Positions 1-64,000 of a stretch of DNA of 64,000 bases are shown here, in pieces. The position numbers and the translations under genes were made by a program. The notes under the pieces are model-generated. The model saw only the letters and a list, made by a program, of their open reading frames with translations, made no database searches and was not told the origin of the DNA. How positions within the stretch are numbered: position 1 is the stretch's first letter; each line of letters starts with the position of its first letter. Origin of the DNA: Tubiluchus corallicola (lineage: Eukaryota > Priapulida > Priapulimorpha > Priapulimorphida > Tubiluchidae); contig JAQGDQ010000001.1 in assembly GCA_030141605.1 (NCBI GenBank), forward strand, positions 310,001-374,000. The letters run 5' to 3'.

Positions 1-397
1 GCCCTTCATTGTCCTCATACACTTCCTAAGGGCTTGGTACTTGTTGCCTTATCAATGAATTAAAGTACAAAATCTGGTTTAATCTTTGCCATAGAGTATT
101 TCATGCCAATATCATTGGTTCAAAGTATTTCATCAACATATCTAGAAAAAACTGTTCATTTAATTGCTGTTGCATGTAAAGTGAAGAACTGAATCATTGC
201 AAATTATGCTAAAATACAACATATAACCTATCAATTAGTGGCTTAATTTTACTTGAATCACGTAATAGACAAACTAGTAAATAACTCCTAAGGCCATCAA
301 TTTGGAAGCAAAATGTCTATATGAAGAATCACTGCCACAAAAACATGACAAATTAATCTGAATAAAATATAAAAACAAAACTTTTTCATCAACTTAC

Positions 398-2595
398 ACA
401 TCACTGTTAGACCCACTTGAAGAATCTTCTTTTTTCTTTCGTAGATGTTTTTTCTTTTTTCTACTGATTTTAGATTTCTGTAAGAAGCAAAATACTCTTC
501 TTAAAAAACGAAATGGTGTTCGAGAGTGGCATTTTCATAGAAAGCCTATGTGAGCGAAGCCAAAGATTTAAATATAATTGCTTCTATTGCTCCTGTTAAT
601 ACATATAGCAGTTATCACTATATAAGCCTATACTGTTAAGTAACAAAAATTTGGTGATTCTATTACTTGAAGCTGCCTCACATTATTATTTTTGTTTGCT
701 AAGTAAAAAAAAATAACCACTATATCCACGTGAGATACTGTGATGGCCTAGTATGCCATAGATGTTTACATACAGACAAGTTTTTATATTTAGACATTTT
801 GTTACAGTTACTTTTAACTTAAGAGTTAATTTATTCTGAAGTTGATCAACCAGTAAATCAAGAACTAACTTTGTCTTCCTACAGTTTGTTGTACAAGTTT
901 CAGCATATACACCACTATAGCTAAAAGGGTCACTGTCTTTTATAATAGATTCCTAGAGTCTAAAAATATTATGTAAAAAAGTTATAATAATGATTCATTA
1001 AAGTTCATAAACAGATGAAATTAGCAACTAGTTAGTTTTCCAATCCTAACCTGTTGTAGATGAATACCAACAATACTGCTTGGGTGAGGACTCAACCCAA
1101 ATTGCTACTCATCTGGATGTAGTTGTTGGGGGATGCCCTTTTGAAAAAACCTTATGCTCAGTGAATTCACAATGGATTGCCAAGAAATGTCACTTAAGTA
1201 TACTAGAGCAAATTCCACACTGACTGACCAAGTCTGATTTTTGATCTGACATTACAAATTCAAGATAGAGGCAATAAGATCATTTTTGAAAAAAACCCAA
1301 GTCCCAACCAATTCGCAATAGATCGCATCATTTCCGCGATGACTCACAGAATCACATTTTCGATCTTCCATTTTGAATTCCAGATGGCGACAAAAGCATC
1401 ATTTTCGAAAAAAACTAAGGCTCCATAGGTTTGTAATTACCCATAAAGAAACTTTATAGAAACATGTTAAAACTGATTCCACGTCAATTAATGGAGTTGG
1501 GTTTTTGATCTGTCATCCTATTAACATCATTTGTTATCTATGATATTGAGTCAGTGAGTCACTCGACCAACAGTTGAAGTGGAACATGTTGAAAAAAAGT
1601 ACTATTATTACTTGTACAAAGTTCACTGTCCTTCTTATTTGATAGATTCAATGTTCTTCTCAAACATATGTTGTACAAATTCAGGCTCTCTACTCTCTCC
1701 AAACTACAGAAATTATTTACTCAGTATAACTGCCATACTTGGGCCTTTAGAATTATCAAAAATTTGCACTTTCACTCTCTGTCTAGACTGCACTAGCTAC
1801 TACATTATGCATAAATCATGTTACTTGACAATTCAGATAGTCAGACCAGAGTTCAGGATTTCAAATGAGTGACACATACTTTTTTTGTTGGTGCTACATC
1901 GACATCATCATCACTGTCAGAAACAAGTTGATAGTTACGATTTTTTTCCTGTGCAGCAATTGCTTCTCTTTCTTGCACTCTAGCTATTTTCTCTTTCTTC
2001 TCCTTGTGAGGTAACTGAAGCAGAAGCATGTGCAAGAAATATGTGAGAAGAATGAATGCAAAAATTGTGCTGCATGTAACAACTGCATGACAAAGAATGC
2101 AATGCAGTTTCTTCCTAGGAAGACAAGAAGCAAACAAAGAAACATTTCATCAAAAAGCATCACATTATCCAATGTGTTAGATTACTTAAATCACAAGTTT
2201 GCAGATATTATTAATTATTATTATTAAACGGAAAAGTCAACTAAATTGAAATAACGCAGTATTTAGCCATTAAAATCACAAATTCGCAGATAGCATTAAA
2301 TAGAAAAGTCAATTAATTTGATATAATGCAGTATTTAGCCATGAAAATACCAATGTATAGCATTAAAATTTATGCAGTTGTGAGAAGATCATACCTTTGC
2401 CCATAGATCATTAGCAAATTTGGTCATCTTATCATCGACAGCTACTGTACCCGTCTCCTGGAGTTTAAGGACGAATTCAGTAGCAGACTCACTTTTTGAG
2501 GCTAGACCTATCAGATATTGACCAATGTACTTGTCACTCATGCCAAGTATATCAAACAGTTGATCTTTCACCCAGTGTTCCACGTTAGATGTCAT
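398..2595 (-). CDS. DHX16: DHX16/PRP2-type DEAH-box pre-mRNA splicing helicase, N-terminal exons (partial)
   Basis: Three in-phase coding exons: 2395-2595 (67 codons, starts ATG), 1880-2014 (45 codons) and 398-477 (26 codons plus 2 nt). Donors are gtatga, gtatgt and gtaagt. The start reads MTSNVEHWVKDQLFDILG, aligning with the human DHX16 N-terminus (ERWVQDELHSVLGLSE). Next comes an EKNRNYQLVSDSDDD segment like human EKNRSYRLLEDSEE, then a lysine-rich HLRKKK stretch matching human KHLRKKR. By family knowledge DHX16 is the RNA-dependent ATPase that remodels the activated spliceosome before the first step, in the nucleus. The helicase core (DEAH box, ratchet, OB-fold) is not here; it must lie beyond the left edge. 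No exon is supported between 1 and 397. Intron 2 (478-1879) carries a dispersed mobile repeat. The last donor could instead be gtgtaa two bases earlier, so the final phase is uncertain. Confidence 0.86.
1070..1560 (-). mobile_element. Dispersed element with internal diverged tandem repeats, copy A (HINE/pearl-like)
   Basis: Read on the minus strand, this stretch has repeated units around a core like CATCTTGAATT...GATCAAAAATC...GGCAATCCATTG, each followed by a CCTTAG/GTTTTTTTCGAAAATGAT segment. It ends in a tail (TTTTCAAAAGGGCATCCCCC, then ACATCCAGATGAGTAGCAAT, then a TGGGT..ACCCA hairpin at 1080-1100). The same units and tail occur in the opposite orientation at 41690-42640. It lies in DHX16 intron 2. 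Family assignment is inference. Confidence 0.6.
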
Positions 2596-3212
2596 GGTAT
2601 GCAGTTATATACTTCAATATCACAAGCTATGCATTTAACACCGGAAAACTGATATTCTGAAAATGAACTGGGTAAAAGTAGATTAATTAGCTAGGTGATT
2701 TCATAAGTGCCCTTAAACAAGTTAGAATACATTTCAAATGGTCTACTTGAACAGAGTTTAGAAGAAATATATAACCTCAGTTCATTGAAGCCTGAGTTAG
2801 CATTACAGCCTGTGCACCTCTAACAGGTTTGCACGAGTTTTAGAGAATAAGCTAGTCGGCCTTGGTCAGCAATAGTTGAGGCCTAGCTGCAAAGTTGAAC
2901 TCATCCACAGAAATGCGTGACAACTGTCAAGGTCAGGAGTAAGCTAGCACACTTGTACAAAACCCCATTTTTAGGCAAAATGTTTTCAAAAATTTTCGGG
3001 CAAAATGTTTTCTTTTCTGGCCAGTTTTTATAAACCTCAATGAGATCCTCACTGTCCGAATTAATTCAGATGTGATCAAAATTTATATTATATACTAACA
3101 TAATATTAGTTAATTTTACGCTATTTTTCTGGTTATAATCAGATGCCCTTGGGACTTATGTAACTCAGGCAGTCGATATGAGGGTCGTCTATGGAATGGA
3201 ACAACCAAATAA
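2596..3212. other. DHX16 upstream region
   Basis: No coding segment recognised. It should contain the DHX16 promoter and 5' UTR, because DHX16 reads leftwards from 2595, but I see no distinctive core-promoter motif. Confidence 0.4.
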
Positions 3213-4212
3213 ACTGGTAGCCTTAATTACTGTTTACCTTAAATATGGCACTGACAACAAGGTTAGATATGGAAAATAGTTTATGGAAACCTTAGCACTT
3301 ATTATTATATGAACTAACAATGGATCTTAACATGCAGGAGAGGCAGCAGTTACTACAGTGACGATGTAAAACTTGTTTGCCTTAGCACTGCATAATAACA
3401 GTAAATGGCATTAATAACACTTTGCATGCTCTCTGGGTATCATATTATCAATAGTTTTTTGCATAGAATAATGATGACGATGATGAAAATGATGATGAAA
3501 AGGATCACGATAATAACAATGACGATAATGACAAAAACAATATCAGAGTGTTGTGTCTCAATAATAGAAATTTTCTGCATTAGTTGATTTCACACAAGTG
3601 ATACTATACATTGTTAAAGTGCAAACACTGTAGTTAATGAAGGTTTTTCAATTTTTTCATCAAAAATCAATTTTTAATTTGTCTAAGGTAGCAAATACAT
3701 TTCATATAATAATTTTGCATGAAAATCCATTGTGTGAGGAGTAGAAACCCACGAAAATTATCAAATATAACGTAAGCGCCGCTTAGTGAGAGCAGTTTTT
3801 CATGAAGCCATGCAAAATGTAGCAAATGCTTATGGTCCTGAAGGAGTTAAGAAGCTAACAGAAATAAAAACTTTTTTTAAGATTAGCAGTTGCTTAGTTG
3901 CTAAAATAGTTTGGCATAGGACTATTTCCTAAATGAAAGTTCCAGAAAGTGCTCTGCAAAAAACTATTGATAATATGATAACCAAAGAGCATGGAAAGTG
4001 TAGTCAACGTTATTAACTGCAGTTGTTACTATGCAGTTGCTAAGGCAAACAAACTTTACATCGTCGCCATAGCAACTGCTGCTTCTCTTGCATATTCAGC
4101 TCCATTGTTAGTTCATATTATAATAACAGATAAAGTTTCCATAAACTATTTTCCATAACTAACCTTGTTATCAGTGCCATTGTTAAGGTAAGCAGTAATC
4201 ATGGCCACCAGT
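3213..4212. mobile_element. Foldback element with ~205-bp terminal inverted repeats
   Basis: 3213-3418 (starts ACTGGTAGCC) and 4009-4212 (ends GGCCACCAGT) are imperfect inverted copies. Both carry the blocks TTTGCCTTAGCA, ACGATGTAAA, TAACAATGG and GTTTCCATAAACTATTTTCC. They flank about 590 bp of unrelated DNA that includes an ATG/GAT-rich microsatellite (about 3466-3540). No transposase is seen inside, so this is a non-autonomous element. No clear target-site duplication survives. Confidence 0.7.
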
Positions 4213-4649
4213 GATTAACAGTTTACATTGTCAGCCGTATATGGTAGCCTAGGCTTGACGTCATTAGACACTCATAAAAATGCCAGCAATGACACTGTTG
4301 CTAAGACTAATCTATGTGGGACGTTTACTATAGTCATAGCAAGCACCCCATTTGTGTATCAATACCCAGTTTGAGTGCCTTATCTCATGAAAAGGTGATA
4401 AACATTGTTCATCGCATAAACTGGGAAGATTTAAGCTGGTAAAATTAAAAAAAGACAGCGAAAAGTCTGACGTTAACATATTATTGGATATGGATGAATG
4501 GGAATGGGGCACACTCCATCACCAATGGGCCAGAATAGTCCAGCAAAAACGATGCAATGTACCATTTTAATAATCACTGTTATTATCTACATTGCACTAT
4601 CGTGAGTAAGTCGTGTAATGTTGGAGTGTAGTGAAATTAAAAAACATTA

Positions 4650-5150
4650 CATTTGAACATAAGTACCTTTAAACAGCATGCCTTTATGGTAGCGGCCTCA
4701 CAAAATGCCCCAACTACAGCCCCACTCTGAGTAGCCACTGATACTGGAATTTTATACAGCAATGTCGAGAGTAGGACACTACATAGATAATAACTTACAG
4801 TAGGAAAATAAAGTAGTCTACGAAAAAACAGGTTTTCAGTAAACATGTTTTTAGGCTGTTCTAAGATTGGACAACTTTTAAAAGAGTATGCCATGTTGGG
4901 TCATTTAAAATTTCTGGTGACATGGCTCCTCATTCTGGTGACATGGTTGTGAAAGCACTTAGCAATATACGTTATTGTGGTGTAGCAACAGATGGTAGCA
5001 ACCACGGCTCTGTGAAGCTGTTTCCAGTTCTCGTGCAGTATTTTGACCCTAGTGCATTGTTTTAATAGACCCTAGACTGGTCATTTTTGCCTACTTACAA
5101 GTGTGCGAAAAATTGTCCTCTTTTTCAACTCAGACAATATGGTAACCCTA
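4650..5150 (+). pseudogene. hAT-superfamily transposase remnant
   Basis: The open segment 4919-5065 reads VKALSNIRYCGVATDGSN followed by a KLFPVLVQYFDP stretch. That matches the ATDGSN...KLYPVLVRYF block around the first catalytic aspartate of hAT transposases (ZBED/DUF4371 type). Upstream, in broken frames (about 4830-4870), NMFLGCSKIGQLLKE resembles the preceding MFPDSKIAKKF motif. The sequence 5108-5150, read in reverse, begins AGGGTTACCATATTGTC, which looks like a hAT terminal inverted repeat. The fragment is frameshifted and the left end was not found, so it is inactive. Confidence 0.55.
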
Positions 5151-5183
5151 CACACATAGGCCCGTATCATCCACAAGGCCCAC

Positions 5184-5301
5184 CTGAAAATTAGTACGGC
5201 CAACCAGATTTCCTCTGTCATCTGATATAGGTACAAACTGGTCCCAGACTGAACGCATGAAACTCATTTTCCTGGCCTTATTTTGAGCTTTGCCTCCTGG
5301 T
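5184..5301 (-). other. Unassigned coding-like exon candidate
   Basis: 118 bp bounded by AATAATAG and a CAG/gtgggc donor, open for 39 codons on the minus strand. It encodes a K/R-rich lead followed by SVWDQFVPISDDRGNLVG. The SVWxxF opening faintly recalls a BED zinc finger, but no cysteine pair follows. I cannot connect it to another exon. It may be part of a transposon gene or an unknown host gene. Confidence 0.25.
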
Positions 5302-6793
5302 CTATTATTAAATCCACATTAATAACAAATTGCTGTAATTATGCAATAATTTAACATTTTTGTGGAAAATACTTGTAATAATTTTAAGCCTCCAATGCGA
5401 TAATCAGCATAATACAAAATGACAATGCCGATGCTTCTGTTCTGTTCACTACCAATGTTATATTGCACTTTAGAGTAACCATTTACCAATCACATCATTT
5501 AAAAACATCTCCAGATGTATTACTATTAGGAAAAGTACAACAGCATAATACCCTATAATTATTATTACCTAATAATAATAATACCGCATAAGCCTACACA
5601 ACCTTAAAAATTTAAATAAAAAGGCTTACAAAGAATGGTTAACAATCTTGAATCTTGCTCACATGGTTGATACCCTAATATTTTCCATGGCAGGATTAAA
5701 CACATCAGAGAAGGTCCTGCTTAGGCTGAAATGCTGCGCTTCAAAATAGAAGTACACACGTGTTTGAATCTTAAACACAATGACTCAGTAGCACACATTA
5801 CCTGATTTTATATAATAATAACAATTATTGGATGAAAACGTGCTGAAAACGCTTCTTTTCGTTCGAGCTACAGCTGTTTGGCCAGCCCGCATGTACCGCG
5901 CTAGCCCATATACCGCACAATGCGGTACTTGATCCAGCGCATAATCAGCCTCATAGACGGAGAATAGGAGACCTAAATATCGCAGTTGAAACTGAGCCGA
6001 GTTACCTGTTCTCCTTGTTTATTTAATAATAACAATTTAAAATATCAATATATTCTAAATAATTCGATAAAATAAAATAAAAATGATTAAGTTTGAAGTC
6101 ACTCTACTGCCAAATATTTTCCTGAATTAGTGACATGCTTTCATGGAATATATTACAAAATCTAAAAAAGTAATTATAGATTATTGCAAAGGAATGATTA
6201 ATGGGAACAAAAAGTGGATGATTACTGTATACAGCAGCAATAACATTAAAAAAACAAATTTTTGTCACATCATGCCTTATGCCATCATGTCCCTTATTCT
6301 TGAAAAACTCAAATAGTTATCACTACTAGTAGTAACAGAATAAAACAAAACAAGATCCAAATGGTTTGAATTTGATGCAAAGTTAAATTAGAGAAAAGTT
6401 CATAAACACAGGGATAATTGTGTAGTTTGTTATTGATCGAAGACTTGCACTAAATTAAACTGAAATGAAGGATAAGCTTATATCAAACAAAGACGTTTGC
6501 CATTGCAGCATCGAAACTGGAATATATGTCAGACGCGGCATTTTAAAGCAGAAGTTTTACATTATCGAGGAATAATCAAAAATTTATTGGTTTTTGCACA
6601 TATTTTACTTTTACTAAGTGACTACTAAGAAGGGACATCGACTGTTTGCTTAAAACACTAATTATTAAACTGAATAAAATTGGTCTCTTTGAAAGTTATT
6701 GGTGTTGTTTTGCAACTAACTGGTTATAGAAAAAAATCGGCCTAAAAATAATTAGACAACTTTACCTTAATTGGTCAACAATTTAAAGCAGTC
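5302..6793. other. SSNA1 upstream spacer with a GC-richer patch
   Basis: Mostly AT-rich non-coding DNA. The stretch 5866-5990 is markedly richer in CpG and G+C than its surroundings and contains a hairpin, TACCGCACAATGCGGTA (5926 on). It could be a promoter for SSNA1 or for a leftward transcript. Nothing else recognised. Confidence 0.3.
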
Positions 6794-9700
6794 ATGTCAA
6801 AGCAAGGCGCGGTACTTCAGAGTTATAACAACGAGTTAGTTAACTGTGAGTAAGTTCAAGTTACATTAAATTTTATTTTAGTTCCTGGGTCCTTTTGGCT
6901 ATTCTCTTTTTATAGTATAGCTGATCCCAAGTGTCCTTCATGTACGGATAGCCTGTTGTAGCGCTAGCATAACATTTACTTTAGAAACGTAAAGTGATTG
7001 AACATATATGTATCAGCACAATTTATGTACAAGCACAGTGGTAGCAGTATTCACTTACCCTCCATAATAAGTTTTATTTTCAATTTCTCATAAAAAGTGC
7101 ATGGATTCCTCTCCAAAATACTATTATCTGTTTTCTGATAGAAATATCTGTCATGTAGCAGTTTCAGGCATCAAATGGTGAAATAGTAAAAATTTGCAAA
7201 ATATGCAACAAGTATACTGCAAATTTAGAAATTTTTACTATGCCTGAAAATACTGTTACCAATGTGCTTGAACATTCCACACTTAAAGAAGTTAATTTGA
7301 AGATATAGTGAAAATGTTCAACCAAAATACTGGTTGTTAGTAATAAAGAACTGCCAGCGTACTGCAGATTACTGGAACTTTTGCTACATCCCCATCTGTT
7401 TGGTATCACAAGTTTCATTGCCATCACCAATGCTGTTGCACATCTATAATTTCTACTGCAGTTTCCCCCGTTACTTGCCATCACTACCTTCATGAGTAGG
7501 GATTTTCATCAACATCATCTTCATCATGTCATTTTAAAAATAGTTTTGAATTGATGTTTTTTGTGTGTGTGGTATAATTCAAAGCATCTTGCAAAATATA
7601 GGGAAGAAAACAAATGTTACAATGCAGCAGAGTGCGATTTAGTAAAAGCAGTAGTCTTTGTTGTTTCTGCAAGTTTTTTCCATGTTTTAAGCTGTAGGCA
7701 TTTTGTGACATATAGCATACTATTCATTGATAGGGTGCCCCTAAGCATTGAAACCCAATTACTACTCTTATCGTTTATTGTCACTTTGAAGGTAGACTTC
7801 TTGTCTAAACTGTGCATAAATATCAACCACTGAAGATTAATATTGAATAAGCTGTAGTGGAAACAATCAACAAATTTTGCCTACAATATACCAAACACTG
7901 TGTCCGGTCTAATACACGTATATAGTTTTAGTGGTTATTGCAAGCGACCACAGCAACAAACTGTCATATTACGGTTAGAGAACCTGTGAAATTCTCTCTT
8001 ATCTGGCTATTTAATTTTTCTATCAAATGTTTCCACCAAGTAGAAAAACTGAAACCCTAGTAGGTTGTTTTTAGCCATGCTTTCACAAGAATTCAAAACT
8101 GTAAAATTGTGTAAGAAGAATTTCACAAGAATTTAAGAGTGTAAAATTATGGTTTAAATATGGATTACAAGTTATGAGTTTTCGTGTTGGTTGTAAAAAG
8201 AGAAGCATGCAATACGTTAAATTCTCATTAGCATGTTCATTTATTGTTATTTACTGATAATGTGAGGGAGTACTTTAGACCGGACATCCACTAACGTTGG
8301 ATACAATGATATGTTAACTTTTTTGGCCAACAGGGGACAACAAAAAGAATACAAGGTGACACGCAAAGCATTCAAAAGATTCTAAACACTGTAGGCCTGA
8401 GCGAACAAGTGGAGATCAAACAAATAGTCTGACTAGGAAAGAAAACAGAAAACAACAAGTGCCCACACAGAGTTACAGTAGGTAATGTTCATCCAAAAAC
8501 TACTGTACTGAGGGATGCAAAGAGAATGGTTGAAAGCAAACGACACGAGTGCCCAGAACTATTCATAACACTAGACAAAACACTTTTGCAGAGACAAAAT
8601 GAAAAAAGGCTCCGTGAAGAATTAAGCAACAGGAAAATAACGGAGAAAGGGACTTTGGAAGTAGAGGCGGTTAAATCATTAAAATAAAGAAAACACCTGA
8701 GCAGCTTGGAGATGCAGCAAAAAACTGACAAAAGTGGACTAAGAAAATTTCTGTAAATACTGTAAATACCGACATTGGAAGTAGAGGCCATAAATTCATT
8801 AAAATAAAAGAAAAACCTGAGCAGCTCGGAGATGTATATTTAGGTCATTAGCTTCTCTCACACTAGTCTGATTAATGTTATTTTACTGAAATAAGATTGT
8901 GAAAGTTGTAACTGTATATTTTAGGTGCTGCCATCTATTGATTAGTTACTTTAACATTTTACTAGTTCAATTCACCCCTAGTACAGTTGTTTGGTCCAGT
9001 GAATATTCAAACTCACTGGATCTCCCTATTTTCACTGTAATGGGATATGTGAAGCCAAGTTTTTGCATAGTTCTCTACCTATATAAACTGGCTAGATTTC
9101 ACTGCTAGTCACTCTCTGTCTCAGGCAGTGCAGTTGTGCAACTCATGGGACTCACTGTCTAATTATTCGTGATCAGTGCAGGACACTCTGGTCCTCAGTG
9201 TAGTTTAGCAGTCATGTTCATATAACTATGTAAGTGCAATAAAAGTGTTTCAGTTTTGTGCAAACATGTAATCTTGTGTTTACTTGTTTTCTACAAGTGT
9301 TCGATTTCAACTTCACAGAGATAATCTGAGAAATTTTTTTGATTTATAATACAACCACATACCTAAAATGCTTTTTGTCACTTTTGCTAGAAAAGTTTGC
9401 ACATTATCACGCATTAGTCCCAGAGAAATCTTAGAAATTCAAATTTCTTGGTGAAAACTAGAACAAGGCTGAGTTCACAGACCAAATCTGTGTCATGAAG
9501 TTTCTCTGGGATATCAATGAACAGTGATCAACTCCGTAACCCACAGCAGACCTACACAGACCAAATCTGTGTCATGAAGTTTCTCTGGGATATCAATGAA
9601 CAGTGATCAACTCCGTAACCCACAGCAGACCTAACATACCCTGACTTCAGACACTAGCGTGCATGGCAACAGCTATCTACTTGTTCAATGGGCAACCTTT

Positions 9701-12625
9701 GGGGTGGTAAAGTGGGGAGCATTGATGGAAGAAACCAACTAATACAAGTTATATGGACTATTATAAATTGTAGAATTATATGCTGTCACAATTCGCATTT
9801 CTAAGTCAAATAAACTATGCTGAAGGTAAAAAGCAGGTACTAAGTCCTTTTACAGTTGAAGGTTTTTCACATGCTAATTAAGTAACAATCAACTATTTTT
9901 GTTTTAGGTATAGAGACTCTTGTTGAAAAAAGGAACACACTTCAGCAGCAGATCCAAGAAGAAGAAGATGAAAAGACTAAGTTGCAGAACGACATACGTC
10001 AGCTGTCTGACCGACTTGCTGATGTGAATGAGAGCTTAAGTCGTAAAATTTTGACTCGAAATGAATATGACAAAACAATAGCAGAAAGTGAGGCTGCATA
10101 TGCTAAAGTAAGTTCTTATTATAAACAGAATTAGTTTTATTTACCGAGGATAGAATTTTCACCATTTTCTTTCAGTGTCAACAGTATGAATATCTTCTTA
10201 TCATGGTGGAGGAAATCATGGAATTAAGTTAATAATTTAAATCCGATGTGAAGGAGTCTTTTCCAAAGAAAGTGTTGAGCTTGATTTAGTGCATTTTACT
10301 TGTTAGATGATGGCAACAAAATTGTCAGTTGTTAGTTACAGCAGCATTTGTGTTTGGTTATCTTGTGCCACATTTCACTTTGTAGTATTCTTTACAAGTT
10401 CAGCATCACAGAAGTGATGAGATGTCCAGGAAAGCCGTTGCTAGTTCATTTGTTTAGCCCGTGATTTTCCGAAGTTTCACAAACAAAATGTAAATGAAAA
10501 ATGCAACTTCGAGATCTGATTTTCCTAGGAAGGAAGCCATCAAATTTAATAAAATTAGCGTCAAATTTTAAGTTACGGTAACTCTTTTAATTATATAGAA
10601 AACACCGTCAAATTTTAAATTTTTAATTGTATAGAAAAGTTCTTTTTGTGTTGAATCTGGCCTTTAAACTTTATTGCATTAGCGACTGAAATGTATCGCT
10701 TTTAGCTTTCTGGTGGTTTCTGCCATTTTGCCTAGCTTTTAGCTTGTTTTACTGTGCAATGAAAAACGATTCCAATTACTTTAAAAAATTACAGTTTTGG
10801 TGAAGTTCACGCAGATTTAAACCATGAAGAAAAAATGGATCTGGGTTTAATAACTGTAAAACGAGGTGTAGCAAAACTTGTCGAAAAGCATTGAGCATAT
10901 TTTTCATTGCTAATGTAGGGCTACAATGATTTTATAAGGGAATCGATGTATTATTTTGTATCTACAATACTTTACCTTTTCTTGCAAAGTTCTTTGCTGC
11001 GCAACCTATATTGCTGTGCTTCTGGAGACTCACTGTCACTCAGTGACTTGGGATTATTTTCACGAAACTTGAAAACTGCTTAAGAAATCTGACAAATTTA
11101 TTGCTTGTAAATTCAGATTATGCTGTCTATTTGCAACTGTAATTCAAACTTCAGGAAGTGATAGACTGACAGTTTCAAGTAATGTAGCATCTACCTACAA
11201 AAACGTTGTTTAATGATACTGTTAAATATTAATAAATGGTTGTCACTTGTAATTCACTTTAATGGACTGAAATATTTTATCTCAGCTCAGTGAGCTCACT
11301 CAGTTATTTGTTGTTGTGTTGTTTCAAAAAATGAATTTGCCTATTTCACTTATGAATGGTCTATGTAAAAATATTATTTACTTTTATGAATGCAAACAAA
11401 TCTTTGAAGTTTTGCATTAGAAAGTGGCTGCTGTACCAGTATGAGTACTTACTAATCTCTTTTGATGGCTGAGTTGGACTTGTCTAAATTACTATTTTAT
11501 TTCAGTATAAGAAGTATGTAATAATAATTTTTGTACATGAGAAACTGATTCGTGATGGAGAAAATGAATTACTGTATTAAAGCAAAGACCTGGCTTCTAT
11601 TTAGACACACCATCTGCAACATTTTGACTCTGTTAAGGTTATGTTCATGCAATAATCCACCTAAACAGAAATACAGTGTAAGTAAATGCAATTGTAAACT
11701 TACACATATCACACGATATGTAGCTTTACAATATTTGTCTGGTTTATTTGTCATAATGTTGATTTTTGCACTTTTTTACATTATATATTTATTTAGGTGG
11801 ATTGTTACATGAACATAACCTTAACAGTGTCGAAACGTTGCAGATGTTGTGCTTGAATGAAAGCTACATCTTTGCTTATGTGGGTGCTGGCTAGCATTTT
11901 TATTTTTGTACATGTTCCTCATAAGTTAAAAGAACAACATACTTAACTCTTGTCTTGTCAAGTTTAGCAAATTTGACAGATAGCAAGAGAACGTTAACTA
12001 GAAATCATCAACGTAATCAAAATAGTTCTCTTTTAATACCTCTGAAAGGCTTTTGCGGAAGAGATCTTGAACCTGGGCTCCCGCAAAGAGAGCTGTACCT
12101 ACTAGCTCTGGTGGATCAATATGGGATTATGATGGATCGAAAAAGTTTTGGATACCTTGACTTTCATCAATTAGTTGGGCCTACTTGGTTAACCAACAGG
12201 TTGCATTTGACAACACCATACATTAATGCAGACATATTTATTAATAACAGTTACTGGGTGAAAACTTGGCCTGCAGATGATGTCACTTGCGGAATGTAGA
12301 GTGTTTCTTGTTTGGTAGCTCATGAAGTTTGCATCAACTATGGGACCTCTTAATTTTGTTTTTTGCAACAAATTTATCTTTGAACAAAAGTTATTTTAGG
12401 GATTGTAAAGGAAACTTAACCGAGTCTGAGTCTGTTAATCACTTTTTGCATATTAACTCATAAATAATAGATCTGAAGTTTCTGCTTTATTATTAATTTT
12501 AGATATTGGAAAGCTCTCAGAGTCTTCTTAAAGTTTTAAAAAAGGATGCAGTTGTCTTGTCGGATGCTGGACGTCGGCCTCCATCGAAAACGCCTAAAGG
12601 ATCACGTAGTCCAAAACGGCCTTAA
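6794..12625 (+). CDS. SSNA1: SSNA1 (Sjogren syndrome nuclear autoantigen 1 / NA14), complete
   Basis: Three exons: 6794-6845, 9908-10107 and 12503-12625. Donors are gtgagt and gtaagt, acceptors TTTTAG and TTTTAG, and phases agree. The product is 124 aa; human is 119. Exon 1 encodes GAVLQSYNNELVN (human GAALQNYNNELVK). Exon 2 encodes QQQIQEEEDEKTKLQNDI and SRKILTRNEYDKTIAESEAA, almost residue for residue the human coiled coil. Exon 3 starts ILESSQSLLKVLKK and ends in a basic, proline-rich tail (GRRPPSKTPKGSRSPKRP). The protein is known as a small parallel coiled coil that self-assembles into fibrils, binds and branches microtubules, and sits at basal bodies and the midbody. Intron 1 holds a LINE ORF1-like scrap, an LTR-like unit and a 79-bp duplication; intron 2 holds a foldback element. 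A canonical AATAAA follows at 12904. Confidence 0.95.
8379..8687 (+). pseudogene. LINE ORF1-like fragment
   Basis: One frame over 102 codons, with a single in-frame TGA, reads LGKKTENNK, then RVTVGNVHPKTTVLRDAKRM, then LFITLDKTLLQRQNEKRLRE. This is the layout of ORF1/linker proteins of CR1/L2-type non-LTR elements (LGKK...RPIKVTL...VLRNAKKLR...DLTPxQRxxEKxLR). A 68-bp block near its end (8649-8716) recurs about 120 bp downstream (8769-8836). It lies within SSNA1 intron 1 and is inactive. Confidence 0.6.
8907..9295 (+). mobile_element. Possible solo LTR
   Basis: A 389-bp unit starts TGTAACTG and ends TTTCTACA. A TATA-like CTATATAAA sits at about 9079 and AATAAA at about 9239, the spacing expected of an LTR promoter and polyadenylation signal. 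No target-site duplication is evident and there is no internal retroelement next to it. The call rests on layout only. Confidence 0.3.
9476..9633. repeat. Perfect 79-bp tandem duplication
   Basis: 9476-9554 and 9555-9633 are identical 79-bp units beginning CACAGACCAAATCTGTGTCA and ending CACAGCAGACCTA. Absence of differences, in a region where other repeats are heavily diverged, implies a recent event or an assembly artefact. It lies in SSNA1 intron 1. Confidence 0.9.
11581..11876. mobile_element. Foldback MITE with ~85-bp arms
   Basis: 11581-11665 and 11792-11876 are inverted copies. Both contain CATCTGCAAC, CTGTTAAGGTTATGTTCATG and AATCCACCTAAA in the same order, separated by about 126 bp. 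No coding capacity. It sits in SSNA1 intron 2 and is transcribed with it, so it would form a long hairpin in the pre-mRNA. Confidence 0.7.
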
Positions 12626-12903
12626 ATACATGTGGACTTGTAATATGAGTAAAATAGATGTGAACTGTGATGGCAAATGTTAAAAGTGCTTTCATATTTC
12701 ACACATTTCAAGTGGTTGATGTACTAATATGTTACAATAATGATTTTTTGTAACTGAGAGGGACAGAAAATCAACTTAATGAACAATGAGAAACTGAAAA
12801 GAGGGAGAAAACCTACCAAACACATATATAAGGATTGAGGAATCACAACTATGTTGTTCAACACTAAACATTCTTGATCATGTGTGACATCTCTGGCATG
12901 TGT

Positions 12904-12909
12904 AATAAA
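12904..12909 (+). promoter_or_regulatory. Polyadenylation signal of SSNA1
   Basis: Canonical AATAAA, 279 nt after the SSNA1 stop codon and the first canonical signal on this strand after it. Confidence 0.6.
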
Positions 12910-14376
12910 CAGTTATTTGAAATGGTAAAAGTGCTTTCCTGCTTCTGACATATGAGTACTAGAAAAAGTGTAAATCTGTGGAGCAATTCAGCAGCTTAAT
13001 GTGTTCCATCTTGTTGGTAAATTGTATGCATTGCACCTAATATATGATCACAAAGATGCTAAACTGTTAAAGTCACTGCTGTCATCACATTGTTAGGTTA
13101 TCAAGTAAGCCTAGTTTATGTATACATCTATCTAGTACTTTGTGTTGCAAAACATTAGTAAACATACGTCTTTTGAGGACACATTTTATTGACAATAGTG
13201 ACAAATTTGAGGCATTTATATGAGTTAAAACTATATTAAAATTTATAATCTACCATCTAAAGTTTTGAGTTCATTGCAATATATTTACTGCCTTCATCAG
13301 TGGTCATTTGACAGTTTTGGTTGTCTGGAAATTCAACTCATACTCTGATAATCATTTCTTATAAAGGGATAATGGGGTTGATACTTAGTGGCGCTAAAAC
13401 CAGGTTCTTATAATCAGTATCTTTATTTGTACATGCAAGAGTAAACTACAAATTAATGGACTGAATTGGATTCACCATAAAATAACAAACGATTTATGTG
13501 TTCTAAAAGAATCTTTGTCATAAACTACACATTGTCAAAAAAGTGATCGTTCACGACATATTTCATACTTCACTTTAGAAGTGAAGTATATTTGTATTAT
13601 ATGTATATAAATCCTTAATGATTGTCACAAAGAAATTTATTTATATAAATAAACTATTTAAATTAAAAAGTGTTTCTACAAAACTTATAATCTCATGTTG
13701 TATTTAAATAATGTATATACATTATACATGCCTTCTGAGCACTTGGTGTTTTTGTTACTGTGGCCCCAAATTAAGTCATTCATTGGTAAGGATTTATGAA
13801 CGAACGCCTGAGCACTGAAAAGTATAAAAGAATATAATTATATTAACTGCAAGAACTAAAAAAATATCAGCCCATCACTGATTATTTTTACTGCCTGTTT
13901 TCTGATGTTTTATGTTAAATTACTGAGTGATGTTCACACTACTAGGTGTGCTACTTATTTTGGTTTATTATTTTCACAAAAAAATAATTATTATGGTAAT
14001 ATAACTTGCACAAATTATGCTGCAAAAAGTGTTTACTGATGTTGATGTTTTAATCATGCATTGCTTTGATGTTAAAATTAATGTTTTATCATGCATTGTT
14101 TACTACCATAAAAGCGAACTTAGCGAACAGCTAAATAATTGTAACATGCATGCAAGGTGTTTATTATGACAAAAACTACAAAGAGCTATTTCAGCTGTTT
14201 GACGAATAAAACGACCGGAACATTGAGAAAGTATTCTGAAAATGCGAAAAAATGCTTGCTTTCTTATCTTACGTCGTAAATTTGCTCTACTTTTATATTA
14301 ACATTATTAGCACTTGCATTAACAATGTAATTTCGCAGCTCAGAAACTCGTAAAAATCAAATACTTCAAGAATAAA
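12910..14376. other. Spacer between SSNA1 and the unassigned minus-strand gene
   Basis: AT-rich DNA with no recognised coding exon or mobile element. A minus-strand AATAAA (14160-14165 read in reverse) lies about 215 nt past the stop of the 14377-14943 gene and could be its poly(A) signal. Confidence 0.4.
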
Positions 14377-14943
14377 TTAATCGCAGCGAGTGAACGAGAT
14401 TATATGAGAGGAATTACATCCCGGACACTCCATGCTTTTCAAGAATTCATACTTTTCTGTTGCCCGTGTAATCTCAGCAGAAGGTTTGCGCGGATAATCG
14501 ATTACGCAAAATTCCTGTAGAACATTTGCTTCATTACATTTTGGAGTGCTTTCAATATCTTGTACACCGGTACCACTGGCCACAGCTAAGCTAGCTTGAC
14601 CCTGGTACGACAGGCATCGCGCCCCTTTTCGTGATAGTCTGTATTCATCCTCGTGCTACAGAAACAATAAATGGCAGCTGTGTTACACATTTAGGTGGGT
14701 TAAAAGGGAAAGCATGTTATCAAGTTTTATTTATTTCTCACTCATTAAATGCCCCTTTCTTGGTAAAATCGGTGTTTTAATGTCGTTTATCCGTTATGCA
14801 AGGGGTTCTCAACAGTTTTCGTTAAATACCCCCAAAGTAAATACCACTGACCCGTTACCCTACATATTCTGGCATCTTTGTTAACCACAGAAAAGTAAAT
14901 GTCATAAAAGGTGGCATGATCTGGCTCAAAATCTGTGTGATAT
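14377..14943 (-). CDS. Unrecognised protein, two 3'-terminal exons
   Basis: Exon A (14859-14943, 85 nt) and exon B (14377-14655, 279 nt including the stop) splice in phase. Exon A has a strong acceptor (TTATTTTTTGCAG) and donor AGG/gtaacg. Exon B has acceptor TTATTGTTTCTGTAG. Together they encode 120 aa: exon A includes FEPDHATFYDIYFSVVNKDA, exon B starts HEDEYRLSRKGARC and ends MECPGCNSSHIISFTRCD. The CPGC pair plus a late cysteine could bind metal. G+C is visibly higher than in flanking introns, as expected for coding DNA. The upstream exon(s), which must end with two bases of a split codon, were not found between 14944 and 17461. I do not recognise the family and assign no function. Confidence 0.5.
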
Positions 14944-14997
14944 CTGCAAAAAATAAGGCCTTAATTAACACAGCAAGCAAAAAAACACGCTGCATCT

Positions 14998-15190
14998 GTT
15001 CCTTAATCAGCTCAATAATTGTATCATGGTTAACTTAACACACACATCGTTTATCTATAATAATGTTACGTAATTGCAAAATGTCTGTTTGTGCATGTGT
15101 TCCTTAACCAGCTCTTATTTGTATCATGCTTAACACACACATCGTTTATCTATAATAATGTTACGTAATTGCAAAATGTTTGTTTGAACA
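14998..15190. repeat. Diverged ~101-bp tandem duplication
   Basis: Two units both start GTTCCTTAA(T/C)CAGCTC and share the block ACACACATCGTTTATCTATA and the following ATAATGTTACGTAATTGCAA. The second unit is slightly shorter through small deletions. Confidence 0.75.
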
Positions 15191-15489
15191 ATGTTTATGA
15201 AACATTTAAACATAATACCCACTTTTAATACTAGTTTAAAAGCAATTAGCCTTTCGAAATCATATATTGGGCGACTGTTTCTCCTGCTTTATGTTTCAGG
15301 TAATGTATCATTTTTGCTGGTGTTTTAAAACTCAGCTGTTTTAGAGTGAGTAATACTATTCTATCTTAAATTTTAATGTATTTAAATATATGCATACCTA
15401 CACTATTTAATATTGTTTTTCACGTTCACAATAGTTTACAGAATGTCACTTAAACGCAGGAAGTGTTACTATTGGCTGTTATCGCAGAA

Positions 15490-15528
15490 GTCGGATGAAA
15501 GTTGAGCAAGTCCCGACTTTCATCCGAC
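15490..15528. repeat. Perfect 13-bp-arm hairpin
   Basis: GTCGGATGAAAGT (15490-15502) and ACTTTCATCCGAC (15516-15528) are exact inverted copies around a 13-nt loop. Downstream to 15660 are several further GTCCGAC / GTCGG copies, suggesting a small decayed inverted-repeat element. Confidence 0.6.
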
Positions 15529-17461
15529 AAGTCGTATGTTAAATTTTCCCGTTCACACGACGTCCGACAAAGTCTGTCCGACACTATCCGATTTTGTCTG
15601 ACGACTGTCTGATTATGTAAAAGTTCATCCGACAATACGATTTTGTCGGGTTGTCTAAACCGGGCATTAGTTTGCAATGTTGTAAACAAAAAGTGTAACG
15701 ATAACATGTCGATACAACATTTTTGTTTCGTAAGCTGTACAAATGTACATAATAATACATGTTTACGTATATAGATAAACAGCAATTAATAAATTTTAAT
15801 CTTACCGCATAAGCATTATTAGGCCTACACGAATTTTAATTAATTTAATATAGCCAGCTTTTTAAAACAGTAAAATAATACCCTAAAGGTTACAAGTAAA
15901 CAATCAAAATAATTACCAGAGGCATTTTTATGTTTTAAATCTTGTAACAAATACGTATTGCACTTTGTTCACAATCATTTCGCCAGGTGGCAGCAAGTAG
16001 TCATTTTATATATACTAATTAGTTAATACACTTGTCTCAAGAGTAGCTTGGATGAAATAGGTGGGGGGACTGTGCGTGAACAATAGACATAAAACCTACA
16101 TTCGCCAGGCAAAGGAAAACTATGTTTATATGTGACCCGAGAATTCCTGGTCAAAGGTCGCGGAGCGGGTATATAGGTATTTATTTTTTTGCGTTGGGCT
16201 CTATAGCTCCTAGTTTTTTGAGCTAGGGCTACATTTGGTATGCGCCCAGTTGGGTTGACGACTTGATGAGACGTGTCGAATGGTACAAGTTACGTCGAAA
16301 TTGGTTGACCTCTGACCCCGCTAGAGGAGGCAAAATAATGGTCGACGAGACAAATGTTTCCACTGTTAAGCTGAACAAGTTTGCATAGTACATCAAAATG
16401 ATAGGTTTTGAGGAGACGAATTGAATAGTACGTTGACAGGAGATTGATTGATCTTTGACTCACGGGCCTAGGTAATCGAGCAATGCAAATTCAATAAATT
16501 CGAAATTATGACTTTCAAACACAATGTTAACGTCTTTTTAAGGTCTAGTTCTGTAAGTATTGTTTGCAAAATCTTCATTTTCTGACCACTTCAGAAACAT
16601 TGTCAACTAGTTCATTATTCGCTTTATTTACCTTAATGCGCAGTTTGCATTTGCAGCTTTATCTCTTTTTATTTGTTTTGTAAGACTGGTTTCAACTCAA
16701 TTGAATTGTAATGAACCAGAATTAGGTTAGCTAATTAAATTATATTGATTGGTTGGTTTCCATTTAATTAAAAATCATTTGTGTGTTTTCAAGTTAAATA
16801 AGATATTATTATTAAAATTCTTGTAACTTTTGCTGAGCTATTTCTACTCTGCAACTATTTGTTCATATGCTTATTTTTAACATTTTTAAAGTAATGAGTT
16901 TATTTTGGTCAATGGACAAAGTAGTAAAGAAAATAAAAGTTGAACTCGATTTAGTATAGCTCGATTTACGAACTATGTATAGCTCGTAAAATGTGACTGA
17001 AATACGAAATTACTGCATAGCTAATAATTAATAAGATAAAAATGCAGGAAACTACGTGGACTAAAAATAGTATATGGATGCTGTTGACACAACCAGTAAT
17101 GATTCATCGTCTATATTACTACTACATATAGAGGAAAGGTAATTACTGCATTTCTATTGATCGTGTGCTTCAGCTATGGAAGCTGGCGCAAGCGCACATA
17201 AGATACTGGAGTATCTCTCGTTCTGCATCCATTCCGTGAATCTGCATTTTCTGTCCCTTATGAAAACGTGTTAGCCAGTGTGTAGTTTTGGTATCGCAGC
17301 AGTAGTCATTCCTTCTTGTTCAATTCCTTAATAATACGACGTGCTTAGAAGTGTATAACCATCACACATCATGATTATATCACACAGAGCGAATCCGGTA
17401 GTCAGGCTGCATGTTATGCAGTATTGTTGCCAGGTTGATGCGTCGCCGTAGCACGTTCAAA

Positions 17462-20400
17462 ATGGCAACATCTGGATCCAGATCGAAAGCTTTTAGCGAG
17501 CTTGTCAAGTGTGTAAACGGCTTCAGCATTCGCGCCGGTAAGAAGAGCACGAAGGAAAAGCAAAACAAAGAAAAAATCATGAGCAGCATCACTACCTCCA
17601 CGACGACAATATCCGAGAACGCCTCCTCCAGCATTACGAAGACATCGCCCATCGCTACTATTGCATTAGGTATCGGCGTGGCTTCGTATAACGGCAACGA
17701 TGAAACCAAGAAAAACATTTGGATGAACGGCGAGTTTCTTGTCAAGTTTTTCGACTATTTTTCTCCGTGTGAGCGGTGCACTTTGGCCCAGGTGTGTTCC
17801 AAGTGGAGGGATGTGATTTATCAACCCAGATTTTGGCAGTCTGTAAGAGCAGTGATACAGTGCAAATTATGGAATGACAGTGAATGTCTTCCAGATATGC
17901 GTGTCAAGTATTATTACAGTCTTCAAAGGCGCGGATTCGACTCCATTTGCCTTCTAGGTGCAACAGATACAGACATTAGTCATTTTGTAAACAGTTTCAA
18001 CTCAGCTAAAAAGAGTGTCCGCTGCCTTAGTCTCAGGTGTTCTAATATTACGGATAAGGGTCTAGAAAGAATTTTACAACATTTGCCTAACATACATCGG
18101 TTGGAATTGTCTGGGTGTAATGACATTACCGAGGCAGGTCTGTGGTCCTGTTTAAGTGCCAATATTGAAGCTCTGTCGGTATCAGACTGCATAAATGTTG
18201 CTGACGATTCGGTAGGAGCAATCGCGCAGCTTCTTCCGTCGCTTAGAGAATTCAATTTACAAGCTTACCACGTCACAGACTCGGCTCTTTCCTATTTTAG
18301 CTCTAAGCAGAGTTACAGTTTGAGCGTTTTACGGCTTTCTTCTTGCTGGGAAGTGACAAATCACGGCGTCGTAAATATTGTACATTCCCTACCAAATCTT
18401 ACGGAGTTGAGTCTTTCTGGCTGTAGCAAAGTTACCGACGACGGAGTAGAACTGATTGCAGAGAATTTGAGGAAGCTAAAGGTTTTGGACTTGTCTTGGT
18501 GCCCTAGGATAACCGACGCTGCGCTAGAATACATAGCCTGCGATCTTGGCGAACTGAACACGCTTTGTCTAGACAGGTAGGGTCCATAGAAAATGTGTCA
18601 TAGAATATACAACAGTAAACAAACAGTGTCCCTTGAATTTCTGATATCGACTCTAGCCAGACATTAATAAAACAATATTTTAGGGTAAGAGATTATAAAG
18701 CAAGTAAGCAAATCTTAAAATATTTGGTAAGAAGCTTAGATCAGAGATATCAGACAATAGTCAGTAATGCTTTAATTGTAGGCAACCGTATGTTATATCT
18801 TATGATATAGACATTATAGATATACAGAGGACAGCAATGGGTTAGTCAGAGATTAAAATTAAATATCTTTCTGCGCATTACTTTCTTTCTTTAAGGCGCG
18901 TACGCATGCATGCGTATATTGGTAGTTGTAGAATGTATGTTTGTCAGTTTTCTGCTTTGCTTTTAATTAAACTCTCGCCTGTTTATAGCCACTTACACTG
19001 AATATCATTTGCTTAATAATTTTGCGAGCTTTTGCGATGCTGCGCAGAATTTCCAAATGAATACATACTTGCATACTTGTGAATAACCCATTATAAATGT
19101 GAAGAGATTTCTTTCCACGAAAATTTTGTGTTAAAGGCCGGCCATAATGAAAATTTTTGATACACGCTTTCAAGCGTAGATGTTCAACCGTTGGTAATTC
19201 CAGCAAAAATTGCGTTGTTTGAGGTTATTATGGCTTCCTAAAAGCTATTTTCAGCAATTTTTGTGGCGCAAAACGTAACCATAATCATTAAAGCCTCGTA
19301 GCGTAAAAAAGTCTGACGTATGATCAAGCTAATTTATTGTCGTTATTCTTGGTAATGGTAATTATTTTGCTACTGATACCATGAAATGTATCTGATGCAT
19401 CAAACACATAACTGAATGTTATAATGTGCTTTTAATCAATGCGGATGTTGTTAACGGTGATTATTAACTACTAGGAGTGCCGTCAGCCTCTCGTAAATCC
19501 GTTGATCGCAGATCAAACTCACAACGCTGCATGGGCGTGTGGGAAAAGCTTTCCTAAAGCGATTTTTTGCAACTACCATTTCATTCTCATGTTTTGTATT
19601 AAGAGAATGATGTATATGCTGTATATTTGTTATGAAACGCCATGACTTAAACAATAGGAACCTAAGAATTGATACAAAGTGAATGCATTACTAACTGCCA
19701 GCTAGTGCCAAGTTGTCAGCGTGATCCATAGTCCGTAATGCGTATTAACTGTCTCCATGTGTCAATGAACGCTAGACGTAAACTACGACACTCTTTCCAC
19801 CATTTTAGTTGCTATTCGTGAAAATTGGAAGTAATCATTTTTGGAAGCCATGCCTCTGACGAAATTTTAGGGTGATAATTACAACGGTTTGTACAACGGT
19901 TGCATTAGCTTATTATTGCACTATTAGACGGAAATGGAAGTTCAAGTTTTATATGTGCAACATTTTGTAGGGGAGAGAACAATACGACACGTATCGTCAT
20001 TAAATTTTAATGAAAGAACTCCAACTAGGTGCATAACACATAATACGCTTCTTCCACCTCTCAAAAACTCAAATAGAAGAAATAATTATTACGCGTACGT
20101 GTTAAAGCGACCAAACTGATTTAACCTGAAGTTCCAGTTGGCGAAAATGGCCACTGCAAACCTGAAAACTCACTAAATTACCTAGGCCATGACGGTTTCC
20201 CGTCTGCGTTTGGTGCGTGTTGCGTATTCGGACGATAGCGATCACGTTCGAGTGAATACGGATTACTTATATCGCATAATGGATTGCGCATTACGTGCGC
20301 ATGGAGTCGTACGTTGACGCAAGTATGGTTAAATTTCTGATTTAAAATGATGCAAAAATGTTCAGCAAGTTTTCGCGATATCACAGTTCGTTCTCCTGAA

Positions 20401-23400
20401 AAATTGAGCAGACAGGTTATTTAATCTATTTTGTTGAAATACTTCCCTTATTAACAAGGACAGCTGTTATTCCATTGTTTCCAAGAACTGACTGAGACGA
20501 ATTTACTGTTTCGAGCAGTATTTTGCGAGAAACGGTAGGTAGTAATACTGTATCGTGTCTATTTAATTGAAGTAAACCTTTAGTCACTTTAGAAACACTT
20601 CTAATCGGGAGTTATTTAGTGGTACATGTAACAAGTATTATACAGAGATAAAATCGCCTGCATAACAAACTCTTGGTGAACAATGATAAATAGAATACAC
20701 CGGTTATGTCAAAATCACTGTATTGATGTTTATGCTTCAAGATTATACTTGTCCACAGTAAGCAGTAGCGATCGATAATGGACTCGTTATTAACATTGTT
20801 GTTTTTCAATAAGACGGACTGGCTGGACGGAGCTCCTTCACACGCTGCTCATTAACTGTGCGAGATCTCAATGCAAAATTTCTCGAAGGGTGGAGCGGTA
20901 GCGCTCTTGAATGAGCGTAATATTTAATACCCTTCAATATTTTATGAGTTACATCAGGTACAAAGTTCAGAAGTCAACCAATGAAATAGCTCTTTTTCAG
21001 TTTCCCCTAATCTCACAAGCTTTGCGTGTTCTACAAACTTTTTGTTTTATTTAAAAAAGAAGAAGTATAAAGTAAAGGGGTAAAGGCGTATAGTGACTTG
21101 AGACACTCATGTAATTATGTACTATATGATACACCAAAACGTCCAGCGTCTGGAAGTGAGAAATAGAACATGTGTATCGTCAACGAGTAACGAATCAAAG
21201 ATATTGGCAGCGGACGGCGTTCAGCGTCGTCAACAAACCAATGGATGACTAGAGCTGTAGATACGCAAAAGTTAACTATTTTTCGCTTATCCGCGTGCGG
21301 TGCAAGCTAAACAGATTTGTTTCGACGTGAAGCCATTCCAGTTTTCGTGTTTTGGGGCCTCGCACAGACATGCAATTTTCAGTTGTGCAATTAAAAATTG
21401 CAAAATCTGTGAATAACTAAAGTCTGTGAATGCGCGCAAAGGTATGCAACTAAAAATTGTGCAAATAAAACTGAGCTCAAACTATTAGTTATGCTGCTTT
21501 GTAATGTACTGTTTTCAATGAGAGCGCGCAGACATTCAATTTTTGATTGCGCAACTTTTAATCAAGACACAATACTTAAGTGTGAGAAAAAAGAAGTGTC
21601 TTATGAAAAGGTGCAATTAAACATGCAAAACAGAGAAAAGAAAACCAAAAGAAAATCATTGTTACTATCTTTGCTACTATCTTCAAGAAATTCAGTGACA
21701 AACTCAGAAAATGGAGATGAAAATACGAAGTTTTGTAAATGAACAGCGTTTTGCGAACACATCCCTGCGCAAGGAAACCTTTCAAATGCCCACCCTAGTT
21801 ACTGTATTAGCGCTTCAGTGAGTGTCGCAAATTTTACTGATTTTAACGGGAAAACTTTTAGGCACGCTGCGGCCCTAGCACTAATGATGACGTAGTACCA
21901 TAAAGTCACCGAGAGCCGCTCTTCTGCCTGAATGCTTTTCCATAGTTAGTGTTAATATAACTGATGAATACTAAACAGTTCATCAAAACCATTATCATCT
22001 GATAATATTTCATATTTATTTGTTAGTGCCAAAAATACATACAATAACAAAAAACAATACCTACATACAATTTCAATTTTGAAAAATAGTGATAATGCAG
22101 ACAAACAAACAACAATTACTGATAGAACAAATATGATTAAATCTTTCTCTTAGTTATTTTAGTTACTTAAATGAACAGTTTATTGATTAGTATTTAAAAT
22201 AAATTGTCATTCACAAGGCCTCATTTTCAATGACATGATCATTACGTAGCATATTGTTCACCATGTCTTAAAATCGCTTTTCAACATAATTAATAAATGC
22301 CTTAATTTCTTCTAAATCATTACTTCCCATCAAGGATAAAAATTTATTAGCATCGCTCATAAGGAAAAATTCTGGTATAATTACATTGATGTGATTATTT
22401 AATTTTCCTTTAAGGTCAATGTAATATGGACATTTTATAACAAAGTGTAATTCATCTTCGATTTCATTTCTTAAACAATATGTGCATATTCGATTCTCAG
22501 CAGGGATTTTTCCAGGATAACGTACCACTTTCAATACACATCGCATGAGAGCTGATTCTCAGTTTTGCAAATTTTGTTATAGCATATATGGAATAACCAG
22601 AAAGTAAATAGTTTTCTAGTTGATATTGTTTTTGAAGGTTCGATACGTTTACAGTTTATTTTGTCCACCAGGTTTGTTATAATTGTGGATTTTTTCTTTC
22701 CAAAATAGGGTATAATCAGTTTTTATTTTTTCTTCTAATTTATAAAAGCACAAGAAAACCCTCCACTTACACAAAGCTTAAAAAATTCGTCTCGAAATTT
22801 TATACCACTTACATACAACCTCATCGCATGCATGGCTCATTTCGGCCGTAACGCTGTATAAAACGTGAAAATTTAAACTACCGGGATAACCGTTAGGCGC
22901 AGCCATTTTAATAGTAGGTCGTTTCAAACAAGATTTGATAACATTGAGTAAAGTTTGAAAAAATAATCAGAGCATTCATAGCATACATGTTGCTAATTAA
23001 GTAAAATTTTAAATGACTGTATCTTGTCTATAAGATTAAAAATACGTTTTTGGCTAGTGAGTGGCGCACCCTTCTAGCAGGTAAGTGAAATGCTAATATA
23101 GATCTGCACGGAACGTTTTTTGGGTCATAATTTAACATTGCCCTTTCTTCTCCTGATTTACGTGTTTTAGGGACGTCATGTAATGGCGCGGTCGGAACAG
23201 TATTGCGGGGGATTCAAAATGAAAACAAACGAAAATTCCTTTCAATGCGAATACGACATGTGCATAAAATTGCTGTAAAGTAGTATAATTTTTTAAGGCG
23301 ATTTTTCTGAAACCTACTTCAGCTGTCCCTTTTCCTGTCCTTTAGGTGAAAACGTTGTCTGGGTATTCCAAACATGATAATAACAAAAGAATTTACTTGG

Positions 23401-26400
23401 GGGAGCCCGTAAGTCGTTATAAAACTTGTAAAATTGCCCTTTCAGTTATCATTGGCTAGTTATTGGGTGGGCCCAATATTTCTGGCGTCTCTTTGTGTTT
23501 TTGTGAATTAATAATGCACAAATACAAGCAATGTCTTCAAATTCCGTACAGTCAGTAATTCCATTTGAAAATTTCATGTCTGCGCACCCGTCTTAGGTAC
23601 GCCAGTAAAACTGCTGCAATTTTCAATTGCATGTCTGCGCGGGGCCTAACAAGTTTCTGGCCAGTTTTTATATTGTGACGTTACAACAGAGTAATAACGT
23701 CGAAACGACAAAACCAATTTATGACGAATCCAGGTAAAAGAATCACAGGATAAATGTCACAGAAAAAGTCACAGGAAAAAAGACACTGACCCTAAGACAT
23801 TGAACAAATCGTGAATTTTTTTCACATACATGTACATGTAATAGCATACATACCATATACGATGATATAACACATAATATATAAATACTGTGTTCAATAT
23901 GTACAAGTCATGTCCATCCAGTTAATAACTGATTTAAAATATTTGCTGCTTTGTTACTTTAATTATTTATAGTACTTAAAAAAATGTGACTGACGTGAAT
24001 ATTTTGATTTGATTACCTGATTTTTTCTCCTAGCCAAGACTTACTATCACAAGAGAAAGGGAAAAGTCTTTCCAGTCTGAGGAGGACTTTCAACAAATCA
24101 CACTACATTTTAACATGTAATCTAAATAATATTGCTTTACCACTGTCACAGGGGGCTTAATGAGTACTTTGCTACCGCGTGGTGAAACTCAATAGTAACC
24201 TGCTAGCTTCCCACCCCGGAAGTCACGAGTTCAGTTTCTGATCGAGTCATACAAAAGATCTGCAAATGGTACCGCTGATTCTTCGACCAAGTACGCGGGA
24301 AGCTAAGTGCAAAGCACTTCATGTCGGTGCATTCCTCAGTGTCATGCAGATTAATAACCGAGATAGGAACAACTACAGAAGGTATCATGTGGGCAAGTTT
24401 GGGTAACCATAGAAGCTGTAAGTTTATTATCGTTGATGCTTTTAGAAGCGGTAGCCGTTTAATTGCAAAAGTTTAATTTTTTATTTTGTATAACATCTAA
24501 GTTCCCCAAGTCGCAAAGCATCTCGATCTAAAGTACTAGCATATTGCGATTTCAAACGTTTCCGACTGACGGCTTGTCATCGGCACATTGCCTAAACGGA
24601 TTTGCGAAAATTTGTAAGCAGGAAACCCTAGAATTATTTATACCTAGGGAGGTAAACACTCGGTAAACCAGCCACTGCTGGAAAATCTTCCAAAATATCA
24701 GCCAAATATCTATAAATACAATCTGCTGGGCATATTGCTTGCTAAATGGAGGCGGTTTGTTTAAAATAGTGACTTCTCAAGTCATGCAGTGGGCAAGTTG
24801 AAATCATCTGGTTCTGATCTAATTGGAATGGCTGCTTTACTGCACACTATCCGCCAGCATTAAACGCACAAAAAGAAGCTGATTAATTAATAAATCATGC
24901 AAGCAAAACTAATGCATGTAATGACGGATGTAAATTGACTGGTAATGACTATACGATGAGCAATGATTTGATGACTTTTTAGCAGAGTCCGCCTTCATGT
25001 AAGACACTGCATCCATCAGCGCTTTACCGAATTTTCCGATAAATTCTTAGCCCCTACCTCATCAGTTATAATTCTTAGTATCACTAGACGAATTATAAAC
25101 TAAATATAAGCAGTAACTCTTTATGGGCACTACGTGGAAAGTGCACGAATCGTTGATCATAGGTGGGTGGGTAACAATAGCAGTTGTTAGCCCAGTCAAG
25201 TAACCACTTGAATTGTCCAGCGTCCTGTGTCCTGGACCTTTTAACTGAAATCATCGTTTACCAAACTATTATCTACCATTGTCTGAACCCCTATTCCAGG
25301 TATCTACCCTGTAAGTTTCATGACCCCGAACCTCCGTATTTCAGAATTAATACGAATTAAAGTGGTTGCTTAGAAAAACTCAAAGCCTAACATGATCAAT
25401 AACAATACTAAGAGCCCATCACTGTATGGGCTCTCTTAGATTTGTCATGCTCGCGGATAAAAATTATACCAAATTTCTGTTTTTTCCACTCCATTACAAT
25501 GAGCCCTTTTTGGCTGTTTAAAGCACAAGAAAAACCTCCACTTACATAAAGCTTAAAAAATTCGTCTCGCAATTTTATACCACTTACATACTACCTTTTC
25601 GTATGCATGCTTGTATCGGCCGTAACGCTGTATAAAATGTGTAAATTTAAACTCCCGCGATGACAGTTAGGCGCAGCTATTTTAATGGTAGGTCGTTTGA
25701 AACAAGTTTTGATAACATTAAGTAGAGTTTGAAAAAATAATCAGAGCATTCGTAGTATACATGTTGATAATTAAGTAAAATTTAAAATTACTGTATCTTG
25801 TCAATAAGATTAAAAATACGTTTTTGGCTAGTGAGTGGCGCACCCTGAAGGGGTGAGTCAGCGACATTTTACCAATTGGCAAAAACATTTTAAATTATTA
25901 GTCTAGTTAGATAAGTCTTTCCAGCAGGTAAGTGAAATGCTAAGTAATGTAGATTTGCACGGAAAGATTTTGGGACATAATTTAACATTGTCTTTTCTTC
26001 TCTTGATTTACGTGGCGTAGTGACGTCATGTAATGGCGCCGTCGGAACAGTATTGCGGGAGAGTTAAAAAGAAAACAAACGAAAATTCCTCTCGACGCGA
26101 AAACGATATGTGCATAAAATTGCTGTAAGGTAGTATAATTTTTAAGACGATTTTTCTGAAACCTACTTCAGGTACCCCATTTCTTGTCCTTTAAGCTTAT
26201 GTAGTGCTGTTACAGCACCAAAAAATCTGTGAAGTAACCCAATACCACTATTTGTTGTAAAATTCGAATTCACTAGCTTAAATTAACGTTTTCCATCCAT
26301 TTGCTGTTAGTAAACAAGGAGCGTGATTACCCGTAATCGATCACCATGTGATCTGCGCCATCTATTGAGAAATTCCATGTTACGTGTATATAATCAATCT

Positions 26401-29400
26401 TAAATTTAAATGCCACGCATGCACACAGAGAGAATACTAACCTATAGATAGGGCAATACTTCAAAAGTATGCCATTCGAAAGAGGCCGCTCGAAACATAC
26501 GGTTCGTGTTCCCCAATATAATACGTATAATGTAACATTCAATAAGCAGTCAGAAGAGTTGCTTCCAGATAACGAGGAATTAATAACGCGGCTAGGAGCT
26601 TGCAAAATAACGCATTTTGACATGTGCTTCGTTCATGAAATAAATTTTTAATGTAATTTGTATTGAACATTGTCATGCGTTTTCGCATATGTAATGTTCA
26701 TTATCTTGTATATGCTTAAAAGTTTTGTCACTATCCAGTTTGACGTATTTGCTAATCAACGTCCTTATATGCAGATGTACTTATTTCGGGTTGACAGGAA
26801 CGGACCATGGTTGTTTTTTGTTTAAAAAGTGTTCTTGTGTATGTTTTAAGCTGTTTATGAAAAATTGCAACTATTTTAATAACGTAAATGACTGATAAGA
26901 AGCTATAATGAATAAATAAATTATGTATTACTTTAATCCAGATATGCAAATTAATGGAATGCAGCGCCTGAAATTTCATAAATCTGGCAAAAACATTCAG
27001 CTAACGATGATGAAACCACATAGAAACGATAGAAGCCAGACATGACTTTTTAAGTCTCGATATGTGTGTTGTAAGTTCTCAACAAGCTGACAAGGTGTTT
27101 TAAAACTCTTCAGTTTTATCCAGAAAATGTCGCGACAGAGGCTGATGTGATTGGCGAGAGTTCTCAGAAAAAAGCTTCTGCCAATCGCACGAATGGCATT
27201 TGTAGATGGTAACTCGGAATCAAGCTGACATTTATAAATCTAAGTCTGGCTGCTGCTGAAACCCGTCGAGGAAATTGCTTCCGGTAGACACAAATGCTTG
27301 GTAATTTTTCGTGTTCTTAGCGTTAGGAGTCGCTTGACGTTAATCCGTAGAGACACCATATTATTAAGTTTATTTCCAGCAATGTCTTTTTAGTCTCGCT
27401 CATCAGCCTGTCTGTTGAGATGCGAAAATCAGTGGGAATTAGGTACGGCTTAGGCAAGACCTACTGCAAAGGCTTAGGCAAAAATGCTTATGCAAATCTA
27501 ATTAATGCTTCCGGTAGCAGAGAAAGAGAGTGAGCGAGCGAGCGAGAAAGAGAGAGAGTCTCCCTTTAAGAGCCATAAACAGAGAGAGGAAAAGGCCAAA
27601 TTCAATACCACTCTTCTTCAACAATATCAATTCTTCCTTCAAATACCACTATTTACTTTCCTCGAGTTTCTCTGACAGATATAATTAACTATCGTTATAT
27701 TAATATTAATAATAATTGCAATATGACACTCTCTAGTGCCATTTTAAGTAAGTATAGATAACAATATGCTACGAAGCCATGTGGATAAGTACTACTATTA
27801 TTATTATCTAATATCTATGGTTTTAAGCCTCTTGCAGTTTGGTGTTAGCTTCAAGGCACTCACTGACCCTCAATTAGATCACTGCTGAGAAGTACTGACA
27901 GAAGCTTCTCAGGTAATCACACCACATGTACTGCAAAGAATGTAAATTTCAGTGCTGTTGTAAACTAAATTGTACTTTATTGTTACCTATTGGAAGGCCT
28001 CTAACCTTTTGAGTGTCCTCCGGGAAACAAAAACTCGTTTTTTCAGCACTTGCTGAATACTGCACAATTATAAGGCGAAACAGAACTAGCAGTTCACAAG
28101 GGTTTCACTTTACCAACATTATCATTTTCGGTTTTCTTTAAATGTTGATATTCGGCCCCGAAATCGACATCATTGATACTCCGATTGGGGTACAAGAGTC
28201 TATGATCAAATTAATTCATCTCAAGCTTATGCATCTTTCATGAGAATTCTTCAGCGCAGTAACAAAATATTCAATAATATATAAAAAACACATATTCTCT
28301 CAACAAATCCATTGGAAACGTGACTTGCGAATCCCTTGCGATGCTATTATTGAATTCTACCATAAATGTAATGTGATTATTTATCAGGATCGCTATTTCT
28401 TTAGTCTAATACTTTCCAAAGATCGTGCGGCATGTGCTAACGAAGTAATATAATTATAATTCATTTAGCCCGGCTTGCTTAATTATATATAACACATTGT
28501 TAACTCATATGCACATTTTCACACAAGGCAAAATGATTATCTATTTACAGAAGGCGACATGCGGTAGGCCACGTAGTAACCTTGTACATTTGAATTTGCC
28601 TGAAGAGCTTTTCAGGTTAAGTGAACTAACGTGATAGATGGAAAATATAGGTGTAACTTTTCACACACAAGATGCGTGCTGCACTATAAAAAGTGTTGGT
28701 TGTTGCTTTGAACAGACCTGAATTTAGGAATTTACCAAACAACTAAAGGTAGCTTTGTTGATTCGGCTTTTATTGCTCGTACGGATATTCCACTTTCGCA
28801 TCCCACAATTATGCAACGGTTGAAGTTTTTTATATAAAAAATGCCCCCATCAAGGTTATTGCAATGACTGCTCCAAATAAGGGGCATCAGTATGAATAGA
28901 ATTCTTATAAGTAATTTGCTAATTGTGGTAGTTATTTCAATTATTTCTTGAAGTTGGTAAGATTGTAGTCAACAGGGAAATAATTTCTTGTTGGAGAATT
29001 TCACGGTCGGAAAGAAACTGATGGATTTGCAAGCTGCATCTAAGAACGTTCAATGTAAAATATAAGATCCGCAACCAATCTTGTCAGTATCTCACCTATA
29101 TTTCAGGGCGACCAAGTGCGTTAGCTGTATGAATTAGTGATTTTTTGTTGAACTTTGTATATCAAAACCCGTTAATATGCCCGGTAAAATTCGCTAAGTA
29201 ATTAAGAAGTTAACAAACTGCTGGTTAATGATCGTTACTTCACGGCTTTAATTTCAGTGATTGCGTTCTTAATAACTCGAACTTGAACTTGACAGTGTTT
29301 TGTCTGAAATTCCTGTCACAAACATCGAGCTGAAAATTAGATCAAGTGATTATGCATATTGCATAACTAAAAATTTGAACTAAAAAGCAACTTGTTTTTC

Positions 29401-30645
29401 AGTCTTCACTTATAGGGCGATTTTCATTTTTTATGAATTACGAATCGCAACTTATTCTCTATAATTAATATTTGTGCGCCGGTTAGTCCGTCTTTTTTTC
29501 CATTCAGCCTTAATTAAGAAAACATAGTGCATTAATTCGAAAATTCATAATAACAGTTTTCTTTCCTAACACAAATTTGCTAAATACTAAATTTTCAAGA
29601 TAAATGTTGTCGTATTCACTACAATACCTCCTCCATTTTTCCTACATAAGTTCTTTCTCAATCGATAGATTTATATAACCTGCTGGCATAAGCCTAAAAA
29701 TCTGTTCCACTTAATGTTTTTAACACAGAAAGTTTATTTTTTGGCAGGTGTATGCATGTAACTGACATTGGAGTTGGATACCTATCCACCATGACATCTT
29801 TGACGGTTCTTTTCATGCGCTGGTGCTGTCAAATACGAGACTTTGGCTTACAGCACTTATACAGCATGCGAAATCTGAGAGTTCTATCACTAGCTGGTCA
29901 GTATTGGTGCTTTATAAATTTGTGCAGAAAAGATACTATCTGTACAGAAAATTTTCCGTTCAATAATTTTTGCATATTTATCTATACTATAAGTTAGTAG
30001 ATACCTACAAGAAAAGAAACACAAGTCCACTCACAAAATAAAGTAGCTGTAATTTGATCTAATTATACGTATTGACCTGCATTATTCTTGGGGCACAGCA
30101 ACACCTGAGAAGTGAGTATACCTACATCATTTAAATTTTCGTTTACTGAACAAACATTTTTGAGCAAAGTTTTTTAAAGACTTTAAATACAAATATAGCT
30201 AGAGTATCTACATTGTCTTTGCGCTATAACAAGTCTAAGCAATAAACAGCTATTGTGTCAGTCTGCCAAAAGTCCAACTTAGAATTTCTGATTAGCAAAC
30301 TTACTAAAACAAGAAGTATTCTAGGACTCTACTTAAAACATTCTGTAATCAATCCTGTTCAAAACGTAAATTGTAAAAAAAGTTATTTTTAACAAAAACT
30401 AACCAAATCCATTTTTATTGTTATCAAACAGACACAAAGACAACTATTGCTCACTCTTTTATAAGCTATTATTTTTAAATGTGCATCTTACTTCAGGATG
30501 TCCGTTACTTACTGCAAGTGCGCTCTCCGGACTGGTTAATCTGCATCATTTAAAGGAATTGGAGCTAACAAACTGCCCAGGTGCATCGCAAGAGCTTTTT
30601 GATTACTTTCGGGAACACTTACAGGACTGTTTGATTATCGAATGA
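17462..30645 (+). CDS. FBXL16: F-box/LRR-repeat protein 16, complete
   Basis: Exons 17462-18576, 29748-29896 and 30497-30645 (1413 nt, 470 aa; human 479). Donors are CAG/gtaggg and CTG/gtcagt, acceptors TTGGCAG and CTTCAG, and phases agree. Residues 1-85 are a low-complexity Ser/Thr-rich lead. The F-box is at about 88-128 ([19 protein letters not shown]). Cysteine-type leucine-rich repeats follow from about 165 to the end, with [38 protein letters not shown] and [16 protein letters not shown] nearly identical to human. The C-terminus DCLIIE matches human RCLVIE. FBXL16 is a brain-enriched F-box protein thought to bind PP2A and possibly not to form a standard SCF ligase. An in-frame ATG at 17411 exists, but 17462 has the better context (A at -3, G at +4). 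Intron 1 is 11 kb and full of transposons. Confidence 0.96.
22268..22640 (-). pseudogene. Non-LTR retrotransposon ORF2 C-terminal fragment
   Basis: The minus-strand frame reads FAKLRISSH, then [11 protein letters not shown], then [18 protein letters not shown]. This is the CxxC...H...C cysteine/histidine motif found after the reverse transcriptase in many LINE ORFs. No reverse transcriptase core is attached, so it is a stranded 3' fragment. Confidence 0.6.
22747..23341. mobile_element. TTAA-flanked MITE, copy 1
   Basis: About 595 bp, collinear with the copy at 25522-26190 over almost its whole length. It lacks a central block of about 75 bp that the second copy has after GAGTGGCGCACCC. Termini are AGCACAAGAAAA and TTTTCCTGTCCT; flanking tetranucleotides have decayed to ATAA and TTAG. 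No coding capacity. Confidence 0.8.
24160..24410 (+). mobile_element. tRNA-derived SINE remnant
   Basis: The stretch contains a B-box-like GAGTTCAGTTT at 24227-24237 in the context GGAAGTCACGAGTTCAGTTT, then TGATCGAGTCATACAAAAGA. This is the usual head-to-body transition of tRNA-derived SINEs (GGTCACGGGTTCGATTCCTG...). The A box is degraded. It lies in FBXL16 intron 1, sense orientation. Confidence 0.45.
25522..26190. mobile_element. TTAA-flanked MITE, copy 2 (intact ends)
   Basis: 669 bp bounded by exact TTAA on both sides (25518-25521 and 26191-26194). The termini AGCACAAGAAA and TTTCTTGTCCT are inverted repeats with one mismatch. TTAA target duplications are typical of piggyBac and Kolobok elements. 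No transposase. The central block missing from copy 1 lies at about 25846-25920. Confidence 0.85.
27519..27558. repeat. (GA)n/(GAGC)n microsatellite
   Basis: AG-rich run with internal GAGC repeats (TGAGCGAGCGAGCGAGAAAG). FBXL16 intron 1. Confidence 0.85.
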
Positions 30646-33527
30646 GCTATAACTATGTTACATAACAAGAGCTTTGATGAAGCATTAGACAAGATTTATA
30701 CAAAATCCAGGTGGACAGCTTAAATAATACATGTTTATGTGTGCAGTAATTTTGTGGTGTATAGGCGAAGGCATCCAGTCCCCATATGCTTTGTAAATTG
30801 ATGTAAATGTTGTCACTCTATGTAAAATGCGAAAAGTTTGTTATAAGAAAAAGCAGTTACATTAAAAAACTGTTCCTGTTGATATGATTAATGAATGTCG
30901 CACTATTGCACATGAATTTGTTAAGAGAGAGTAAGAGACAACTAGTGCATGTGCTGATAATGCCAGGTAATGCAATAATACCAAACACAAATAGAAATTG
31001 CTTTAATATGCATTTAGACTAAGATGTCAATACAGCAACCTTAAACTATTCTGGAAAATTAACTAGAAAAATATTTAAGGTTTCCCTATTGTTAAACGAT
31101 TGCGGTAGAACTTTGCAAATTTGAGGGAATCAAAACGATTATTGTAGTGAATGGGTTCTTACTATACAAATGACAAGGATGTTTCTCTTGGAAATTACAA
31201 ACTGAGTCGCAAGCATATACCTAAAAAATGACCCAAACTGCTCAGTACCCTATATAGATGCTGTATCCATAAATACCTGTTATTTCTAATAGAATTATTA
31301 TATCACAGCTTACAATTTAACAATGTATATGCAATACGCAATGATTTCAGTGCAATCTAGAACCTTAGAATTTGTGTAAATATAGTAACCTCTGGGAAAT
31401 CATTGTCCTATTACTACTATACAGAATACATTCCAACTTGATTCAGAAGTTGTTAATTAATGCCATTGTTAACAAGGGAGATAATTTCCAGTGAATTGAA
31501 AGTGGACCCATCCATTGCATATAATGTTTGCAATAACATTGTGCAGAGCTACTTAAGTGAAGTTTTTCTTTACATTTTTTGAAAAAGACCTTCCTTTTTG
31601 AAGGAAGATGGCAAAAAAGCAGTGACAAGAAAATAAGTCTATTCGGTAAAATTAACTGCAAGATCTACCACATTAAATAAGATTAAAAGGCAAGATTGTT
31701 TTAATACCTTGGCTCCTGAGGGTATCAGATATAATAAGAATAAAAATGTGTCGCAAGTACGAACTCAGCTAAATTACAGTACCTGCAGAGAATGCAGGTA
31801 ATAAAGTTACAGGTAAAAAAGTCACAGGTAAAAACCAACAGAAAAAAGTAACAGAAAGGAAAAAAGAAATAACCCCCTAACCCTAGCCAAAATTGTGACT
31901 TTTTCTACTACTTGTTCCTGTCACGTTTTTACTGGTCACTCAAACAGAAAACCCGAACAGCGAAAGGGTTTAATAGCTTTTAAGTTGACTAAAAGATAAA
32001 GGGGCATAAAGCAAACTGCTAATTGTCTGCAGAGAATTTGCTTACTGTGCTTGCTATTTAGTGAATTTAATATGCCAAAAGTAGTTTTTTTACAATTAAT
32101 TTAAAATGTTGTAAACTTTAAGGCTGCAAAAAAATCTGCACCTATAATTTATTATACATCTATACGTTTACATACACTGTATAAAAGTAATGACATTTAA
32201 ACTACATGACCACAAGCTGTATTTAAAATTTTAGTAATATGAGCAATACGAAACAAATTTGTATGTAATTAATACTTTAGCTACTTAATTATTAAAATGA
32301 GCTAACTTACAGTATGGTCAATGCCATATCCTCAAAATGTGATAATTTCGTAATAAATGTGTATGACTTCTGTATAATCTACTTCTGTGTCCATATTTCA
32401 CTTTCAGATATTTTGTAAAATTCAGATGCTTTTAGAATATTTAGACATTTACATATTGTAGCTACAGTGAAGGCTCTCTAGAAGTTAATCAGCAGATCAC
32501 TTTGAATAAAATAATTCCTTATCTCCATAATACAATTCACAAGAATAATAACTATACTTACTAAAAGGCAAATAAGTAAACTACAAACAAAAAAATATTT
32601 GTTTATGAGACATTATTTTTTGTGCTTAAGCTATGAGGCACTCTAACAGTCATACATTCTTGACGCGAAAAACATTCTTGATGACCATTTTATAACTATA
32701 AGTAAGTCTGCAGTTTAATTTTAATTCACTTTCCCTTTCCAAATTAACTTTCTTTCACCACACAGTAAGACCAGCTTTCAATTGCCGCAATAAGATGATC
32801 AAGATGTAAAACCTTGGCAAGCACAAATATGCACAGTTAATTACTTTTCTACATCTAGCTCAGCTAATTTGGGTCTACGAAGCTTTACCAGTGCATTTGC
32901 TGATTGCACAATTAAGACCCTATACTTGATTAAAAATTTCTGACCTAAAATGTGCATGGGAGCACTTCATTTCTGCTAAATGACTAAGCAATAACAGTTA
33001 AAGTAAAGAAAATTCGTAAATGCTGTAAAAAGGAGAAGCAAAGCACAGTTATCAAGAACTGTTTGTTTATGAGAATATCCCTAGAAATTGACGGGACTGA
33101 AACCACTTGACTAACAGCAACCGAAAGTAACAAAAAGCAGCTGAGCACAAATGATTATTCAACCCATGAATGACCAAGTAGCTTAAAATAACTTCAGTGT
33201 GCTAATAAAGCCAGGCCATTTTAGCTTAGACCAATTAGGTAATATTCAATTAAAGTGATACAGCTTTGGAACGCAATGTACAGAACGCAAGTGGTTTCAA
33301 GTATACATTGATTTACTGTGTAATAATTATTACAGTTACAGAATAAGATTTTCATTGTTGTTCTGCTGATTTATTTACACCATAATTTTATTTCCATAAA
33401 AAATACGAATTCTATCCAAAACTACCAGAGAATGGAAAACATTAATTATTTATACCTTTCCTGTACATTAAAGAGAAATCGTCTATATAACAAGATGACA
33501 ACTGTACATCACTCTTCGCAAATAATA
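30646..33527. other. Convergent 3' region between FBXL16 and POLR3H
   Basis: No coding segment recognised. It holds the 3' UTRs of two convergent genes. The first canonical plus-strand AATAAA I noticed is near 32508, so FBXL16 may have a long 3' UTR. On the minus strand, AATAAA occurs 135-158 nt after the POLR3H stop (33387-33392 and 33370-33375). A short GTCACAGGTAAAAA-type tandem repeat lies at about 31795-31870. Confidence 0.4.
33370..33392 (-). promoter_or_regulatory. Two candidate polyadenylation signals of POLR3H
   Basis: TTTATT at 33387-33392 and 33370-33375 reads AATAAA on the minus strand, 136 and 153 nt downstream of the POLR3H stop codon. Confidence 0.5.
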
Positions 33528-36500
33528 TCATGAATTCCACCAAGAAAGAAGCCCAAGACCAGATTCGCTAATAGAACCCTAAAGTAAACATTGTTACATT
33601 ATTATCTCAAAAGTTTTAACAAAATTAAAGTAAGTATTAGATTAATCTAAGTACCTCAAAATGCCTACAAAAGTACTACAAGTACAACAACTCTAACAAC
33701 TTTTAGGATTCAAACATCAAACTACTATTAATGTTTAAAAAATAGGTTGAAAAATAATGTGCGTCGATTACATCCTATATCACAGTTCACATAAATATTG
33801 CTTTAGAAAAACAGTTTAGTAACCTAGGCAACAAAAAAGTATTGCAAAGTTGAAACAATAACTGAAAACTAAATGTTATTGACAAGAACTCATTTCAGCC
33901 ATCTTCAGAAAAGGCAAGAAACTACAGGAGACCTGATTATTATTGCACGCTGAATTACCTGATGCTCTTGGCAAAACAGGTGACATTTAGAATAATGAGA
34001 TGGGTGGGAAAGGTGCAGCATGTAACCTTTTTATAAGACGATAAAAACCAGCAGGTAACTAGTTATAGCCTAATTAGAAAATGTCAAACACAAGCAAGCA
34101 GCAAACTCAGATGGTTAGAATTAAAACACTGATAAAATGTATGTTTTTAACACCAAGTTTCAGTCATTAGAAATTGTTTTGAATGAAGAAAATAATTAAA
34201 AAAATTGTCACTGCCAGACAGAGAAAGAGAGAGTCAAGATGAGTATGCGAGTAAAGCGAGTAGCAATGCAAAAATCTTCCCAGGTTTTGTTAGTGAAACC
34301 AACATTTGGAAATATTGGACTGGATCGTGCACTGCAAGGACTGTAAAAGAAAGGTTCTTGGTTAAAATCCAAGATCAATCCTAACCTTTGCACATTTTCT
34401 TTCTTATATTATTAGTAATAACCTTTCAATCACAATTATAAATATTTATTAATTAAATGCTCTAAGCTCTAAATTAATCATAAAAAAATTTAATCAGTTA
34501 GTAATTACTCTAGTACGAGTGCCTCTTACACTTGCAAATGCTCCGAAGTTGATGGGAATTGAGTGAAGGCTGTCTTAATCACAATGGGCTGGGTAGTCTA
34601 TGGTAGTCTACATGGTAAAGGAAATGGAATTCAAGGATCCATGGTTCAAATCCATGCTCAGTCTTTACTTTTTCACATGTTCTTCCTCTTTCAGATAAGT
34701 TTGGTTTCAAAAATTTAATATTTTGAGATCTTTCTGTTATTTTATTCATTGCAAGAGAGGCCTTCGTAATAAGTGTTTACAAAAGAAATTGGCATGCAAA
34801 TAAACCTTTTCATAGCAGCAAACTAAATCTTACAATGATTGTATATGGTATTTTTGATGATTCTTTGGTGTCAGCAATTGATTCTGCTCCTTCTTGGGTA
34901 GGACCTGTTGGTGAAGTATCAACAAAAATCTCATCTACAACGCGAAATCTGAAAATAATAACCTTGAAAAGTAATTAAGCTAATGATTTTGCTCAGCATG
35001 ACACAGTGAGCATGTTTTATTCGAATATTAGCCTACAAAAGAATGAGTTTTTGGAGTGTTTTTGGAACAGATTAAAAAAGCTGCTTCCATCACTTAAACT
35101 TTAATATTTAGATTTTTAAAATTATTTCAAATTCATTAGTTCATTATCATTAATTCTGACTTTGTTTTTATTTTGATGATTACAGAGAATTTATACAAAA
35201 AACTATTTTTGAACAGCATGACAGGGCATACACACAACAGTATAATATACACAAGCAGTCTAAATTGTTTGTTATGACTGCTGGAACTTTGTTGCTTCAA
35301 ACGGATGAATGATGAGAGTCTGTTGACCTTTTCAAGAATATATACCACTACCAAAAATGTCTGAAGAGTACAAGCCAATAAGAATTCTGCAACAGTGCTA
35401 AGTGTTCCTTGAGAATTTTAGCGAATATGTAAAACAAGTTTGACTGCACTATTTCTTATTAACTTGTTTTTTCCATAATCGACCTACCATGGGATTGACT
35501 ATTGTACGTGTGCAACTAAAACAAAGCTCCAGTCAGCAACGGAGATGGCAGCTTACGTAAAAAGGCAGCCGAAAATTCTTTGCATTTTGCATTTAGCGAG
35601 AATCGTGTGAAGAACTTTTAAGGCAAGTTTTGGATTAAAAGTTAATGATGCAGATGATGACGATGACAATGATGATGACAATCATAGTGAAGCCTAAGAA
35701 AACGATGAGAATGATGATGATGATGATAATGATAATAGCTTTCATAAAGCAAATTAAGCAATAACATTAATCAATTGGAATGAAACAGAGGAAACAGCTG
35801 GCCATTTTACTAGAATACATGTACTCATTCCTGATTGCTGGTGGTTTTCATGATTCAAAAGCAAAGAAACAACTGATGCATGAGGCACATCTAAATGCTT
35901 CAATGAAAATATGTTTCCGAATCAAGCGTTGTTTGCTTCGCGAAATGCCGTTTTCAGTTTTTTGCTCTTTCTCCACTGCACACAAACGTAAAATTTCTCC
36001 ATTCTAGCTGTTGTTGAATGTTTTCTGCTACATTGTGTGCTATGCTTCAATGATAATAAAAATAACCAGTGTCTCACCTGTTGAGCTACAGGTGCACACA
36101 CGGAAATTAAGGTGAATCTTGTTAGCACGCACATAAATAATGAAACCAGTTAAAGTCACTTGCCTGACTTCCTCGCCGGCATCCATAAAAAGGTCATGTG
36201 ATGACCCATCCTCAGTTTGGTACTCCCAGACCCACAGCTGCTCTGTCTCATCACTAAACTAGAGTTAAGGGAGACAAAAATTTGCTCATAATTAACAAAT
36301 AACTGGCACTTTAATATTACTATTGAGCAACAAGGCAATCCAGCAAGACGTTTGTTAATAAATGCAGATTTTAACAAGATAGCATAATACTAAAAAAGTA
36401 CAGGTAGCTAAGAATTTCAACAATGTTGTGTGGTTATCTTCTTTCACTTTCGAATAAAATTATGACAAGTAACCTAATACCCAATTAATTAAAATTTTAC

Positions 36501-39500
36501 CATGGTCATATTGGAAATTTCATTTGAAAGTTTAATCAACTTCAAGACATTCATATCCAGCCTTTCACTTTTTATATATCCAGCTAGTAGAAACAAAAAA
36601 GATGGCAAAAAGGGAAAAGATAAAATAAACAATACAAAACAAGTTAATAGCAATACAGACAATAGAAAAAGTGGGATAGACATAAAAAATTGTCTAAAGA
36701 ACGTGTTACCCAACCAGCGGCGGATTATGATTTTATGGGCCTTAGGCTTGAGCTTGGAACGGGCCTTTTAAATGTTGCTACACTGCTGAGCTGACGTGTT
36801 TTTGTGGATCTCTCGTCGCTTGTAAGTTTGTTTAATTTTGTGAGTTTTTGTCCACCGATTGTGATAAAAATTATATCTTCTTGATCCTTGAGTTGTGGAC
36901 TAGGACTATATGAAAAAAATTTTTCGTTTTATTTTGCCGGGCCCCTTTTGATCCCGGGCCTTAGGCTTCAGCCTATTCAGCCTATAGGGCTATCCGCTAC
37001 AGTACCCAACCATGCAACACGATAAAAAATTATTCTTGTGGATCAGGTGCAAATTATGTAACAGGTCGAAGTTTTTAAAACGAGATTTGTTTAGTATCTG
37101 TCTTTTTCCCATTTTTACTTTTCTTTTTTAGCTTGTGTAGTTTCTTCTCTTTCTTTAGCTTTTTGTAGTTTTCACTTTCAATTTTAGTTTCACTGCTTCA
37201 ACAAGGTTTCCTTTTTGCCTTTTTTCCTCTCTTTTTGCAATTTCAAGTCCAGTAATTTAAAAAAAATTGTACAAACTTAGAAGAAATGTGATGACTACCA
37301 CCACAGTAATTGCCATCATATCATCATCTATGACAAAAACTGCAATGACAAGCGCAATAACAATAGCAACAACAATAATAATATAGCAATAGTAGTAGCA
37401 ACAGTAACAGCAGCAACAACCAGCCGTTCTTCTCTTTCTTACTTACTGTTGGTGTCAAGCAATTCAATCAAAAATTCTATCATTATTTGTTTTCTTTTTA
37501 TAAATTTACAAATATGCATATGCAAAACTGTTTAAAAAGGAAGCCAGCCTTAGTCATGTGACTTACGCTTTTAGTAGTACACTCCACCTATCAATCAAAC
37601 TTGTGTCTATACGTAGTCACACTTTCTGTTGCCGCTATACTGTTCATTTCCGTTTTGTGATACTTTCGTTGTTTTTGTCTATTAACTACTTGCATTTTCA
37701 AGCCAAGTCACCAGTAAATGTAAGTCACATCTACCTTTATAATTAGTTAAACGTTTAAATTGGTTAAAATTGCTCCATAGAGTCATAAAGTAATAATTTG
37801 TACCAGTCTTCTTAAAACTTCTTAAAACTTTTTGTCTAAATGGTAATAAGCTTTTGCACATTCCAAAGCACCTTTTGTAATCCTGTATTTTAATAAATTG
37901 CAGGTCTATCGCACAGTTCAACATTGATTTTTGCCGTTTCTTTGCCTGGACTGGGCGCATCCACACTTACTCTTGCTCATCTTTTTTTCTAACAGTCAAC
38001 TTAATTTTTTTACCTACTTACAATTACGTCTTTGTTTATTTTTGCTGTTTTTAGATAATTATGCCCAAGTTTCTTTTTAATCTACTATCCTTTTTACCAT
38101 GAACAATAACATCATCATACATCATTTCGGTGCCAGCAGCTGTTAAGGCTGCTTTCCTTCTTCTTCCTCATTTTTACCTTTTATCTTTTTTAACCTTTTT
38201 GTATGTACTTTTTACATACAGTTTTACCACTCTCACTTTTATTTAGTGTGTTTCATAGCACGCATTATCTTTTTTGCATATCCCCAATCAGCATGTTTAC
38301 TCCACTTTTTATAGCAGTAAATCAATATTCAAAATACTATCAAATCTAACACAAAATTTTCAAAAGCTATATACCTTAGCACATTAATAACATATACTTG
38401 TAACCTGGCTAAATGCAAAACAGGAAATTTTAGCTCAATGTTTATGAGTGTAGATAAGTGTAGATGAGCTTGGTAACGTCAAGTGAAACTCATTTTATAC
38501 CTAGGCAGAATTGCCTTTTAACTACCTGGTAGTTTTAAACAGCCTTAGAAACTATTAAGAATTCAAGCCTATTAGAACTCACAAGTAATGCTGCAAACGA
38601 CTTCAAGTTAAATACCATATCACAAAAAATTATTTTTAACTGTTCCAACTTTTTAACATCAAAAGGCTTTTAAACTAAGCATTCAATGTGTGCTGAAATG
38701 TATACCTGGCACAAGTTGAAGACACAGTTAAAGAGCCATTTGATGTCGAATCGTTGGAACAGTTATTTGTCAAATAACGCTCTTCTGTCAATCAAATTAT
38801 CTTTAAACAAAAAAAATTTAACTTCAAAATCAAAAAAGAAAGGTCTATGTATACAATTCAAGTAAATCAGTGAAAAGGATACAATCTTGATGGGTGCTGC
38901 AATGAGTCAGAAGGGATCAAGATGTCATCAAAAAAACTGAGAGAAACTATAACACAAAGCAAAAACAGCTTATAAAACAATTAAAGAAAAATCAATTTAT
39001 TTTGATACAAATTCCATAATAGACATATCTTGACTTTCATTAACTACGTACCATAAACTCCTTCTTTGCTACAACTGCGAATCTTTCCAACAATGATCTC
39101 ATCCATGAATGGTCGAAAGACAATATACCTAAAATATACTACGGCAAAGAAAATAAGTTATTGATACTCAGTCAAGTCTGAAAAGAATTAAGAAATTAAA
39201 CTAAAACAAGTCTACTACTATGATAGCACATTCCGACCATGTTTATTAGTTAAGTATGCCAGTTCAGTGGGTTTATTAACATATGACTGAGCAGCTTGCC
39301 CTAATTTTCACATTTTAGCTCCTATCAAGGGTCCTTGACACTTAAACAATGTCAGCAGCTTTTCAACCTGGTTAGCCATACCGATCAAGAGTGTCTGTAG
39401 CAGATGTGTACCCTGCAAGTTTTGGGATTCTACATACAACAGTTTTAGAGTTATTAGAGTCTGTTCACGTTTTTACATTTTAGCTCCATTATGAGGCCCT

Positions 39501-42500
39501 TAAATAATTCTAGCTATTTTAGCCACAGCATTGTCTCAGCCATCCTTCAGTTGTCAAGTTTACAAACACCACGTAGTTTTCTCTAACTCAGATGTCTACC
39601 CTGCAAGTTTCGTGACTCTAGCCATCCGCATTTGTGAGTTAAAATGAAATTTTGATTCTCTCTACGACAATGATTGAAGACGACTATGAAACGTGACAGG
39701 AATGAAAATTTTTTACAGCAACTAAAGTATGCATGCATCACTTAAGTTTACCATCTACAGTAGGCGCCGCTTAAAAGACTTAGTTAGACTCAGGGTTAAT
39801 AGAATCAGTTGCCTAATTGACTCAAAGACATCTGGTATAGGCCGCTTCCTATTCAAATGTATACAAAAACTACCGATGATAGACTCAAATAACTTCGCAT
39901 AATTGACTCAATATTTTTGCTTCACGTGCTTCAATAAGACACTTTTGTGTGACCAATAAGCTTTTATGACTTTTATATCAACTTGTTTGGCTTTTTTGCT
40001 CTAATATACGTAGAAACAATCATATTAAGTACCATTTTGGTTGCAAGCAGGAACATTTATCATATGCTAATATGCTAGCCTAGTGGTTTGCTTTTGACTC
40101 GTCAGTCCAATGCTAATAACCTCATTACCCAAAAATTTTGCGGAAGCTAAACATTTAAACACTTGCCTAGCGGTTTGCTTTAGAATCTCTGGCTCCTTTT
40201 CACAGAAAGTTCGATCAGCTAGCTGTTGCTGTTATGCTAGGGGTGCAAGTACAATACAATAAGGTGTTGCAAAGTTGCCATAGATTAGCATGCAAACTGA
40301 ATGCTTGGATGACAGAAGTGTTGTTTAATGAATGGTTAGTGAAATGGGATGCAAGCTTAAAGTGAAACATCATTTTACTGGTAGACATCTGCACTACCCT
40401 TGTAGATAACGCATCATTAAAACACATTAAAGTTGTGTTTTGCCAGCAAATGCCACATCACTCATTCAACCATGTGATCAGCGCATTATTCGAACAGTAA
40501 AGGCTTACTATAGAAAAGAAATGTGGATGACAGTTTTGGAAGCAATGTATTCCAATGATGCAGCTTCTTAGTTTAAATGCAAATGACCTGGCTAAAAAGC
40601 CAACCTTTCCAATGCACTACATTTATTGGCTACGTCCTGGAGCAATGTCACTGAACTCACGATTCAGAACTGCATCACTTATGCTAGATTCACTTATGCG
40701 AATAAAATTGACAATGGTGAAATTCATACATTGGAAGAGAGATGCCTATTTACACTACATGACATGACCAACAACGAGTTTGAAACCTGGTTGAAATTAA
40801 TTCCATTATATAGATTACTTCTCAGTTAACCTATGATGAAATTGTGATGACAGCAAGCGGGAGGAGCTTAGACGAAGCCACTTGCGGGGAAACGCGAGCA
40901 CCACCAACAGTACAAGCATGCCCAGCACTAAGCATTTTGTGAGAATTTGTGCTTCGTACAACAACAGATTTTCAACGTTTTTATCATTATGATAACTTTC
41001 TTACCCAACTTGTCGCAAAAAAAGAAGCAACCAACATTGGACTTATTTTTGCAATTTTTGTAAACAAATAGACTTGTGTGATTTAGAAAAGTAAACTTTT
41101 CTATTTTCTTTTTTATTAACTCACTTTATAAATTAATATTTTTAAATAACTATATATGCATGTAGGCATTACTTCATTTCTAAAATTCATTAAAAGCCTT
41201 TGCAGTACATACTAAACTGATGATTCATACTTCTATATTAGTAACAAGTCGGTTAATAGATTCAGTTGGTTAATTGGGTCAAAACACGCGCCTACTAAAA
41301 TAAACTGGAAACTAAAGATCAAACTATTAAAACCAGGGATAGGACATAAAACTCATCAACATGACATGTTTTGCAAACATGAAAGAAATGCTAAACACTC
41401 AACCTTTAGTGTGCGATGACCCATCTCCTGGAAAAACATGTGAATCTTCCACTTTGGTTATATCATGAAGAGCAATGCATAAGCCAAGGTTATGAACCAC
41501 CTGAAACAAAACTATCAATTTATCGTGACAAATCAGTAAAAAACACCAGGCAGACAGTTGGCAATTGTAAAACAGTAAGCGAAAAAAATCTGATGCCAAA
41601 TGGGCAATGATATATGAGTTGCTCATTTAACATGCTTACAAAAATGCATCTACCAACTGACAGTGAGAGATGAGTGAAAAAAATGCTATGTCTGCCAACT
41701 GGCTGTCAAGTCATGTCTGCCATGTTAAAAAAACATTTTAAAATCATTCAGAAATCTGACTCTGTCATTTGATGCACAATTCATTCTGGTATAGGCCTGT
41801 GGGGTTTCAAACTGGCAAAGTCTTAGGCTTTTCTCTAGAATGCTGTTATTGCTGCCATCTAGAATGTAAGGTGGCAGGTCAAAAATCGATGCAGAATAAG
41901 TTTTAGCACATTTCTACAATGTCATGATAATCTATTGAGAATTGGTGGTGCCTAAGGTTTTTTTGAAACACCATCGCCTGAACCTTGAATGTAAATTGGC
42001 TGACTGAGAATCCGATTTTGTCGGTCACTGCAAAATTCTTTGTATAGTACAAGCTATTATGAACTATACTTTGTATATATACAAGCTATATAGCCTCAGG
42101 CTTTTTTGTGAAAATGATGTTACTGCCACCATCATGAACCCAAAATTGCAAATCAAAAATCCTACTTATCAATCGATGCAGAATTCATTCTCGTAAAGTT
42201 TCACAACAACCCATCGCAAGTTCAGGGAGCCTTAGGCTGGTTTCTAAAATAATGTTTTGCAGCCATCTTGAATTCAAAATGCAAATGAAAAATCTGACTT
42301 GTCAATCAATGTGGAAGCCATTCTGGTATGTTTCTGTACAGTTTCGTTACGATCCATTGTGAATTGCGAACTGGCAGTGTAAAATAATGTTTTTATATCC
42401 GTCTTGAATTTCAAATGATGGATCGAAAATCCGACTTTGCCAGTTGATGTGGAATTGCTTCTAGTATATTCGCGTGAAGTTTCATGACAATCAATAACAA

Positions 42501-43443
42501 ATTCATGGGGCCTTAGACATTCTTTCAAAAGGTCATCCCCCAACAATAAGAATAATAACAACAACAAAAACAAAAACAACAACAACAATAATAATAACAT
42601 CCAGAAGAGTAGCAATTGGGTTGAGTGACTTGAGTAATCTGGACCAAATTTGTTACAACTCACAACTTACATTTCACAGTTCAACTGTTACGCAAAAAGC
42701 AATAAAAACATTTAGCATAATTTCCTGCATAAATTTAAAATGCAGGAAGTGCATTTTTACTGAGTATTTAACTGGTTAAAAAAAACTGGGATAGCAAAAT
42801 TAAGTTTTTAAGTTCTAGATTTCAACTGTTATACAAGATGCAACAACAAGACTCAACATAAATTTAACAGCATAACAGCTTACTGTCTGCACAACTAGTC
42901 ATAAAAACAGGATCTAGTTCAAAGATTTTCTGTATTTCTGTTTGCACACGTGGTATGTTTTTGTTCAACAAGCACATATGAACTACATCGTCGTATATCT
43001 AGTTGTTTTTCCTATTTTTCATTAACATAGTACTATAACAAAGTTCTCAATACAGCAAGTTACTACTCGTCTGTATTCCTTATTTGCAAAATAATACACT
43101 TTCTCTCAAATATTTCCACTTTTAAATAGTTAGGAAAAAGATGAGTAGTAGTTAATTCACAAATATTTGTTCTGTCACTATGGTGACTCGAAAAACTAGT
43201 TTTATAGGCAAAATTTGGAGTAGACAGTCTTTAACTACGTCACATGGTAGGTGGACTTTAGTGGTTTTTTGGATAAGAAATAATATTTTCAACTGGGTTT
43301 TGTGAAGCTATGGCCCATTTGGGGAGTCTTGCCTTATTTGTGAGTTTCTTGTTTAATTCCACCTCCACTGCTTCGTTTAGCTTCAGTTGAAACATCCATG
43401 GAGAAACTTTTACCACGTCAGCTAGCTCTGACAGTACAAACAT
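33528..43443 (-). CDS. POLR3H: RNA polymerase III subunit RPC8 (RPC25/POLR3H), complete
   Basis: Seven exons: 43333-43443, 41404-41500, 39052-39138, 38883-38946, 36164-36253, 34834-34948 and 33528-33578. All phases join to give 615 nt and 204 aa, exactly the human length. The start [13 protein letters not shown] matches human MFVLVEMVDTVRI. Later blocks [86 protein letters not shown] and GLGLLSWW all align with human. It is the Rpb7-like stalk subunit (N-terminal tip domain, then S1/OB fold) that with RPC9 helps Pol III initiate. Introns 1 and 5 have GC donors (AAG/gcaaga, CAG/gcaagt) and intron 4 has U12-type signals. Mobile elements fill introns 1, 2, 4 and 6. Confidence 0.97.
34587..34663 (+). 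pseudogene. tRNA-like Pol III element (tRNA pseudogene or SINE head)
   Basis: 77 nt with a seven-pair acceptor stem (GGCTGGG with CTCAGTC, two G-T pairs). The T arm is perfect: CATGG / TTCAAAT / CCATG, with B box GGTTCAAATCC. The D side holds a repeated TAGTCTA..TGG (A-box-like) and is about five nt too long. No proper anticodon stem forms. It lies in POLR3H intron 6, antisense to the gene. It could be a SINE promoter head rather than a decayed tRNA. Confidence 0.5.
35645..35737. repeat. (GAT)n-type imperfect microsatellite
   Basis: Imperfect GATGAT/GACGAT runs within POLR3H intron 5. Similar imperfect ATG/GAT runs occur at about 3466-3540 and 45470-45540. Confidence 0.8.
36254..38882 (-). 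other. U12-type (minor spliceosome) intron of POLR3H
   Basis: On the minus strand the intron opens GTATCCTTTTC, matching the U12 5' splice-site consensus (A/G)TATCCTTT. It ends CTCCCTTAACTCTAGTTTAG, with a CCTTAAC branch-site match about 11 nt before the acceptor, the short spacing typical of U12 introns, and no polypyrimidine tract. Splicing here is also the only choice that gives the conserved phase-2 join PSR-F-DETEQLW. The intron hosts the hAT MITE at 36715-37002. Confidence 0.8.
36715..37002. mobile_element. hAT-type MITE with perfect 8-bp target duplication
   Basis: 288 bp flanked by identical TACCCAAC at 36707-36714 and 37003-37010. Termini CAGCGGCGGAT and ATCCGCTACAG are inverted repeats with two mismatches, and start with CAG as in hAT elements. 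Internal GGGCCTTAGGCTT / GGGCCTTAGGCTTC blocks lie near both ends. No coding capacity. Confidence 0.9.
39758..41297 (+). mobile_element. Decayed pogo/Tigger (Tc1/mariner) element
   Basis: The left end TA/CAGTAGGCGCC (39756 on) is the inverted partner of the right end GCGCCTACTA (41288-41297). Extended arms share motifs such as GTTAATAGA(A/T)TCAGTTG. Between them, in three shifting plus-strand frames, are pieces of a DDE_1 transposase: [28 protein letters not shown] (second aspartate), [30 protein letters not shown] (third aspartate) and [19 protein letters not shown]. These match the Tigger order AWMT..F..WL / LLLDNCPAH / VVFLPPNTTS / DQGVI..K..YR / AW..V...TI.NCF..AGF. Stops and frameshifts make it dead. 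POLR3H intron 2. Confidence 0.75.
41690..42640 (+). mobile_element. Dispersed element with internal diverged tandem repeats, copy B (HINE/pearl-like)
   Basis: Five to six diverged units of about 125-150 bp. Each has GCCATCTTGAATTCAAAAT-like, GATCAAAAATCCGACTT-like, TTTCATGACAATC-like and GGGGCCTTAGGCTTTT-like blocks; the first block recurs near 41854, 42128, 42254 and 42400. After the units come AAAAGGTCATCCCCC, an (AAC)n/(AAT)n run (42541-42600) and a tail ACATCCAGAAGAGTAGCAAT with GGGTTGAGT. The tail is shared with copy A (1070-1560). POLR3H intron 1. Confidence 0.7.
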
Positions 43444-43750
43444 TTTACATACATTGAACTATGAGCGCATCCTCTCACTGCAAGCAGTCACCCGTCAGGA
43501 AAAGCTGACAACTAAGAAGATGAAAAAGTCTGTCAAACGAGGATTTAACAGTATAAAGCTTTTATGAAACAAACAGCTACACAAGAAATGCATAATACTT
43601 ATTGAAAACAGTTTGAACCATATATAAACATTTCATGTAAAAGCTTGTTCACAACTAGATTAGAACAAGTTTATGGACTAGAGGATTTCTTTTAAATGAA
43701 CACCAAAGGTGATCCATGGTTTAACTTACTATGTCATAACTCTACAAGAA

Positions 43751-44231
43751 GATGGCTCGCTAGCCCATGAAGGACACTGTCCTAGATGGCTTGCTAGCCC
43801 ATGTAGGACACTGTCCTACATGGTTCGCTAGCCCATGTAGGACACATAGATCGTTAGAACGTTTACTTATAAGAAAACAATTATTTGCTCAAGAGGTAGT
43901 GAAACGGATTTGTGAAGTGAGACAAAATCAAAAATGATATACCTTAAACAAATGTTGAAATCGCAAAAAAGTGGTTTTTTCACTTCAACAACATTAATAT
44001 CGAAACCAAATTTAATATTGTCCGTTCTATCAGCTCAGAATAAAATTCTTTTATTTTATTAGATGTATAATAAATTATTCAACGTGTACTAACGTTTTAA
44101 ATTATTAATATTACATAAACAAGGACAACGGACGGTGTCAGTACACTTAACGACTCAATTCGCGACTGTCTAGTGTCCTACTTGGGCTAGCCCAAGTACG
44201 CCAATTGGCCTACTTGGGCTAGTGGGTTACT
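43751..44231. mobile_element. Foldback element built from 34-bp repeats
   Basis: The left arm has three 34-bp units (starts 43751, 43785, 43819) around GCTAGCCCATGTAGGACAC. The right arm (44171-44231) has inverted copies of the same motif, including a perfect 20-bp palindrome TACTTGGGCTAGCCCAAGTA at 44179-44198. The spacer of about 325 bp is non-coding. It sits 0.3-0.8 kb upstream of the POLR3H start codon. Confidence 0.7.
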
Positions 44232-44851
44232 CGGCTCCCTACAGTTTAAATATTTCTGTTCAAAACTTTGCAACGATCTGTTTTAGCAAGATATCAGCAA
44301 TGCGCATTATCTTTGAAAAAGTCATGTGGCACGAAAGTTTAGAAAAGGGAAGTGACGAAATCCGATTGTGACGTATTTCGTTTTTGCGATTAGCGGCTAC
44401 CCTTGCGGCATCAAAAGTTTGAAGCCGCGCACTGACTATAATAATAATATTCGTAAGTCTACCAATAGTTTTGGCATACGTGCAATTTTGAGCCAAAAAC
44501 ATTTTTGCGTTTTTAATTAAAGAAGATTATCTCAAATAAAAGCAATTATTAGTTTTATAAAAGTAAAAACACACCATGAAAACGAAAAACGGTTGTAACA
44601 ATAAGTTTGTATTATGTACTTGCAAATGCTTCTTCAGTTTTCTTGTAAGTAAAATTCTATTGTTCTTCCTGAGGAAAGAGGCTAGCTGACTGCGTGATGG
44701 GCTGCCTACTATGTAATGTCTTTTTTAATGGTTAATTGATTTTTCTCTCCTCTCCCTCTCTTAGAGAGAAAGAGATGGAGGGAGAGAGAGAGAGAGACAG
44801 AGAGAGGAAGGGAGACAGACAAGCAGACAGACACACACACATGCACGCACA

Positions 44852-44883
<32 letters not shown>

Positions 44884-46434
44884 CACAGAGATCCTCCTTT
44901 TCCTTTACGTAGACCAAGATATACACATCGCCACTAGACTAGGAAAATAATAATTATATCATAAAAAAGGTTCTTGTACAGAGTTCTTGGGCATTTCTTT
45001 CTAAAAGTGGACAAAATAAACAATCTTATCAATGTGAAAAATTAACGGCAAATGGTCAAAAATGCAAAAAACAAAATGTCTACAAAATATTAATTAAGTT
45101 TTTGAGCACACAACCTTAAAACGAGCTCCCAAAAATTGATATTATAAAGCGATGATGACATCTATTCCGGGGTCTTTCCAATCCACTTCTGTTACTTTTG
45201 TTACAAAAATGGAAGCAATTTAAAATAGCCATCACACACGCAAAGAAATTATGCCGATCAATTATATAGATATACATTTATTTGTTCATCTATTTAGCAC
45301 AATACTACAAAATACAAGTTATATGTATTGCAATATTGACAATGCATTGCAGGAGTATATTAGTGCAGCAGAAGAAACTAACATGAGCTAAGCTCAGATA
45401 TATCCGATAAGATTTATGACAACAACAAAAAATGTGATAAATGGAGTAAAGCAAAGGGATGGAAGAAGATGATATAATCACGATGTTGATTGTAACGATG
45501 GCGATATTAATGCTGATGACAATGATAGTGAATAGATGCTAATATTATTGTTGATAATACGCCAGGATCGATGATCTAAACCAAGTGAGCCATTTTTGCA
45601 GTGTTATGAAAATAGTACTAAAATAAAATAATGTGTATTTTAAATTACAGGATCTGATTAATTAGGCCCATACGATTCAAGTATTGATTTTTTAAGTTTG
45701 CGTTTGAATATATGCTTAGCTGATTTAGCACTTTTTATTTAAGTGCAAAGCTTATTCGATTCAAAGCTAAAGCAGCGAATGAAAACGATGTATTTGTTTT
45801 CAAATACTGTAATTTAAATTCATTTAACCTAGTACTGAAATTTAACGTTCAATTGACCGTTAGGTTTCTTGGAGGTTAGACCTATTTCGATGTTCACCAA
45901 AAATGTTAAAATGATTTAGTAATAAAACTGCAACAATCACTTCGCGCAACCAGTAAAAGCACTTTAAAGCAACGAAATATCCCAGTTACATCATGATTTT
46001 CAAGTGAATGGCGGCAAATACCACTCATGTAAATTTCTTTATAACAGTAGTATATTTTAAGTTTATGCTTTATGTAGACAGTTCTTTGCAGATTTCTTTA
46101 TTATATTTTTTCTAAGTTTAAGTTATAATTAACAAATCAAATCAAGTTTATTTTTCTCTACAGCATTTCAGGAACGTATACATATAACAAAAATATACAA
46201 ACATAGAGCAATAAATGCGTTAATAAAATGAATATAAAGCCAAAGAGATAAGGTAGCGAATCGACTAAAAAGTCATCAGATAAACAGATAACAGTAAAAT
46301 AAACCCAACATACTGTGTGACATGTTCTTTCCTTTAACTGTTTTGTACGCATAATTACCTAGGTTACAATCAACTAAATCATTACTGTTACCGTTACCGT
46401 CGAATAGCTTATGGACCTCTCCACTCTTCCTTGT
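44232..46434. other. Spacer upstream of POLR3H
   Basis: AT-rich DNA with no recognised gene. It contains the compound microsatellite at 44743-44890 and an imperfect GAT-rich run near 45470-45540. Confidence 0.4.
44743..44890. repeat. Compound microsatellite (CT/AG)n, (AC)n, (GCAC)n
   Basis: A TC-rich tract followed by AG-rich, CAGA, CACA and about ten GCAC units. The TC and AG halves are self-complementary and could form a hairpin. Confidence 0.95.
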
Positions 46435-47930
46435 TTACTTTATTAATTTAAAAAGTGAACAAAATAGGTGGCCACACTGCGACCATGAAGCGTAGCACAG
46501 GGTTTCTTGTTGCAATTGTGGCAACCTGGGGTCTATATATTTTTCTGGATTGTTATTCCAGTGTCTATCGAGACGAGACTTAAACTGGGCAGGATTGGAG
46601 GCTTGAACTACAATGTCAGGCAGCGTGTTCCACTCATTAATTACTCGCCTTGCAAATGTGAATCTCCTTCTACTCCACTTTTGGGAACTGTTCTCTTCTT
46701 GATTTTGTAGGAGTGACCTCTGGTACCATGATATGTCTGTCGATGGAAAAACATTTTCTATACCTTTAAGGATACGAAATGTTTGGATTAAATCTTGTCT
46801 TTTGCGTCTGTATTTCAGAGTTGTAAGGACCAGAATCTTAAGTCTTGCAACATATGGTAAATGAGAAATAGCAGGTACAAGTCTAGTAGCACGACGTTGT
46901 ATACTTTCAATTTTCCTTATCATGTCTTGACGATTTGGGCTCAAAATCACATCACCATAATTCAACATAGGACGAACCATTGATTTATATAGCTTGGTTA
47001 CCATAGATCCGTCAAGATAAGAGAAACTACGTTTGATTAAAGCCCGTCTTCCATGTGCTTTATTGACAACATTGTTTATATGTGTTTGAAAATTAAGCAT
47101 ACTGTCGATGGTGATACCCAGATCTTTTTCTTCTGGGACGCTTATAATTTCTTTAGAACTTTGTCCATGTGCCATTTTATATGTACGACCTGCAGTATCA
47201 CGCCTTCCAATAGTCAGGAGCTTACATTTTTCGGTGTTAAATTCCATTTGCCATTGGCGACACCATTGGTCGGCATAGTTAATATTATTCTGCATGACCT
47301 CAAAATCATCCAGGCAGCATGCTTTACCATATATTTTAGTGTCATCTGCAAACAGGCTTTTACCGCAGTTGAAAACTTCAGGAAGATCATTTATGTAAAT
47401 CGTAAATAAAATAGGTCCAAGCACACTTCCCTGTGGTATACCATTGGTCACATTTGCCCATTCTGTTTCTTGCCCATTGACTACTACAAAATGCCTTCTC
47501 CCACAGAGAAAACTATTAATCCGTGTTAACAGGTGACCACAAATTCCGTATGATTCAAGTTTTAAAGAAGTCTCAGATGGGATACTCGACTGAATGCTTT
47601 TAAAAAGTCGTAATAGATAACATCAACTTCGCCTTTATTCTTAAGTAAATCCATTCATTCTTCAAGAGAAACTAATAAATTGGTAGTACAAGATCTGCCA
47701 GTTCTGAAACCATGTTGACTATCACAAATGAGATTATGCTCAGTAATGAAGTTGTAGATTTTATCCCTTAATATTCCTTCTAGCATTTACAAACAACTGA
47801 TGTCAGACTGATAGGTCTGTAATTTTTTGCTAAGTCTTCTAAGGATATCTTCATTGTTCTTAATTATACTTGCATGGATTCCATCAGGCCCCATAGATTT
47901 ATTGGCCTTATATACACTCCTCTGGTGTAA
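46435..47930 (-). pseudogene. Non-LTR retrotransposon (CR1/jockey-like) reverse transcriptase, degenerate
   Basis: On the minus strand a 5' scrap (NKSMGPDGIHASIIKNNEDI) lacks the usual ~30 residues that follow. It is rejoined by RPISLTSVVCK, MLEGILRDKIYNFI and SQHGFRTGRSCTTNLL, with frameshifts and one in-frame stop. From 47451 to 46435 the frame stays open: GIPQGSVLGPILFTIYINDL (RT domain), the catalytic FADDTK box, EWRQWQMEFNTEKCK-like thumb sequence, and a C-terminal region of about 200 residues including RRFTFARRVINEWNTLP. No endonuclease domain is present. Multiple lesions mean it cannot be active. It lies between POLR3H and Caprin, same strand as both. Confidence 0.85.
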
Positions 47931-50710
47931 CCGAACGGTATGGTATATGTTGGAGGAATTGTCACAAAATAAACCTTGCCTTTCAGGCGAACAAGACTTT
48001 ACATGCTTTGCAAATTAAACTGATACCGAGACAACAAAACGTTCCAGCACAGGCATGAATTCGATCAATAGTTCTGTTCCAGTAGTGTTTCTTACAAATG
48101 CTTTTGATATGTGGGCCACGCCATTTTTCTCTTTCTGCAAAAACTGAAATTTGGTCGGGAACAGCATTTTGTATTAAAGAAGATCCAGGTGATTATTTTT
48201 TGTTCGTATAATGAAGGTTATGATGAGACGTTTAATGTAACTGCATGCGTTATTTCGTTCGGCACGGCGGCCATTTTGAAAACGGTAATCATTTTTAAAT
48301 GAGATGACAGAATCGGATTCCTCGAGTCCAACTACAATGGAATAGATGTCATATTGCTTTCTTAATGTTAATTTTCTTAATTAATTTATGTTGTTTATGC
48401 AAACACTTGGCGGCCATTTTGTTTTTTGCGTTTTTAGCCCTATTCCGCTAATTTTTCGAGCTAGCAACAACGTTTTTCAGATTCAGCACAGTCAAATTGA
48501 TAAAACCGGCTACGTTGCCCACTTTTAGAAATAAATGCCTGGAGGGTTCCACTTCTGAATACTGGACTGGCTAGACTAGTACCTGTGTCAGATGTTGTAA
48601 ACTTGTAAGTTTCTAACCCAGCATTCTGCTTAATATTTGCTATTTCTTCAGACTTCTCACAACGTACTGCATGTTCTGTAGTATTTTCTTTTACCCAAAA
48701 CTTTGCACTTACATTTCAAATCAGTCATATTTGATCTCATTTTCAATTTCAAACAGCAGAGTCACTGATTTCACAATGCTTTTCATTCAGTAACCTAAAT
48801 TTTGTCATCATTTGTATTCTAACGTTATGCTCATACAGTATCGCCTGGCTCTAGTGGTTTACACCTTTCTTATTTCATTTTTCAATTCTGATTGCTTTTC
48901 ATCCATAATCGTTCCCATCTCTAAAACAGTGTATTTTCGAAAACTAACAAACTTTATTCTCTTTTTTGTTGATCAAGTACTACTAGTTTTTGCAAAACTA
49001 TTTTCTTCAGATCTGATCGGTGAATAATAAATCACTGTCTTTTTATAAAATACGATTTTTTGCATTGGCCCAAAGCCTGTTTCTGCTAGCAAGCCCCAAT
49101 ATGCTCCGTCACTTTGACTTTACGACTATAAGCAGGCCGGTTTTATGAATATAGAATATCACAAAAGCTAGCCTACCCAGCTGTAAAAATCTCTTTCTGG
49201 TATAGTGTATTCAGCAGTTCCTGGTCTAAAATCTAATGAGCTGATACACGACTAATTATACATTTTAATTTTATTGCCTAGCCTGAGCAATGGATCAGCG
49301 AAATAGGTAAGAGTCAACATACACTATGTTAGTATATCTGTTTTAACGATTATCCGTAATTTTACTCACAAAAGTTACTATTATTTTAGTTTGGCTAATA
49401 TTATTTTACCATTTTAGTTGCAGTATTTACATTCTAGTCAATATACTGTATAGAAGTGTTAACATACTTTTATATTTTAACAGCACCTGTCATCAGGCAA
49501 CACTTACTAGAATCTCGAAATGAATTTAAGAATTAAAACAAAATTAATGAGCTTCTTTGTGTGTATATCAAATTACTTTTGCTAGTTACTTATTGTCGCG
49601 CCTTCTCCTTAAGCCGACATTTATTTCCATGACCAACATCATAATATCACCAAGCACAGCAAATATCTTCACCTGAAGATTTAGCACAAAATCAGAGTTC
49701 TAAGTTCCGACCAACACCAACTAATCTCCAAGGAAACTATTTCAAAATGAGTGATTACATCAGTTAATTATGCGACAGTAAATAATTACCAAAATACTTT
49801 GAATCCATGCATAACCGTTATTCTCATATAAGTTTAATTCTGTTTCCCGAGCATTGCATTCTATCAATTATTACAACTGGATTAATTCCAACAGAATAAA
49901 ATAATTTGGAAGTGTAAAATTATTTGGAAGTTAACTAGAAGTGTATAAATAAGATATAAAATAAGATCAGTTGGCCCATTGGCTGTATGAGTAGTGCCTG
50001 GTGTTCTCAGAAGTGCTCATCATTAAACAAGATGCAATTCATGGGAATTTCAGTCTTACAGAAATGTTATTACTAGTAGCACCGTCTGGTATTTAAAAAT
50101 ATTCTTAGAGACACACTTTATTTCAGTCAGAGACTATTATTAGACTAACATTATTTATTGTAAAAGACAGTAAGTGTGAAAAATCAAATTTTGCATACAC
50201 AAACACAAGATTCTGTTTTGCAGTGTTACTATCATAACACGTAATCAACTTGAAAAGCACTGAATGTCAACATACCAAAATAAAAATGGGTTGTTACACA
50301 TTATAAGTTCAAATTTGGCAATTCTTGCATAGGTTCAAATAAATGTTGTTTTTGTAAATAAAACAAAATAACATAATACTGGTAAGAATTACTTACAATC
50401 TGACTTTAGGGGAAAGCCAGAATGAAAAGTGCCAAAAAAACAAAGCTCTGACATATGAAAATCTAACAGCAAACTGACTGAATACACACATAATAGTATT
50501 GCAATATTGTTATCGTATGCTGGTTTAATCTGCAATTTAAAAATGCTGCTATTTAAAACAAAAAATTAATAATTTTAGCAGGCTGCTTTCTGCATTTTAG
50601 GGATTTAAATCAATTAAAGTAAAAATATTAGTAGCTGATAATGAAACCTGCTCTCATGTTTGTCAAATGTACTTTTCCCCTTTGCTAAACAAGATGCAAA
50701 TTTAATTTAT
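47931..50710. other. Spacer and probable Caprin 3' UTR
   Basis: No gene recognised. Minus-strand AATAAA motifs at 50154-50159 and 50117-50122 could end the Caprin transcript about 550-600 nt after its stop. Two GGCGGCCATTTTG motifs occur near 48265 and 48410, suggesting another decayed repeat. Confidence 0.35.
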
Positions 50711-52600
50711 TTATGCACTTGCACCTTGTGGTTGCTGAAATCGCTGATTAAATGCGCCGCGATTTCCTCGCATTCCTGCACCTCTGCTACCTCTTGGGGC
50801 TGCTCGAGAGCTACCACTATTACCACTAGATCGATGGTGAAATCCATTCTCAGTGTTATAAGAAGGGCTCTGGTGCCTGCCAGTGTTATTGCGGTAACTT
50901 GCATCACCACCACGATAGCTACCTCTACCACTATACGTGATGTTTCCTCCACGACTGCCTCTTCCACGTATGTTTGCTACAGGAACTGGCCCCTTCTGGT
51001 GTGGATAACCACCAGGTGCTTGCTCATCATTATCCCCATCATTCATGCTCTGCTGAGGACTACTAATGTTCTGAATCATTTGTTCTTTTCCTGTCACTAC
51101 ACTATTATTATATTCGTCTTTTAATACCTGACTGTTTTCTTCTTTGTATGCACTCGACTTGAATGACACAGCATTAACATTCAATGTACTTGTTTCCGGG
51201 CTAAGCTGACTAGGAAGGGGAATGGGTGGGGGAGCATCAGGTATGTCTTGTCCTTCAATCAGTGTATGAGAAACCTGACCTAATTTAGAAGCTTGACTGT
51301 ATGCCAAGTTGTTACCATAATTTGGACTTCCACTTGCAATATAGGCAGTGTTCGTGAAAGTGAGACTCTCTACTGGAGCATTTATATCAGCTTGTTGCTC
51401 AAAACTTGATTGAGGACCATATGTCGTGTCTGTTACAGCCTGCTGGTAAACAGTGTTATGGTATGTTGGCGCATCAGTTACAATCTGAGGTGGTGGTGGT
51501 GCCATTGGATGAGCAGCTACAACAGCAGGATCCATGTGTGGTGATTCAAAATCTATTTGGCTTTCCTGTAGAAAATTATAGCCACCTTGCACAACTGAGA
51601 TAACTTCGCTTATTGGCCGTATTCGTTGCTCATAGCTTTGCTGTTCAGCAAAGTAGCAACTTTCCTGCTCTTGAAGTTCCTGAGCACTAGGTTGTGTGTG
51701 AACTGGCTGTATAGTTGTCACACTACAAGGTTGGGTTGCCGAAGCCCGTTGTGTAGACACATCATCTTGTTTCACCATGATGAAGTCTCCATACTCAGTG
51801 GATTCATCACGACCGGTTTTGTCGCCGTCGCCGCTCTCATCATCACTATCTCCCGAGGGTTTAGGTGGTGGTGGGTCTTGGTTTTCAGATGGATCATCTT
51901 TTCCTTCATCTTCCGGTTCATCTTCTTTTTCTTTGTCATCGGCTGAACCTTCACTAAAGTATTTGCTGCTACTGATCAACTGCAAGAGATCATGCAAATC
52001 TTTGTATGTTGTGCCCAGTACCTCTTTAGGTTTCGCATCCAATAAATTACAGATATGTTCAGCTGCAACACTAAGCTGTTCACTGAACGGTATGTCAGAC
52101 TCAGTTTCCCGACTCGGGCAAATCAATTTGTACAGTTCATCAAGAAGGTCAAGATTTTCTTCTGTTAGTAAACAAGCATTATTTTTGCCTGCCAAGAAAT
52201 CTTCACGTACATTATCAGATCCTAAGTTTGTTAGTAAATCTTGTATACGTAACAATTCCCGATAACGAGAAACCTCATACTGCTGCCGTTCTAATGCCTC
52301 CCGTTTGGCTTGCTTCTTTAATTGTTTTACAGCATCTGTACTGATTTGGGTGAACTGCTTGTGTAGGTCTCGGATAAGATCTAACTGTCGCAGAACCTCA
52401 TCGTATCGCTTGATAGCTTGCTGCTGATCTTCATTTAATTCTTTCCCGGCTTTGGCTTGCTCTCGAATCTGATCTAGTTTTCCCTTCCGCTTTTCCAAAT
52501 TTCTCACTTTCTTTTCAACGACAGTTAAAGCTTGTTTCAAAGATTCAGGGACATCAGGAGATAAAAAGGGTTTGTCTAGTTTTGAAGCAGCAGAAGGCAT
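50711..52600 (-). CDS. CAPRIN1: Caprin (cytoplasmic activation/proliferation-associated protein), caprin-1-like
   Basis: One uninterrupted coding exon, 629 aa. Residues about 20-215 form the helical, coiled-coil-rich caprin homology region HR1 (QALTVVEKKVRNLEKRKGKL, EDFLAGKNNACLLTEENLDL). A D/E-rich stretch follows (220-270). At 341-352 YNFLQESQIDFE matches the G3BP-binding motif of human Caprin-1 (YNFIQDSMLDFE). A proline-rich middle then leads to an RGG-rich C-terminus (543-612: RGRGSRGG, GRGSYRGG, PRGSRGAGMRGNRG). Caprin-1 is an RNA-binding scaffold of mRNP and stress granules that controls local translation. There is no C1q domain, which separates it from Caprin-2. The exon is preceded by acceptor-like TTTTTAG, so a 5' UTR exon probably lies upstream, perhaps in the CpG-richer patch near 54060-54140. 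Confidence 0.95.
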   Translation of the reverse strand: MPSAASKLDKPFLSPDVPESLKQALTVVEKKVRNLEKRKGKLDQIREQAKAGKELNEDQQQAIKRYDEVLRQLDLIRDLHKQFTQISTDAVKQLKKQAKREALERQQYEVSRYRELLRIQDLLTNLGSDNVREDFLAGKNNACLLTEENLDLLDELYKLICPSRETESDIPFSEQLSVAAEHICNLLDAKPKEVLGTTYKDLHDLLQLISSSKYFSEGSADDKEKEDEPEDEGKDDPSENQDPPPPKPSGDSDDESGDGDKTGRDESTEYGDFIMVKQDDVSTQRASATQPCSVTTIQPVHTQPSAQELQEQESCYFAEQQSYEQRIRPISEVISVVQGGYNFLQESQIDFESPHMDPAVVAAHPMAPPPPQIVTDAPTYHNTVYQQAVTDTTYGPQSSFEQQADINAPVESLTFTNTAYIASGSPNYGNNLAYSQASKLGQVSHTLIEGQDIPDAPPPIPLPSQLSPETSTLNVNAVSFKSSAYKEENSQVLKDEYNNSVVTGKEQMIQNISSPQQSMNDGDNDEQAPGGYPHQKGPVPVANIRGRGSRGGNITYSGRGSYRGGDASYRNNTGRHQSPSYNTENGFHHRSSGNSGSSRAAPRGSRGAGMRGNRGAFNQRFQQPQGASA

Positions 52601-55600
52601 TCTTCTTAAGCAAAAACACTAAAAACAAAAATAAATTAAAGAACAAATATAGTACCAATTTAGCAAGCAAGAACTAAAAAAATTAATAAATAAATCTATC
52701 ACACTGAATAATTATCTCACATCAACAATACATGATATGGTACACTTTATACATATTATATGTATTACGTGTTGCAACTTAACATACATTAAGATGTTTG
52801 TTCTGTGGCGCAGCATGGGCTTTCAGCTGTGGATCTGATCAATAATAATTAGTAGTAACTTCAGTTTGTTTCCAACAGTGTTAGTAATACTAGGGCCCAC
52901 AGCACTACAATATACAGTCATTGCCAGATACTGTGCCCATAATTATGACTGATTATGATTATGAATGAGTGATAGACTTGCGACACAATACATTATTGTA
53001 ATTTTCTTTAAATTACTTACACCATTAAATTTTAATCAAATAATCGCTAGATTGTAAATTTGCATTATTTAGTACAGTAACATTGACTCTATTATGTGTT
53101 ATTTGAATCTGGCTTTCAGCCGAACTGCATAAAAGTCTCCACGTCATATTGCAAATAGTGAAATACAATGTTGAGGCGTAAGCATTAGTAATACAACTAC
53201 TGTACTTGGTACATGCTCCTCTACCCTGGTGACTTTCATTTCTACCAGTCTAAACAAATACAATAGGTACTACAGGACCAATGAAAATGACTACTAGTAC
53301 TACCTTCTAATTCCACCAAAGTTAGGAGAAGAAAATCAGTGGTTTGCTATGGATGGCACTTTTTGCATGGTAGTACTAGTGGTCTCATAAAATTGTTAAA
53401 AAATTGTCGAAACCTAATTTTGATACACTAGCTGATACACTAAGCATAAGCACCTAGCAGATAAGCGTGCCAGTTTGTAATATAAATTATCATTATAAAT
53501 ACAAATTACAATTTGACACACTCTGACAATGTCATCAATGCTGTCAATGATTTTACTAATGGCAAAGTGAAATAAAAATAACTTTGTACAATACTGTAGT
53601 TGTTCTTCCAACTCAGAATAATATTATAACACAGTGAGCTAAATTAACTTTTACTTTTTACTAATTTTTAGTTTTACTTTAGGCAATAGGTATACTATTA
53701 CTAATGTGTTTTATTATCATTCTTAAAATAGCAATCAAACTTTTTAAATACCTAGTAAAATTTAACTTTCGCTAGCAACTATTGCTTAATAAGGCGCGTC
53801 ACGACACGAGCGCTAAAATCATGTGACAATGCGCACTAATGCAAGCAAATCTATTTCTTGTAATTTTATTACGCTGAAAACTTGCATGATAATTAAATTA
53901 AAACTAATGTCAAATTAAATAATTTCAAATCAGATATTCCACCTAGCTTGCAGGGTAAACAACGCTTAGAAACGTTACCAAGTAAGATTAATTATGAGAA
54001 AAAGCAGTTCAATGATGCAAATGGACGACAGACTTTCCACACACACGTCGAATAACAATATGGAAAATCTTTGGTGCTACCGCGCACGTGCTCGAATTTC
54101 ACGCCGTGTTGTTTCACACTGTCGCTGCCAGTGGACAGCTCGGAAGTGATGGTGAGATTGGTGACAAACTACTGGCTTAGAACCGATAGCAGTGTCTAGC
54201 TTTTTGCTGGATTACTGTTGTGCTTACTTGTCTTAACAAAACATTTATTTCATTTTAGAATTCTGGCTGCCCATTGCCCAAAAGCCCAATGTTAGTTTAT
54301 TGTTTACAATGTTGTTTTATAATAAAGCAGCGCTTCCGTACCGAGTCTCTGAAACCAGTTTCACAGTGCCAACATTGGAATGTTCAAAAATTTATTTTTA
54401 TATTAACTCAAGCGGCATCACTTACTGCTAATGCTAAGTACTTGTGACAGGATCGGATCGAGATTATTATTGGTATAATTCCCTAGAGGTAACACTAAGT
54501 CAGCAGAAGACAAAAATTTTATTACAGTAGCTTGATGATTATAGTAGCTATGATTTAACCACGACCTACATTTAGTATTATGACAAGGAAAAAATATAGC
54601 AGCCAAAGGAATACTGCAGAACAACAGTTTCCGAGAAAGGATACCGCCTATCACTAGCAAATTAGTCATAAAAATTCTAATTTTCTGGATATTCGTATTT
54701 GCCATGTTTTTCTATTTATTTCTGAATGCGTTTGCCTTTAGTAATCACTAGGTTTGTTTGAGGAAATTTCCTTAAAAAATCGAAGTCTGGTAAATGGAGG
54801 CACACGCGATTACAGTGGCACTGGTGAACAGTGCAAAATATGCTCTCGTAACAGATATAATATAGTGTGGAAAAACAAAAGTTCAATGTTAATAAAAGAA
54901 CAACATTAAAACTGTTATGGAAATTTATTACACTGACAAAAATAGTGAATATCATGTACAACAAATTCAACAAGAATAGATACTATAATGCACACTACAT
55001 AAAAAAACCAAATTGCTATGTATGTAATGTAAAGCTATTATGCAAGTTTATGTGCTATGAGCTAGAAATAAATATTTATAGCTAACATGATGCCTTTATG
55101 TATCTGTGTCCTGATTAAATAATCGTTATACGACAATAATTTTGTATGATATTAAAAAAGAACTAGAGTGACTAAGCAATTACAGAAGAGCTCCCCAAAA
55201 CACACTACTGGGCACAGAGCAGCACACGTTTCTGTTGATAACCGTTGAAACACAACACGTGTTTATAGAGTAACAGGCTCAAAGCAGCTGTCAATGTTTC
55301 CATGTTGCACCAAGAATAATAAAACTGATGAAAACACCAATGCTTTTTACTTATTTGCAATACTAAAATATCAAACAGTATAAGAGCAAGGACAAAAACA
55401 AAGCAAAAATAAAAACATACACACAACAAAATCTGTGAGTGTGAAAGTAAATAACTATGCAAAATAATCAAAGGCTTAAATTGATGGCAAAAAAGTTCTT
55501 TCTAAATGAACACACTGCATAATATAGTGTGAGTAATATGTGGCAAACCTTTTTGGAAGACTTTTACACACATTTGCACAAAAGCATGTTATGTGGCACA

Positions 55601-56376
55601 ATAGCTAACAATTTGTTATGAGGCTGCAGTCAGAAATATTGGCTGGCAAACAGTAATCACCGTGACAAGACATCAAAATGATACTAAAATGAAACCTATG
55701 ACAAATTAGCATAAGTACTGTACCTAACCCACTAGGTTAAAACAGTCTGTGTTAGGTCAGCCAGTTACATACACCGAGTTACTATGCCTCTTATTTCTAC
55801 TTAGTTTAAACCAAACTGTTTATGATACTTTTAAATATTATGTTGCTGTATGTCTGCAAGTGGTCCCTCCAAAAATGGTCAACTTAGCAATGAATAATAA
55901 CAATGTTGTTCAAGATGTATAGACCTATTTTCAAAACAGGTCTACACTATAGTGTTTTCAATTTGCAGAACTTGTAAATAACTAAATAATACCATAAAAC
56001 CAACAAGTCAAAAATGTTAAATTATATGAAAAGTATAACAATTTCTTTAAAAGTGCATTTCTTAAAACTCAATAACTGCTAAAGTTAAAGAATAAATAAA
56101 TAAATAATAGTCTTTGTAAAAAAAAGGAAAACATAATAAATAAAACTAGACATAACGGTAAGTTTTAATAAACATCACAAAGAACTTTCAAGTATTAAGA
56201 CATGAGAAATCATTTAAAATTTTGTCTAACTTAAATTTAGCTGATGATTATTACAATAAAATAATAAAAACATTATTTCCATGCAGGATGACGACACCAG
56301 TCATTCAAAGTTGGAAATGGCACAAATAATTTGTTAACTAGTTAATGTTTTTGATTCTCTAATACAATAATAAACA
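52601..56376. other. Spacer between Cav2 3' end and Caprin
   Basis: No coding exon recognised with confidence. The patch at 53790-54150 has more CpG than its surroundings and an E-box CACGTG near 54086; it is a candidate Caprin promoter and 5' UTR exon. The Cav2 3' UTR occupies an unknown part next to 56376. Confidence 0.35.
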
Positions 56377-59300
56377 TCAACACCAATCATCATCATCTGA
56401 ATCACTATGATGTTCAGGCAGTCCCGTATGTGCCAAATCTTGTTGCAGTCTAGATTTCAATCCGTTTGGCACAGTAGATATTATTTGTGCTACTCTAGGT
56501 GCACCTTCGAACTGTGAGCGATTATCTATGTAGGCTACTCCACTCCTACTTGTAGCTCTTACACCACCAGCTTTATTGTTCAGGATTTGATTTGAATGTG
56601 AATTGGCATAAGGGGATGGCCACAATTCACTAGACACTCCACTAAACATAGATACTTTTGGTACAGTATGAGTAGGTGATGCACTTACACATGGAAAATT
56701 AATATTACCTGAAACAACATCCGTTGCTGGAATAGTTGGTGACTGTGCCACGTTTGGGAGTTGTACTGTCTTTTCTGTCCGTCGGAGTTGTAAACTTAAG
56801 GTAGATGGTTTGTTGGGGGTTGGTGGCAATTTTCTGCCTTGCCTCTTTTGTGTAAGAGGCACTCCGCCAACAGGACTGGGACTTCTTGAACGAAGCTCTA
56901 GTTGAGCAGTCCCATAGTAATCATTAGAGGAAGGTGTCAGGACGGGGCTAGGACTTCGCGATCGCTGATCTAATGCGGTGGAATGAAATTTATCACAAGC
57001 AGGAGTTAGTACAGCTGAACTTGCAGACGGCAGAGGTGATCGTGTTCGACGAGCTGGCCGACGTATTCTACTGCGCCCTCTTTGCTGTTCTGGCGAAGTA
57101 AGACTGAGAAGGTCTTCATCCATTTTCTTTTTACCTAGTATGGAAAAAACAGTACTCATAATTTAAGTTATTTGGATATTTATTTGTGAATTCATAATAA
57201 ATGATGGATGTTTGGATTAATCCCACAATTATTAAATTCTAATACCAAACGTTGCAAACGAGAAGGGAACCGTAAAAAGTCTGTATGAACAGCCATTAAA
57301 GGTTTCTGGTTCAGACCTAAACTCATCATGAGTTTTTCCTGTATTTTTCAATTAAGCCTGTTTTCCAAAATTTAATTACTGTGGGTTCATTCCATCACCC
57401 ATAACTGCAACACTACAGTAACATAATATGTTGCTAAAGTCCAAACTGGCCATTCTAAACCCATTCTGCACTCAAGTACATACAAACTGCAAAGCTAAAA
57501 ACCCCAAAGCTTAATTTTTAGTGAATTCAAGTTTAACGTCTAACCCTTGATTTTCTGAATTCTTTCCTCTGCCGCGATTTCATGTGCTGTATCTACCAAA
57601 TTAAGTACGGCTTTAGAGAAACCAAATGACTGAGTCCTCCTTGGTGATGGTGAACGGGACGCACTACGACTATGCCAGGTAGAGCGATGTGGCGATGGCG
57701 TTCGCCGTGGCACTGCGCCGAGATCATATGAAGGTGGAGAATGACATGACTGACGACTAGGCGAAGTGTCAGACCTGGTGCGCTGAATTGTGTCATGATC
57801 TGGTGGCTTTAAAGAATGTGTATCCTACAAATTCCAATAAAAACGTGTTTATCATAATGAGTACACTTACAAACAAAATACATTGTGTAATACTAACATC
57901 CTACATTGTTACTCACGTGTAATACTAACATCCTCAAACCAAATGATGGCAGATTGATATAATCCATTAGGACCAAATTTATACAATTACAACAGGCAGG
58001 ATATTGTTAAAACAGTCAAGTTAATGATTGCTAACTGAAGACAGGAAATTAAACACAAATTGAATAGCTTGCTGTTGCATACAGAATACAGTTGAACAGC
58101 TTGTCTACAAATGCGTACACCTTAGAAGGCAAGCTTAGGCAGGGAATTACCTACAATTACTGAAGCCACACATTTCAATGAATTATAAAGCTAACTGGGA
58201 AAGATATGCTTCTGAGCATCCTACACTGTCCCATGAGGTATTAACTTTTTGTAAATTCAGACATCTTATTATAAGTTAGAACTTGTTAATGAAAACAAAT
58301 TTTTCATTCATTGTACCTATTCTTGGCATTTAAAATTAAGTTTGCATTATTAAGTTGAAACTATGTTAAGTTTGTAGTTTATTCAGAAAGACAACTTACG
58401 AGGGGTACGGTAAGTTTTGGCATTGATGCAGCTCGCAACTCTTGCCCGGCTGACAATAGAGCAGTGGTAACATTTGGGTCTTTCTGTTGTACATTTGATA
58501 GCTCAATTCCCTGAAATATAATTCTCAATTATGCATAACAGCCCAAGCAAAACTCTTAATTAGTTACAGTTTTGTTAATAATTAGTAATCTGTGACAGAC
58601 AGGATCACAAATTAACATTTAATATTACAAGTGAGTGCTGACTCCTGAATTTTTATTTCTGTAACAAACACACAAGGTGATCTAAATCTAATGATAGGAA
58701 GTCGGGTTCAATTTCTGGTTTGCTCCAAATTTTTTCTGTGATGTTAATGAGTACAATTCTGATTTATTCTATCTGGCAGAAATGTCTCAAAAATTCACTA
58801 ACTAAACAGCAACAGTTTTCTTTGTTACGCCAAAAGCAAAAATACAGCAAAATACACATGCATACTAATATGCACAAAAATAATGTCTTGAACTAATCTC
58901 TCATAGTAAAAATGTACATCTTTAGCAACATTGTGACAATAAAATCACATTAATGTATTATTACTGATGCTGCAGTCTATACTTATCTTAATATTTTGGA
59001 TATTTGTTTACCAAAAGAACTATTTTACAATGCTATACACAACAAGAGAATCATTTAGGTGTAAATAAGGTTAACTAGTGCATTAGCAGCTTTTATATGA
59101 CTATAAAAAGGAGTTATTTGGGACCAAGGTGCGGTGAAAATACATTCTGCGTTATCACTCAACAAAGATAATCAGTCTATTGTTAAAAACTAACAACATC
59201 AAAAGGTTTAAAAATTCATACTCTCTACTACAACACTGTTACATAATTACATTAGTTCAAGTGGTAACATAAACATTGAATTGTATCAAAATCACTGGTG

Positions 59301-62128
59301 TACTTGGGCAAACAAAACATATTTAAAAAAAGCTACACATTTATTTCTATAATGACCTTTTTTATAAATGTATGTTCCAGTGCATTTTACCTTTCGTACA
59401 GCCTGCCTTCGGCAGTTCTAAAACAAGATCATGTTCCACTCACTTTTCCTAGGTTATACTGACCCATTAACTTACTTTTTACAAATGAGATATTTCCTAC
59501 TGAAATGTGCTCAGAATCAGAAATCATACCAGGCTACCAGTTAATCTTAGCAAAAAACTTCTGTATATTGTGTGCAACGTTTTATATGATATAGGTATAC
59601 TATACTTAAAGACTATTATATTCAAACAAAAACTGTACAGAACGATCAGCTGTACTTGGGCTAAGTTATTGCTCATTTATTAGTTGTGCAATGTACTTGA
59701 ATGTAAACTATAGCTAAATTTTATTTACTAGCTTCTCCAAATTAATGATTAAATTTAAATTTATACTTAATAACTTACACCACAAGTTCTGCACTTTACA
59801 ATATGATCTCCTTGGCTTTTATAATTGCTTCTAGAAACATAAGTATAATTTTAGCATAGAGTAGCATTTTCAGGAATCCTAGACTAGGGCTCTTGTATTA
59901 ATCGTAATGTTTCACACTATACCACTAATTATGGTAGGCTATTAATAATTTGTGCAATGCTTGCAGCTTTGCATGCATTTCTCCAGATTTATAGCCATTC
60001 TCTCTAGTAAACTAGTAAAAAAATTAATGTTATACTTGTTACTTTCATTGTTATAGTTTGTAAAACAATTCACACTCACTTTTATTTGGAAACTTATGCC
60101 ATTTAGTGATTTAAATTATTGATTACATAAAAATTTCAAATGTCTGCCGAACCGTTCCATAATGATGTTTAACATGTGAAATAAACGTACAAGAAAGTGC
60201 CAGAATGACAAATTACAAAAATAAGCTTTGATTTACAATTACTTGTTAAAGGTATGTGTGCTAGACACAAAAATAGACAAACTGTTGTTTTTCAAAAGTT
60301 TTGTTTATTTCATGCATTAATATAATTTTAAAGGTAACTGGTAACACAAAAATATTTTGCTGCACAAGACCAAAACAAGGGGAACAGTTAACTTGCTCTA
60401 GATACCTCACAGTCTTCTTCTTCTTCTACTACATCATCCAAAACAAAACTGTCTATAAATGGTATTGCTCCCTGAAGTGAAACAACCCGAAGGTGCCAAA
60501 ATACTTGTGCATCAGAAATAATGAATAATGGATTGCTAACACGTAACAGTCATGTTAAGAATTTAATTATCAGACAGTGAATAATAAAGATGGGTGAAGT
60601 CTATTTAATGTTCAATTATTTTTAAAAATAAACAAATGACAATTAAAATGTTGACACAAAAGCATTACAAGATAAGTAAACAATATTCATTATGGCATTA
60701 ATTCAGGAAATTAAATCCTATTGAGAATACTGATATATTTATATACACGAGCAGCCAAATCCAAGTGTTGTGACATTCTGTTCCTACAAGCTACAAATGA
60801 AACCATGAAAATAATGCTTTTAACTAACCTGTGCACTATATGCATCTGGATGTTGAGGCTCTGTAGAATTACGCTTTTTCCGCCTGCTACTACCTCGACG
60901 CAAAAAGCTGAAGGACCGCTTCCAGGTATGTCCATTATCATGCTTGTCAATGCTAAAATAAATGTTGAAAATTTGAAATGGTAGAAAAATCATTCACTAA
61001 AGAAAAGCAGTTCCATAGTTTTTACTCCTTTAAGATAAATTATCAGTAACGCAAATACCTGAGTGTTGAACCATCTTTCAACGAGTGTGATCTGGATCTC
61101 TCCCCTTCTGGATAGTACATGTATTCCCCTTCAGAGTCGAGGCTTTGACTAGATCTGTGAACTGAGTTGCGCATAACACCCATTATTCTTCGGAATAATG
61201 ATGGTGGTCCCTAAATCAAGGAAACAAACAAATAAAAATTAAACTGAACAACTTCAGTAACACAATTGCAAACACAGTTATTCTCAAAATGAAAAATTAA
61301 AAAATTGTACAGAAAGAGAAAGAAAAAAATCTGTTTTGCAAAGAGCTTGAAGTAAACAAAAACTGGACAAACCAAAGTTGACGAATGCCATGAGCACAAC
61401 AATTAAAAATTTAAAGCAACTTAAGATCATTTATTCATTCAAATATTGAGTTCAGAAAATTGGAAAGCACACTGATAATAGCCTATACAGTCACCTCAGT
61501 CAATCAACAATCTCAAAATAAATAGATCCTCATTCAAAACTTGATTAAAGTTGTGTTGTAGTAAATATGCACAATTATATTACAAATTAAGCACATATAA
61601 TTATTAATTAGGAACACTAGCTTAAAACAATTAATCAATTATCTGAATAATCATGTAAAAGGCTAATATCTTAGTGGAATAATAGTAACATTTGTTACAA
61701 TAAATTTCAGTCATGCTGTGAATAACATGAGCACATAAGCCAGCAAAGAAGAGTAAGATATAAGGAAAAATCATGTTTGCAGCCACATCTTGTAAAATCG
61801 AAGACCTTAGCCCTTAGCATTTTCAAAAATTAACATCAGTTCACTGTAGGCTTAATCTAATCGAAGATTTATAGTGTGGGGTAAAAAAACGTGTTTGTTC
61901 TGTTTTGTTCATGTGATAATACAAATAAACACTGATCAACATGTAAACAATAAACTGCAAAAATTGTGCAATTGGTGAAAGTAAGCTGAAGAAAAAGAAA
62001 TATTCATTAAACTTTGGCAAGTTTGAAAAAAAAACAATTTAAAATTGTGAAAAAATAAAGAAATATAAATAGAAATGAAAAAATTCATTCCATTCAAGCA
62101 AAGATGTACTAACCTCTGAAACTTTGGC
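56377..62128 (-). CDS. CACNA1B-like: Cav2-type voltage-gated calcium channel alpha1 subunit, C-terminal tail (partial)
   Basis: Exons, 5' to 3': 62114-62128 (candidate micro-exon), 61059-61210, 60829-60952, 60406-60471, 59391-59417 (candidate micro-exon), 58400-58510, 57545-57824 and 56377-57134. All join in phase, giving 510 aa. The last exon has RKLPPTPNKP (56806-56835), equivalent to the RQLPQTP site that binds RIM-BP SH3 domains. It ends DDDDWC, the PDZ ligand specific to Cav2 channels (human ends DDWC or DHWC). VPNGLKSRL near the end parallels human VPNGYH. The tail is R/S/P-rich with three RSRSPSP-like repeats. Cav2 channels (N, P/Q, R type in vertebrates) trigger transmitter release. 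Pore domains, EF-hand and IQ motif are off the right edge. Which vertebrate paralogue is closest cannot be decided; it probably predates their duplication. Confidence 0.88.
59391..59417 (-). other. Candidate 27-nt micro-exon of Cav2
   Basis: The exon is bounded by a CTTGTTTTAG acceptor and an AAG/gtaaaa donor. It encodes NCRRQAVRK in phase 0, exactly the phase at both flanking exon ends (..EEEDCE and GIELSN..). It can therefore be included or skipped without a frameshift. Confidence 0.5.
62114..62128 (-). other. Candidate 15-nt micro-exon of Cav2
   Basis: Acceptor TATTTTTTATAG and donor GAG/gttagt enclose AKVSE (five codons, phase 0), matching the phase of the next exon (GPPSLFRR..). So short an exon could be chance; the good splice sites and phase support it. 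Confidence 0.4.
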
Positions 62129-64000
62129 CTATAAAAAATAAAAGCCTTTATTAGCCTAATATACTAATAATCAAAACAAAGTTATAAAAATAATTGTATA
62201 GATCAATGCATACACCTAAGCAAGCTACTTAAAAGAAGTACAAATTAAAAAAATCAAAGACCCAACATCAAACTTGCATTTAAAGTCACTAATTAATTTA
62301 GCTCAGCTATTTTCAAAATATTATAGTTGTAGCGATTGTTTCTTCATGAAACTTTTATACATAAGTATGAGTTCTGATTATATTAATAATATTAAATTAA
62401 TATTTTTGTTCTGCTTATAATTATGGCATCAAAATCTATATTAACAAAACACTTGCTGCAATGTTTCAAGTCATCACTTTTTTGCCAGTAACAGAATATT
62501 TTTTCAGCATGCTTAAGTCAAACAGCAACAAGATGGGCCAAAGGCCATTGAAAATGTTTCACCTGCCAAATGTAATAAATTGTTTAATAATGTAAAACCA
62601 TGCAATAAATCAAATTCCAAAAAAGATAGTTATATTAATATTGCTAAGAGTTATAAGCAGGCATTGGCTTTAAGCCTAAAAAGAAAGCGCAAATGTTACA
62701 CCATTAGCAAATGATCTAGAAATGGATTTGCAAGGCTTTTTTGTCATAAAAAGCAGAATATGCAAACAGAATCTTTAAAGACAGCTTAACCCTAAGAATA
62801 ATTCAGAAACCCAAAAAGTCAAAAAGACAACGTCTTTGTTATAGCCAATAGGCAACAGCCACAAGAGAGGTAATAAAGAGTTGCCAAAATGCAAAGATAC
62901 TGCGCACACCATTTACTCAACTTGATGAAGATGGAAAAGAGACACGTCGATGAAATCATCCACTTTTCATTGCAATAGGAACTAAGTGCACAAAGAGAAG
63001 ACATCAGTTTTATGCAAAATTCAGTACATTATAACCATGTTACAGATGTGCTTATGTGAATAATTTTCATACACTATTTCTTTTGATTAAATATAACACA
63101 ACGTAATATTACATAAACATAACATAAAAACTCTATAGTGTATTTTTTGAGTGCTTAATTTTTTACAACATTTATTTCTTTTAGTATTTCACTTTTGCTC
63201 ATTTAGCAGTGAACACTATTCCAAGTGCACTGGAAATCATTTTCTTGCTCTGTATGTTATTTGACAGCTGATAATTTATGGAAAGACTACAAAGATGCAA
63301 GAAAACCACTTCTATTAAACAAACATAAGAATGTAACACTTCAATAGCACGTTCAGAGTTAATAAGAGATTGGAAGTCCAGGAGATTACAGCATAGGTCT
63401 AGTAAGGCAAATAGAGAAAGTGTCCAGTGAAAAATTTGAATCTCACACACCTGGTGATTAAAAAAATTGTATTTTCAACTATTAACCAAACTGAAACCCT
63501 TAAAAAGGTGAGAAATGCAGAAAAACCACTGGACTAATAATCGGATTCCAAGACAACAGAAAGAGAGCTTCTCACTACAAAGAATAGTGAGAAACAAGAA
63601 AATACATTTTTTTATTATATTTCAAGGGTTTTTTATTGGTTCCCCAAAGAGACAACTAAAAGCAAGAATAGGCAAAGGCAGACTGTAAAGCACTATTGGC
63701 TTAGAGGATAAAAACTTAGTTGAACAGTGAACCAGTAATGAGCTACTTAATGCATAAACAATACAACAGTCAGTTGCTAAAAATCTAGTCTGTTTCTCAA
63801 AATAAGTTATAATCATTTTTATACAAATCATCCCATATAAGACCAATTCAATAGTTTGAAAGTGAAAATATGAATGCAAGTTCGGAAAAGTAGAATTTCC
63901 GTGACTAATAGGTTAGTGATACATCGTGACTAGTGGCGTTCTTCTTGAAGCAGTGTTTGGTTGTAGCTAAGAAAAGAATTTTCTGATAAAAATTCCATAA
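62129..64000. other. Probable Cav2 intron reaching the right edge
   Basis: AT-rich DNA with no exon I can support. The next upstream Cav2 exon, expected to lead back to the IQ region, is beyond 64000. Confidence 0.4.

Follow-up and report, generated by a model that had tools for sequence, protein, structure and literature searches.

The question raised by this locus is which spliceosome removes the fourth intron of a POLR3H (RPC8) gene that lies on the minus strand (43443-33528) of the 64,000-nucleotide stretch of Tubiluchus corallicola DNA analysed here, hereafter the window. A previous sequence-only reading had called this intron U12-type, and the data collected below indicate that the minor (U12) spliceosome very probably excises it as a GT-AG intron; the assignment is supported because the exact donor, the branch spacing, the pairing of the donor with U11 and U6atac, the minor-spliceosome parts found in the genome and an LSM12 control all agree with it.

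The POLR3H gene and the junction of intron 4

The gene is intact, and its seven exons (Table 1), once joined, give an open frame of 615 bases, corresponding to 204 residues and a stop, free of internal stops. The joined protein is colinear with human RPC8 (chain 7a6h_G), in the same order and end to end over residues 1-204 (E 4.9e-94), with identity in 133/204 columns, and matches PF03876 (SHS2_Rpb7-N) and PF08292 (RNA_pol_Rbc25; 4e-41), both the Rpb7-N and the Rpc25 domains being present at full length. A genome-wide protein search (seven candidates scored) placed all six matches to pieces of POLR3H at this locus, and a second copy was not seen. A PF08292 profile search of the unspliced whole genome gave 0 matches and missed the POLR3H gene itself, since short exons divide the domain. 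A scan of bacterial and archaeal genome contigs for relatives of the locus also returned 0.

Table 1. Coordinates in the window of the POLR3H exons and introns, the predicted U12-type signals of intron 4 and the element inserted in it
Feature	Position	Strand	Basis
Exon 1, start codon at 43443	43333..43443	-	joined frame; human RPC8 alignment from residue 1
Intron 1, GC-AG, U2-like, phase 0, 1,832 bp	41501..43332	-	AAG/GCAAGA ... TTTCAG
Exon 2	41404..41500	-	joined frame
Intron 2, GT-AG, phase 1, 2,265 bp	39139..41403	-	joined frame
Exon 3	39052..39138	-	joined frame
Intron 3, GT-AG, phase 1, 105 bp	38947..39051	-	joined frame
Exon 4, ending inside the F codon of ...PSRF	38883..38946	-	joined frame
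Intron 4, GT-AG, predicted U12-type, phase 2, 2,629 bp	36254..38882	-	splice signals, frame, junction scoring
Putative U12-type 5' splice site of intron 4, GTATCCTTTT	38873..38882	-	sequence match
Putative U12-type branch site of intron 4, CCTTAAC	36264..36270	-	As at 36266 and 36265 (-13/-12)
hAT-like MITE in intron 4	36715..37002	.	flanks share TACCCAAC, 8-bp target duplication
Exon 5	36164..36253	-	joined frame
Intron 5, GC-AG, U2-like, phase 2, 1,215 bp	34949..36163	-	CAG/GCAAGT ... TTTCAG
Exon 6	34834..34948	-	joined frame
Intron 6, GT-AG, phase 0, 1,255 bp	33579..34833	-	joined frame
Exon 7, with stop	33528..33578	-	joined frame; human RPC8 alignment

The position of the intron 4 junction was examined by scoring 608 GT-AG, GC-AG and AT-AC pairs against human RPC8. 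Donors were sampled from a point inside exon 4 up to 200 bases beyond its end, and acceptors from 200 bases ahead of exon 5 up to a point inside that exon. The full-length open frame was kept by 16 of these pairs, and the junction 38882/36254 was the best, with a score of 754 versus 723 for the runner-up, an AT-AC pair. The nearer AG (CTCTAG), located 5 bases upstream of the 36254 acceptor, shifts the frame by 5 nt and breaks it, and its distance to the branch As (-8/-7) would fall short of the reported optimum of 11-13 nt between branch and 3' splice site (PMC3584512), in agreement with the earlier proposal that the reading frame forces the acceptor used here over CTCTAG. The junction of intron 4 is, therefore, fixed by the predicted protein. 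A different junction, or a broken copy of POLR3H, is extremely improbable: a full-length open frame does exist in 15 other pairs, but all of them score at least 31 points lower, and the seven best-scoring of these lose 4 to 14 residues, while a broken copy is difficult to reconcile with the restriction of POLR3H pieces to this locus and with a joined frame without stop.

Unusual starts are found in three of the six POLR3H introns, that is, the putative U12 intron and two GC-AG introns (introns 1 and 5, with minus-strand donors at 43332 and 36163), which pair with U1 at 6/9 and 8/9 positions, respectively. GC-AG introns represent less than 1% in model organisms (PMC7072748); two in six is above this expectation, and a single gene cannot explain the reason.

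Splice signals of intron 4 and their predicted snRNA partners

The donor decamer GTATCCTTTT is present in a single copy in the window, versus 0.21 expected from dinucleotide shuffles, and fits exactly the sequence RTATCCTT, reported as what defines an effective U12 donor (PMC2846911). Near its 3' end the intron reads CCTTAACTCTAGTTTAG, with both As of the branch motif at -13/-12, within the optimal distance mentioned above. The branch sequence CCCTTAAC differs from the consensus TCCTTAAC by one mismatch in eight, the core CCTTAAC being exact, in line with the claim of the sequence-only reading that both signals are near consensus; in the nine-letter version of the branch consensus, TCCCTTAAC stands for TTCCTTAAC, again with one mismatch, and this counts against the U12 type. 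The window contains a single instance of the pattern CCTTAACN{6,10}AG, and the exact CCTTAAC at the branch distance of intron 4 is found at only one of 7,224 AG sites. The branch motif alone means little, because 2.18 occurrences of the pattern are expected by chance per window, and it gains weight because it is located at the sole acceptor chosen by the reading frame. The same reading had also used the absence of a pyrimidine tract as an argument for the U12 type, and this part is not borne out as a distinguishing feature: positions -25 to -5 contain 16 pyrimidines in 21, the highest value among the six POLR3H introns (10 to 15 in the others), a count to which the branch site itself contributes, and the stretch from branch to acceptor is interrupted by an AG.

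Pairing with the snRNAs was counted in a fixed register, including G-U pairs, with the U11 and U6atac of this same genome and with a general U1 sequence. The intron 4 donor matches U11 at 7/7 positions, U6atac at 5/5 and U1 at 3/9, versus 1-4, 1-2 and 5-8 positions, respectively, in the other five POLR3H introns; full scores for both U11 and U6atac are obtained at 13 of the 7,299 GT sites of the window. Pairing with U12 counted with wobble does not separate intron 4 (7/8) from the other POLR3H introns, since 8/8 is attained in intron 2, at a site lacking a branch A. The complementary letters are directly readable in the snRNAs of this genome, and from them we infer that the pairings take place.

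These figures bear on the possibility that intron 4 is a U2-type intron whose ends resemble U12 signals by chance. The number of chance occurrences expected for the branch motif followed by AG (2.18 per window) and the pyrimidine-rich acceptor would be compatible with it; nevertheless, U1 pairing at this donor is only 3/9, the lowest of the six introns, and the chance rates of donor (0.21/7,299 per GT) and branch (2.18/7,224 per AG) give jointly about 1e-8, a rough value which assumes that they are independent, making a chance resemblance very improbable. Sites spliced by both spliceosomes have been reported among human U12-type sites (PMC10853781), and this precedent, together with the pyrimidine-rich stretch of intron 4, would be in favor of a junction usable by both; such dual use is, however, very unlikely in view of the weak U1 match at the donor and of the lack of an alternative GT donor among the eight best-scoring pairs.

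Removal of intron 4 by the minor spliceosome would also require the presence of this machinery, and the genome contains four of its snRNAs, with Rfam matches above the cut-offs at one place for U12, two for U6atac, one for U11 and one for U4atac, in addition to three matches above the Pfam cut-off for CENATAC (PF14968) and two for PDCD7 (PF16021), one of the PDCD7 stretches having a stop that perhaps comes from an intron edge. U11 starts with AAAAAGGGCUUUUC, the better U6atac copy (L002) contains AAAGGAGAG and U12 contains GAGUAAGGAAAAU, the stretches involved in pairing being intact. These assignments rest on scores above the cut-offs, because the 14 control genomes gave 0 matches for every RNA and Pfam family searched and are, consequently, uninformative. 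The second U6atac-like copy (L003, G000:C1024:835508-835631) reaches 74 bits versus 112 for L002, carries an altered donor-pairing box, AAAGCAGAG in place of AAAGGAGAG, and is perhaps a pseudogene or a variant. U12-like donors and branch-like sites are also present in the CENATAC stretches L014 and L015.

In the splicing route that these components suggest, U11 would pair with donor positions +4 to +10, U12 would pair with the CCTTAAC branch site leaving one A bulged out, and U6atac would then replace U11 at the donor (+4 to +8). The AG situated 11-12 nt beyond the branch A would be joined in phase 2, generating ...SRF-DETEQ..., and the closer AG is probably too near the branch to be used. That the transcript is spliced in this way is predicted from the signals, their spacing and the reading frame.

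Intron length and the inserted element

The length of 2.6 kb had been regarded as an unusual growth of the intron, an idea not sustained by the comparison with the LSM12 intron described below (2,611 bp) and with POLR3H intron 2 (2,265 bp); moreover, the lengths of minor and major introns correlate across species (PMC10639083). The proposal that the intron hosts a MITE was correct. The element at 36715-37002 has at least 55 matches in the genome, its own copy included (40 of the 253 first-look candidates were scored), short inverted ends (CAGCGGCGGAT and, inverted, CTGTAGCGGAT) and an 8-bp target duplication. The hAT-like assignment is based on this 8-bp duplication and on the CAG ends, which we take to be hallmarks of hAT elements. 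It was missing from the repeat-finder list, and a second copy within the window was not revealed when the intron was aligned locally against it. The MITE is located 461 to 748 bp upstream of exon 5, touches neither splice signal and is a passenger in the body of the intron.

An inverted repeat at 38637-38765 was considered as the MITE in question and rejected, since it was found at a single place in the genome in a search that skips very common words. It has 57-nt arms, 77% complementary, and starts 117 nt downstream of the putative U12 donor; the RNA of the region 38630-38772 is predicted to fold at -53.4 kcal/mol (z -8.7).

Related introns, significance and comparison with known systems

Two genes of a list of 19 putative U12-intron genes of the fly (PMC2952598, Table 1), LSM12 (CG15735) and SF3A1, were used as controls, and a U12 intron was detected in one of the two. 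Intron 1 of LSM12 (C2214:194958-192348) starts with GTATCCTTTT, is in frame in phase 1 and has the branch sequence TACTTAAC; the joined protein covers 60/60 positions of LSM12_LSM (residues 5-64), unbroken over the junction in codon 41. For SF3A1, one exon match was obtained and 3,138 bases of one strand contained no U12 donor of that type. Within the window, three further RTATCCTT sites occur on the minus strand, at 54644, 47848 and 46775, and no YCCTTRAC was found on this strand except that of POLR3H. A minus-strand ORF of 338 aa (46435-47451), reverse-transcriptase-like as judged by eye, includes the site at 46775 and has that at 47848 in its vicinity. Other coding sequences of the window are a caprin-1 homologue of 629 aa (50711-52600, minus strand), which agrees with the animal origin of the DNA, and an F-box/LRR protein of 389 aa (17411-18580, plus strand).

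Minor introns have been catalogued in over 3,000 genomes (PMC10639083), and intron 4 of POLR3H is at most an additional case of a well-known intron class. A minor intron in POLR3H/RPC8 was not named in the open literature found, although databases or supplements may list it: PMC10896340 gives an expression value for POLR3H and has minor introns among its references, and 'POLR3' is absent from the main text of PMC6717393, whose gene tables are supplements. The interest of the case resides in adding a well-supported minor intron to an information-processing gene, in showing that the snRNAs of the same genome provide a check on the typing of an intron and, if the position of the intron proves to be shared among animals, in the possibility of dating it.

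U6atac is a product of Pol III, and in the genome analysed here the U6atac gene L002 has a TATA box (TATAAATA) whose first base lies 31 nt ahead of it, and a five-T run at its end. The synthesis of spliceosomal snRNAs takes both Pol II and Pol III (PMC6865273). From the TATA box, the T-rich end, the Pol III origin of U6atac and the latter statement, and from these only, a loop can be conceived in which splicing of the mRNA for a Pol III subunit would require U6atac, itself apparently Pol III-made, intron 4 acting as a growth-linked switch: less U6atac would result in less POLR3H and, in turn, in a lower Pol III output, including tRNA and U6atac itself. Such a loop is very unlikely; if true, it would confer a concrete regulatory role on a minor intron.

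Compared with the GT-AG U12-type introns of animals, intron 4 of POLR3H agrees in its donor, in the core of its branch site and the distance from there to the AG, in having a phase other than zero and in the presence of the snRNA partners. It departs from them by a single mismatch 5' of the branch core and by the pyrimidine-rich sequence preceding the acceptor, whereas a distinct tract is described as absent from the class. A further likeness, within the same genome, is that to LSM12 intron 1: both introns share an identical 10-nt donor, branch As at -13/-12 and a similar length (2,611 bp in LSM12 and 2,629 bp in POLR3H), and differ in phase (1 and 2) and branch sequence (TACTTAAC and CCCTTAAC, respectively).
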